NCBI GenBank assembly: GCA_013214705.1
Contig: JABSRZ010000015.1
Location: 1 to 41,086 of the forward strand
DNA from: Hyphomicrobiales bacterium
Lineage (GTDB): Bacteria; Pseudomonadota; Alphaproteobacteria; Rhizobiales; OSC116
Length of the DNA stretch: 41,086 nucleotides
Reading direction: 5' to 3'
Part shown: in pieces, positions 1 through 41,086 of the stretch
Position numbering within the stretch: position 1 is the stretch's first letter
Layout of the letters: the number at the start of each line of letters is the position of its first letter
The notes under the pieces: model-generated
Told to the model about the DNA's origin: nothing
Seen by the model: only the letters and a program-made list of their open reading frames with translations
The model's database searches: none
Translations under genes and position numbers: made by a program

Positions 1-310
1 GATAAATTGCCCAAATTGACAGACTATCTATACCAATTTGCATAGTGGTTTATTTTTTGGCAATTCGGTGGATATAGGCAACTCTTGTGCTAACAAGTAA
101 AACGCCATACCAGTCCATGGGCTGGGGTTTAATTCCCGACGCGTCAATATTCATAGGGACGAATAACTGCTTGATAGTGTTGCATTTTCTGGGGTGAACA
201 CAGCTTAGGGTATGGCGGTGTCCATTTTCTGATTATCACCGGGTTTTATGGATCGGATTTTGGCCGCTGGATATCATTAATATCCAGCTCACAGAGCATT
301 TATTAGCGTT
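1..310. other. Intergenic stretch with no recognisable gene
   Basis: No reading frame here could be assigned to a family. The one clear structure is a perfect 9-bp inverted repeat, GCTGGATAT and ATATCCAGC with a 5-nt loop, at 266-288. It lies just downstream of the minus-strand metallophosphoesterase and could act as a transcript-end hairpin, although no T-run follows it on either strand. Confidence 0.4.
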
Positions 311-1108
311 CTAATTATGCAATTTGGTTTGGTGCAATGGGTCACGTTGAAGGAATGTGTTGAAATGCACAGTAAGTTGGTCTGGCTCTACCATGACCAC
401 GCCATAGGCGGGTGGCTCGGTACAATATTCGCCCTTAACACTTTCTGATACCAATGGTATTTGGTGGTTTAGGCTTGGCAGGCTGGTAAAAGAAGTCCCA
501 CGCCAATTAACATAGGTCATACGGTGGACATGGCCAAAAAAGACATGTTGGATATTTTGGCCACTTTCTAAGGTTTGGGCGAATTCTTCGGCTTCTTCTA
601 ACTTAATATCGTCAACATATGAAATACCAATATTAAATGGCGGGTGATGCATAAACAGATAACAAGGCTTATCGCCTGCCTGAACCAGCTGGTTTTTGAG
701 CCAAATTAAGCGGCTTGGACATAGTTGCCCCTCATGCACATTTTTGCCGTCTTTGGTCGTGTCTAGAAAAATAAATACCCGGCCATCAGATGTATGAACA
801 TGCTGAACAAAACCGTTGGAATCTTTAGGCTGGTCCGGAAAAACATTTAGAAAAATAGTGCGGTCATCATGATTTCCGATCATCAGAAAGCAGGGAATAG
901 AAAAAGCAGCCAACCTGTCTTTTAACCACGTATACGAGCACGACTCCGAAAACTCTGATAAATCGCCTGAAAGCACACAAAACGCAGCATCTGAGTGCCA
1001 ATTTTCGATATCTTGCAAGCAGGCATTAAGCCGATCAACCGGGTTGCTGCCATTGAGTGCGGTTTCAGGGGCAGTAAGATGCAAATCAGTTATATGAATG
1101 AATTTCAT
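311..1108 (-). CDS. Class III cyclic-nucleotide-type metallophosphoesterase
   Basis: This 265-residue protein is a calcineurin-like phosphoesterase of the Icc/CpdA/GpdQ type, a two-metal enzyme that hydrolyses phosphodiesters such as cAMP or glycerophosphodiesters. The complete ligand set is visible: D8-x-H10, GD48-49, GNHD at 78-81, HH at 154-155 and GHVH at 192-195. Length is normal for the family. There is no signal peptide, so it is probably cytoplasmic. The ATG is preceded by AGGA about 9 nt upstream. It lies downstream of an IS3 orfA remnant and has no obvious operon partner. The family assignment is firm, but the substrate cannot be read from sequence. Confidence 0.88.
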   Translation of the reverse strand: MKFIHITDLHLTAPETALNGSNPVDRLNACLQDIENWHSDAAFCVLSGDLSEFSESCSYTWLKDRLAAFSIPCFLMIGNHDDRTIFLNVFPDQPKDSNGFVQHVHTSDGRVFIFLDTTKDGKNVHEGQLCPSRLIWLKNQLVQAGDKPCYLFMHHPPFNIGISYVDDIKLEEAEEFAQTLESGQNIQHVFFGHVHRMTYVNWRGTSFTSLPSLNHQIPLVSESVKGEYCTEPPAYGVVMVEPDQLTVHFNTFLQRDPLHQTKLHN

Positions 1109-1122
1109 TAGACAAATTCCTG

Positions 1123-1215
1123 TTAGAAAAAAGGGATGCTGACTGAATAGCTTCGATCCGTGATTTGAAGCACAGCATCGCGTTGAAATTCCTCAGTGTA
1201 ATGACTGTAAGACAT
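1123..1215 (-). pseudogene. IS3-family orfA N-terminal remnant
   Basis: An ATG frame of about 30 codons begins MSYSHYTEEFQRDAVLQ and continues with ITDR-SYSV. This matches the opening helix of IS3-family OrfA proteins (consensus RYTEEFKRDAV-Q-T-RGYSV). It then runs into a stop just where the helix-turn-helix should follow. It is therefore a truncated transposase head, 15 nt upstream of the metallophosphoesterase start. Its type resembles the orfB pseudogene near 36.1-36.7 kb rather than the orfA copies at 5.0 and 33.0 kb. Family assignment is by eye. Confidence 0.6.
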
Positions 1216-1357
1216 ACCTATTCTATACTTGCTCCCATTGCAACCTGCAAAGGGTCTACTATACTAGGGCTATTCAGACGTCTGTTTTTTGGTGCGGATT
1301 TAATATCTGTTTTGCTTTCCTAAAGCCTGCTTATATATCGATTGATTATCCTGGGAG

Positions 1358-2143
1358 CTATTTAGAATTCAGTTTGGCCGTAATATCTTGGCCACATTTT
1401 TGTAATTTTGGTAATATTATTTCTATTAATTTATGTTCTGACACGCGTGAAATATGTGTCCCAACGGTAAGCGCCCCCAATATATGGTTTTTTTGATCAA
1501 ATAGTGGAATGGCGATTGATCTTAAACCAATCTCTAATTCTTGATTTAAAATAACATATCCCATTTCCGAAATCTCTCGCAAGATCGGTACTAATTGCTG
1601 TTTGTTCTCGATGGTGAATTCGGTATATTTTTGAAAATTTGCATATTGTAGGTAATTTTTAACCACCGAGTCAGCCGAATAGGCCAATATAGCTCGCCCT
1701 GTCGATGTTATATGCGCTGGAAAACGACTGCCGACACTGGGTGTTACGCTCATAATTCTGTGAGGAGTGCCAATACGTGCTACATATTCGATTTCATAGC
1801 CATCTAGGATGGCAGCACTACAGGCTTCATCGATACTTGTTGCCAAAATTTGCAGATGATTCTTCGAAACATCCCAAATGTTCACATTCCGCACAAAATC
1901 ACCACCTAACTCTAGGATCTTCGACGTTAAGGAAAAGTGCTTATTTTCTTGTTTTGCATAGCCCAAATATTCTAACGTTAATAGATATCGCCGTGCTGCA
2001 GCGCGCGTTATACCGACCTTTTTGGCTGCTTGGGTCAGTGTCATATTTTGGTCCTGACCGCCAAAACACTTAATCAGTACAAGGCCCTTTGCAAATGATT
2101 TTACAAAAAAATTGGCATTTAACTTTTCATTTTGATTTGACAC
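1358..2143 (-). CDS. IclR-family transcriptional regulator
   Basis: This 261-residue protein has an N-terminal winged helix (about residues 10-75, with the ITRAAARRYLLTLEYLGY recognition and wing region) followed by an IclR effector-binding domain of PcaR/PobR type (motifs SVGSRFPAHITSTGRAILA and GLRSIAIPLFD). The start is GTG, chosen because GGAG lies 7 nt upstream. It is divergent from the aminotransferase and amidohydrolase genes with only about 80 bp between them, the usual arrangement for a local IclR regulator. I infer that it controls those genes and itself in response to their substrate. The effector is unknown. Confidence 0.9.
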   Translation of the reverse strand: MSNQNEKLNANFFVKSFAKGLVLIKCFGGQDQNMTLTQAAKKVGITRAAARRYLLTLEYLGYAKQENKHFSLTSKILELGGDFVRNVNIWDVSKNHLQILATSIDEACSAAILDGYEIEYVARIGTPHRIMSVTPSVGSRFPAHITSTGRAILAYSADSVVKNYLQYANFQKYTEFTIENKQQLVPILREISEMGYVILNQELEIGLRSIAIPLFDQKNHILGALTVGTHISRVSEHKLIEIILPKLQKCGQDITAKLNSK

Positions 2144-2225
2144 AAAGATTCTCCGTCCTATTATGTTCGTAATGGTAACATTTGTTTATATTTCGCACAA
2201 CTAGGTGTTTGAAACTGGAAAAAAC
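2144..2225. promoter_or_regulatory. Divergent promoter region, IclR / aminotransferase
   Basis: The short gap between the divergent genes must hold both promoters. It contains an interrupted inverted repeat, ATGTT at 2163-2167 and AACAT at 2177-2181 with 9 nt between, which is a plausible IclR operator. No strong -35/-10 pair is evident, so the operator call is tentative. Confidence 0.35.
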
Positions 2226-3539
2226 GTGACAGATAATTCAAAAAGCGCGGCTTTATTTGATAGAGCCATAAAAGTTCTGCCCGGCGGCATTAGTCGCAAT
2301 GCAATAATGAGAAAACCTTACCCATTTTACGCTGATTTTGGCAATGGATGTCGCATCACTGATATTGAGGGTGTTGAACGTATAGATTTCGCTAACAATA
2401 TGGCTTCACTCATTCATGGACACAACCATGCAGAGCTGAATGAAGCGATTAAACATCAGCTTGACAAAGGCACTGCTTTCACTATGGGAACTGAGGCGGA
2501 GGTCAAGTATGCCGAATATATGATTGAGCGCTATGATAGTTTTGAGAAAATACGCTTTGTCAATTCAGGCACCGAAGCCATTATGGCTGCTATCCGCGCT
2601 AGCCGCGCTTATACTGGGCGCACTAAAATTGCCAAGGCTGAAGGTTCTTATCATGGTGCATATGATTACGCGGAAGTTAGCGAAAATTCCAGACCCGACA
2701 ATTGGGGTGAATTGGAGGCACCAAACAACAACCCTGTGGTGTTTAATACGCCCATAAGCGCACTGGATGAAGTGGTTGTTTTTCCATTTAATGATGTCGA
2801 ACGAGCCATTAATATTTTGGAGCAAAATTCACAAGACCTCGCTTGTGTGATTATAGATGTCATCCCGCACCGTATTGGTTTTATCCCTGCTGACAAAGAA
2901 TTTGTCGAAGCACTCGGCGCTTGGGCCAAGAAAAATAAAATACTTTTAGTTTTTGATGAAGTCATCACATTGCGGTCAGATATTGGTGGTGCGCAATCTT
3001 GGTTTGATGTGAAACCGGACCTAACCGCCATGGGAAAAATGATTGGTGGCGGTTTTCCTGTTGGGGCACTTGCAGGTAGCAATGAAGTGATGCAGGTGCT
3101 TAACCCATTGGTCAAAAAAACATTGTTTCCACATTCGGGCACTTTTAGCGCCAACCCATTGGTTATGGTTGCTGGTCTCAAAGCCATGCAATTGTTTGAA
3201 AGCCAAGAAGTGTCGCGCTTGAATGCGTTGGCTGCCAATTTAATAAAGCAAATTTCCGAAGCCATCTCAATTGCCGGTGTGCCGGTTAGTGTTACGGGTG
3301 CAGGTTCTGTTGCCAAAATCCATATGATGGGCAAACCGCCAAATTCTTATAGAGATCATTTCAAAACCCCGCAGATGAAAAATTTGGAACATAAGCTTAT
3401 CGAGTATATGGCTGCAAATGGGGTGTTGATGATTGGAACATGCTCACTAGCGCTGTCTACGGCGATGACAAATGCAGAGATAGATCAATTTAGTGAAACA
3501 TTTTTGTCGGCATTGCGAGAATTGAAGCATGATTTCTAA
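2226..3539 (+). CDS. Class III PLP aminotransferase (glutamate-1-semialdehyde aminomutase-like)
   Basis: This fold-type I PLP enzyme has about 437 residues. The phosphate-binding SGTEA lies near 114-118, the FDEV aspartate near 244, and the Schiff-base lysine in MGKMIGGGFPVGALAG near residue 271. It resembles HemL in length and motifs, but lies in a catabolic neighbourhood between an IclR regulator and an amidohydrolase. A catabolic amino-acid or amine transaminase is therefore more likely than tetrapyrrole synthesis. The GTG at 2226 is preferred over the upstream GTG at 2205 because GGA sits 6 nt before it, and the upstream codon has no ribosome site. Substrate unknown. Confidence 0.85.
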   Translation: MTDNSKSAALFDRAIKVLPGGISRNAIMRKPYPFYADFGNGCRITDIEGVERIDFANNMASLIHGHNHAELNEAIKHQLDKGTAFTMGTEAEVKYAEYMIERYDSFEKIRFVNSGTEAIMAAIRASRAYTGRTKIAKAEGSYHGAYDYAEVSENSRPDNWGELEAPNNNPVVFNTPISALDEVVVFPFNDVERAINILEQNSQDLACVIIDVIPHRIGFIPADKEFVEALGAWAKKNKILLVFDEVITLRSDIGGAQSWFDVKPDLTAMGKMIGGGFPVGALAGSNEVMQVLNPLVKKTLFPHSGTFSANPLVMVAGLKAMQLFESQEVSRLNALAANLIKQISEAISIAGVPVSVTGAGSVAKIHMMGKPPNSYRDHFKTPQMKNLEHKLIEYMAANGVLMIGTCSLALSTAMTNAEIDQFSETFLSALRELKHDF

Positions 3540-3664
3540 CTTTAGGTTTCCAGCTTTTATTGTTGAACAAAACTAAATATAATGGGGTGTAGACTTTTGG
3601 TTGACTTCGGTTTGGCTCTGAAACCAGACTGGTTGTAGCCCGTTATTTATTAAGGAAAAGCCCA

Positions 3665-4861
3665 ATGACAGATGCAATTTTATTGCGTAATGGTAAAATA
3701 TTTGATGGCAAGAATATGTTGGATGGTGTGCATTCAGTATTGATTGAAAATGGCAAAATCAGCCAGATTGGCAATGATGATATATTTATTGGCTTTATGG
3801 GGCAGAGCCATGATGTAAGTGGTAAAACCATTTTACCCGGCTTGGTCGATTGCCATGTGCATTTATGTTATACCGCCTCGGGCGATCCGCGCGCCGATGG
3901 TGAAAAAATGGGACATTCGGAATTTACCTTAACTGCCTTAAAAAACGCCCAAGCTACATTATGCGGCGGCGTGACTGCTGTGCGCGATTGCGGTGGACGC
4001 GATTTCATGGAATTTGGTGTGCGAGATGCCATCAACCGTGGTGAATTTGATGGTCCGACAATATATGCATCGGGCAAAATTATCTGCATGACAGGTGGGC
4101 ACGGCCATGTGCACGCGCGGGTAGCCGATGGTGTTGAAGAAGTGCGCAAAGCCGTACGAGAGCAAGTTTTGGCCGGAGCTGATTTGATAAAAATCATGGC
4201 CACTGGCGGAGTTATGTCCCCCGGAGTTGATCCTCGGGATGCACACTATACCGCCGAGGAATTGGCGGTGGGCGTAAAAGAAGCGCATGGCTTACGCAAA
4301 CGCACAGCCAGTCATGCGCAGGGCACTGAAGGCATTTTAAACGCAGTACATGCTGGTATCGATAGCATTGAGCATGGCATTTTTTTAACGCAAGAATGCA
4401 TTGATAAAATGTTGGCTGCGGGCACATATGTAGTGCCTACATTTGCCGCATTACATAATATCTTAGCCAACGCTGATAACAATGACGGGCACAAAATTCC
4501 TAATTTTATGATTGAGAAATGCCAACAAGTGACTGAAGCCCATAAAGCATCAATGAAATTGTTTTATGAAGCTGGCGGCAAGATTGCCATGGGCACCGAT
4601 GCAGGCACGCCGCACAATAGGCATGGCAAGAATGCCGAAGAGCTGCGCTTCATGTGCGCCAATGGCATGAGCCAAGTAGACACTATGCGTATGTCAACTT
4701 TTAATGGTGCTGACTTAATGGGGTTGGAAAATCATGGGTTAATCGCGGTAAATTATGTAGCCGATATTTTAGTAGTAAATGGCGATCCGTCACACGATAT
4801 TGAGATGCTGGCAGATAAAAACAATCATACATTGGTGATAAAAGCTGGCAAAATCATCTGA
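3665..4861 (+). CDS. Amidohydrolase-superfamily metal-dependent hydrolase
   Basis: This 398-residue protein belongs to the imidazolonepropionase/prolidase-like branch of the amidohydrolase superfamily. Binuclear-centre ligands are visible: H64 and H66 (DCHVHL), the carboxylated lysine K176 (LIKIMATGG), H217 (ASHAQG), H237 (SIEHG) and D312 (GTDAG). Such enzymes cleave amide or peptide bonds, for example in N-acyl amino acids or Xaa-Pro dipeptides. AAGGA lies 8 nt before the ATG. It is 125 nt downstream of the aminotransferase on the same strand. The pair could release an amino compound and then transaminate it, which is inference. Its last codons abut an IS3 remnant. Confidence 0.87.
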   Translation: MTDAILLRNGKIFDGKNMLDGVHSVLIENGKISQIGNDDIFIGFMGQSHDVSGKTILPGLVDCHVHLCYTASGDPRADGEKMGHSEFTLTALKNAQATLCGGVTAVRDCGGRDFMEFGVRDAINRGEFDGPTIYASGKIICMTGGHGHVHARVADGVEEVRKAVREQVLAGADLIKIMATGGVMSPGVDPRDAHYTAEELAVGVKEAHGLRKRTASHAQGTEGILNAVHAGIDSIEHGIFLTQECIDKMLAAGTYVVPTFAALHNILANADNNDGHKIPNFMIEKCQQVTEAHKASMKLFYEAGGKIAMGTDAGTPHNRHGKNAEELRFMCANGMSQVDTMRMSTFNGADLMGLENHGLIAVNYVADILVVNGDPSHDIEMLADKNNHTLVIKAGKII

Positions 4862-4884
4862 TTTTTTCCAATGGGATTGAATGA

Positions 4885-5105
4885 AAAATACTTGAATCAT
4901 CATCGAATACAATTCGGACGTTTTCCTCGGCTGAATATTGCTTATGAATAGCGCGGCGAATGTCCTTAATTAGCCGGGTACCTTTTGTACGCTTGGACAT
5001 TAGTTTGCTTTCATCTTCACTCCTTCAGTGCGTTACGATGAACCAAAACACTATTTTGCGCAAACACACCATTCTGTTCCATAAAAGCTGACCACTTACG
5101 GTGTC
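4885..5105 (-). pseudogene. IS3-family element remnant (orfA head plus leader), copy 1
   Basis: On the minus strand, a frame from the ATG at 5000 reads MSKRTKGTRLIKDIRRAIHK followed by QYSAEENVRIVFD. It matches copy 2 near 33.0 kb residue for residue apart from scattered changes, then loses homology against the 3' end of the amidohydrolase gene. The untranslated leader also matches copies 2 and 3 (CTCCTTCA-GTTACGATGA, then a TCTGTTCCATA block). An upstream ATG at the position of the original start is out of frame, so the copy is dead. IS3-family OrfA is normally about 90-100 residues; only about 40 remain. Confidence 0.7.
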
Positions 5106-5260
5106 CGTCTTCTAATGTTTTGAGACAAATAGGTGTTTGAACTAAGCTGGAGTTTTGTTCAATAAGATCACAATATTGTCATAATCAAAGCCTTGAGTTT
5201 CCCGTTGGGGAACCTATATATTAATCTAGTTGATAACCAAACTCATGAGATTAGATCATT

Positions 5261-6664
5261 ATGTCAAAAACAAAAATAAGCCGCCGAAATTTACTCAAAG
5301 CAAGTTTAGCCACTATGGCCGCCGTTTCGTTGCCAAAATTAGTGCTGGCAATGGCTGAAGAAAATGTTTTTTATCTAACCGCAAAAAAATCTTCTCTCCT
5401 TTTTTTTAATGGCGCGGCCGCGTCCGAATTATGGACATATAATGGCGTTCTTTCAGGGCCAGAAATTCGTGTCAAACAAGGCGCAGAAATAACCGTTATA
5501 TTCGAAAATCAGTTAGACGAAGCCACCTCTATTCACTGGCACGGCATCCGAATAGACAATAAAATGGATGGCGTCTCGGGTTTAACACAAGAGGCCGTTC
5601 CCCCTGGTGAAAAATTTACCTACAAATTCGTTGCACCAGATGCAGGCACCTTTTGGTATCATGCCCATAATATGAGTTGGAGCCACGTCGCGAGAGGCTT
5701 ATATGGCGCGCTTATAATAGACGAAAAAACCCCATTATTTGACCCAGATCATGACATTACTATTATAGTTGATGACTGGCGTTTGGACGCGCAGGGGCGG
5801 TTAGATGTTGACAGCATCGGCGGCGTGAAAGAATGGGCACACAGCGGCAGGCTTGGTAATATCATAACCGTAAATGGAGAATTACGACCAAATATATTGC
5901 TCAACCAAAATGAGACTTATCGCCTGCGAGTTATAAATGTAGCCAATTCAAGAATAATAGCGTTTGACATAAATCAGCTAGGTGCAGAAATCATCGCCTA
6001 TGATGGCCAAACCTTAGGCTCCCCTCGCAAAACCAACCATTCTCCTTTATTCTTAGGGCCCGCCCAGCGCGTAGATTTAATGCTAACGCCCAAATCAACA
6101 CAAAATATTCCGCTCTCAAATCTAGGCGACGCTGAACCATACAATATTGCCAATTTTGTCATTCAAGAAAACAGTGCTCCAATTAAACCAACACCCAGAT
6201 TAACACGTAATATATTGCCTATCCCCGACTTTACCCAAGCTGAATTCCATAAAATAATTATACAGGGTGGCGCGATGTCACGAATGGGTGCCCCTATCTA
6301 TAAGGGCAAAAAACTTACCATAATTGAAAGCATGGAAAGTCAACAAATTTGGGCACTTAATGGAATTGCCAACCTTGATGACAAGCCAATGTTTGATCTA
6401 AAACAAGGTAAAACTATTGTTATTGATTTTAAGAATGACACTTCATTCAGGCACGCCATGCATATACATGGCCACCATTTCAAAATTATTTCAGGAAATG
6501 GTGTCACCTATGATGAACAATTATGGAAAGACACCTTCCTAATTAACCCCAATTCGACAATCCAAATTGCGTTCGTCGCCGATAATTTAGGCAAGTGGCT
6601 ACTACACTGCCATATGCTAGAACACGCAGCGGGCGGCATGAATACTTGGTTCCGCATTACCTAA
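5261..6664 (+). CDS. Tat-exported multicopper oxidase (laccase-like)
   Basis: This 467-residue periplasmic multicopper oxidase couples one-electron oxidation of phenols or metal ions to reduction of O2 to water. The N-terminus carries a twin-arginine signal (SRRNLLKAS, residues 7-15, then a hydrophobic stretch ending near LVLA). All four copper motifs are present: HWHG at 92-95, WYHAH at 132-136, HAMHIHGHHF at 398-407, and HCHMLEHAAGGM at 449-460, with Met460 as likely axial T1 ligand. The three-cupredoxin length is normal. It is flanked by IS and integrase remnants, so it may be acquired cargo. No copper chaperone or regulator lies next to it. Confidence 0.92.
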   Translation: MSKTKISRRNLLKASLATMAAVSLPKLVLAMAEENVFYLTAKKSSLLFFNGAAASELWTYNGVLSGPEIRVKQGAEITVIFENQLDEATSIHWHGIRIDNKMDGVSGLTQEAVPPGEKFTYKFVAPDAGTFWYHAHNMSWSHVARGLYGALIIDEKTPLFDPDHDITIIVDDWRLDAQGRLDVDSIGGVKEWAHSGRLGNIITVNGELRPNILLNQNETYRLRVINVANSRIIAFDINQLGAEIIAYDGQTLGSPRKTNHSPLFLGPAQRVDLMLTPKSTQNIPLSNLGDAEPYNIANFVIQENSAPIKPTPRLTRNILPIPDFTQAEFHKIIIQGGAMSRMGAPIYKGKKLTIIESMESQQIWALNGIANLDDKPMFDLKQGKTIVIDFKNDTSFRHAMHIHGHHFKIISGNGVTYDEQLWKDTFLINPNSTIQIAFVADNLGKWLLHCHMLEHAAGGMNTWFRIT

Positions 6665-6989
6665 AGCCCTACCACCTTGCGGAGCCATTAGACGGGTTTG
6701 GGATTTACATGCCAACCCTCTCGTTTAAGCAAACATGTACGCACGAAAATCCTATAAATTGACATGTGGCGTAGTATTTCTTTTGCTTGCAACGAATTAT
6801 CTGTCCGGCTAGTTTCCTTTATTTGGGTATGACATAGAACTTGTTTTATCAGTAGGGATATTTAGTGAGATTAATTTGTGCATTATGGCGTCAGTTTTCG
6901 GGGTATCTCATTTGGTTTTATCCCGTCAAGAAAATGAAGAAGTATAAAAGGAAGGTCATCCTGATGGAAGAAACATTATATTATCCCAT

Positions 6990-7531
6990 ACGTGTCTTTC
7001 GTGCTGAACAGCGCCAAGCCGATATTTTACAAATGTCCGAACTGCAATATCAAAAAGGTTGCATAATAATCCCTCAAAACAGAACTGATGCCATCGTCAA
7101 CATACTATAAACGCCCATCAGTGAGCTGCGCGTTCAAAATGCCATAAACACGCAATGACAGCTACAGAAGCTAATACAAGGTCATAAATACAGATTGACT
7201 GCTTTTTGTATCAGAAAAAGCCCGTGGCTATGGAGGCTGTTATAGCATTTGGCAACAAAAAAGTTTCAACACTTGGTTCAATAACATCAAAGCCAAGGAG
7301 GAAGAAAAGCTGCCAGATTTTAAAAATAAACGTTTTAAAGATTTGCGCGACACGGCGGTAACTTTAATGGCCAGGACAAACGCCAACCAGTTCGAAATTG
7401 CCACCTTTACCGGCCATAGTTTTACCAGCATCACTAAAATATTAAAACACTATTTGGCTCTTGACCAAACCATGGGCAACAATGCCATTAAAAAGATGGT
7501 AAAATATCTTGAAGGAAATCTTATGAAATAG
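6990..7531 (+). pseudogene. Tyrosine recombinase (phage-type integrase) pseudogene
   Basis: Two frames together give the catalytic half of a tyrosine integrase. The first (about 6990-7198) reads AEQRQADILQMSELQY, like the alphaproteobacterial TGQRQGD-L-L-W box. It is interrupted by TAA at 7108-7110 and TGA at 7156-7158. After a shift near 7198, the second frame continues with the KRFKDLRDTAVTLMAR Arg box, the TFTGHS His box and the ILKHYLALD tyrosine, ending at 7531. The N-terminal arm-binding domain was not found; an upstream ATG/TTG frame from 6865 is open but unlike the family. With two nonsense codons and a frameshift it must be inactive. It marks an old integrated element. Confidence 0.75.
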
Positions 7532-7540
7532 AACAAAACA

Positions 7541-7572
7541 TGTCTTTTTTAGACAAAAAATCCCCCGGGGGA
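7541..7572 (-). terminator. Possible terminator of the sugar operon
   Basis: Read on the minus strand, a G+C-only palindrome (TCCCCCGGGGGA, 7561-7572) is followed at once by a run of six T residues and then by a small TGTCT/AGACA hairpin (7541-7555). It lies about 160 nt past the aldolase/SDR stop codon, the end of the minus-strand operon. The stem is short because the palindrome has no loop, so strength is uncertain. Confidence 0.4.
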
Positions 7573-7730
7573 CTTGTGTAATAGTCCCTTAGGTTAATTT
7601 CGCTCCCCTTTGTCCAACAGCAGAAATAAAAAACCCAATGAAAACATCTGGTTGTAATGCTACCTGTTAGGGGACGCGAACTCCTGACTTACTGATTGCT
7701 ATTTTATTTCTGGTCAGTTTGAAATATTCA

Positions 7731-9689
7731 TCAAATGACGCGATCGCTGCCGCCATCAACCGGCACTTGTGCACCTGTTGTTTTTGAAAATGTGTCATCT
7801 GAAAACGCCAGTATCGCTTTTGCAACATCATTCGAACTGATCTCGACTTTGAGTAAATTGCGTAATTTATAATTTTTAACACTCATACCGTATCTTTTTG
7901 CCGATTTTTTTAATGCCGCACCATCCCATAACGGGGTGTCAAAAACCGCGTCGGGGTGGACTATGTTAACCCGAATTTTATCCTGACAAAGCTCTAGTGC
8001 AGCCACTCTGGCCAATTGCGTGAGCCCCGCTTTAGAAACAGAATAAGCACTTGCCCCTGCACCGGGCGCTAAGCAATTTCGAGAGGCAACAAACGCAATT
8101 GACGGGTCTACCCCAAGGCGCAAATATGGGATTGCTAAGCTTAATAATTTTCTGTGAGCGGTTAGATTGATTTCAAGAGTTTTATCCCAAGTATCATCTT
8201 GTAAATTCTCTATATACTCACCGGCTTTAAATATACCAGCATTTGCGATTAAAATGTCTATGCCGCCATAATTTTCAACCACATTTTCTATGGCTTGTTT
8301 TACCGCATCGCCATCGGTGAGATCGACAATTATCGAGTCAAAACCAACCCTATTCATGTGTTTTTTAACCTCGGGATTGATATCAAACCCAACCACAACT
8401 GCGCCATTTTTAGCCAATATTTTTGCTGTGGCTAAGCCTATGCCAGTTGCAGAGCCTGCGACTACGGCAATTTTACCCTGTAATGACAAAGATTTGCCTT
8501 GTTTTTTTAACTTTGCCTGTTCAAGTTCCCAATATTCCAAATCTCGTAAATCTTGTTCTGTCAGACCGGACCAGCCACCCATTTCATTTGCATATAGCAT
8601 GGCGTTAAGGGTCGAGTTTGCTACATCGGCGGATACTACAGCCCTTTTTAAAGAGTTGCCATAACTTCTGGCTTCGCCAGATGAGAAAATAGCCCAGTGA
8701 GGGTAGGGCGCCAACATTTCGAGGCTAGGATCTGCAGCTCTGTCAAAATAGGACTTATATTCTTTAGAGAAATTCAATAAATCTAACTCTGCATCGCCAG
8801 TGGTGGCCATTGCAGGAAATGGCTTATTGTGTAAAACATGCTCGGGCGTCAGTGTTCCATTGCGTAACATTTTGCCAATATTTATTACTAATTTTTTTGG
8901 CACGGCCTGAGCAGGACGAGAAACAAGCGGCTTACCTGCCAGTGTAGAAGCCATTTTACGATATTCGGCTACTTGTTTTGGATTCATGGTTGGGTTTTTT
9001 GTCAAACTCAACTCACCAATATTTTTAGTCAAATAGTCTTCTGCCACTTGCACAATATCAATCATTTTGTCGTAGCTTTGTTTGGCATCTTCAGCGAAGG
9101 TGAAAACACCATGATGTTCCAAAATAACAGCTTCGCAATTCTCAATTGCTCCATTATCAATTATGGTTTTGAATTGCAATGCCAGATCAAACCCCGGTTT
9201 GATATAAGTTAGAATAATGACTTTGTCGGTATATATTTCTTTCAAAATCTCACTACCTTTTGGCGAGTTTGATATGGTAAGCACCGCATCTGCATGAGTG
9301 TGATCTACATATTTGTAGGGTATTAGACCATGTACAACTGCCTCTATTGAAGCTTTTGCAGCTTCGGGGTTTATACGTGCACACAGTAAATCATTGACCA
9401 TATCTTGATCGGCTAATTTGGACAATTCGGCCAATTGAACCACTTTTTCCAAATGTAGACCGGTAAACCCTTCAGTTCCCATAGTTTTTAGGTCGAAGCC
9501 ACTTGCCTTTACCCAAATCAGGTTTTCTTCCTGTCCAAAGCGATTTGTTCTAGTGGATTTCAACGATGTATTTCCGCCTCCGTGCAGAACTAACTTTGAA
9601 TCTTTACCCAATAATCGAGAGCTATAGGCTCGTAATTCTAAGTCAGTAACTGCGTTTGATGCATCATTTTTATTCCAGCGATTTTTCAC
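7731..9689 (-). CDS. Bifunctional class II aldolase / short-chain dehydrogenase
   Basis: This 652-residue fusion has an N-terminal class II (Zn) aldolase/adducin domain (residues about 15-230, His ligands H130 and H132 in DHTHAD and the EHHG pair at 192-193). A linker follows, then a C-terminal SDR domain (about 402-652) with the NAD(P) motif GSATGIG at 412-418, NAG at 483-485 and catalytic S536, Y549 and K553. The architecture matches RhaD/RhaEW-type enzymes that cleave a ketose-1-phosphate and oxidise the aldehyde formed, though it is somewhat shorter than those of about 690 residues. Its GTG start overlaps the stop of the Tm-1-like gene (GTGA), so the two are translationally coupled. Last gene of the operon. 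Confidence 0.9.
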   Translation of the reverse strand: MKNRWNKNDASNAVTDLELRAYSSRLLGKDSKLVLHGGGNTSLKSTRTNRFGQEENLIWVKASGFDLKTMGTEGFTGLHLEKVVQLAELSKLADQDMVNDLLCARINPEAAKASIEAVVHGLIPYKYVDHTHADAVLTISNSPKGSEILKEIYTDKVIILTYIKPGFDLALQFKTIIDNGAIENCEAVILEHHGVFTFAEDAKQSYDKMIDIVQVAEDYLTKNIGELSLTKNPTMNPKQVAEYRKMASTLAGKPLVSRPAQAVPKKLVINIGKMLRNGTLTPEHVLHNKPFPAMATTGDAELDLLNFSKEYKSYFDRAADPSLEMLAPYPHWAIFSSGEARSYGNSLKRAVVSADVANSTLNAMLYANEMGGWSGLTEQDLRDLEYWELEQAKLKKQGKSLSLQGKIAVVAGSATGIGLATAKILAKNGAVVVGFDINPEVKKHMNRVGFDSIIVDLTDGDAVKQAIENVVENYGGIDILIANAGIFKAGEYIENLQDDTWDKTLEINLTAHRKLLSLAIPYLRLGVDPSIAFVASRNCLAPGAGASAYSVSKAGLTQLARVAALELCQDKIRVNIVHPDAVFDTPLWDGAALKKSAKRYGMSVKNYKLRNLLKVEISSNDVAKAILAFSDDTFSKTTGAQVPVDGGSDRVI

Positions 9690-10924
9690 AAATTGTCCTT
9701 TGCTTTTTGCTTAATTAAATTATCCATTTCGGCAACAGCTCGTGCTACAAATTCCTCATCTTCAGCATTATTATCCATTTCAATAAGCGGGATGTGAGCC
9801 GGAAGCATGGTTTTTACGGCTTCATTAAAAATGGCATCCTGTTTTAAATCTAGAAGGTCACCACCTTGCGCCGAATAGCTGCTGACACCCTGAAGAGGCA
9901 ACATAAAGACAGCGTCTTTTGTGGTTGAATTTAATCTCTCTGCAATTGATGACATCACTTGCAGCATTTCAGATCCGCTGGTGCGAGGCACCAGAATAAC
10001 CGGGTTGTGATAGCTATATAATCTGTTTTTATATTTTTCTGGCATTTCAGCTGGGTCACTTAGCAGTATGCCAATATGGTCGATGCCACCAGGAATGATA
10101 ACCTGCGGCAAACCCAGCTCACCCGCCACGGTTAGACGTGTGGGTTCTGCCGCCCTTATGCCGTCCAATACGGCATCACATATGTCACCAAGAGCGTAAT
10201 CTATGACGGCATGTATAATGCCGGCACGCATCATTTGTTCCATTGCTTCGCCGCCCGAACCCACTGCGTGAAATACCATAGATTGATAGCCAAGTTGCTT
10301 TAACAATACAATCATATGCATGGTGCCACGGGTCAGAACACCTAAATTTGTGATGGCCACAATAATTGCGTTGTCTCCTAGCTCAGATTTATGATCTGAA
10401 CAGGCCATTCCCCAGGCTGCGCCGGCGGCATTGGCAAGAATATTCCTAAGAAATGGGTTCAAACCCAAAATATCGCTAACGGAAAACATCATGGTGATGT
10501 CTTTTACGCCAACATAAGCGCTGACATCTCCAGACGCCATGGTAGAGACCATTATTTTTGGCAAACCATAAGGCAATTGTTGCATAATGCTTGTACAATT
10601 ACTGGTGCCTTGCGTGCCACCTAAACCAATGATTGCATCAGCTTTTTGGTTGGCAATTAATTCCTTCACTATTTTAGTTGCGCCAATTATCATCGTTTCA
10701 GATGCAATTTGCCGACTTGCCTGTTGCCTAAGGTCTGTTAAGTCAGCTCCAGCAATGCTTGCTACATTAGCCGCCGCATAATCGACCTCAATTTCTGGGT
10801 CTTGCATAACACCAATATCAATCAGTGTGGCGGTTGCCCCAAAAGAGATAATTTGCCGACGTAAAAACTCACATTCTTCGCCTTTTGTATCGGCAGTCGC
10901 GAGTATAATTATATGTTTACTCAT
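9686..10924 (-). CDS. Tm-1-like ATP-binding (UPF0261) protein
   Basis: This 412-residue member of the UPF0261 family is homologous to the N-terminal ATP-binding region of the tomato Tm-1 virus-resistance protein. Family hallmarks are ATADTKGEE near residues 9-17, the glycine-rich GLGGTQGTSNC near 99-109, and PKIMVSTMASGDVSAYVG near 122-139. The enzymatic role in bacteria is not established. The ATG overlaps the stop of the PEP-hydrolase-like gene by 8 nt (ATGAGTAA), and its own stop overlaps the aldolase start. It is therefore expressed with sugar-cleaving enzymes. I infer a catalytic step in the same pathway. It is the only obvious non-transporter ATP user in the operon. Confidence 0.88.
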   Translation of the reverse strand: MSKHIIILATADTKGEECEFLRRQIISFGATATLIDIGVMQDPEIEVDYAAANVASIAGADLTDLRQQASRQIASETMIIGATKIVKELIANQKADAIIGLGGTQGTSNCTSIMQQLPYGLPKIMVSTMASGDVSAYVGVKDITMMFSVSDILGLNPFLRNILANAAGAAWGMACSDHKSELGDNAIIVAITNLGVLTRGTMHMIVLLKQLGYQSMVFHAVGSGGEAMEQMMRAGIIHAVIDYALGDICDAVLDGIRAAEPTRLTVAGELGLPQVIIPGGIDHIGILLSDPAEMPEKYKNRLYSYHNPVILVPRTSGSEMLQVMSSIAERLNSTTKDAVFMLPLQGVSSYSAQGGDLLDLKQDAIFNEAVKTMLPAHIPLIEMDNNAEDEEFVARAVAEMDNLIKQKAKDNL

Positions 10925-11792
10925 TATGCTGCTCCAATCCGGTTGACCGAAGTCGAGCGAACTTTAGCGCTTCAGATCTTACAGCACGTTCAATTGGCAA
11001 TCGCTCGGTTGAAGAACCTGTCCAAAAACCATGGCCAGACGTGTTATCAAGCATATATTGGGTGTCGTCTGGATTCTCCATGGCTGCACCATGAGCAACC
11101 AAAATTACATTTGGGTGGATTTTTCGTAGTTCTTGATAGATTTTTTCTGTGGTTATTGCCATCTCTTCAATGGTTACGCCGTTATTATAACCGCTAATAC
11201 CGCCTTGAGTGGTGCCAGCATGAAAGCAAAAAATGTCTGGTTTTGCTTGTTCAACAATGTCTAGCGCATCGTCTCGGGTAAATGCCAACCCAATGGTAAC
11301 CATCCCCATTTCCTTTGCTAAAACAAGCATATCAATCTCATTTTGTAAGGTAATGCCGGCACTATTTAGAACCCGGTAAATTTCGCTGTTTTTATCTACA
11401 TAACTAATCGAAGGGCCGATATTTGATATCGAGTTCACCCCCATTCGTAGGCAGTCATCCAGAACCATTCGCATGTCTTTAAGTGGGTCATTTGCATTTA
11501 AACATGCGCATACAAATGCCTTGCCTTGCAGCGCCGGTAAAATGTCTTCACGCGTATAATTCATGGTTTGAGCATTGGAGTCCAAAATTGGCCACATCAT
11601 TGCCATTGTGCCCATTCCGTTGGCTCGCAGCCTCGCACCCGAGAATGTGTTGATGCAGTCTGCGCCGGCCTCTTCTAGTAATTTAGCCACCAATCCACTG
11701 CCTGCACTAGAAATCATAATTGGAATTTTAGCGGCTATTTTGTCTTGAAGTTTTTTGATAATTTCAGTAGATGATATTCTTTTCGTGATCAT
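10917..11792 (-). CDS. PEP hydrolase-like TIM-barrel protein
   Basis: This 291-residue protein belongs to the phosphoenolpyruvate-hydrolase/TIM-barrel family that forms the C-terminal half of the plant Tm-1 protein. Visible family features are the N-terminal GSGLVAKLLEEAGADCI, NIGPSISYVD near the middle, FCFHAGTTQGGISG, and a C-terminal AHGAAMENPDDTQYMLDN followed by GHGFWTGSSTERLP. Related barrels act on C-C or P-C bonds of keto acids, but the reaction of this subgroup is unproven. AGGAAA precedes the ATG by 8 nt. It lies between an alpha/beta hydrolase and the Tm-1-like gene in one transcription direction. Confidence 0.86.
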   Translation of the reverse strand: MITKRISSTEIIKKLQDKIAAKIPIMISSAGSGLVAKLLEEAGADCINTFSGARLRANGMGTMAMMWPILDSNAQTMNYTREDILPALQGKAFVCACLNANDPLKDMRMVLDDCLRMGVNSISNIGPSISYVDKNSEIYRVLNSAGITLQNEIDMLVLAKEMGMVTIGLAFTRDDALDIVEQAKPDIFCFHAGTTQGGISGYNNGVTIEEMAITTEKIYQELRKIHPNVILVAHGAAMENPDDTQYMLDNTSGHGFWTGSSTERLPIERAVRSEALKFARLRSTGLEQHNE

Positions 11793-11821
11793 TTTATGTT
11801 TCCTGACGGGCCATTTCGATG

Positions 11822-12643
11822 TTAAAAATTATTCGATCCTAAAAAATTATTTAATTTATTGGTTAATTCTCTCTGATGTTTTTTTGGTTCCAAATATCGA
11901 CTTGGCAAAATATGAAATTGGCTGTTTCTAATATTCATTGAAATTTTCTTGGCTATCGAAACGGGATGGATCGGGTCGTTTTCGTTAGCTGTGATGAAAG
12001 TTGGCATGTTTAAGTGGTTTAAATTTTCAAGATCTTCAAAAGCACGACCTTCGATCATTTGGGATAAAACAGAGTGTGTTTGATTAGAAAACCGGTCATT
12101 TATTGAAGCTTCAATTGAGGCGGCACAATTTGGATTTGTTTTTAGTAAGTCTTGGAATTGGAGATTTCTTGAGAGTTCAAATTTGGCCTGTTCAAGGGTT
12201 TTATTTTGCAACCAGTTTCCAATATCAGAAATTATTTGCAAATTATCTGGCCTTTGTTTATCTAACCAAGCAGGCCGACAAATTATTAAACCGGCCACTC
12301 TGTCTGATAGGCTTTCGGCCATATTTATGGCTATGCCAGAACCCATTGATATGCCACCCAAAATAACTTTTTCAATTTGCAATGAGTCTAAAAAAGCGAT
12401 CATTATTTCTTTGAACTTTGCAAAACAATAAGCGTTTTGGAAATTATCTGAATGGCCATGTCCTGGTAAATCTGGTGACCATATCCGTGCATTTGTGGCT
12501 GAGAAAGTTGATAATATCTGACGGTTATTTGCGCCTAGTCCATGCATTAGCAATGTCGGATAGCCTATGCCTTGTACTTTATAGGAAATTGAGATATTGC
12601 TTTCATTTGAAATCTTTTCGGATGTTATTTGAATTTTACTCAT
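11822..12643 (-). CDS. Alpha/beta-hydrolase fold protein
   Basis: This protein of about 273 residues has the alpha/beta-hydrolase core: oxyanion-hole HGLG near 34-37, the SPDLPGHGHSD loop near 56-66, and the nucleophile elbow GGISMGSG with Ser near 99. The acid is probably in ANENDPIHP. The expected C-terminal catalytic His is not in a standard context, the best candidate being in KKHQREL. It has no signal peptide. The ATG at 12643 is preferred over one five codons upstream because AGGGA lies about 7 nt before it. In a sugar-acid operon a lactonase or esterase step would fit, which is inference. Confidence 0.82.
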   Translation of the reverse strand: MSKIQITSEKISNESNISISYKVQGIGYPTLLMHGLGANNRQILSTFSATNARIWSPDLPGHGHSDNFQNAYCFAKFKEIMIAFLDSLQIEKVILGGISMGSGIAINMAESLSDRVAGLIICRPAWLDKQRPDNLQIISDIGNWLQNKTLEQAKFELSRNLQFQDLLKTNPNCAASIEASINDRFSNQTHSVLSQMIEGRAFEDLENLNHLNMPTFITANENDPIHPVSIAKKISMNIRNSQFHILPSRYLEPKKHQRELTNKLNNFLGSNNF

Positions 12644-12731
12644 ATAAATCCCTGTCAATGAAAACCCAATTGTGAAAATTGGAAAATCAATCCCTTAGAT
12701 CCGTTAAATTGTGTTTGTAGATAATGATTGA

Positions 12732-12753
12732 CGGAACTCGTTTTAAAGTTCCG
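12732..12753 (-). promoter_or_regulatory. Intercistronic stem-loop after the binding-protein gene
   Basis: A perfect 7-bp inverted repeat (CGGAACT / AGTTCCG, 8-nt loop) lies 14 nt past the binding-protein stop. No T-run follows it on the minus strand. Such hairpins often stabilise the upstream binding-protein mRNA and lower expression of genes further along; that role is inferred. Confidence 0.45.
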
Positions 12754-12766
12754 CCAATGCAATTAA

Positions 12767-13807
12767 TTAGTTTGAGCTGCCAGAGGCTTCCCAAACTTCC
12801 ATAGATTTGATTTCAGGCTGCGCAAACAAATCCACTACCAACTTGCCACTCGCTTTCATAGCCAGATAATCATCAATAACCCAAGGCACCGCGCCATCAA
12901 GGTTGTCAACTGTCAACAATGGTTGGATGTTATAAACATGACGCGGATAGTCTATGCCAGCAATGTGAGCTTGAACCATTTGGAAATTAAGATCAGCTTC
13001 TAGAGTTGGTGGGTTGGCGACTGTAGCCTCCATAATGCCATCACGCATCCAGCTCCAGCCAATTTCTTTACCGTTACCAGAGAATAATGCATAATTACCT
13101 AGTTCACCAGCTTCTTCCAAAGCTTGTATCGCGCCAGCCATCATTTCTTCATTCATCGCATAAATAACTTCAAATTCTTTGCTTGAGGCCAAGAAATCCT
13201 GTGTAACGGCTAAGCCGTCTTTGCGGTTCCAGCCAGCTGAATTGGCAAGCACAACTTCGTTGCCGCCATTTGCGTTTGCAATGCCAGTATCAAAACCTTT
13301 GCGAATCATTTCGGCAATACCTTGGCCATAAACGCCTTCAAGTAGGGCTACATTTTTACCAGGATGGTTTTTACCGACATATTCGCCGACAGTTTTACCC
13401 ATATCAATCCAATCACCACTTACGATGCCGGTTGGAATGTCATAACCAGCAGGTGAGGGTAATGCGGCTACGAAGAAGATAGGTATACCAGCTTCTTTAG
13501 CGCGCAATGCCGCTTGTGTTCCAGATTCAGCATTGGCAGATAGCAACACGATGATGTCAACGCCGCGGGCGATGAAATCTTCTACATTTGCCAATTCTTT
13601 TGACGGGCTATATTCTGAATTTGCAACCGTAACGGTGTGACCTGCATCTTCTGCCAACTTTTGGAAAAGTTCAGCTTCTGTCGCATAGTAAATATCAGGG
13701 CCAGCGAGCACATAACCAATTTCTTCGGCAAGAGTGATAGCTGTTGAACCCATTAAGCCAACTAGACCAAGACCAGCGCCAATAAATAATTTTTGATAAA
13801 TTTTCAT
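12767..13807 (-). CDS. Sugar ABC transporter periplasmic substrate-binding protein (CUT2/RbsB type)
   Basis: This 346-residue type I periplasmic binding protein has a Sec signal peptide (KK-free basic start, hydrophobic core, cleavage near ITLAEE around residue 28). The mature part shows the ribose/galactose-binding-protein pattern: DIVLLSANAESGTQAALRA style first-domain hinge, IPIFFVAA, and an IYAMNEEMMAGAIQALEEAG second-domain segment. Such proteins deliver pentoses, hexoses, deoxysugars or sugar acids to a CUT2 permease. AAGGGA lies 6 nt before the ATG. It follows the permease by about 150 nt, an ATPase-permease-binding-protein order that is less usual than having the binding protein first. 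The ligand is unknown. Confidence 0.92.
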   Translation of the reverse strand: MKIYQKLFIGAGLGLVGLMGSTAITLAEEIGYVLAGPDIYYATEAELFQKLAEDAGHTVTVANSEYSPSKELANVEDFIARGVDIIVLLSANAESGTQAALRAKEAGIPIFFVAALPSPAGYDIPTGIVSGDWIDMGKTVGEYVGKNHPGKNVALLEGVYGQGIAEMIRKGFDTGIANANGGNEVVLANSAGWNRKDGLAVTQDFLASSKEFEVIYAMNEEMMAGAIQALEEAGELGNYALFSGNGKEIGWSWMRDGIMEATVANPPTLEADLNFQMVQAHIAGIDYPRHVYNIQPLLTVDNLDGAVPWVIDDYLAMKASGKLVVDLFAQPEIKSMEVWEASGSSN

Positions 13808-13961
13808 TTTATTCCCTTTATGTTTTTTCGTTTTTTCGTATATATTTCACGCCTTTGCTTTTGTTTTTGACGGGAAATCTCTTGAATGCGTAAGCATTGC
13901 AACTTTAATTTTTTTGTTTATCTCTTTGTGCCGGCACGATTTTTTGACTAAAAGCTAGGCT

Positions 13962-14966
13962 TTATTTATCTTTGTTTAGACCGCCAATTATGACTGCGCC
14001 GATGACCACTGCGCCCAACATGATGTATTGCCAGAATGTTGAAACGCCGATGATGTTCATTGAATTTGAAATGATGCCTAGAAAAACAACCCCCAAAAAG
14101 CTGCCGAAAATAGAACCCCGGCCACCGGCAAGAGCTGCTCCGCCAACCACAGCGGCGGCAATGGTTTCTAATTCTAAGCCAGAGGCCATATTAGGGCTGC
14201 CGACACCAATGCGGGACATCAAAATGAGTGCAGCAATGCCTGCTAATAAACCGTGCAATGCATAGACTTTAATCTTGAATTTTGACACATTTATGCCAGC
14301 AAGATAGGCAGCTTCGTTGTTTTCACCGACGGCAAATAGCTGCTTACCAAAAACGGTGTTACTTAATATGAATGCAAATAAAATCATCAGGCCAATAAAA
14401 ATAAACACCGGAGTTGGAATTTCAAAAAATCTCGACCTACCTAGGAATTCGAATTTTCTATCTAATGGAATTTCTGCACCACGCGTTAACAATAAAGCAA
14501 TGCCGCGATATATGGCCATCATGCCCAATGTCACAATAAACGGCTCAAGTTTGAGACGAGCAACTACCAACCCGGTAACCATTTGGGAGGATATACAAAT
14601 GAATAAACCGCTAAACGCCACGATAATCTCGGGCACTCCGGCTTTTAATAAAGCCGCCATAATACAGGCAGTTAACCCGACCAAAAAGCCTACAGAAAGA
14701 TCGATTTGACCGGCTATAATCATTAACGTCATGCCAATGGTAATTATTCCGGCAACTGACACCTGCAGCATTACATTTCTTATATTATAGGCAGATAAAA
14801 ATGCCGGCTCTATCAATGCTATTATGGCAATGTAAATCAACAAGCCTATCAATAAAGGCGTGTTGCGGTTACGCAAAAATTGCCGAAATTGCTGTGCACC
14901 AATAACACCTGTTTGGTCATTTTTACTGGGTTGTTTCTCATTCAAGTCATTTGATTTATTTAGCAT
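13962..14966 (-). CDS. Sugar ABC transporter permease (CUT2/RbsC type)
   Basis: This 334-residue BPD_transp_2 family permease has about eight to ten membrane helices. Hallmarks include GMTLMIIAGQIDLSVGFLVG near residues 75-95 and the C-terminal AAAVVGGAALAGGRGSIFGS coupling region. It should homodimerise in the inner membrane and pair with the RbsA-like ATPase encoded 10 nt upstream and the binding protein downstream. AAGGGA precedes the ATG. Length and composition are normal for ribose/rhamnose-type permeases. Substrate is set by the binding protein and cannot be read here. Confidence 0.93.
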   Translation of the reverse strand: MLNKSNDLNEKQPSKNDQTGVIGAQQFRQFLRNRNTPLLIGLLIYIAIIALIEPAFLSAYNIRNVMLQVSVAGIITIGMTLMIIAGQIDLSVGFLVGLTACIMAALLKAGVPEIIVAFSGLFICISSQMVTGLVVARLKLEPFIVTLGMMAIYRGIALLLTRGAEIPLDRKFEFLGRSRFFEIPTPVFIFIGLMILFAFILSNTVFGKQLFAVGENNEAAYLAGINVSKFKIKVYALHGLLAGIAALILMSRIGVGSPNMASGLELETIAAAVVGGAALAGGRGSIFGSFLGVVFLGIISNSMNIIGVSTFWQYIMLGAVVIGAVIIGGLNKDK

Positions 14967-14975
14967 TTTCGTCCC

Positions 14976-16457
14976 TTACAATGCTGATTCTAGAATATTG
15001 TGTTCGGTGATTTCTTCATCAACTAGTTCGTTGACGATGGTGCCAGCTTTCATGACATATACGCGGTCACACAAACCCATGAGTTCAGTTATTTCCGAAG
15101 ACACAATTAGAATTGATTTGTCAGATTCTATGAGTTTTTGTAGTTCTAAATAGACATCTTCTTTGGCGCCGACATCTATGCCGCGTGTGGGTTCATCAAA
15201 TAAAAATATGCTCGGATTGGTGGCCATCCATTTGGCCAAGATGATTTTTTGTTGGTTGCCGCCACTTAACCCACTTACAGGTTGTTCAATGCTGCTTATT
15301 TTGATGGATAATTGATCCACATAATGGTTGGATAGGTTTTTTTGAACTTGGGATTTGACCAATAAATTCTTCTGTTTGGTTAATAAAGGAACATAAATAT
15401 TGTCGTTGCAAGATTGCCCTAAAAATAAACCATCTATTTTTCTGTCCTCGGTAATTAAACAAAGACCATTTTTCATGCCCGTCTCCGGTGTATTAATGGA
15501 AACAGATTTGCCATAGAGGCTTAGCTGGCCACTTGCCAATGGATATTTGCCAAAAATCGAATTTATAAGTTCTGATCTGCCAGCGCCTACAAGTCCGGCA
15601 ATTCCTACAATTTCACCTTTTTTCAAATAAAGGTTTGCCTCATTGAAGCCATAACCGGATGCATTCTTTAGCTCCAATACAACGTGATCTTTGACACAAG
15701 GTGTATGGTGGTAAACCTGTTCTACATTACGCCCGACCATATCTTGAATTAACTGTTTGTTTGAAATTTCACCTACGGCATTGCTCGATATGTTTTGGCC
15801 ATCTCTGATGACCGTCACCCGGTCTGAGATTGCATAAACTTCATCTAAATGATGTGAAATAAAAATGATGCCTGCACCAGATTTTCTTAACCGATGCATA
15901 ACGTCAAAAAGCAGATCCACTTCGTGGTTACCAAAAGAAGACGAGGGTTCATCCATGACTAAAACGCGAGCCTTCCGCCCGACGGCACGCGCGATTTCGA
16001 CAATTTTCATTTTGGCGCCGCCTAGTGTAGACACGGTGTCCATTACATCTATGTCTGCGCCTAGGGAGGTGATTATATTCTTCGCTTCTGCTATCATTGC
16101 CGATTTATCTAAACGACCATATTTTGAAGTTAATTCGCGTCCGACGAATATATTTTCATAAACGCTGAGGTGTAAAAATAGTGTATTTTCTTGGTAGATT
16201 GTGGCAATGCCAGCTTTTAACATTTCATTTGGCGTCAAATCATTTACTAGATTACCGTCAATAAATATTTTTCCTGAATCCGGCGTGTGAGCGCCTGATA
16301 ACACTTTGATTAGAGTCGATTTTCCGGCACCGTTTTCGCCACAAATCGTATGAACTTCTCCTGAATACAGATCGAAGCTAACACCATCTAAAGCTTTGGC
16401 GCCGCCAAAATGTTTTACGATATTCTGTAATTCAAGAATTTTGTTGTTAGACGTCAA
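14976..16457 (-). CDS. Sugar ABC transporter ATP-binding protein with two ABC domains (RbsA type)
   Basis: This 493-residue tandem ATPase is typical of CUT2 importers. Domain 1 (about 5-245) has a canonical Walker A (GENGAGKST) and Walker B (VLVMDEPSSS), but a degenerate signature (TLGGAKMKIVEIAR). Domain 2 (about 255-493) has a degenerate Walker A (GLVGAGRSE), a good signature (LSGGNQQK) and Walker B (IFLFDEPTRG). This complementary degeneracy is normal for RbsA proteins. The frame begins with TTG and has no strong ribosome site, so the first gene of the operon may be translated weakly. It is divergent from the AraC gene, which probably regulates it. Confidence 0.92.
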   Translation of the reverse strand: MTSNNKILELQNIVKHFGGAKALDGVSFDLYSGEVHTICGENGAGKSTLIKVLSGAHTPDSGKIFIDGNLVNDLTPNEMLKAGIATIYQENTLFLHLSVYENIFVGRELTSKYGRLDKSAMIAEAKNIITSLGADIDVMDTVSTLGGAKMKIVEIARAVGRKARVLVMDEPSSSFGNHEVDLLFDVMHRLRKSGAGIIFISHHLDEVYAISDRVTVIRDGQNISSNAVGEISNKQLIQDMVGRNVEQVYHHTPCVKDHVVLELKNASGYGFNEANLYLKKGEIVGIAGLVGAGRSELINSIFGKYPLASGQLSLYGKSVSINTPETGMKNGLCLITEDRKIDGLFLGQSCNDNIYVPLLTKQKNLLVKSQVQKNLSNHYVDQLSIKISSIEQPVSGLSGGNQQKIILAKWMATNPSIFLFDEPTRGIDVGAKEDVYLELQKLIESDKSILIVSSEITELMGLCDRVYVMKAGTIVNELVDEEITEHNILESAL

Positions 16458-16784
16458 TTTTTTTCATTCTACTATCAATAGATGCGTTTAAAACTCTCTA
16501 TAATTCTGTAGAATCCCTGTTCGTAATCACTCAATAAATTAGATTTAATTATCTACTTTCTTCATTATCGAGTGCATTCCCAATTTATAATGTTCGCGAC
16601 ATTTGCGCCGCGCATCATCCCATTTCAAAGATGGAAAATTTTAATTTTGCGGTTCTTAATTGACAGCTATAAATTTACAAAAATTCCAATTCTTGATTTG
16701 TTTAGTATCTCAAATTCAAATAGAAAAATCTTGCACAACACAACAATGGTAGATAGTGTAAGTTTTAAAGAGGGATATTTTTGT
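16458..16784. promoter_or_regulatory. Divergent control region between sugar operon and AraC gene
   Basis: About 330 bp of AT-rich DNA separates the operon from its likely activator. A TATAAT at 16499-16504 (plus strand) overlaps a dyad, ATTCT-GT-AGAAT, at 16503-16514. That dyad is a candidate regulator site, not a typical paired AraC direct repeat. I could not identify a convincing minus-strand promoter. Confidence 0.35.
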
Positions 16785-17807
16785 ATGAAAAAATCAAAAC
16801 CAGTAATATTTTATGACAGTGGCGAAGAATATATTGCAGATTCTTGCCTACCGTTCAAACAAGCTATGGCAGATAAAACATTCGAAGGTAGTGCTTGGTC
16901 GCGAGGGCAATATCCAGGCATAAGTTTAAAAAAGTCCCAATTACCGGGCATTAGGTCGGTGGGGTATTGGAACATAACACAAAAACAGGATTGGTATCTT
17001 GTCCCTCATTATAATGAAGGTATAGAATTAACCATTGTTCTTGCCGGTAGTTTGGCTTTTGAATCTAACGGTGTATCGGAAGTTTTAACCCGTGGTCGGG
17101 TGGCTCTTTCTAGCCCATGGCAAAAACATGCGCTGGGTAAACCAGCAATATCTGCAAGTAAAATTGCATTTTTTATTTTGGACGTTAATGTTAGGCGACC
17201 CAATAGTGAGTGGCTCTGGCCAGACTGGGTTCTTTTAAACCAACAAGAAAAAAAACAACTGCAAAATTTAATTATTCGCAACAGTTTTCCGGTTTTTACG
17301 GCCAATGCAGATTTTTTATATTCGTTCGAACGAGTTTACGAATTGCTGGAAGAAAATCCGGATAAGAATAGTGGCAAAACGTCCATGTATTTGAATTTAA
17401 TTTTATCAAGTTTAATTGAAAATTTGAAAGGAAAACCACAAACTGATGCCACACTTAATGACACATATCTAACTGTGAAGTTGTTTTTGGCAGGTTTAAA
17501 AGATCACGTTGAACATAACTGGAATCTTGAAGAGATGGCGGCAAAATGTGGTATTTCCAGATCCCATCTTTCAGTCATTTGTAACGATTTAAGCAACAAA
17601 TCGCCAATGATGTTTCTCAACGAGTTGAGACTTAAACTAGCGGCTCAAGATCTGGAACATAAACTAGACCATTCTATAACGGATATATGTTTTGATTGTG
17701 GGTTTGGCTCGAGCCAATATTTCAGCAGAAGATTTTCTGAACATTTTGGTATGTCACCACGAGCTTATAGAAAACAATTTATTCTTAGCGCTCAAGATAA
17801 AGTGTAA
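16785..17807 (+). CDS. AraC-family transcriptional regulator
   Basis: This 340-residue protein has an N-terminal cupin-like ligand domain (about 70-130, with VLAGSLAFESNGVSEVLTRG) and a C-terminal double helix-turn-helix (about 240-335: WNLEEMAAKCGISRSHLSVI, then SITDICFDCGFGSSQYFSRR and FSEHFGMSPRAYRK). The ATG at 16785 is chosen over the first in-frame start 71 codons upstream, because AAAGAGGGA lies about 9 nt before it and the family homology begins here. Divergent from the sugar operon, it is the probable sugar-responsive activator. A strong hairpin follows the stop. Confidence 0.9.
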   Translation: MKKSKPVIFYDSGEEYIADSCLPFKQAMADKTFEGSAWSRGQYPGISLKKSQLPGIRSVGYWNITQKQDWYLVPHYNEGIELTIVLAGSLAFESNGVSEVLTRGRVALSSPWQKHALGKPAISASKIAFFILDVNVRRPNSEWLWPDWVLLNQQEKKQLQNLIIRNSFPVFTANADFLYSFERVYELLEENPDKNSGKTSMYLNLILSSLIENLKGKPQTDATLNDTYLTVKLFLAGLKDHVEHNWNLEEMAAKCGISRSHLSVICNDLSNKSPMMFLNELRLKLAAQDLEHKLDHSITDICFDCGFGSSQYFSRRFSEHFGMSPRAYRKQFILSAQDKV

Positions 17808-17822
17808 ACATTCAGTTATTTA

Positions 17823-17857
17823 TTTGCCAATCACCAGTTCTGCTGATGATTGGCAAA
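17823..17857. terminator. Bidirectional terminator between convergent genes
   Basis: A perfect 11-bp inverted repeat, TTTGCCAATCA and TGATTGGCAAA with a 13-nt loop, lies between the AraC stop and the isomerase stop. Position and symmetry suit a terminator for both genes. Confidence 0.7.
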
Positions 17858-17864
17858 TTCAAAA

Positions 17865-18704
17865 TTATTCGGCGCCATGGTGTTTTAAATATTCATAGCT
17901 AGCTAAAAGTGCTCCAGTTCCGGCAACTTCTAATGTTGTATATTCAACACTGTCTCCAAGCACGGCAATTACACCTTCAATATCGACAACGCCATCACCT
18001 ATGGCAATTGACCCCATGCCACAGCCGTAAGATTTGCCGCGTTCGCTTTCCATATCAGCGGGCATATCTTTCCAATGTATATGGCCAATTTGGTCTTTAA
18101 ATGCTTTTGCCATTTCAACCGGGTCGGTTCCGCCAAGCCAACAATTGCCAGTATCTAAATTCACTCCAACCGAAGAAACGTTGCCTAATTTATCTAGAAC
18201 GCCACCAAGTGCTGCAATGTCATCAGATATAATCCCGTGTGGTTCAATCAGTATGCGAACACCAAGTGCTTCAGCTAACCTTGCAGGTTCATATAGTTTT
18301 TCGGCAAAAGCGAAAATACGCTCTTTTTCAGATAGGTTTTTTGACCAGTCTGTTTGCATATGCCCTTCTGTGGTGATTACATCACGAACGCCAAGGGCAT
18401 TAGCCATGTAAATACCTTTCATGATTTCAGTAGTACCATAGCGGAACGGGGCCGGCGGATCTAGCAGATTGGCATGGCAACATACACTGGTGATTTCTAG
18501 CCCATACTTGCTATAAGCAGCTTTAATGTCAGCCGGATTAGAATCCAAACTTACTGAAGCTGTCATATCAATCGTGCCAAGCAATGAAGCGCCTGTGTGA
18601 TTATCTGTGACGTCTGCGTATTTAAATCCCATATCTTGTATTTGAGCCAATTGGTGCTCTAATGGTGTGAATGGGTCTATTAGTGAAAAACATCCAACTT
18701 TCAT
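17865..18704 (-). CDS. Sugar phosphate isomerase/epimerase (xylose isomerase-like TIM barrel)
   Basis: This 279-residue AP-endonuclease-2/xylose-isomerase-like barrel has metal ligands visible as Glu in ILIEPHG, Asp in GVNLDTGN, His in GHIHWKD and Glu in TLEVAG. Relatives interconvert ketoses, aldoses or epimers, or dehydrate inosose. The ATG at 18704 is preceded by AGGAGG at ideal spacing, and an upstream extension of 19 codons has no such site. It is convergent with the AraC gene. The AraC gene and this enzyme flank the operon, so it probably supplies the isomerisation step of the same pathway, though it is a separate transcript. Confidence 0.88.
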   Translation of the reverse strand: MKVGCFSLIDPFTPLEHQLAQIQDMGFKYADVTDNHTGASLLGTIDMTASVSLDSNPADIKAAYSKYGLEITSVCCHANLLDPPAPFRYGTTEIMKGIYMANALGVRDVITTEGHMQTDWSKNLSEKERIFAFAEKLYEPARLAEALGVRILIEPHGIISDDIAALGGVLDKLGNVSSVGVNLDTGNCWLGGTDPVEMAKAFKDQIGHIHWKDMPADMESERGKSYGCGMGSIAIGDGVVDIEGVIAVLGDSVEYTTLEVAGTGALLASYEYLKHHGAE

Positions 18705-19088
18705 TTCTTCCTCCTGTTTTTTTAAAGCAGTATGGCAAAGAAATTTAGTGTGATCTTGCATTTCATTATTTTGGTAAATATTATAAGTTTTATTCGATCA
18801 AAACTCACGCAGTTTAACCATGAATAGTGTTTATTTACAAGGCTTTAAAGAAATTATGTTTGATAGAAGAACACTATTTTATTGAGTTGGAGTGTGCCTA
18901 TTCAGCATTAATATAATTCTGAAACGTTACTTAATGTCGGCTCCTGCACCAGATGTTAAATCGAAAAAATGGGGCGAACGCGCCAATCCGGTCCATTTCG
19001 TCGCAACTTCTTACCCCAGGGTTGTTCTTCAGGCGGGTTGGCTCATGGGTCGAGAATCTACTGGCAAAGGGTATTGACATTTTATTTA
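18705..19088. other. Gap with one weak open frame and no recognised gene
   Basis: The only open frame of note runs on the plus strand from about 18934 to 19077 (starting MSAPAPDVKSKKWGERAN). It is richer in GC than its flanks but matches no family I know. Its stop lies just before the MarR operators. It could be a small gene or a fragment of an older one. Confidence 0.3.
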
Positions 19089-19118
19089 TACAATGCATTG
19101 TACAATTTATTGTATAAT
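19089..19118 (+). promoter_or_regulatory. MarR-gene promoter with two interlocked palindromic operators
   Basis: A perfect 14-bp palindrome TACAATGCATTGTA (19089-19102) shares its last two bases with a second site TACAATTTATTGTA (19101-19114). A consensus TATAAT -10 box follows at 19113-19118, and the MarR ATG is at 19136. A TTGACA at 19074-19079 is too far upstream for this -10. The layout strongly suggests autorepression by the MarR protein bound as two adjacent dimers. Confidence 0.75.
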
Positions 19119-19135
19119 TCGGAACTTCAAATATT

Positions 19136-19648
19136 ATGACCTATTTCGATACGCATCCACTTGGTGGTGCCTTTTTTTCCCATAAACTTACTCACTTAAC
19201 CGACCTTATAGCCGAGCAGGGGCAGGACCTGCTCCGCGACGCAAATTTGGATGTTCCCTCGCGCGCTGTTTCCATCATGCTACTGATTGGCGAACACCGC
19301 GAAATCTCAGCAGCTGACATAGCCAACTTGTTGCAGCAACCCCATCAGCTGGTCACACAGCGAGCAGATATATTGATCAATTTGGAACTCGTTGAACGCA
19401 GAAGTGATCCACGCGATGGTCGGAGGAAGATTTTGGTGCTCACTACTAGCGGATTGGACCAGTTTATAGGGTTGACGGCGTGTATGAATCAAGTTGCGGA
19501 AGTCTTCACCGCCTTGTTTGAAGAGATTGAATGCGATCTCGCCGCAATGACAATGAGAGCGATCGAGGCACTCAATCGATCTCCCATCCTTGAACGCATC
19601 AAATTGGAGCAATCCTCTTCGCCCGAAAAAATTTATGCCAAGTCCTAA
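19136..19648 (+). CDS. MarR-family transcriptional regulator
   Basis: This 170-residue winged-helix regulator has a recognition-helix region at about 60-85 (SAADIANLLQQPHQLVTQRA) and the MarR beta-wing RRSDPRDGRRKILVLTTSG near 88-106, followed by the C-terminal dimerisation helices. Length is normal. It is the first gene after a promoter carrying two palindromic sites, so it should repress itself and the CPBP protease gene that starts 11 nt after its stop. The inducing ligand is unknown. Confidence 0.9.
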   Translation: MTYFDTHPLGGAFFSHKLTHLTDLIAEQGQDLLRDANLDVPSRAVSIMLLIGEHREISAADIANLLQQPHQLVTQRADILINLELVERRSDPRDGRRKILVLTTSGLDQFIGLTACMNQVAEVFTALFEEIECDLAAMTMRAIEALNRSPILERIKLEQSSSPEKIYAKS

Positions 19649-19659
19649 GGGTGAGAATA

Positions 19660-20394
19660 ATGAACGCCTCAACCAAAGATATAACCAAAAAGAATTTCGC
19701 AAATAACGCCAAGCGCATTGCGGCGATCGACATTGTTCTGGTTCTTGGGACTCTGTTGATGCTTAAATATTCTTTGTTGAGCGTGGAGGCGCTGTGGACT
19801 TATGCGGGCCCGATTTCTTTATTATCAGCGCTCGCTGTAGGCAGTTGGCGTCTGCGTAAACGCAGAGAGAGTTGGGCCAATCTCGGTCTTGGGCGTCCAA
19901 AAAGCATTCGATGGACTATTCTTTGGACACTGGTCGCGTTGGTTGTGACGATTGTCGTCGGCATTCTAGCGGAATCCCTTTTGGCCAACCTGATTGGTGC
20001 GCCGGATGAAGTGACACAGGCAATTGATGCACAGTTTCAGGGCCGCTTCGAAAATATTCCAGGTAATTTTCCGGCCTACCTGTTCTGGCTTGTAACCGCC
20101 TGGATTATCGGTGGCTTTACTGAAGAGATTTTGTTTCGCGGTGTTTTGCTCACGCGTTTTGAATATCTATTTGTGAAATTCCCATTCGCAGTGTTCCTAG
20201 CAATCGCCCTCCAGGCGGTGCTGTTTGGCCAACAACACTATTATTATCAGGGACTCGCCGGTTGGGTTGCAACCGGCGCAATCGCATTCGTGTCTGGGAT
20301 TTTGTATTTAGCGTTCAAGAGAAACCTGTGGCCCCTCGTTTTGTCCCATGGCCTCAGCAATACACTTGGCCTCACAATAATTTATTTAAGTTAG
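19660..20394 (+). CDS. CPBP-family intramembrane metalloprotease
   Basis: This 244-residue CAAX protease/bacteriocin-processing family protein has about seven hydrophobic segments. The three catalytic motifs are intact: EE at 155-156 with R160 (TEEILFRG), H193 (FGQQHYYYQG) and H230 (SHGLSN). Bacterial members process membrane proteins or peptides, or confer self-immunity. The ATG at 19660 follows AAGGGTGAG. A GTG three codons earlier is possible. It is co-transcribed with the MarR gene, so its expression probably responds to that repressor. A hairpin follows the stop. Confidence 0.88.
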   Translation: MNASTKDITKKNFANNAKRIAAIDIVLVLGTLLMLKYSLLSVEALWTYAGPISLLSALAVGSWRLRKRRESWANLGLGRPKSIRWTILWTLVALVVTIVVGILAESLLANLIGAPDEVTQAIDAQFQGRFENIPGNFPAYLFWLVTAWIIGGFTEEILFRGVLLTRFEYLFVKFPFAVFLAIALQAVLFGQQHYYYQGLAGWVATGAIAFVSGILYLAFKRNLWPLVLSHGLSNTLGLTIIYLS

Positions 20395-20399
20395 ATGAT

Positions 20400-20428
20400 G
20401 CTCCGACGTGGTCGGACCTTGTCGGAGC
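20400..20428 (+). terminator. Hairpin after CPBP protease gene
   Basis: A perfect 8-bp repeat GCTCCGAC / GTCGGAGC, with a further GTCGGAC inside the loop, starts 6 nt after the CPBP stop. There is no clear T-run, so termination may be partial. Confidence 0.5.
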
Positions 20429-20649
20429 GGTGTTATGTAAAATCGGTAAATTGAATTGTCTTTTGCTTACCATTACACATTTAACCTCAACAAGAAAATA
20501 AACAATTTACGTGGTCTAGAATCATCGTTTCATTTTTTTTAAATATATAAAAAATTTGCATATGCGACAGAATAAGTCTGGGGTTGACAAGTTTTCCCAA
20601 CTCTGCCAACTTTTGCTGAACTATAAAATTGAAGGGTGTGACAGACTTG

Positions 20650-21522
20650 ATGAAAAACTTAACTGCAGCTTTGGCGTTATCGATATCACTAATCGTTGCG
20701 CCCGTACAAGCCGAAGAACATGAGCAAAAAGCCGATTGGTTTGTTGAAGCCAACTTAATTGGTATTCTTTATCACGAACTTGGGCACGCGTTAATTGATG
20801 TATTGGAACTGCCTGTCTTAGGTCAAGAGGAAGCTGCTGTCGATGTGCTTACTGTCATGTTGATAGACAGGCTATTTGACGAGGAAGATGCTACAGACTT
20901 GGCCTACGAAGTGGCCTTAGGTTATGTTGGCGGTGAAAATGGCGACCCCGAAGATGTCGAGCCCAAAGCTGACTGCGAGGGAGATGACTGCAAGGAAGAT
21001 GGTAGCGAAGAAGCTGAAAGTGAAGAAGCTGAAAGCGAACCGGCTTTTTGGGATGTCCACGGTACGGGTGACCAACGCTACTATAACACCGTGTGCTTGT
21101 TTTACGGCGGTGATACTGACCTGCGTGCAGAATATGCGACAGATATGGAACTGCCAGAGGCACGTGCTGAAAAATGTGAAGCTGAATATGACTTAGCCAA
21201 CGCTAGCTGGGGACCCATACTTGATCGTATTAGCGGCAAGGGCAGCTCGCTTAAGATGTTGTCTACGGGCAATGATTTAACCATTAAAATCGTCACTGCC
21301 GCAGTCGCCGAGTTAAACCTTGTGCTTAAATTGCCGGTTGAGGTCACCGTGCGTGTGCAAACATGTGGCGAGGTTTCCGCATTTTACAACCCAGATAAAA
21401 AAGAAATCATTTTCTGCTTCGAGTATACTGCATATCTGCAGGATCTTACCGACCGAGGATATTTTCAAGGGGCAAATACGGGCAAATGGAAAATGAGCGG
21501 AATGATGAACAGCGACTATTAG
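20650..21522 (+). CDS. DUF4344-type secreted metallopeptidase
   Basis: This 290-residue protein has a Sec signal peptide (cleavage near APVQA-EE, residue 21) and a zinc HExxH motif, HELGH at 42-46, followed by LPVLGQEEAAVD, whose acidic residues fit the third ligand of the DUF4344 putative metallopeptidase family. A very acidic insert of about 35 residues (near 105-137, rich in D and E, with a CEGDDC pair) interrupts the domain. Several cysteines suggest disulfides in the periplasm. The ATG at 20650 begins the signal peptide. A TTG seven codons upstream is open but unnecessary. Substrate unknown. Confidence 0.8.
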   Translation: MKNLTAALALSISLIVAPVQAEEHEQKADWFVEANLIGILYHELGHALIDVLELPVLGQEEAAVDVLTVMLIDRLFDEEDATDLAYEVALGYVGGENGDPEDVEPKADCEGDDCKEDGSEEAESEEAESEPAFWDVHGTGDQRYYNTVCLFYGGDTDLRAEYATDMELPEARAEKCEAEYDLANASWGPILDRISGKGSSLKMLSTGNDLTIKIVTAAVAELNLVLKLPVEVTVRVQTCGEVSAFYNPDKKEIIFCFEYTAYLQDLTDRGYFQGANTGKWKMSGMMNSDY

Positions 21523-21654
21523 AGTTAAGACGGGAGCGTTGTGTTATGCCAGCAGGAACAGACCGCAGAAGAAGATTAAAGCTTGTATAGGAGGCAAAAA
21601 ACATTATCGGTCGCGTCATTTCTGCTGTTTCCAAAGATATAAATAGGCAAACAA

Positions 21655-23250
21655 ATGCGAAAGAGATTTGAGTGGCGGCCGAGTGCCAATGTTTTTGTGT
21701 TTGTGCTATTGATCACCGCGGGTAATCTTGCGCTCTATCAAAAGCCGTTTTGGTCATCCGCGGTTTCAGTGGCGGCGCTCCCACAGAACCAAGGCTGGCT
21801 GCAACTTTTATCCCTCCAAATCTCGCAGGTTTTCCTGCTGACGTGCGTCTTACTACTCCTCTCAACATTGTCTATAATCTTGGTTAAATTGGTAGCATCT
21901 GTCTTGGCGATGATGAATGCCACAGCGTTATATTTTATGTTGAACTTTAACGTGGCGTTAGACAGCGCCATGATTGCGAGCATTCTAAACACCAATGCAC
22001 AAGAAGCATTCGGGACTTTGAGTGTTTCCATTATCGGCTATTTATTTGTTTTTGGGTTGCTACCAACCATTTTGATTTGGTGGACAAAGGTGCGCCGTGG
22101 GACACGAATAAAGCAGTATTTAACCAGCATTGCAACTTTAGTGACGCTAGTTTTTTGGCTTTTTCCAACCTCAGCTGATTGGCTTTGGTATGATGAACAA
22201 AAAACTGAACTGACGAGTAAAATTCTGCCTTGGTCGTATGTGGTCAATACGGCAAAATACTTTAAGCGAACCGCGCTTGATGTACGCGCGCAAACTCTTC
22301 TGCCGCGGGCACAGTTCAAAACCAAGCTTCCAGCGCGTAAGCAAATTGTTGTGCTGATGATTGGCGAGTCGGCACGCGCTGAAAACTTTGCTCTATACGG
22401 CTACAACAAGGACACTAACCCCTTCACTGCATCAACCTCAATAGTCGCTTTGCCTGTCGGTCTTTCGTGCGCAACCAATACCATCGCCTCGATTGCATGC
22501 ATTTTAAGCCATGCAGGCAGCAAAGCTTCTGCGAAGACCAGGCAAGAACCACTGCCTAGTTATTTAACAAGGCACGGCGTTGAAACCATATTTCGCACAA
22601 ATACCGCGGGACCACCACCGGTTATTGTCACAACGTTTGAAAGGCCAAACGATATTTTGTTAAATTGCGACACCAGTGGTTGCCCTGACCGCAAGATGGA
22701 TGCGGCTCTTAACTGGAAACTCGCGGATATTTTGAAGGCATCTACGTCAAACCGCATTTTTTTGACAATACATCATAATGGTAGCCACGGACCGGCTTAT
22801 TTTGAGCGGTATCCAGCCGGTTTTGAACATTTCAGACCAGAATGCAAGATTGTAGAGTTTCTGAATTGCACACAAGAGGAAGTTTTAAACGCCTACGATA
22901 ACAGCATTCGCTATACAGACTTCGTATTGGCCGATCTGATTGCCCAACTAAAATTGGTCGATGCCGACACGGTTATGATCTACACCTCTGACCATGGCGA
23001 GTCTTTTGGCGAAAACGGTTTTTATGTGCATGGCACACCCAAAGCGATCGCCCCAAAACAGCAACGCGAGGTGCCGTTTCTGGTTTGGATGTCAGACGGG
23101 TTTAAGCAGCGGCGTGGTTTAAGCGATGCCGATATTATTCCACCCGAAACCTTTCCACACGACTTTCCTTTTCACAGTGTTATGGGAGCCTTTGGGATGC
23201 GAAGTGAAATATATAAACCAGAGTATGATATTTTTAATCTGAAGCACTAA
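21655..23250 (+). CDS. Phosphoethanolamine transferase (EptA/MCR-like)
   Basis: This 531-residue inner-membrane protein has about five N-terminal helices (residues 12-170) and a periplasmic sulfatase-fold domain. EptA-family marks include IGESARAENFALYGY (metal ligand E238), the nucleophile region SCATNTIASIACILS with probable catalytic Thr276, HHNGSHGP with H378, and SDHGES with D446-H447, then VHG near 460. It should transfer phosphoethanolamine from phosphatidylethanolamine to lipid A or another envelope glycan, lowering negative charge and polymyxin binding. It follows the DUF4344 gene by about 130 nt. The ribosome site is weak (AGG about 10 nt upstream). Confidence 0.88.
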   Translation: MRKRFEWRPSANVFVFVLLITAGNLALYQKPFWSSAVSVAALPQNQGWLQLLSLQISQVFLLTCVLLLLSTLSIILVKLVASVLAMMNATALYFMLNFNVALDSAMIASILNTNAQEAFGTLSVSIIGYLFVFGLLPTILIWWTKVRRGTRIKQYLTSIATLVTLVFWLFPTSADWLWYDEQKTELTSKILPWSYVVNTAKYFKRTALDVRAQTLLPRAQFKTKLPARKQIVVLMIGESARAENFALYGYNKDTNPFTASTSIVALPVGLSCATNTIASIACILSHAGSKASAKTRQEPLPSYLTRHGVETIFRTNTAGPPPVIVTTFERPNDILLNCDTSGCPDRKMDAALNWKLADILKASTSNRIFLTIHHNGSHGPAYFERYPAGFEHFRPECKIVEFLNCTQEEVLNAYDNSIRYTDFVLADLIAQLKLVDADTVMIYTSDHGESFGENGFYVHGTPKAIAPKQQREVPFLVWMSDGFKQRRGLSDADIIPPETFPHDFPFHSVMGAFGMRSEIYKPEYDIFNLKH

Positions 23251-23275
23251 TCGCTATGGATTTGCCCGTTAAAAG

Positions 23276-23440
23276 TGAACGCTATCAGTGAAGAGGTTGG
23301 CGTCCCAGGGTTACACCAATGTTTGAAAAACCTTCATCTTGCCAAGCGATCTATATCAAAACAACTTGCAATCTATCTATCCAAAGAAAATCATTGGAGG
23401 AATGGCGCTATATATGCCTTTGTGCAGATACCGACATTTA
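23276..23440 (+). pseudogene. Possible transposase orfA remnant
   Basis: An open frame reads NAISEEVGVPGLHQCLKN, then about 20 residues later NHWRNGAIYAFV. The order resembles IS3-type OrfA, where ISEETGV-LYNWRK is followed by W-NEAKFAVV, but identity is low and the frame ends early. Treat as a weak call. Confidence 0.3.
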
Positions 23441-23885
23441 GTCCTTCCTTCTTGTACTGTCAGTGGTTTTATCACAATTAACGCAGTTTAGTTTAGTCCA
23501 AATATTGTTAATTAGCTGAATAGGAGTGCCTAATCTTCCATATTTATATTCTGTTATCAAATTGCGATCAGTGACCATTTCAGGCATTCTCCCATCTTCT
23601 TGTATTTTTTCATCGATGGTTTGAGCCACATTATCGGGACGCTCCTGATAGGGAGACCGCCCGGACTGCGGACACATAACTTTCAAATGCTCTCAATATA
23701 TCCGTAAGTATTTCTTATCACTCAAATCGTACTATCTTATATTATATATCGGTACTTATTTCAGCTATTTTCAATCAGCTTTGCTTTGAACCCACCAGTA
23801 AACAGCTTGATAATTCTCAAAGGAAGCCTCCTTTAAGTTTTATTTACAAGATTTCCTTCGGCAATACCTATATTGGGGTTTAATA
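23441..23885. other. Gap with an unrecognised minus-strand frame
   Basis: A minus-strand frame of 82 codons (23438-23686) contains the segment RNLITEYKYGRLGTPIQLIN and a CVNC pair. I do not recognise it, and it has no clear ribosome site. The rest is AT-rich and featureless. Confidence 0.25.
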
Positions 23886-23987
23886 ATGCCAATAAGGCTA
23901 ATTTACAAACGACAGCAAGACGTTTATGTTCATTCCAGCAGCGACCAGCTAGCCTATGACGCCAAGGTTATGGTGTTCAATAAATAA
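23886..23987 (+). CDS. Possible small protein, 33 residues
   Basis: An ATG frame encodes MPIRLIYKRQQDVYVHSSSD and 13 more residues. GGGG lies 7 nt before the ATG, and the stop is 15 nt before the next gene's start, as in a two-gene operon. No family is recognised. It is short enough to be chance. Confidence 0.35.
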   Translation: MPIRLIYKRQQDVYVHSSSDQLAYDAKVMVFNK

Positions 23988-24002
23988 AAAGGATTATTCA
24001 AC

Positions 24003-24566
24003 ATGATGATAGGTCATTTTGCCCTTGGAGTGGCAACCAAAAAAATGGTGCCAGCAATGCCGATATGGATACTGCTGTTAGCTCCGCAGTTTATGGATGT
24101 GTTTTTTGTGCCATTCGTTTTTCTCGGGCTAGAAAGCTTTGAGTTTGGGCCATATGGTCATCTATCCTTGAACATACAATACAGCCATTCTTTGGTCGGT
24201 GCGTTGGCAATCGCTTTGGCTGCGTACTGGGTAGGAAATCGCTTTTGGAAATCCAGCCGAGGCGGCATAGTTTTGGCTAGTTTAAGTTTTTCACACTGGG
24301 TGCTTGACGTATTAATGCACCGTCCAGACATGGTGATATTGCCCGGCAATCTGGGTAATTTACCAGTATTGGGTTTCGGCTTGTGGAATTATGAAATTAC
24401 ATCGCTTACAACAGAAGTGGCAATGGCTGTAATAGCTGTCATTCTTTATTTCCACTGGGCTTGGAAAGAACAAAAAGATACGCGCTGGTTCGTTGGCCCT
24501 GCCATTATAATTTTATTTTTCGCGGTGCTGATTACTTCAGAAATTCAAAATTTTCCGACCCTCTGA
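24003..24566 (+). CDS. YdjM-like/metal-dependent-hydrolase-type membrane protein
   Basis: This 187-residue protein has about five membrane helices. The pattern MIGHFALGVATKK near the start, LLLAPQFMDV at 25-34, YSHSL near 60 and SHWVLDVLMHRPD near 98-110 matches small His/Asp-rich membrane proteins related to YdjM and called metal-dependent hydrolases. The conserved His and Asp residues face the same way in that family. Activity is not proven. AAGGA lies about 10 nt upstream of a tandem ATGATG, so the start may be 24003 or 24006. Confidence 0.7.
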   Translation: MMIGHFALGVATKKMVPAMPIWILLLAPQFMDVFFVPFVFLGLESFEFGPYGHLSLNIQYSHSLVGALAIALAAYWVGNRFWKSSRGGIVLASLSFSHWVLDVLMHRPDMVILPGNLGNLPVLGFGLWNYEITSLTTEVAMAVIAVILYFHWAWKEQKDTRWFVGPAIIILFFAVLITSEIQNFPTL

Positions 24567-24575
24567 TAGCCTTAC

Positions 24576-24609
24576 TGGACTTGTCTGATAAAAGTGGACA
24601 CGACCTGTC
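24576..24609 (+). repeat. IS3-element left-end remnant
   Basis: The segment GATAAAAGTGGACACGACC with the preceding GGACTTGTCT matches the left end of the element at 40888 at about 23 of 27 positions. Homology stops just past the terminal repeat, so only a scar remains. Confidence 0.6.
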
Positions 24610-24951
24610 TTTTACGCCCTTAATTTTTCATGACGCTTTGGGCTAGCAGACTGCTAGGTATGATCTAATACCGTCTTTCTTGTGAATTTCACCAAATATG
24701 TTCGGGAATAAATAATGCGCAAATAAAAAATTGAAATATGAAATGGCTTGGTAACCGGCGACTGTGCCCAAACAATAAACTTTTTGAATTTCCACATACC
24801 ACTCCCGATTCTGCCACAATCATGCTACATTTTTGCACGGTATTCATCCAATAATTATTTGGTGCAGCATGTGATTTTAGTCGATTTTATTGATTTATCT
24901 TTATATATATCAAAGCATTAGATGGGTAATTTATTATTGATTACAATGAAT
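24610..24951. other. AT-rich gap without a recognisable gene
   Basis: Neither strand holds a convincing frame between the IS-end scar and the tRNA fragment. Short AT-rich runs dominate (for example near 24840-24920). I see no promoter or hairpin that I can assign. Confidence 0.4.
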
Positions 24952-25005
24952 CGTGCGGCCCTCCGAAGGCAGAGGACACAGGTTCGATTCCTGTCGGTTG
25001 CGTCA
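24952..25005 (+). tRNA. Truncated tRNA-Arg(CCG), 3' half only (attachment-site-like)
   Basis: The sequence reproduces the anticodon loop CTCCGAA (anticodon CCG), the variable region, a perfect 5-bp T stem ACAGG/CCTGT around TTCGATT, and an acceptor 3' strand CGGTTGC followed by G and TCA. It matches the 3' half of alphaproteobacterial tRNA-Arg(CCG) from memory. No D arm or 5' acceptor strand (GCAACCG) lies upstream, so it cannot make a tRNA. 3' tRNA fragments like this are left at the distal end of elements whose integrase targets tRNA genes. The intact gene would lie outside this window. Confidence 0.75.
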
Positions 25006-25224
25006 GTGAGTGCTGGGTGTGCAATTATGCGCGAGATTCTATTCCATAAGATGCCTGCCAGCGTTTGCCTCGTGTTAGTGGCTTGCCTCGTGTTACTAAA
25101 ACTAATTAAAGGTTGCAATTTACTAGAAGTGGAAGGCACCAAAGGCATCTAAAAACATAATGAAGCAAATTAACCTCAAAATTGTCATTGCCTCCGGACT
25201 GCTAAATATATAGCGTGTTGGTAT

Positions 25225-25254
25225 AAAATACTTAAAATAAATTTTAAGTATTTT
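25225..25254 (+). terminator. Long AT-only hairpin upstream of the membrane protein
   Basis: A perfect 13-bp stem, AAAATACTTAAAA and TTTTAAGTATTTT with a TAAA loop, ends in a T-run 29 nt before the next ATG. It could terminate upstream transcription or serve as a regulator dyad. With A/T pairs only apart from two C-G pairs, it is weak as a terminator. Confidence 0.45.
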
Positions 25255-25283
25255 TGGAATATGCACTTTTACGGGGGGTAAAA

Positions 25284-26093
25284 ATGTCTACAGGTCATGT
25301 CGAACTAGCTGGGTTAGAGCTAACAATGGGTATTCTTACTGGGCTGGTATTATTTGTCATATTAGAAACCGCCGTATTGTACTTTAATTTCGGGCCATGG
25401 TTTAAAAAACCCAACCTTTCTCCAGGGCCATCGCCTGAGCGATATATTGGAGCCGCTATCCACTCCTTTGTTGCTATGGTCGTAACGGGGGGCATACTGA
25501 CACTTGTTTTTTCGAATTTAGATTTCGAAAATAATCCTATAACCAATTGGTATGGTTTCAATAATATCTGCATATTGTTTGATTCGGCGCCATCGACTTA
25601 TATTTCGCCTGTCTTCTGGTTTTTCGTGGCTTACCTAATTGTTCGGTTTGCGGTGGAAGATACAAAACGACTGGTCCAGATGCAACATATCAGCAGCCGT
25701 CTTCGATCAGCATCCTATGCATCAAATGTTTTTCTGGTTATCGTCGCCGCTGCATTTTCGCTTTGTTTGGCCGTGGCCCCAGAAGATAATATGTACCTTC
25801 ATACCGCGCCGTTCATCGGCTTAGTGGTCGCCTTCCCGCTCATTTTCGTTATGCATTGTTTTCAGGACCCAAACCGCACTAATAAATACATAGTTGCCGC
25901 CGGGTTATTTATGACCGTATCTATTGTCAAATCCTGTTTCCTGATTATTGCACTCATTCAATTTGAAGGTTTTAGACATGTTCCTGTCAGCATTGCTCAG
26001 CCGGTCGATGTGTTTTGGACATTGATGGCCCTTTCTGCTCCATTTTTGATGCCACCACCCAAGATTATCCCTACGGAACAATATGCCAATTAA
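25284..26093 (+). CDS. Seven-helix membrane protein of unknown function
   Basis: This 269-residue protein has about seven hydrophobic segments, near residues 5-28, 45-66, 96-113, 135-155, 162-182, 191-217 and 230-250. No catalytic motif is recognised. The ATG at 25284 follows GGGGGG at good spacing. The stop overlaps the start of the P450 gene by 11 nt, so the two are translationally coupled and probably work together. Options include an electron-transfer or substrate-supply partner in the membrane, or a sensor. There is no haem-binding His pair in an obvious b-type cytochrome arrangement. Confidence 0.75.
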   Translation: MSTGHVELAGLELTMGILTGLVLFVILETAVLYFNFGPWFKKPNLSPGPSPERYIGAAIHSFVAMVVTGGILTLVFSNLDFENNPITNWYGFNNICILFDSAPSTYISPVFWFFVAYLIVRFAVEDTKRLVQMQHISSRLRSASYASNVFLVIVAAAFSLCLAVAPEDNMYLHTAPFIGLVVAFPLIFVMHCFQDPNRTNKYIVAAGLFMTVSIVKSCFLIIALIQFEGFRHVPVSIAQPVDVFWTLMALSAPFLMPPPKIIPTEQYAN

Positions 26094-27519
26094 AAAAGCC
26101 GATAATTCCATTAGCCCTATTCCATCTGCCACAAAAACTTATGGTAATTTATTTGGCTATTTCCGTTATTTCACCGGCGGGTGGAAAAAATCACTCGCCG
26201 AAGAATCTGCCCGTTTAGAAAAAACAGTTTTTTCAACCAATGTTGGCACACCGGTGATCGTATGTGGCGATCATAAATCCGCCGAAACTTTATTTAAAAA
26301 TGTCAGTAACTTGACCAATAAACATGAAATAAATGCCAAATGCACGCGGGCGACAAAACCCATTTTCCTCACTAAAGGACAACATGCGGTGAATGCAAAG
26401 CGGTTTATGCAATCGGTATTGCCAGTAAACACAAAAGATACTAAATATCAGGCGGGTTTGATATCACTCGAAAAAGATTTGCAAAAATGGGCTGAGTTAC
26501 CACCAGAGCAACTTAAAAATATGAAAGTAGAGACAGCCGTTGCAGATCTCATTGTCAATTATGCAAGCCACCTGTTACTCAACAAATCTTTAGATTTGGA
26601 CCTGATTGGCAAAATATTTCCTATTCCCAATTATTTGCCTAAATATCCGTCAATTCCCAATTGGCTAATCCCTTCCTATCACCGGATGCCAAAAATACTT
26701 GCAAAACTATTTGAACAAATGAAATTAAGCCACAAGTGGCCTGAAATTTCTGCTCGTGCAGCCGAATTTGAATTGTCTGAAAACCAAGCGTGTGAGGAGT
26801 TATTTACCGCCATTACATTTAATGCGGCTGGTCTTTCAAACTCCTTAATCAATGGCATTCTGTTAACCGCTTTACTGCCAAAACAAGGGCAGGAGTTAAT
26901 AGAAGATGAAACCCTGCTAAACAGTTTTGTATGGGAATTATTGCGCCACAATGGGCCTGCCGTGATGATGAAATTAGCAGATGATACCCATATAACAACA
27001 TCATCTGGTGTTAATCATATTGTAAAATCTGGCAGCAGGGTCATGTGTAGCACCGCCATGGCACAAAGAGACGCTAGCCTCTGGCAAGATGCGGCTATTT
27101 TCCGTGCCGACCGTTTTATATCAACTTTATCTAAAAACCATAGCAATAGTGCCAACAATGGCGCCAACGATGGCGCCAACGATGCTGCCAACAATGCCGC
27201 AAGCGAGCCGCTGCCAAGTTTAGGCTTTGGTTGCCCCATTGGGCATATGCATGACAGCAATCAAAAAAACAATACGCATCAATGCCCGTTTATGGAGTTG
27301 GCTCATCCGGTTATAAAAGATTTTTTGCAAATTTTAATTCAGAATTTCCAATGGCAAATAAACCCCAGTGTCTTGAGCCATATCAGCATAATTGAAAACG
27401 ATAACATAATGGATGTCGATTTTAATCTAGCTAAGCTTCGGGGCGGGCCAAACGCCGCGCAGGATATGGTGCCTAAAATTCCAGACGGTATAAAATTTTC
27501 ATCATTTTCAACTCACTAA
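26083..27519 (+). CDS. CYP74-like cytochrome P450
   Basis: This 478-residue haem-thiolate protein has the N-terminal block YGNLFGYFRYFTGGW then KTVFSTNVGTPVI, which follows the CYP74 order (YF-G, then STVFRTN-P). The I-helix-like AITFNAAGLSN at 243-253 resembles CYP74 FNA-GG and lacks the O2-activating Thr of monooxygenases. ELLR at 285-288 is the ExxR pair, ADRF lies at 342-345, and the probable haem Cys401 is in THQCPFMELA. CYP74 enzymes rearrange fatty-acid hydroperoxides without O2 or a reductase. A low-complexity N/A/G/D insert (about 355-374) lies just before the haem loop. Bacterial members are rare. Coupled to the upstream membrane protein. Confidence 0.7.
   Translation: MPIKKADNSISPIPSATKTYGNLFGYFRYFTGGWKKSLAEESARLEKTVFSTNVGTPVIVCGDHKSAETLFKNVSNLTNKHEINAKCTRATKPIFLTKGQHAVNAKRFMQSVLPVNTKDTKYQAGLISLEKDLQKWAELPPEQLKNMKVETAVADLIVNYASHLLLNKSLDLDLIGKIFPIPNYLPKYPSIPNWLIPSYHRMPKILAKLFEQMKLSHKWPEISARAAEFELSENQACEELFTAITFNAAGLSNSLINGILLTALLPKQGQELIEDETLLNSFVWELLRHNGPAVMMKLADDTHITTSSGVNHIVKSGSRVMCSTAMAQRDASLWQDAAIFRADRFISTLSKNHSNSANNGANDGANDAANNAASEPLPSLGFGCPIGHMHDSNQKNNTHQCPFMELAHPVIKDFLQILIQNFQWQINPSVLSHISIIENDNIMDVDFNLAKLRGGPNAAQDMVPKIPDGIKFSSFSTH
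27144..27203 (+). repeat. 12-bp tandem repeats inside the P450 gene
   Basis: About five degenerate units of the type GGCGCCAACGAT encode repeated Asn-Asp/Asn-Gly-Ala tetrads (residues 355-374). Being in multiples of 3 bp they keep frame and could vary in number by slippage. Confidence 0.7.
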
Positions 27520-27523
27520 GCAC

Positions 27524-27546
27524 AGCCCGCTTGCGAAGCTTGGGCT
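27524..27546. terminator. Hairpin between convergent P450 and lipase genes
   Basis: AGCCCGCTT pairs with AAGC-TT-GGGCT across a 3-nt loop, giving a 9-bp stem with a 2-nt bulge. It begins 5 nt after the P450 stop and touches the lipase stop, suiting termination from both sides. Confidence 0.55.
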
Positions 27547-29231
27547 TACGGCATGTTGCGAATTTCTTGGCGAAGTTTAAAATTCTTATCAAATAAAGCG
27601 TCGTCAAACCATATCTTCCTAATCCGATAATAGGCTTTTGTCGCCGCTGCTAATTTTTGCATTTCAGCAACAGAGCCTTTTTGTGTCTCATCAAACTCAG
27701 GGTTATAGCCCTTCATCGGCACATAACGAATGGCAACTTTCGGTATTTTATTATCATTTAAGCTTCCAAGCATAAAATCACGCACCGTATTCTGCTCGTG
27801 GGCGCTAACGTCTGGCAAGCCGCCGGTGTGCCAACTATCTGTCGGGTTTACATAAACAGTTTTGCCTACATGTTTACCGCCTGCACCTTTTTCGGTGGTA
27901 ATTGGGTCTTTAGAATTCAGCACCCTAAATGCAACTGGGCGGTTTTTATCCATCAATCGTGGTATAATTTGTTGGTTGGTAACTGTAATCGCATTTTGAT
28001 CTGTCGGAGAAAATGGCGAAGTGAAAAATTCCGATTGGAGTTTATCTACCGTCAAATGTTTTGCGAATGTCTCATTGCCCACACGCGGGGCGCTAAATGT
28101 AATGAGTTTTATGTTTTTCCAAGGCCAAGCCCGCAAAGCTGTTGGTAATTTTGCGCCCGTTGCATCTGGGCCATATTGGTTGCCCACCAAAATGGTCGAG
28201 ACAAAATGCTGTGCCAGTGCGCCACCAAGGCTATGGCCTGTAACATATATATTGTCAGGCTTTACACCGCCCTTTAACCCAGGAACTTGAGCAAGGCAAT
28301 GCATAAGCGTTGGCATAATAGAGTGCATGCTTTTGGTAAAACCACGGTGTACTTCGCCGACGCTGCTAACATATGCGCCACCTTCGCTGGCAGTTAAGCG
28401 GTTATATCCTAAGTCAGTTATCCAATCTGGGTTGCCCCTTGCATTACTAGTGTTAAATGCCTCAAAAGCGGCACGGCCACCCGAGCCACTGCGGCTACCT
28501 CTAAACGATATATGTATATCATACCCACCGTCGGCTTTTTCTCTGGTCAATATAAAACCCACTAAGCTTTGCGAGGCTGGTTGTGCCTTTTCGCCCTTAT
28601 CGCCGGTAGCGCCTTCAAAAGCTAATAAATAGCCTTTTGCGTTTGGTGACATGTTGGAATGCTGTCGTTTTATCTTGGCAGTTGCAGCAGCGCCTATAGG
28701 TGCCCCAACTGGTCTATAACATACGCGCGTATCTTTAATGTTGGCGGTAATTTGACGTGGGGTTAAATATTCTATCCATTTGCCGTCGGCATTGGTTATG
28801 GCTTGGTTCCAGGGGTCAATTAAATTATAATTATATATTATCGGGTCATGCGAACCATTGTTGGCGAAACCATTTAGCTGGCCCGGCCCCCTATAGCTAT
28901 TCAAACCTGGTTTTTTAGCCACTTGGGCGACACCCTGTTTTCCAGCCCAAGTTTTCACCTTAGCCATCATTTTTCTTCGGTCATTGTCGCCATTGCTGCG
29001 TTCTTCATAATAAGGGTCAAAAGGCCAAACAAGGCTTTGTCCATAAATCTGATAGGCCAATATAGCGAGGTCTAGATGGTAAACCAGTGGGTTATATGGA
29101 AAGCTAGATTTAGCAGGTTCTGAATCCGCTATTTTTGAATTGCTAGGCATGAAAGTTGTTACGCAACCAACCAAAGCTAAACATCCTATAGCGGCTAATG
29201 TTAATTTGCCGAATTGTTTATGTTTGCCCAT
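27546..29231 (-). CDS. Class 3 (fungal-type) lipase, lipoprotein
   Basis: This protein of about 561 residues begins with a lipoprotein signal whose lipobox LALVGC puts the acylated Cys near residue 23, so it is probably anchored at the outer membrane. The Lipase_3 fold shows HISFRGSRSG (oxyanion region), the nucleophile elbow VTGHSLGGALAQHF with Ser near 334, ITFSAPRVGN, an acid candidate in NSKDPIT, and a C-terminal His in VSAHEQN. It should hydrolyse acylglycerols or phospholipids. The ATG at 29231 (GGAG about 9 nt upstream) starts the signal. One at 29243 is also possible. Convergent with the CYP74-like P450 gene. Confidence 0.85.
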   Translation of the reverse strand: MGKHKQFGKLTLAAIGCLALVGCVTTFMPSNSKIADSEPAKSSFPYNPLVYHLDLAILAYQIYGQSLVWPFDPYYEERSNGDNDRRKMMAKVKTWAGKQGVAQVAKKPGLNSYRGPGQLNGFANNGSHDPIIYNYNLIDPWNQAITNADGKWIEYLTPRQITANIKDTRVCYRPVGAPIGAAATAKIKRQHSNMSPNAKGYLLAFEGATGDKGEKAQPASQSLVGFILTREKADGGYDIHISFRGSRSGSGGRAAFEAFNTSNARGNPDWITDLGYNRLTASEGGAYVSSVGEVHRGFTKSMHSIMPTLMHCLAQVPGLKGGVKPDNIYVTGHSLGGALAQHFVSTILVGNQYGPDATGAKLPTALRAWPWKNIKLITFSAPRVGNETFAKHLTVDKLQSEFFTSPFSPTDQNAITVTNQQIIPRLMDKNRPVAFRVLNSKDPITTEKGAGGKHVGKTVYVNPTDSWHTGGLPDVSAHEQNTVRDFMLGSLNDNKIPKVAIRYVPMKGYNPEFDETQKGSVAEMQKLAAATKAYYRIRKIWFDDALFDKNFKLRQEIRNMP

Positions 29232-29410
29232 GCCTTGCTCCATTACACCCCAAAAGTCTATTAAAACAGCGATTGGTAAAAATGCCAAGTGATATCAATA
29301 TTGCGGTATCAAGTTTTTATTTTTTGTGTTGAATATACCCAATTTCAAAGCATTAGACTTATCTGCTATCTGCAAAAACAAACTTTCACTATATTAAACG
29401 CTCACAACTA

Positions 29411-30598
29411 TTACCCTGGCATTGCACCTAACAAATAGGCAGCTTTTAGTGCCAAAAGGCCATTTTTAAGCAACACTAAACCAACAGTTAGGATTAATGA
29501 AAACATAGGTGCTAATACCGTCAGGATAGATGAAAATACAAATCTAAATGGATAAATTGGAATTCTTTTTCCCAGCGCCGTAATGGCTTGTTCTTGTGCC
29601 ACAATATTGTTGATTAATTGTTCAGGTGTTTTATGTGAAGAAATATTTTGTATGCCAACTATATATTTTCCATAGAGCAAAAATACCGGCTCTAGTAACT
29701 TTGCACGTTCGCGTCGCATAAATTTGTGGCAATAAAAAATTAAAAAATGAAACAATAAGGGTGCAATCAACAAATAGATTGAAACAAATATTACCCCCTT
29801 AAAATCATCAGATAAAGCCACATCCTGTATAAAAATCTTGTCATAAATTTTTATAATCAGATATACACCCAAAATTGTCAGCCCTATATATGTCCGCAGA
29901 GCCACATCACCAACTAGCTTAAACCCGCAACACCGGTCTGGATGCCCCGGCTCGTAACGAACGCGCCAAGCACGGTTGTGAAACACCAGCTTAATCGCCA
30001 TAATAAGCATAACATTCTGAATAAAAAATAGTAACACCCAATACATCATTACAAATTCAATACATAATGCAAATATCCCAAGGCCAGTAAACCCGCTGCC
30101 CTGCGTAGACAAGAAACTAAAATAAACACCTTCGGTCATCCAACCTGTAAAGCCTTGGTTCAACAATTGACCGGCATTTACAACAGCAAATACAAAAACA
30201 ATAAATATCAAAGCTCGGGGTATAAGCTTATTTCTATGCCACCGGGTGATTTGATTATAAATTTCATTTTTTGGAAGGTTGTTTGATGCGCCTACCTCAC
30301 ATAAATCAACCAACGAAACCATCAAACGAGGAAGCAGATAATAAAATTGAAGCGATACATATAAAAACAACGGAAAAATAAAATTGATAGCAACCGGCCA
30401 ACTTAAATTTTCAAAAAATGAAAGACTCGATAGATCTGCACTATCTTGACCGCTCATATACCCCCAAATAGAGATAGGCAGGGATATAAACACTAAAAAC
30501 AACAAACTTACCGAAAACGGCGACAGCTTCATGAACGCAACTAAATTCATTATGGGTTCATCAACAATTGCAGCGCCCGAATTTTCTAACTTATGCAT
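29411..30598 (-). CDS. Polytopic membrane protein of unknown function
   Basis: This 395-residue protein has about eight to nine hydrophobic segments. A central loop carries the motif GHPDRCCGFKLVGDVALR, similar to the HPDG-GGL-LG box seen in several uncharacterised bacterial membrane proteins. The ATG at 30598 follows GAGAG at about 7 nt. An upstream GTG (30646) lacks a site. A cytoplasmic helical tail with TPEQLINNIVAQEQAITALG could be coiled coil. It is separated from the lipase gene by about 180 nt on the same strand, so co-transcription is possible. No function can be assigned. Confidence 0.7.
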   Translation of the reverse strand: MHKLENSGAAIVDEPIMNLVAFMKLSPFSVSLLFLVFISLPISIWGYMSGQDSADLSSLSFFENLSWPVAINFIFPLFLYVSLQFYYLLPRLMVSLVDLCEVGASNNLPKNEIYNQITRWHRNKLIPRALIFIVFVFAVVNAGQLLNQGFTGWMTEGVYFSFLSTQGSGFTGLGIFALCIEFVMMYWVLLFFIQNVMLIMAIKLVFHNRAWRVRYEPGHPDRCCGFKLVGDVALRTYIGLTILGVYLIIKIYDKIFIQDVALSDDFKGVIFVSIYLLIAPLLFHFLIFYCHKFMRRERAKLLEPVFLLYGKYIVGIQNISSHKTPEQLINNIVAQEQAITALGKRIPIYPFRFVFSSILTVLAPMFSLILTVGLVLLKNGLLALKAAYLLGAMPG

Positions 30599-30731
30599 TG
30601 CATTCTCTCTGATATTGTTGACAGAAAATGAACGCGCTTTAGTCACACGTCGCTATTTTTATCAGTAGAACAGCAGTTGACCAAAATGCCAAGAGTCTAT
30701 TTACCTTTTTTAGGGTGACCAACTGCCAAAA

Positions 30732-30775
30732 TTGTAAGTGAAAGTCACCAGCTTCTATAGAACTGATTGGTGTGG
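30732..30775 (+). repeat. IS3-element leader remnant
   Basis: CAGCTTCTATAGAACTGATT with the following GGTGT matches the leader of the elements at 33.1 and 41.0 kb at about 26 of 30 positions. Neither the end nor orfA is retained. Confidence 0.6.
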
Positions 30776-30969
30776 GTATAGATGTAGCTGGGTTGTGGCA
30801 GGATTAGAGGGGCGCGGAGGGGGCTTTCCTATACAAGTGTTTATAGGCAGGCTCGCGTATGAAAACGCTACCTGGAGACAACGTTGACCGGTCTGTTACG
30901 ACTTGGTTTACTGTCCACTAACAACATATTTTGGGATTTGGACGACCTGCTGTGGTGTTGTCGCCCATG

Positions 30970-31111
30970 CCATGGCGGTAGCATCGCTGGCCTCATGATT
31001 GGTCACGGCAGAAGAAAACGAAATATCTTAGCCGTGTTGCCGACAGCCGTCTTCTATTTGCTGTCTCCAGTTGATATGGATTTCACCAGACAGGTAAACA
31101 TGTAAGGTCAT
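30970..31111 (-). pseudogene. YtoQ-family protein pseudogene (5' part)
   Basis: From an ATG at 31111 the minus strand reads MTLHVYLSGEIHINWRQQIE, DGCRQHG, a TAA-type stop, then DISFSSAVTNHEASDA. This closely follows the YtoQ family opening (VYLSGEIHTDWR-QI-EG, then FTSAVTNHEASDAAGD). The in-frame stop replaces the usual Leu, and homology ends after ASDA, where the expected DVLG and FWRDHKSAK segments are missing. The DNA beyond (30880-30970) carries another broken frame containing IPKYVVSG, which may be a dihydrofolate-reductase-like scrap. The gene is dead. Confidence 0.7.
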
Positions 31112-31374
31112 GGGGTATTCCTAGTTTGATATCCCATTACATTATCGGCGAGAATGAATGATCTGCCAATTTAACCAAAGAGACGCGTTGGGCGCCGTTA
31201 CTGAATGGACGTTCTCAAGCATTTCTACAGTCAATTTATTCTCTATTTATATTCCGGTATATATATGGTTTAAAGGAATAAAATAGAACATTGTCTTGTC
31301 AGACATGAATTCTTTTGTTTAGGGATTGTTCAATTGGAAGAAAAAAATAGAAATTAACAGAATTTGGGAAATCT
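31112..31374. other. Upstream region of methyltransferase gene
   Basis: No gene is recognised. A short frame SANLTKETRWAPLLNGRSQ on the plus strand near 31150-31210 is unassigned. The 3' part is strongly AT-rich and probably carries the promoter of the methyltransferase. Confidence 0.3.
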
Positions 31375-32055
31375 ATGGGAATTGAAAATAGTGCTCATAA
31401 GGAGATACTTGATCTACTTGCAGTTGGACCGCACATATACCAACCACTTTATAATTACCCTTATGATGTTCCCAAACCGCTCCGAGGCTGTGAAGATCGC
31501 TGCAAAGCAGTTGCGACTGCCTTAGGTCAATTGAATGGATTAAACATTCTGGATATTGGCTGTTCGTTTGGTTATAATAGCCTGTATTTTGCTGAGCGGG
31601 GGGCTAGGGTAACTGGCATTGATTTTAGCGAAAGAAATATCAAAATTTGTCAGGGCATTCAGGAGCATACCAATGGTGATATTGCTTTCCATATGGCAAA
31701 ATTTGATTTCCAATACATAGTGGCAATTCAGCCCGGTGCTGTTGATGTTGTTTTTATTTTTAATGTACTTCACCATGTGATGGAACAAGAGGGACTGGAA
31801 GCGGTTCAGGGCATGATGGCAAATCTCGTAGCCAATGTTTCAGAAATCTATGTCGAGCTTGCACTAGCCAATGAAAACCCCATAGATAAATATCAAGTCT
31901 GTTTTACCCAGAGTTTACCAGAGAATGAACTGGATTTTTTTGCTACTTGTGTGGATGTAACAATAGATCTGATTGGATATTTTCCCAGCCATGTTAGCGA
32001 GATTTTGCGTCCCATTTATCGTGTCAAGTCCAACAGATCTACACTGACAGAATAA
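31375..32055 (+). CDS. SAM-dependent class I methyltransferase
   Basis: This 226-residue protein has a Rossmann-like methyltransferase core. Motif I is NILDIGCSFGYN (57-68), motif II is ARVTGIDFSE near 75-84, and motif post-III is VDVVFIFNVLHHV near 124-136. GGGA precedes the ATG by about 6 nt. Relatives methylate small molecules or are tRNA wobble-uridine carboxymethyltransferase-like. There is no diagnostic acceptor motif. It stands alone between a YtoQ pseudogene and a terminase pseudogene, so it may be cargo of the mobile region. A loose hairpin (32072-32098) follows. Confidence 0.8.
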   Translation: MGIENSAHKEILDLLAVGPHIYQPLYNYPYDVPKPLRGCEDRCKAVATALGQLNGLNILDIGCSFGYNSLYFAERGARVTGIDFSERNIKICQGIQEHTNGDIAFHMAKFDFQYIVAIQPGAVDVVFIFNVLHHVMEQEGLEAVQGMMANLVANVSEIYVELALANENPIDKYQVCFTQSLPENELDFFATCVDVTIDLIGYFPSHVSEILRPIYRVKSNRSTLTE

Positions 32056-32171
32056 AATCAACTTGGACGTGTCCCAGCATTTTCATAATGTTGTGGGATG
32101 AAAATTAGAACCCGTTCTGCTATTTCAAGGCTTCACCGAAGGTTATCCGACTGGCCTCATACTAGCTGAAT

Positions 32172-32815
32172 CTAAGCCCACAAACTTATTATCGTTGGCG
32201 CAAGAAATATGTGCTTGGAGTGAAACCAGCGCTTCTTCCGAGTTGGGTCTTCCAATTGTCTCAAAACTTGTAATTTGGCCTGCTCTTTCAGCTTGTGGCC
32301 GTGGTTTCTGCCCCGTGGCGTATATATGAAAAGTGCCCATCTGCCATTTTCGACAAGGATTGGGCGAATATGGGACCACGCATTTGGGTCAGTTAGTGGA
32401 TATTTTGAAAACGTTACGCCATCGGGGTTGTAACCGACTAGGCTGCCATATCGATCAGAGCCGCAAAGTTGGTATGTCGAGCCATTTACAAGCTCGATAA
32501 TCATTTCTTGCTTGTAGATTATTTTTTATAATGCCAGGTAGGAACACCTCTTTGAGGATTTTCTTACTCTCTCGGTTGATGCCATTTCAAATAGCTTTAC
32601 GCGCTCGTATATATTGCGGGGACAAATGCCAATAGTTACCAACACGATCAAGCATCATGGTCACTTTTAGGTACGAAGCAGTCATATCTTTGCCAGAGCG
32701 TCGAGGCCAAACAGCAACGGCTCTATCACCGCCATTGTGGAAATGTTTATATACTGGCTCTTGATAATCACGAGGGGTGAAATTATTCGGAATAATTTGA
32801 AAGTCGTCAGCCTCT
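32172..32815 (-). pseudogene. Phage terminase large subunit pseudogene
   Basis: The minus strand encodes NFTPRDYQEPVYKHFHNGG, DRAVAVWPRRSGKD (Walker-A-like), YWHLSPQYIRARKAI, a TGA where Trp is expected (32587-32589), then a one-base shift in an A-run near 32515-32525. It continues MIIELVNGSTYQLCGSDRYG, then TDPNAWSHIRPILVENG and ALFIYTPRGRNHG. These are the ordered ATPase-domain motifs of a large terminase that packages phage DNA. The nuclease half is missing and homology ends near 32250. One nonsense codon, one frameshift and truncation make it inactive. Its N-terminus is fused to an IS3 orfA fragment. Confidence 0.8.
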
Positions 32816-33105
32816 AAAAACTCCTTTGATCATTTGTAATAAATACTTTGAGCTATCCCTTCTTGGCGAAAGAGCGCCATAAAAGAGTCAACGCTGCGCA
32901 ATCCATCAAATACAATGCGGATTTTTTCTCCGGCTGAATATTGCTTAGGTGTAGCTCGGCGAATGTCTTTAATTACCCGGGCACCTTTGGTGCGTTTGGA
33001 TGTTGGTCGTGTCGTCATGTTCACTCCTTCAGAGCGTTACGATGATCCAAAACTCTATTTTATGCAAATATACCAATCTGTTCCATAGAAGCTGACGATT
33101 TACAA
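32816..33105 (-). pseudogene. IS3-family element remnant (orfA plus leader), copy 2
   Basis: From ATG 33018, with GAAGGAGTGAAC immediately before it, the frame reads MTTRPTSKRTKGARVIKDIR, then KQYSAGEKIRIVFDGLRSVDS and GIAQSIYYK. A TGA at 32830-32832 follows where OrfA normally has Trp (YYKWSKEFLEA), and SKEFLEA continues past the stop. After LEA the sequence switches to terminase. The leader to about 33105 matches the elements at 4.9 and 41.0 kb. OrfB is absent, so the copy is non-functional. The fragment was joined to phage DNA by deletion or recombination. Confidence 0.8.
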
Positions 33106-33323
33106 AACTCAATTTCGCGGCTGGCTTGTATGAATTGTTGGCATGACAATATCGATGTTTAAATGAATACCAGGAAAGCAATGAAGGCGGTTTACTGCCA
33201 TTACTCAAGGCGGGTTACTGCCATTACTCAATAAGACATTGTTTAAATAACTGAAACTGGTAGAGTTTATTGATTGCAGCAGCAGAACAATTGCATCAAA
33301 TTCATACGGGGAAAATTTTTGAC

Positions 33324-34895
33324 ATGCGTTTATCAGAAGCAATAGGAACTTTGGCGGTCGCAGGCGACTGCTCGACTGGGCGCCCACGCGGTGCTTGCCT
33401 GACAGGGTCGGTTATCGCCACTGAGTTGGCACAATCTTACGGGCTCGATGAAAAAACCTGCAAAGCTACCTATTATACCTCATTGTTTCGATTTTTGGGT
33501 TGCACATCAAGCGGGCCAGAAGCCGGCAGCATGGCCTTGGGCGATGATCGCGGGTTTAGCCTCGCGTTTTTGCTGTGTGATTGGCTTGACCTTTCGGCTT
33601 TGGAAGCGGCCTTAAAATCGGGGGTTGCTTTGCATGCTGCGCCCGATGAGCGCGACGCTGCTTTCGCAACAATTTTAGAACATCACGACGCCATTAAAGA
33701 AATCGTCAATATTCATTGTGCGCAATCAAAAACTTTTGCCGCTCGGTTACCATTGCCGGCGAACGTGCTTCCCTGCATGCCCTACCTATACGCCCGTTGG
33801 GATGGTGGCCTAGGTAACGTTGGTAAGGAAGATATTCCGGTTCCCGCACGGGCTGTGAGCATCGGTCACGTGGCGGCGCTTTACACCAGGCTCCGGGGCA
33901 AACAAGCCGCGCAGGATGAGATTTCAAACCGCTCAGCTGTAGATTTGGACCCGCATTTGTGTGAGCATTTATTGGCAAATTGGGATGCTATTTTCGCCCC
34001 GTTAGATGAAGGTGCAGAGTTTGACGTCTATGTGGCGGCAGAACCAGGGGAGCCAATTTTAGTTGGCCTTGAATATTGCGAAGCCCTGTCTTTAATCGGT
34101 GCCGATCTGGTCGATCAAAAGTCGGAATGGATGGGTGGGCACAGCCGCCGCGTTGCCGCCCTTGCATCGCGAGCTGGCCAAATTGCCGGTATGACAGGCC
34201 AACCTTTGCTCGCCTTGCGTCACGCCGGGTTGCTGCACGACATTGGGAAATGTGCAATTCCAAACCACTTGTTAAATAGGGAGGATGATCTTTCGCAAAT
34301 AGAGCGGTTGGAATTTGAAACCCATTCCCATCAAACGGAATTCATCTTATCTCACGGCGACCCTTTTAGGACATTGGGAAGCCTACCCAGCACCGCACAA
34401 GAGCGGTTCAATGGGGCCGGATATCACCGGCGAGTTGCGCAAAAAGGTCTGTCCGAAAACCTGTTGGCCGCAGCCAATCTTTATGACGAATTAATCTTTG
34501 ACAGGCCTAGTCGTCCTGCGCTCAGCGCCCATGACGCGACCGAGCATTTAATCGAGCAAAGCCAATCCGGTGCTTTGATGCCATCTGCCGTAACCGCTGT
34601 ATTAGAAGCTGCCGGATCGCCGACTAAAGCCACACGCAAGGCGATACCATTTGGCTTGACCCGACGCGAGGCACAGGTGATTGCTTGTTTGGCGCGCTCG
34701 GAAACGTCGCCACAGATTGCCGCGCGGCTTGGCATTTCCACAAAAACGGCTGAACATCATGTTCAATCAATCTATTCTAAAACCGGTGTTCGTGGGCGGG
34801 CTCCGATTGCCATGCTGGCGATTGAGCATGGCCTAGGCAGTGATGAAAAAGAGCTGGCTTGGGATACCATTAAGCGCAAGTGGTTAAGACGTTAA
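33324..34895 (+). CDS. HD-domain phosphohydrolase with LuxR-type DNA-binding domain
   Basis: This 523-residue protein starts MRLSEAIGTLAVAGDCSTG, typical of HD/LuxR regulators of the MRLSELL-ALS-ATD-G-G type, so the ATG at 33324 is preferred to a TTG 18 codons upstream. A first segment contains YARWDGGLGN and IPVPARAVSIGH. The HD domain follows (HAGLLHDIGK, about 300-309; then ERFNGAGYHRR, about 360-370, in place of a GYP motif). A LuxR helix-turn-helix ends the protein (about 445-500, LTRREAQVIACLARSETSPQ). It probably links nucleotide or second-messenger sensing to transcription of the two small genes downstream. Target and ligand unknown. Confidence 0.85.
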   Translation: MRLSEAIGTLAVAGDCSTGRPRGACLTGSVIATELAQSYGLDEKTCKATYYTSLFRFLGCTSSGPEAGSMALGDDRGFSLAFLLCDWLDLSALEAALKSGVALHAAPDERDAAFATILEHHDAIKEIVNIHCAQSKTFAARLPLPANVLPCMPYLYARWDGGLGNVGKEDIPVPARAVSIGHVAALYTRLRGKQAAQDEISNRSAVDLDPHLCEHLLANWDAIFAPLDEGAEFDVYVAAEPGEPILVGLEYCEALSLIGADLVDQKSEWMGGHSRRVAALASRAGQIAGMTGQPLLALRHAGLLHDIGKCAIPNHLLNREDDLSQIERLEFETHSHQTEFILSHGDPFRTLGSLPSTAQERFNGAGYHRRVAQKGLSENLLAAANLYDELIFDRPSRPALSAHDATEHLIEQSQSGALMPSAVTAVLEAAGSPTKATRKAIPFGLTRREAQVIACLARSETSPQIAARLGISTKTAEHHVQSIYSKTGVRGRAPIAMLAIEHGLGSDEKELAWDTIKRKWLRR

Positions 34896-34919
34896 ACTCG
34901 TAGCGCAAGTGGTTAAGAC
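34873..34919 (+). repeat. 18-bp direct repeat across the LuxR-gene stop
   Basis: AGCGCAAGTGGTTAAGAC occurs at 34873-34890 and again at 34902-34919, one copy coding for the last residues and one in the downstream gap. It looks like a small tandem duplication of the gene's end. Confidence 0.8.
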
Positions 34920-35102
34920 TCTATTTTCTTGCAATGTTTCACCTTGTTTCGCTCAATGTTTCGCTCAGGCTTTTTTAAAAGATTTTTAGGCTTTCTCGCA
35001 TTTATAGGTAGTTCTGCCTATAGCTGTGAGATCGTCTGTTCAGTAGCATGTCCCTACAAGTAATCGAATTGCCGGTTGCAAAAGTAAAGGACACTATTGA
35101 AA

Positions 35103-35570
35103 ATGACCCTACACAAATTCAACTTAGCAGCATTACTTCTCATAGCTTCGGCTTCACCCGTCTCTGCAGCAGACTATTCTATCACCAGCTCCGTAACAGT
35201 GGCGGCAGACTCAGCCATAGTATGGCAAACTGTTGGCGATATTTGCGACATTGACGACTGGCACCCTGGCATCGTGAGCTGTGTCTTGGAAGCTCGTGAT
35301 GGTGTCCTTCATCGTCATCTAGTGCTTGGTGATGGCGCGCCTATTCTGGAAGAAATTGTTTCTGCCGAACCTGGCGTATCTTATACCTACAAAATCATTG
35401 AATCGCCTTTGCCCATCGCAGATTACGTTTCGACCTTGTCAGTTACGGCGGGCAACCCAACAACTATAACATGGGAAGGCTCTTTCACATCTGAAGTTAC
35501 TGAAATGCAAAGCGCTATACAAGGCCTTTATGACGGCGGCTTGGGCGCAATCTCAGCACGTTTCAAATAA
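35103..35570 (+). CDS. Exported SRPBCC (START/Bet v1-like) protein
   Basis: This protein of about 155 residues has a Sec signal (cleavage near SPVSAADY). It is followed by a single SRPBCC helix-grip domain of the MxaD/polyketide-cyclase-like type: VTVAADSAIVWQTVGDICDI, DDWHPGIVSCVLEA, and ITWEGSFTSE near the C-terminus. Such domains bind small hydrophobic ligands, usually without catalysis. AAGGA lies 11 nt before this ATG and 5 nt before an in-frame TTG at 35097, so either may be the start. It follows the HD/LuxR regulator and precedes the EthD-like gene on the same strand. Confidence 0.78.
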   Translation: MTLHKFNLAALLLIASASPVSAADYSITSSVTVAADSAIVWQTVGDICDIDDWHPGIVSCVLEARDGVLHRHLVLGDGAPILEEIVSAEPGVSYTYKIIESPLPIADYVSTLSVTAGNPTTITWEGSFTSEVTEMQSAIQGLYDGGLGAISARFK

Positions 35571-35682
35571 TAACAACCAAATTGGCACGGGCGTTACTAG
35601 CGTTTGCCTGAGCCTTTGAAGCCCAATCAATTTAATCAATTGGGTTTTGTCTAAACCAAACTAAACCAAAAAGGAAAATACC

Positions 35683-35991
35683 ATGTCAGTTTCATTACAA
35701 GTTTTATATCCCGTAAAAGATGGCACTCAATTCAATCACGACTATTACACAGCAACTCATATCCCACTTGTTGGAGAACATATGGGCGAGCACATCCAGA
35801 GCACTAGCATTTCAAAAGGTATTGCTGGCGGCCCAGATGTTCCTGCAGGTTTTTACATGGTTGCAACCATGATTTTTGCCGGTATGGACAATTTGCAAGC
35901 CGCGCTTGAAGTCGCTGGCCCAGTGCTTGCTGACATCCCAAATTTCACCAACTCCGAACCACAGATGTTAATCGGCGAAGTTATTGGTTAA
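35683..35991 (+). CDS. EthD-family dimeric alpha/beta-barrel protein
   Basis: This 102-residue protein has the EthD ferredoxin-like fold pattern: VSLQVLYPVKDGTQFNHDYY, TATHIPLVGEHMG, then AGFYMVATMIFAGMDNLQAA and NFTNSEPQMLIGE. EthD-like proteins assist degradation of ethers and other compounds or bind small ligands. Function varies and is often unknown. AAGGA lies 7 nt before the ATG. It is likely part of a short unit with the SRPBCC protein and perhaps the HD/LuxR regulator. An extra-stable hairpin follows. Confidence 0.85.
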   Translation: MSVSLQVLYPVKDGTQFNHDYYTATHIPLVGEHMGEHIQSTSISKGIAGGPDVPAGFYMVATMIFAGMDNLQAALEVAGPVLADIPNFTNSEPQMLIGEVIG

Positions 35992-36003
35992 TATAGCATT
36001 CGA

Positions 36004-36029
36004 CTGCCTGCAACTTCGGTTGCGGGCAG
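36004..36029 (+). terminator. UUCG-loop hairpin after the EthD-like gene
   Basis: CTGCCTGCAAC pairs over 11 positions (one G-U) with GTTGCGGGCAG around a TTCG tetraloop, 12 nt after the stop. No long T-run follows, so it may act as an RNA 3'-end stabiliser or a weak terminator. Confidence 0.65.
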
Positions 36030-36069
36030 AATGGTCATGTCCCGCTTTCGTGCCGCTCCGTGTATTCAT

Positions 36070-36720
36070 TTAAGCAGCGATTTGCTCAAAAGCCAAGGGG
36101 CTTTTCCAACCTAATGCAGAATGTCGCCGCCTAGGATTATAGAAGCCATTGATATATTCAAATATCGCTATTTCTACCTGACGTCTAGTTTGCCATGTGC
36201 GTCTCCATATTAGCTCAGCTTTGATGGTCTTGAAGAATGTTTCCATAGCCGCATGATCAGAGCCTGCCCCTGTCTTTGGGTATAACAATTACCCTTTCCT
36301 GACATAGATATTTTAAAACCCAATTCACGCAATCGTTTTTGATAATCATGTGAGCAATATTGGCTACCACGATCACTGTGATAAATGCAGCCTTTCGGCG
36401 GTCTACGCAAAGCAATCGCCATATCTAACGCACGTATCGCTAAATCTTTCTTCATCCGATTACTAACTGACCAACCTATCACTCTACGTGAATGCAAATC
36501 CAACACAGCAGCAAGATATAACCAGCCTTCACGTGTCCAAATATAGCTAATATCAACCACCCATTTCTGATTGGGTTTATTGGCTTCAAAACCTTGTTCC
36601 AAAAGATTGGCGGCAATGGTGAACTTGTGGTTGCTATCCGTCGTAACCTTATATTTGCGGGTTCTAATCACAGATATATTGTTCTGACGCATCAAACCGT
36701 AACACGACCAAACTGCCTCG
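36070..36720 (-). pseudogene. IS3-family orfB (DDE transposase) pseudogene
   Basis: The frame covers the rve/DDE integrase core: NQKWVVDISYIWTREGWLYL (first Asp), IYHSDRGSQYCSHDY (second Asp), KISMSGKGNCY, then AAMETFFKTIKAELIWRRTW (Glu) and GFYNPRRRHSALGW. It is almost complete at the 3' end but lacks the N-terminal 60-80 residues. Between GNCY and the expected DNAAMETFF lies a 23-bp insertion (36259-36281) that shifts frame and separates the second Asp from the Glu. The copy is therefore inactive. The orfA remnant at 1.1 kb may come from the same type of element. Confidence 0.85.
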
Positions 36721-37044
36721 AGACATCTTCTTCCCCCCGAATTTAAACTTACAATAAATTCAATAATCTTTAGAAATAATACGGAATTCGAGGATATACG
36801 TAGCTATTTATATCATAGAGCAGTTTTTAATTTTGGTGAATTTCATTCGATTGATGATGAGAACTTCTATGCTGATTTTGAATTACAAGCCATTGATCTT
36901 GAAAATGTTTTTGGTAAAATTATGTTTAACATCGAGGGTGGAATAATGCGTTATGGTATACAAGATTATAATTTGAACGAAGAAGATTTTATTATTTTTT
37001 TCGAAAAGTTACTTAATGGCTATTCACCCCGGGGCAGCCTTTAA
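36721..37044 (+). pseudogene. Start-less coding tail of an unknown gene
   Basis: A frame runs open from about 36721 to the TAA at 37042-37044 without any plausible start near its beginning. It includes FRNNTEFEDIRSYLYHRAVF, then FGEFHSIDDENFYADFELQA and NLNEEDFIIFFEKLLNGYSP. Composition (rich in D, E, F, N; regular spacing) looks like real protein. No family is recognised. It abuts the broken 5' end of the orfB pseudogene, so its 5' part was probably lost when the IS landed or a deletion occurred. Confidence 0.5.
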
Positions 37045-37078
37045 ACTCTTAAGCTAAACAGAATGTCCTCACTAAGAT

Positions 37079-37115
37079 TTAAAAAACGCTCCGTTACCGT
37101 CTTGGGCGGAGCGTT
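37079..37115 (-). terminator. Intrinsic terminator after the antirepressor fragment
   Basis: On the minus strand a perfect 9-bp stem (AACGCTCCG at 37085-37093 with CGGAGCGTT at 37107-37115, 13-nt loop) is followed by a T-run. It is a standard rho-independent terminator, 19 nt past the KilAC-like frame's stop, and so probably came with that phage gene. Confidence 0.85.
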
Positions 37116-37133
37116 CTAAAATATTGGTCTGCG

Positions 37134-37364
37134 TTATCCTACCAATCTATTCTCGATCAAAATGTCATGTGGTACTCGCTTGCGTAGATATTCCAAACCT
37201 TTGACGGTTACAAATGTCTGTGGTCGCGCTTTGTCATTGACGACCGTGCTTTTGACTTCGAATATGCCCATTTGAATAAACCGCGTTTTGGCGACTAGCG
37301 CATTACCTTGGTAAAATAGATATTCTTGCTTTAACCATCGGGCGAATAGGTTAACTTCATACAA
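37134..37364 (-). pseudogene. Phage antirepressor KilAC-domain fragment
   Basis: The 76-residue frame YEVNLFARWLKQEYLFYQGN, LVAKTRFIQMGIFEVKSTVV and PQTFVTVKGLEYLRKRV matches the C-terminal KilAC/ANT domain of phage antirepressors (W-L-E-GYLYRQ-G-LVP-Q-YI-GYFEVK, then T-VTGKG--YL-KR). The N-terminal Bro or Rha-type DNA-binding domain is missing: homology stops where a phage virion-protein fragment begins on the other strand. The original terminator is still present. A prophage remnant. Confidence 0.7.
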
Positions 37365-37863
37365 CGCTCTTGCAGGCCTTGGCCGCGTAGTTGAGGCTCA
37401 AGTGGTGGAGCTCGCTAATTTACTGGGAGCAAAGAGTATCAAAGCCTTCCTTCAAAGTATGCCTATGTATGCTGATTTCATGCGTAATACTAGAACCCTA
37501 AATGTCTTGGATCCAATGATGAGGGACTTTGAGGTATTCTTTGGACAGAGTACTGACATCCTTAAAGGTAATCACCTGAACAATGTTGATGATCTGGGCT
37601 CACTAGGTAACAAGATGGAACTTGAGGCCTCTCTAGAATACTCTAAACAGGTGCTCATAAAATCTCTGGAATGGACTACATTAACACCTTCTTACAGAAA
37701 GCAGCCACGCGGACTATTGCCCAAAGGTTTCGCGTTCTTTAAAACGGCCAACATATTCGATAGAGAATTTAAGCACATTCTCATCGCCAATGGCATCGAA
37801 GCTGTGTTTAGACCAATGTTATATTTTGGTTTTTCAGAAAGACTCTTTTTTACTAAAACTTGA
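37360..37863 (+). pseudogene. Phage internal-virion/large polyvalent protein-like fragment
   Basis: An open frame from about 37360 reads NALAGLGRVVEAQVVELANL, then SIKAFLQSMPMYADFMRNTR, DPMMRDFEVFFGQSTDILKG and NHLNNVDDLGSLGNKMELEA. This resembles the helical C-terminal segments of very large phage internal or polyvalent proteins, in which a similar LANLLGAKS-R-L-QS-P block precedes a GNKM segment. The first 14 codons overlap the antirepressor fragment on the other strand, so the 5' end is broken. The last 50 residues are unrecognised. The call rests on memory of the family and is tentative. Confidence 0.4.
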
Positions 37864-37978
37864 GTCATCTGCTTAACCGCAGCTTAACCACCAAAGTAGA
37901 AACCAATTTTTATAAACGTCTATTTAAATGATAGCTAGTAACCTAACAGCTTGAACTTAGTATCAACTGGGAATCATT

Positions 37979-38929
37979 ATGTTTAAAGCAATATTGTCCG
38001 CTATTATATTAGCAATGGCCCTAGGGGTTAATTTTACCTACGCTGCCAGCAAAGCTTGGACAGTGAGTAAAGTATCGGGCAAAGTGGTGATAAGTGTAAA
38101 TGGCAAACCCGGTAAATGGGTGCAATTGGGAGAACAAGTTTACCCAGGCGACAGAATTAAGACATTATCTAACGGCACGGTAGCGCTAACCCGCGATGCT
38201 GAAGCGATGATAATATCTTCGGACGCGCAAATGGATATTCCTAGGCAAGGCAATACGGCGAACTATACCACTATAGTGCAAAGAAAAGGCACTATATTAT
38301 TTTCGGCCAAAAAGAAAGCCAACCGACATTTTAAAATTAGGACACCATTTGCTGCGGCGATCGTTAAAGGCACAACCTTTGCGATTAATGCCAATGCTGA
38401 AAATATGCAAGTACAAGTTTTTGAGGGCAGTGTGGCCTTGAGCGGCGCGGGACGAAGCGAGACTCATTTGGTCACAGCTGGTGTTAAATATTTAGTGCCA
38501 GCCAATGTGAATAGCAAAATTTTGGTGAACCGGGTTGTTAATGCTTCTAAAATCAACCCACATTTTGGCAATGATATTGAAAAATTAGCCGCCATGTATT
38601 TAGCAAAGATAGAAGTGAAATGGCGTAAAGCCATTAAATTCACATCTGATTTTTCTGCTGGTAATAGCGGAAATGTAAAAGCTGAAAAAACCAATAATGG
38701 CAACAGCGCAAGCAGCAATGATTCATCGAGTGACTACAGCTCCAGTAGCAATGGTTCATCGAATGGCAACAGCTCCATTAGCAAAAGCTCATCGAATGGC
38801 AATAGCTCCAGTAGTAATGGTTCATCGAATGGCAACAGTTCCTCGAATGGAAATGGTAACAGCTCAAGCAGCAATGGAAATAGCTCATCCAATGGTAATT
38901 CATCTGGCAATGGCAATGGTAGGAAATAG
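37979..38929 (+). CDS. FecR-domain exported protein with Asn/Gly/Ser-rich repeat tail
   Basis: This 316-residue protein has a Sec signal (cleavage near TYAAS, residue 23) and a FecR domain (about 26-180). The domain includes VSGKVVISVNGKPGKW, VYPGDRIKTLSNGTVALTRD, GTILFSAKK and the FecR hallmark FKIRTPFAAAIVKGTTFAIN followed by VFEGSVALSG. From about 225 the tail is almost only N, G and S. It lacks the membrane anchor and sigma-regulating N-terminus of true FecR, so it is more likely a periplasmic or surface structural protein. It is intact although surrounded by phage debris. Confidence 0.82.
   Translation: MFKAILSAIILAMALGVNFTYAASKAWTVSKVSGKVVISVNGKPGKWVQLGEQVYPGDRIKTLSNGTVALTRDAEAMIISSDAQMDIPRQGNTANYTTIVQRKGTILFSAKKKANRHFKIRTPFAAAIVKGTTFAINANAENMQVQVFEGSVALSGAGRSETHLVTAGVKYLVPANVNSKILVNRVVNASKINPHFGNDIEKLAAMYLAKIEVKWRKAIKFTSDFSAGNSGNVKAEKTNNGNSASSNDSSSDYSSSSNGSSNGNSSISKSSSNGNSSSSNGSSNGNSSSNGNGNSSSSNGNSSSNGNSSGNGNGRK
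38700..38922 (+). repeat. Degenerate tandem repeats coding the NGS-rich tail
   Basis: Units of about 24-30 bp built around GGTTCATCGAATGGCAACAG recur with small changes, coding (S)SSNGNSS. All length steps are multiples of 3, so expansion or loss keeps frame. Confidence 0.8.
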
Positions 38930-39027
38930 ACCTAGCGTTAAAAAAAGGCCCATTGGGATTAGATAGCAATGTTAAAAGCGGTTTGAGCTATCACAAGCCC
39001 TAATTATTGTGGTTTTTTTAATTTTGT

Positions 39028-39140
39028 TCATCTCTTCAGAGCCCTAAAGACACTCGCCTTGGACAGCCCCGGATCCACCATAATCTCTCTCACAAGCTTC
39101 CCTTCAGCTCTCATAAGCTTCACCTGAGCCCTGAGAGTCA
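39028..39140 (-). pseudogene. Serine-recombinase (resolvase) C-terminal HTH remnant
   Basis: The last 37 residues of a minus-strand frame (RAQVKLMRAEGKLVREIM, then GLSKASVFRALKR, stop) match the C-terminal helix-turn-helix of resolvase/invertase proteins (A--L-AEGKSVREIA-ELGVSRSTVYRAL). The catalytic domain is absent. A scar of a transposon or invertase. Confidence 0.55.
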
Positions 39141-39264
39141 TAAAAACGATAAACGATACATATGTATCGGTATTTTCTTTATTGTTTAGTAATTGATGAG
39201 GATTATGTCTAAATAACTTCATGAACACAAAGATTTAAGAAACATTTGAAAAGGTGCTTTACCG

Positions 39265-40860
39265 GTGGTTGGAATTTTCGTTAGACTTTTAATAATAATA
39301 TTTATTTTTGAATTGTTAGTAATGTTGGGTCTGGATAATTTCAATTTTTCTCCTACCGTGATTTTCGTTTTAGATCCTCTTTTATTGACAATCTTAGCTG
39401 CTTTCCCAATCTATAAGTGGGTCGTCAGGCCATTACTAACGGAACTGGAAGTAAACTTGGAAGATCAAGTAAAAGAAACTAGGAGTGTTATTGATAACGC
39501 AGTTGATGGCGTTGTTTCAATCGATGAAAAAAGGAATATTTTCAGATTCAACCCCGCAGCAGAAAAGCTTTTTGGGTATCAAGCTTCTGAAGTTTTTGGT
39601 CGGAATATTAAGATTTTAATGCCTGATTCTGTTGGTAATAAACACGATGAGTATATGAGTAATTACAAGAAAACTGGCGTCACTAATATCTTTGGAATGG
39701 GCCGGGAGTTTGTTGGGTTAAGAAAAGATGGAACGGAATTTGCATTACATTTATCCATTAATAAAACAGATTTACATAAATCCAAAACTTTTACAGGGGT
39801 TATGCGCGACCTAACGGACGAGAAAAAAGAATTTCTCTTGCTAGAAGAAAAAAACAAGGCTCTTGAAGACCAGCGATTAAAGCTCGAAGCGCAAAATGCA
39901 ATCATTGAACAATCTGCAATTGAACAAGTTCATCTTTTAGATGATTTGGCCAATGCTACCTACGATATTGAGAATAAAAACATATTTCTTCAAGAAATAA
40001 TGAACAATACAGGTCAAGGTATTGTGGTGTATTCCAAGTTTCTTAAAATCACCGCTTGGAATGATACATTCAAAGAGCTGATGGGCTTGCAAGACCGTGA
40101 ATATAAAGAAGGTATGTCGCTGGAAGAGTTTTTTGATCTCAATATTAAAGATGGGCATGATTATGAACAAACCATTCCTGAATATATAGATGCACTGAAA
40201 GACCGCATCGCCGGCAGGGAAGAATGCAGCTTCTATAGTTGGGATAGAGAGCGCGCAGGAGTGATATTAAACACCGCTCAGCGGATATTAGCGGACGGCT
40301 CGGTAATAAATACTTATAACGATGTTACTGAGGAGCGACTTAAGGAAAAGCTTACTGCTGAATTGGCTAATAAAGATGGATTAACAGGCTTAGCAAATCG
40401 GCGCGCCTTTGATGCTCAGCTAGATGAAGAAGTATCTAAATTTCATGAACAGCAAATACCGTTTCTTCTAGCCTATTTGGATTTGGATAACTTTAAAAGT
40501 TTGAATGACACCCAAGGCCATAATGCAGGTGACGTTGCCCTTAAAATGGTTGCAGATATATTGACTAAAAAAATGAGAAAACATGACATACCCGTTAGGT
40601 TGGGGGGCGATGAGTTTGCAATAATATTTAGAGATACAACAAATGTTGATATTGCCGTAGAAAGATTGGAAGCCATTATCGCAGAAATCAAGAATACTAA
40701 TAAACTCGGAGACTATATAATAAATATTGGCGCTAGCGTTGGAATTGCGCGTTGTCCAGCTGACGCCAATGATGTAAAAGAACTAAAAGAATTGGTAGAT
40801 TCCGCTCTTTATAAAGCAAAAGGAAAAGGCAAGGGTATTGTTTGCTTGGCAAGCGAATAA
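39265..40860 (+). CDS. PAS-PAS-GGDEF diguanylate cyclase
   Basis: This 531-residue inner-membrane signalling protein has two N-terminal helices (about 5-22 and 30-50), a FixL-like PAS domain (about 71-185, RFNPAAEKLFGY), a coiled coil (about 186-245), a PAS-7-type domain (about 245-360) and a GGDEF domain (about 365-528). The active site GGDEF is intact at 447-451. A canonical inhibitory site RKHD (438-441) sits exactly five residues before it, so c-di-GMP product inhibition is expected. There is no EAL domain. The start is GTG with AAAGG about 10 nt upstream. An IS3 end lies 28 nt past the stop. Confidence 0.92.
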   Translation: MVGIFVRLLIIIFIFELLVMLGLDNFNFSPTVIFVLDPLLLTILAAFPIYKWVVRPLLTELEVNLEDQVKETRSVIDNAVDGVVSIDEKRNIFRFNPAAEKLFGYQASEVFGRNIKILMPDSVGNKHDEYMSNYKKTGVTNIFGMGREFVGLRKDGTEFALHLSINKTDLHKSKTFTGVMRDLTDEKKEFLLLEEKNKALEDQRLKLEAQNAIIEQSAIEQVHLLDDLANATYDIENKNIFLQEIMNNTGQGIVVYSKFLKITAWNDTFKELMGLQDREYKEGMSLEEFFDLNIKDGHDYEQTIPEYIDALKDRIAGREECSFYSWDRERAGVILNTAQRILADGSVINTYNDVTEERLKEKLTAELANKDGLTGLANRRAFDAQLDEEVSKFHEQQIPFLLAYLDLDNFKSLNDTQGHNAGDVALKMVADILTKKMRKHDIPVRLGGDEFAIIFRDTTNVDIAVERLEAIIAEIKNTNKLGDYIINIGASVGIARCPADANDVKELKELVDSALYKAKGKGKGIVCLASE

Positions 40861-40887
40861 AAATTGAAAATTATTATGATTTATAGT

Positions 40888-41086
40888 TGATCTGACTTGA
40901 CGGATAATAGTGGACACTACCTTCAAAAAATACAACAATATTTTTGTCGGATATAATGACCCGAAAGAGATTTACCGTAGAGTTCCGTGACGATGGAACA
41001 AATTAGCCTTAAATCGTCAGTTTCTATGGAACAGATTGGGTTATTTGCATAAGACAGGTTTTGGTTCATCGTAACTCTCTGAAGGA
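40888..41086 (+). mobile_element. IS3-family insertion sequence, left end (copy 3, cut by the window edge)
   Basis: The segment begins TGATCTGACTTGACGGATAA followed by TAGTGGACAC, like IS3-group terminal repeats (TGAT-T-ACC-A-AATAGTGGACAC). Its last 75 bases match the leader upstream of orfA in copy 2, ending CTCTGAAGGA, the orfA ribosome site. The orfA ATG would lie about 8 nt beyond the window. Unlike the other copies, this one keeps end and leader together, so the element may be intact outside the window. Confidence 0.8.

Follow-up and report, generated by a model that had tools for sequence, protein, structure and literature searches.

Adjacent Genes for the Two Halves of Plant Tm-1 in a Catabolic Operon of a Hyphomicrobiales Bacterium

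Results

A TIM Barrel Gene and a UPF0261 Gene Overlap in a Catabolic Operon

The window, the whole analysed stretch of 41,086 nt from a Hyphomicrobiales bacterium, ends where its contig ends. On the minus strand, a gene for a PF09370 "PEP hydrolase-like" TIM barrel (positions 10917..11792, 291 aa; Pfam 194.2 bits, cut-off 33.8) is followed by a UPF0261/Tm-1-like gene (9686..10924, 412 aa) for a putative small-molecule kinase. In the latter protein, PF06792 (194 bits) and PF23189 (187.9 bits) both score over their curated cut-offs of 27, and the cut-off of NCBIfam NF002674 is also exceeded. The two genes share 8 nt (10917..10924, minus strand; ATGAGTAA), and the ATG of the UPF0261 gene is preceded by a GGAG 7 nt away, within the barrel gene (counted by hand). 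A preliminary description of this DNA had proposed that the halves of Tm-1 are present here as separate adjacent genes, with 8 nt in common and in the order TIM barrel, then Tm-1-like; the Pfam assignments and the ORF coordinates agree with it on these points. It overlooked that the UPF0261 gene also shares 4 nt (9686–9689) with the next gene.

This next gene encodes a class II aldolase–short-chain dehydrogenase (SDR) fusion that is RhaD-ADH-like (7731..9689, minus strand; Pfam, NCBIfam), and its best NCBIfam match, NF006196, reaches 722 bits and lies under the cut-off of 831. On the other side of the pair, also on the minus strand, Pfam identifies an alpha/beta hydrolase (11822..12658), a sugar-type periplasmic binding protein (Peripla_BP_4; 12767..13807), an ABC permease of the AraH/RbsC type (13962..14966) and an ABC ATPase of the AraG/XylG type (14976..16457), the last two with NCBIfam scores below the cut-offs. 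An AraC-type regulator (HTH_18; 16572..17807, plus strand) is oriented divergently, and a xylose-isomerase-like TIM barrel protein (PF01261; 17865..18761, minus strand) possibly belongs to the same pathway. The aldolase in the operon context, which had been pointed out before, is confirmed as part of a catabolic operon with a sugar-type ABC transporter. RhaD-ADH (rhamnulose-1-phosphate aldolase/SDR) pathways likewise bring an aldolase-SDR fusion and a sugar-type ABC transporter together within a single operon, but in the window the fusion stays under the family cut-offs, the TIM-UPF0261 pair is added, and no FGGY or PfkB kinase relative was found on the contig.

Mis-binning of the contig was rejected, since the tetranucleotide composition of both window halves correlates at 0.92 with nine own-contig stretches. 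These stretches correlate at 0.89–0.94 with each other, the operon alone gives 0.89, and seven foreign loci give 0.09–0.52. Compared to Opitutaceae, the barrel is 76–77% and the UPF0261 protein 56–57% identical. Direct transfer from this family is a weakened explanation, since two genomes of the window's own class, which have the hydrolase-barrel-UPF0261-aldolase-SDR core, show similar identity (barrel 74%, UPF0261 57–58%).

The Two Genes Are Usually Neighbours in Bacteria

Among 299 genomes of the window's phylum, PF09370 was found in 20 and UPF0261 in 28, one of the latter below the family cut-off. All 20 barrel genomes have UPF0261, while 8 of the 28 UPF0261 genomes lack a barrel. A UPF0261 gene on the same strand lies within 1.8 kb of the barrel gene at 23 of 30 barrel places, and 19 of 42 UPF0261 places in this sample have no barrel beside them. 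When loci were retrieved with the UPF0261 protein alone, the barrel gene adjoined it in 28 of 29, and the exception (L031) is truncated where its contig ends. Pairing of barrel and UPF0261 is far from chance, and the functional link between the two halves that had been suggested is upheld. An independent genomic distribution of the genes, named beforehand as evidence against a joint enzyme, is seen on one side: UPF0261 occurs without the barrel, but all 20 genomes with a barrel have UPF0261. Also on the side of independence, the barrels of genomes G329 (L047) and G430 (L072) stand alone, with UPF0261 on other contigs; these two lie outside the 299-genome sample, while the conservation set described below includes them in its 33 "other" barrels.

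Separate genes for the two Tm-1 halves, which plants have as one fused protein, have been known from bacteria, archaea and fungi since 2016 (Yang et al., PMC5028733), when both their co-occurrence (UPF0261 and TBST, the barrel, in 491 of 504 genomes) and their co-evolution were reported. The window holds the same pair, but its barrel is divergent (194 bits versus 421–445 for the 20 best PF09370 matches of the phylum sample) and the order is reversed. A word search of the text of PMC5028733 gave nothing on bacterial adjacency or operons, and in a search of the open-access literature we met no report on bacterial adjacency of the pair or on the reaction of the barrel. New relative to 2016 is that the bacterial genes are usually adjacent, mostly with UPF first and TIM second, which is also the order in the plant protein, and that the pair of the window falls into a divergent clade of the family with this order reversed.

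The surroundings of the pair vary. Sugar transporters are frequent neighbours, while other pairs adjoin Liv-type transporters, molybdenum hydroxylases or dikinase-like genes. The suggestion that carbohydrate metabolism was the ancestral job of Tm-1-type proteins finds partial support: the former agree with it, while the latter and the aromatic ketone bound by the UPF0261 structure 9MPY do not.

The UPF0261 Protein Resembles Tm-1 and a Probable Kinase

The UPF0261 protein of the window was modelled alone with a pTM of 0.73. Its model matches the Tm-1 N-domain fold (3wrw_A; Z 40.3, rmsd 4.4, 387 aligned) and 9MPY (Z 33.1). The latter, Saro_1862 of Novosphingobium aromaticivorans with bound acetovanillone, is the closest characterised UPF0261 structure. 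PMC13101465 describes MarK as "a single-component kinase" that starts acetovanillone catabolism in this species, and Saro_1862 is very probably MarK. It shares the fold and most core residues with the window protein (39 of the 48 columns that window-type and other rows alike conserve, counted by hand), but identity is about 30%, the ligand is an aromatic ketone, and in the tree 9MPY is on a long branch outside both pair clades. A search of 385 genomes for MarK (E 1e-60, no more than four candidates scored per genome) gave only relatives of 34–40% identity, in five genomes; a barrel is present in five of their six loci, L083 being the exception.

The fold matches that rank next after Tm-1 and 9MPY are with non-hydrolysing UDP-GlcNAc 2-epimerases and their relatives (Z ~12 over ~150 residues). 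They could suggest that UPF0261 is an epimerase- or isomerase-like or sugar-nucleotide enzyme, with ATP in a regulatory role only. The aligned region of these matches lies mainly in the N-terminal Rossmann-like half, and 9MPY/MarK favours a kinase, so we regard such an enzyme as improbable.

The Barrel Carries Two Histidines That Only Regulator-Type Barrels Have Lost

The window barrel matches 2P10 (Mll9387, a PF09370 "putative phosphonopyruvate hydrolase") by sequence with an E value of 2.2e-36. The fold comparison was made with the barrel part of a read-through TIM-UPF model of L028, to which the window barrel is 72% identical; it matches 2P10 with Z 28.8 (rmsd 2.4, 242 aligned) at 26% identity. 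A Mesorhizobium barrel, probably the Mll9387 gene, lies downstream of its UPF0261 gene (L076), unlike the barrel of the window. The next fold matches are TrpA and IGPS (Z ~19), both with phosphates as substrates. In such barrels the segment after strand 8 binds phosphate.

D102, E152, H191, T195, H234, S260 and S261 are invariant throughout the conservation set (27/27 window-type and 33/33 other barrels). H191 and H234 are thus kept in all 60 non-regulator barrels, 58 of which stand beside UPF0261, as is the Ser-Ser after strand 8, preceded by G in the window type and by A in the others. In some cases (L065) a PF09370 barrel forms part of a sigma-54 activator by fusion, which could mean that the barrel is a signal-sensing domain, as in the label "TIM-barrel signal transduction", and that the pair is regulatory. 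However, all five regulator-type barrels have N at position 191, E or G at 234 and N at 195. Since in this set the histidines are lost only in the regulator type, the non-regulator barrels look catalytic and the regulator barrels look like degenerate sensors, and we consider a regulatory role of the pair very improbable.

Kinase Genes at Related Loci

An aldolase or SDR gene lies within 5 kb in 19 of the 27 window-type loci, and LsrF-type genes, the substrate of which is phosphorylated, are near four of the 27 (L006 over the family cut-off). A positive control backed the PROSITE-like kinase patterns for PfkB but not those for FGGY, and genuine kinase sequences were therefore taken as tblastn queries. 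With three of them from FGGY and one from PfkB, no relative was found in the window or in the examined stretches of L003–L030. Two Shinella plasmids carry an aldolase-SDR gene and an FGGY kinase, and neither UPF0261 nor a barrel is among those of their ORFs that were read, which prompted the idea that UPF0261 is a straight replacement for FGGY. This idea is weakened by L148 and L149, the clusters most like that of the window (hydrolase, barrel, UPF0261, aldolase-SDR; the hydrolase 35% identical to that of the window and at the equivalent position). Both have an FGGY-family kinase directly downstream and another nearby, so UPF0261 is not a simple substitute for the sugar kinase.

This finding also counts against a pathway in which UPF0261 acts as kinase ahead of the barrel, as do FGGY relatives on other contigs of the window's own genome (L128, L129, L137), a locus with aldolase-SDR and LsrF genes but without UPF0261, barrel or a detected FGGY gene (L092), and dikinase-like genes adjacent to the pair of Thermomicrobium. 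FGGY, HAD-IIA and class II aldolase relatives are present at L067, which has UPF0261 and no barrel. The sensitivity of the Shinella FGGY query is limited, because it missed the FGGY gene of this locus.

Plant Tm-1 Groups with Planctomycete Genes

Tomato Tm-1 and plant Tm-1-like proteins combine the same two domains as the window pair. They do so in one chain with UPF0261 first, in contrast to the window with its two genes and the barrel first. Binding and inhibition of tobamovirus replicase are not expected of the window pair. The Tm-1 fragment keeps 38 of the 39 conserved UPF0261 columns that it covers (counted by hand). In a quick tree it falls, apart from the window clade, into a clade of 11 rows (SH-aLRT 97), on a long branch and with identity of up to 59%. 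The other ten rows are all planctomycete UPF0261 genes, each immediately followed by a barrel gene, and 21 of 26 planctomycete pairs have the plant order.

Discussion

We propose that the two genes encode successive enzymes of a catabolic pathway, a reading to which we give about an even chance. The ABC transporter would import a substrate that is probably a sugar, a polyol or a derivative of a sugar. UPF0261, as an ATP-dependent small-molecule kinase of the MarK/Tm-1 family, would phosphorylate it, and the barrel, a putative phosphate-binding enzyme, would act on the phosphorylated product. In the barrel, two putative catalytic histidines may serve a retro-aldol, isomerase or hydrolase reaction, a conjecture drawn from its fold and motif. 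The aldolase-SDR protein would finally cleave and oxidise the product of the barrel. The substrate is probably carbohydrate-derived in the window and aromatic elsewhere, and the window would represent a divergent branch with reversed gene order.

The preliminary description had gone further and taken the two chains to form one enzyme. In such an obligate heteromer, the UPF0261 subunit would use ATP to drive a reaction that the barrel completes, a view prompted by the fusion in plants (PMC5028733). The overlap of the genes and the presence of UPF0261 in every barrel genome agree with this, as does the correlation of the distance matrices (r 0.945 over 58 pairs; the permutation leaves shared ancestry in). 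On the other hand, the read-through model of L028 shows no confident mutual placement of the two parts (pTM 0.53, with 5 of 50 rows paired, versus 0.73 for UPF0261 alone), nearly half of the UPF0261 places have no adjacent barrel, and at least one UPF0261 protein, that of L063, is joined to an ABC ATPase and has no barrel next to it. Moreover, the structure 2P10 shows a barrel that has no UPF0261 with it, and PMC13101465 calls MarK, which very probably belongs to UPF0261, single-component. The claim is not borne out by these data, and we regard a single enzyme as unlikely. That the genes are ordinary operon partners, related only through a common pathway, would agree with the widely differing neighbours among loci; as the adjacency of the pair is mostly kept while the remaining neighbours change, this too appears improbable.

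For plant Tm-1, the UPF0261 half (its position in the tree, the planctomycete gene order and the conserved core) points to a tentative scenario, which we hold to be possible rather than probable: Tm-1 would be an active kinase plus a phosphate-barrel enzyme, fused from a planctomycete-type UPF-TIM pair after a single transfer, while the window-type branch, with its reversed order, would have been recruited to carbohydrate breakdown. Two independent transfers of the halves were proposed in 2016, and a Tm-1-like gene is present in nearly all sequenced land plant genomes (PMC5028733). The operon arrangement offers a simpler possible origin for the plant fusion.

We know of no accepted answer to what Tm-1 does in the cell outside virus resistance. 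If UPF0261 is a kinase and the barrel acts on its product, the label "TIM-barrel signal transduction" would be misleading for the non-regulator barrels, and plant Tm-1 would become a protein that can be assayed, with an everyday job that can be tested.

Confirmation of the Tm-1 gene pair

The preliminary description had claimed that two adjacent, overlapping genes equal the two halves of plant Tm-1. This is confirmed: both ORFs are real, Pfam identifies a PF09370 TIM barrel (10917-11792, minus strand) and a gene with both UPF0261 domains (9686-10924, minus strand), and the ORFs overlap by 8 nt. By manual count, GGAG lies 7 nt ahead of the UPF0261 start. The pair belongs to a minus-strand run of seven genes (16457 to 7731) encoding, in this order, an ABC ATPase, a permease, a binding protein, an alpha/beta hydrolase, the barrel, UPF0261 and an aldolase-SDR protein, whose gene overlaps the UPF0261 gene by 4 nt. 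An AraC-type gene (16572-17807, plus strand; Pfam) is divergent from this run. An integrase-core-like transposase ORF, judged by eye, lies at 36210-36695 of the contig.

We take COG5441 and COG5564 to be the UPF0261 and barrel families. A phylogenetic-profiling study of fungi has them as a top pair (PMC8963296). Yang et al. (2016, PMC5028733) describe the two regions as fused in plants and generally encoded by separate genes in prokaryotes and fungi, count UPF0261 in 491 of 504 bacterial genomes having the barrel, report that the two co-evolve, and propose that the plant protein arose by two independent transfers and fusion. A word search of the article's text found no statement on bacterial gene order, adjacency or operons. 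From the split genes, co-occurrence and co-evolution published in these sources (PMC5028733; PMC8963296), the core of the finding is therefore already known.

Distribution and gene order

Among 299 genomes of the window's phylum, 28 carry UPF0261 (one of them with a match below the cut-off); 20 carry PF09370, and every one of these also has UPF0261. Where a gene had given a second fragment, the two were counted as one, which reduced 46 rows to 42 UPF0261 places and 31 rows to 30 barrel places. A same-strand UPF0261 gene lies at most 1.8 kb from 23 of the 30 barrel places; UPF0261 is upstream, as in the plant fusion, in 22 of these, and the barrel is upstream in one, the window. Of the seven unpaired places, three are barrels of the regulator type and two are matches below the cut-off; the remaining two are a short fragment and a copy with stops. 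No barrel adjoins 19 of the 42 UPF0261 places. In G329 and G430, two genomes outside this sample, the barrel stands apart and UPF0261 is found elsewhere. Within the Planctomycetota, the phylum of comparison locus L012, UPF0261 was present in 40 of 199 genomes; 26 of the 30 listed loci were paired within the stretch examined (21 with UPF0261 upstream, 5 with the barrel upstream). All eight named plasmids examined (archaea, Thermomicrobiota, Actinomycetota, rhizobia) carry both genes. Since the genes overlap on four of these plasmids (4 or 11 nt), and by the same 8 nt as in the window in planctomycete L015, such overlap is common and not window-specific.

The window barrel scored 194 bits against PF09370, versus 421-445 for the 20 best in the phylum sample. 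We found 27 loci (L003-L030 without L029, here called window-type) with barrels 64-77% identical to that of the window (26 aligned; L008 72%). Their hosts are Verrucomicrobiota, Bacteroidota, Rhodothermota, Planctomycetota, one Latescibacterota MAG and two unclassified MAGs, and in all 27 the barrel is upstream, with gaps of -8 to about 400 nt. With L030 omitted from both trees, the window and the other 26 loci form a 27-row clade with a very long stem in the barrel tree (support 100/100), and the same rows group in the UPF0261 tree (100/100). A quick tree with planctomycetes, from which 14 rows including the most divergent ones had been removed for speed, gave a 21-row clade (SH-aLRT 100) with the barrel upstream in every row. 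Outside this clade, the order was seen in L116, L071 and the haloarchaeal L075 and L079. A cupin gene separates barrel and UPF0261 in L079 (7722-10215, Haloterrigena), and cupins lie downstream of the pair in the rhizobial L076, L077 and L078.

None of the 5 congeners, some of which are incomplete genomes, carries the window-type pair, and no barrel more than 33% identical to that of the window was found in 60 relatives. An aldolase-SDR search of 385 genomes, with three candidates scored per genome, yielded L148 and L149, from two genomes of the window's class, with hydrolase (35%), barrel (74%), UPF0261 (57-58%) and aldolase-SDR (58%) ordered as in the window, without its ABC transporter. Because the pair is missing from congeners but the core occurs in these two genomes, this core is patchily inherited and not unique.

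Conserved residues and partners of the barrel

D102, E152, H191, T195, H234, S260, S261, E263, R264 and E268 are invariant in all 60 non-regulator barrels (27 window-type rows and 33 others, 31 of them beside UPF0261). Positions near these residues (e.g., 46, 50-53, 97, 236, 258-259) are unlike between window-type and other barrels, which suggests that their substrates may differ. Five regulator-type barrels keep E152, S260, R264 and E268 but carry N at both 191 and 195 and either E or G at position 234: L065 10153-11916 (sigma-54 domain by Pfam), L076 8508-10337 and L077 12649-14478 (sigma-54 domain by annotation), and L064 11767-13944 and L057 5818 onwards (classed by score only). On these residue patterns, we read the 60 histidine-keeping barrels as probable enzymes and the regulator-type barrels as putative degenerate sensors.

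A read-through model of both proteins from window-type locus L028 reached a pTM of 0.53 with only 5 of 50 rows paired, which is weak evidence on whether the two chains form one enzyme. Its barrel matched 2p10 (Mll9387; Z 28.8) ahead of TrpA/IGPS (Z about 19); the pLDDT of the read-through model is below 50 in segments 53-69, 195-203 and 261-267. Barrel and UPF0261 distance matrices were correlated (r 0.945, 58 pairs, 0 of 2000 permutations), which fits shared operon ancestry or contact alike. A UPF0261-ABC ATPase fusion and a UPF0261-barrel-UPF0261 triad show that the partnership is flexible. In the former (L063 8606-10894), Pfam places UPF0261 behind a LivF-like ABC-transporter ATPase domain in one ORF; similar long ORFs occur in L054, L055, L057, L061 and L069, the fusion being Pfam-confirmed in L063 only, and a barrel gene follows four of the six. 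The triad (L093 8125-11402) is possibly an intermediate between both gene orders. In L055 (1856-10665), a flotillin/Band 7 protein is encoded beside the ABC-linked UPF0261 and barrel, as is a molybdenum hydroxylase subunit.

A proposed kinase role for UPF0261

The window UPF0261 model (pLDDT 88.8, pTM 0.73) matched Tm-1 (Z 40.3) and 9MPY (Z 33.1), followed by UDP-sugar 2-epimerase (12.7). 9MPY is Saro_1862 with acetovanillone bound. The first step of acetovanillone catabolism in N. aromaticivorans is attributed to MarK, a single-component kinase, in PMC13101465 (citing Hall et al. 2025); from matching organism, ligand and dates we infer that MarK is Saro_1862. By manual count, 9MPY keeps 39 of 48 UPF0261 columns conserved across window-type and other rows, and the Tm-1 fragment 38 of 39. 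T10, D12, T13 and K14 hardly vary, and the same holds for six UPF0261 rows without an adjoining barrel (E at 12 in one).

Genes no more than 5 kb from the 27 window-type pairs were counted as neighbours, leaving out the window itself, and were named from one representative per cluster; AraC, SDR and hydrolase were named by sequence reading or similarity to window genes. A class II aldolase was near 12 pairs, a window-type SDR near 7, any aldolase or SDR near 19, Rpe-like genes near 6, LsrF-like near 4, AraC near 7 and alpha/beta hydrolase near 3. A phmmer search with the window aldolase domain did not hit the class II aldolase cluster; the two are therefore at best distant kin. An unrelated 365-aa ORF (nuclease-like by eye) lies between UPF0261 and the Rpe-like gene in L006 (4054-5151).

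A kinase is expected in such loci because LsrF-type proteins use a phosphorylated dione. No FGGY or PfkB relatives were found in the window or the examined stretches of L003-L030. On two Shinella plasmids, the aldolase-SDR (57%, 56%) occurs alongside an FGGY kinase (in L090 also LsrF), and no UPF0261 or barrel relatives were found among their ORFs. In L092, aldolase-SDR and LsrF are present without UPF0261/barrel, and no FGGY was found there. These observations at first suggested UPF0261 as the kinase of such loci. L148 and L149 argue against this role: both combine UPF0261 with FGGY kinases, and a HAD-IIA phosphatase and a further class II aldolase are present too. HAD-IIA phosphatases also lie near UPF0261 in L065 (Pfam), L064 (clustering) and L067. 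The Hpe pathway handles the same aromatic ketones, and its chemistry takes place between the steps of a kinase and of a NagD-like phosphatase (PMC9618137); by analogy, temporary phosphorylation is therefore a possible alternative logic. A kinase acting before the barrel is the most likely mechanism, with about an even chance of being correct: UPF0261 would act first, and the barrel next. On a Thermomicrobium plasmid (L074 8992-19206), UPF0261-barrel is accompanied by one PPDK_N and one PEP-utilizer protein, which are reminiscent of the two-component phenol dikinases; a subunit of xanthine-dehydrogenase type is encoded there as well.

Implications for Tm-1

Relative to the parts of the literature consulted, where they were not met, our data add the reversed-order branch, general operon adjacency, histidine loss in regulator barrels, and planctomycete neighbours of Tm-1 with UPF0261 upstream. 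The Tm-1 fragment (PDB 3WRY) groups with planctomycete UPF0261 genes (L098-L106) directly 5′ of a barrel gene, and this grouping calls the two-transfer origin of plant Tm-1 into question.
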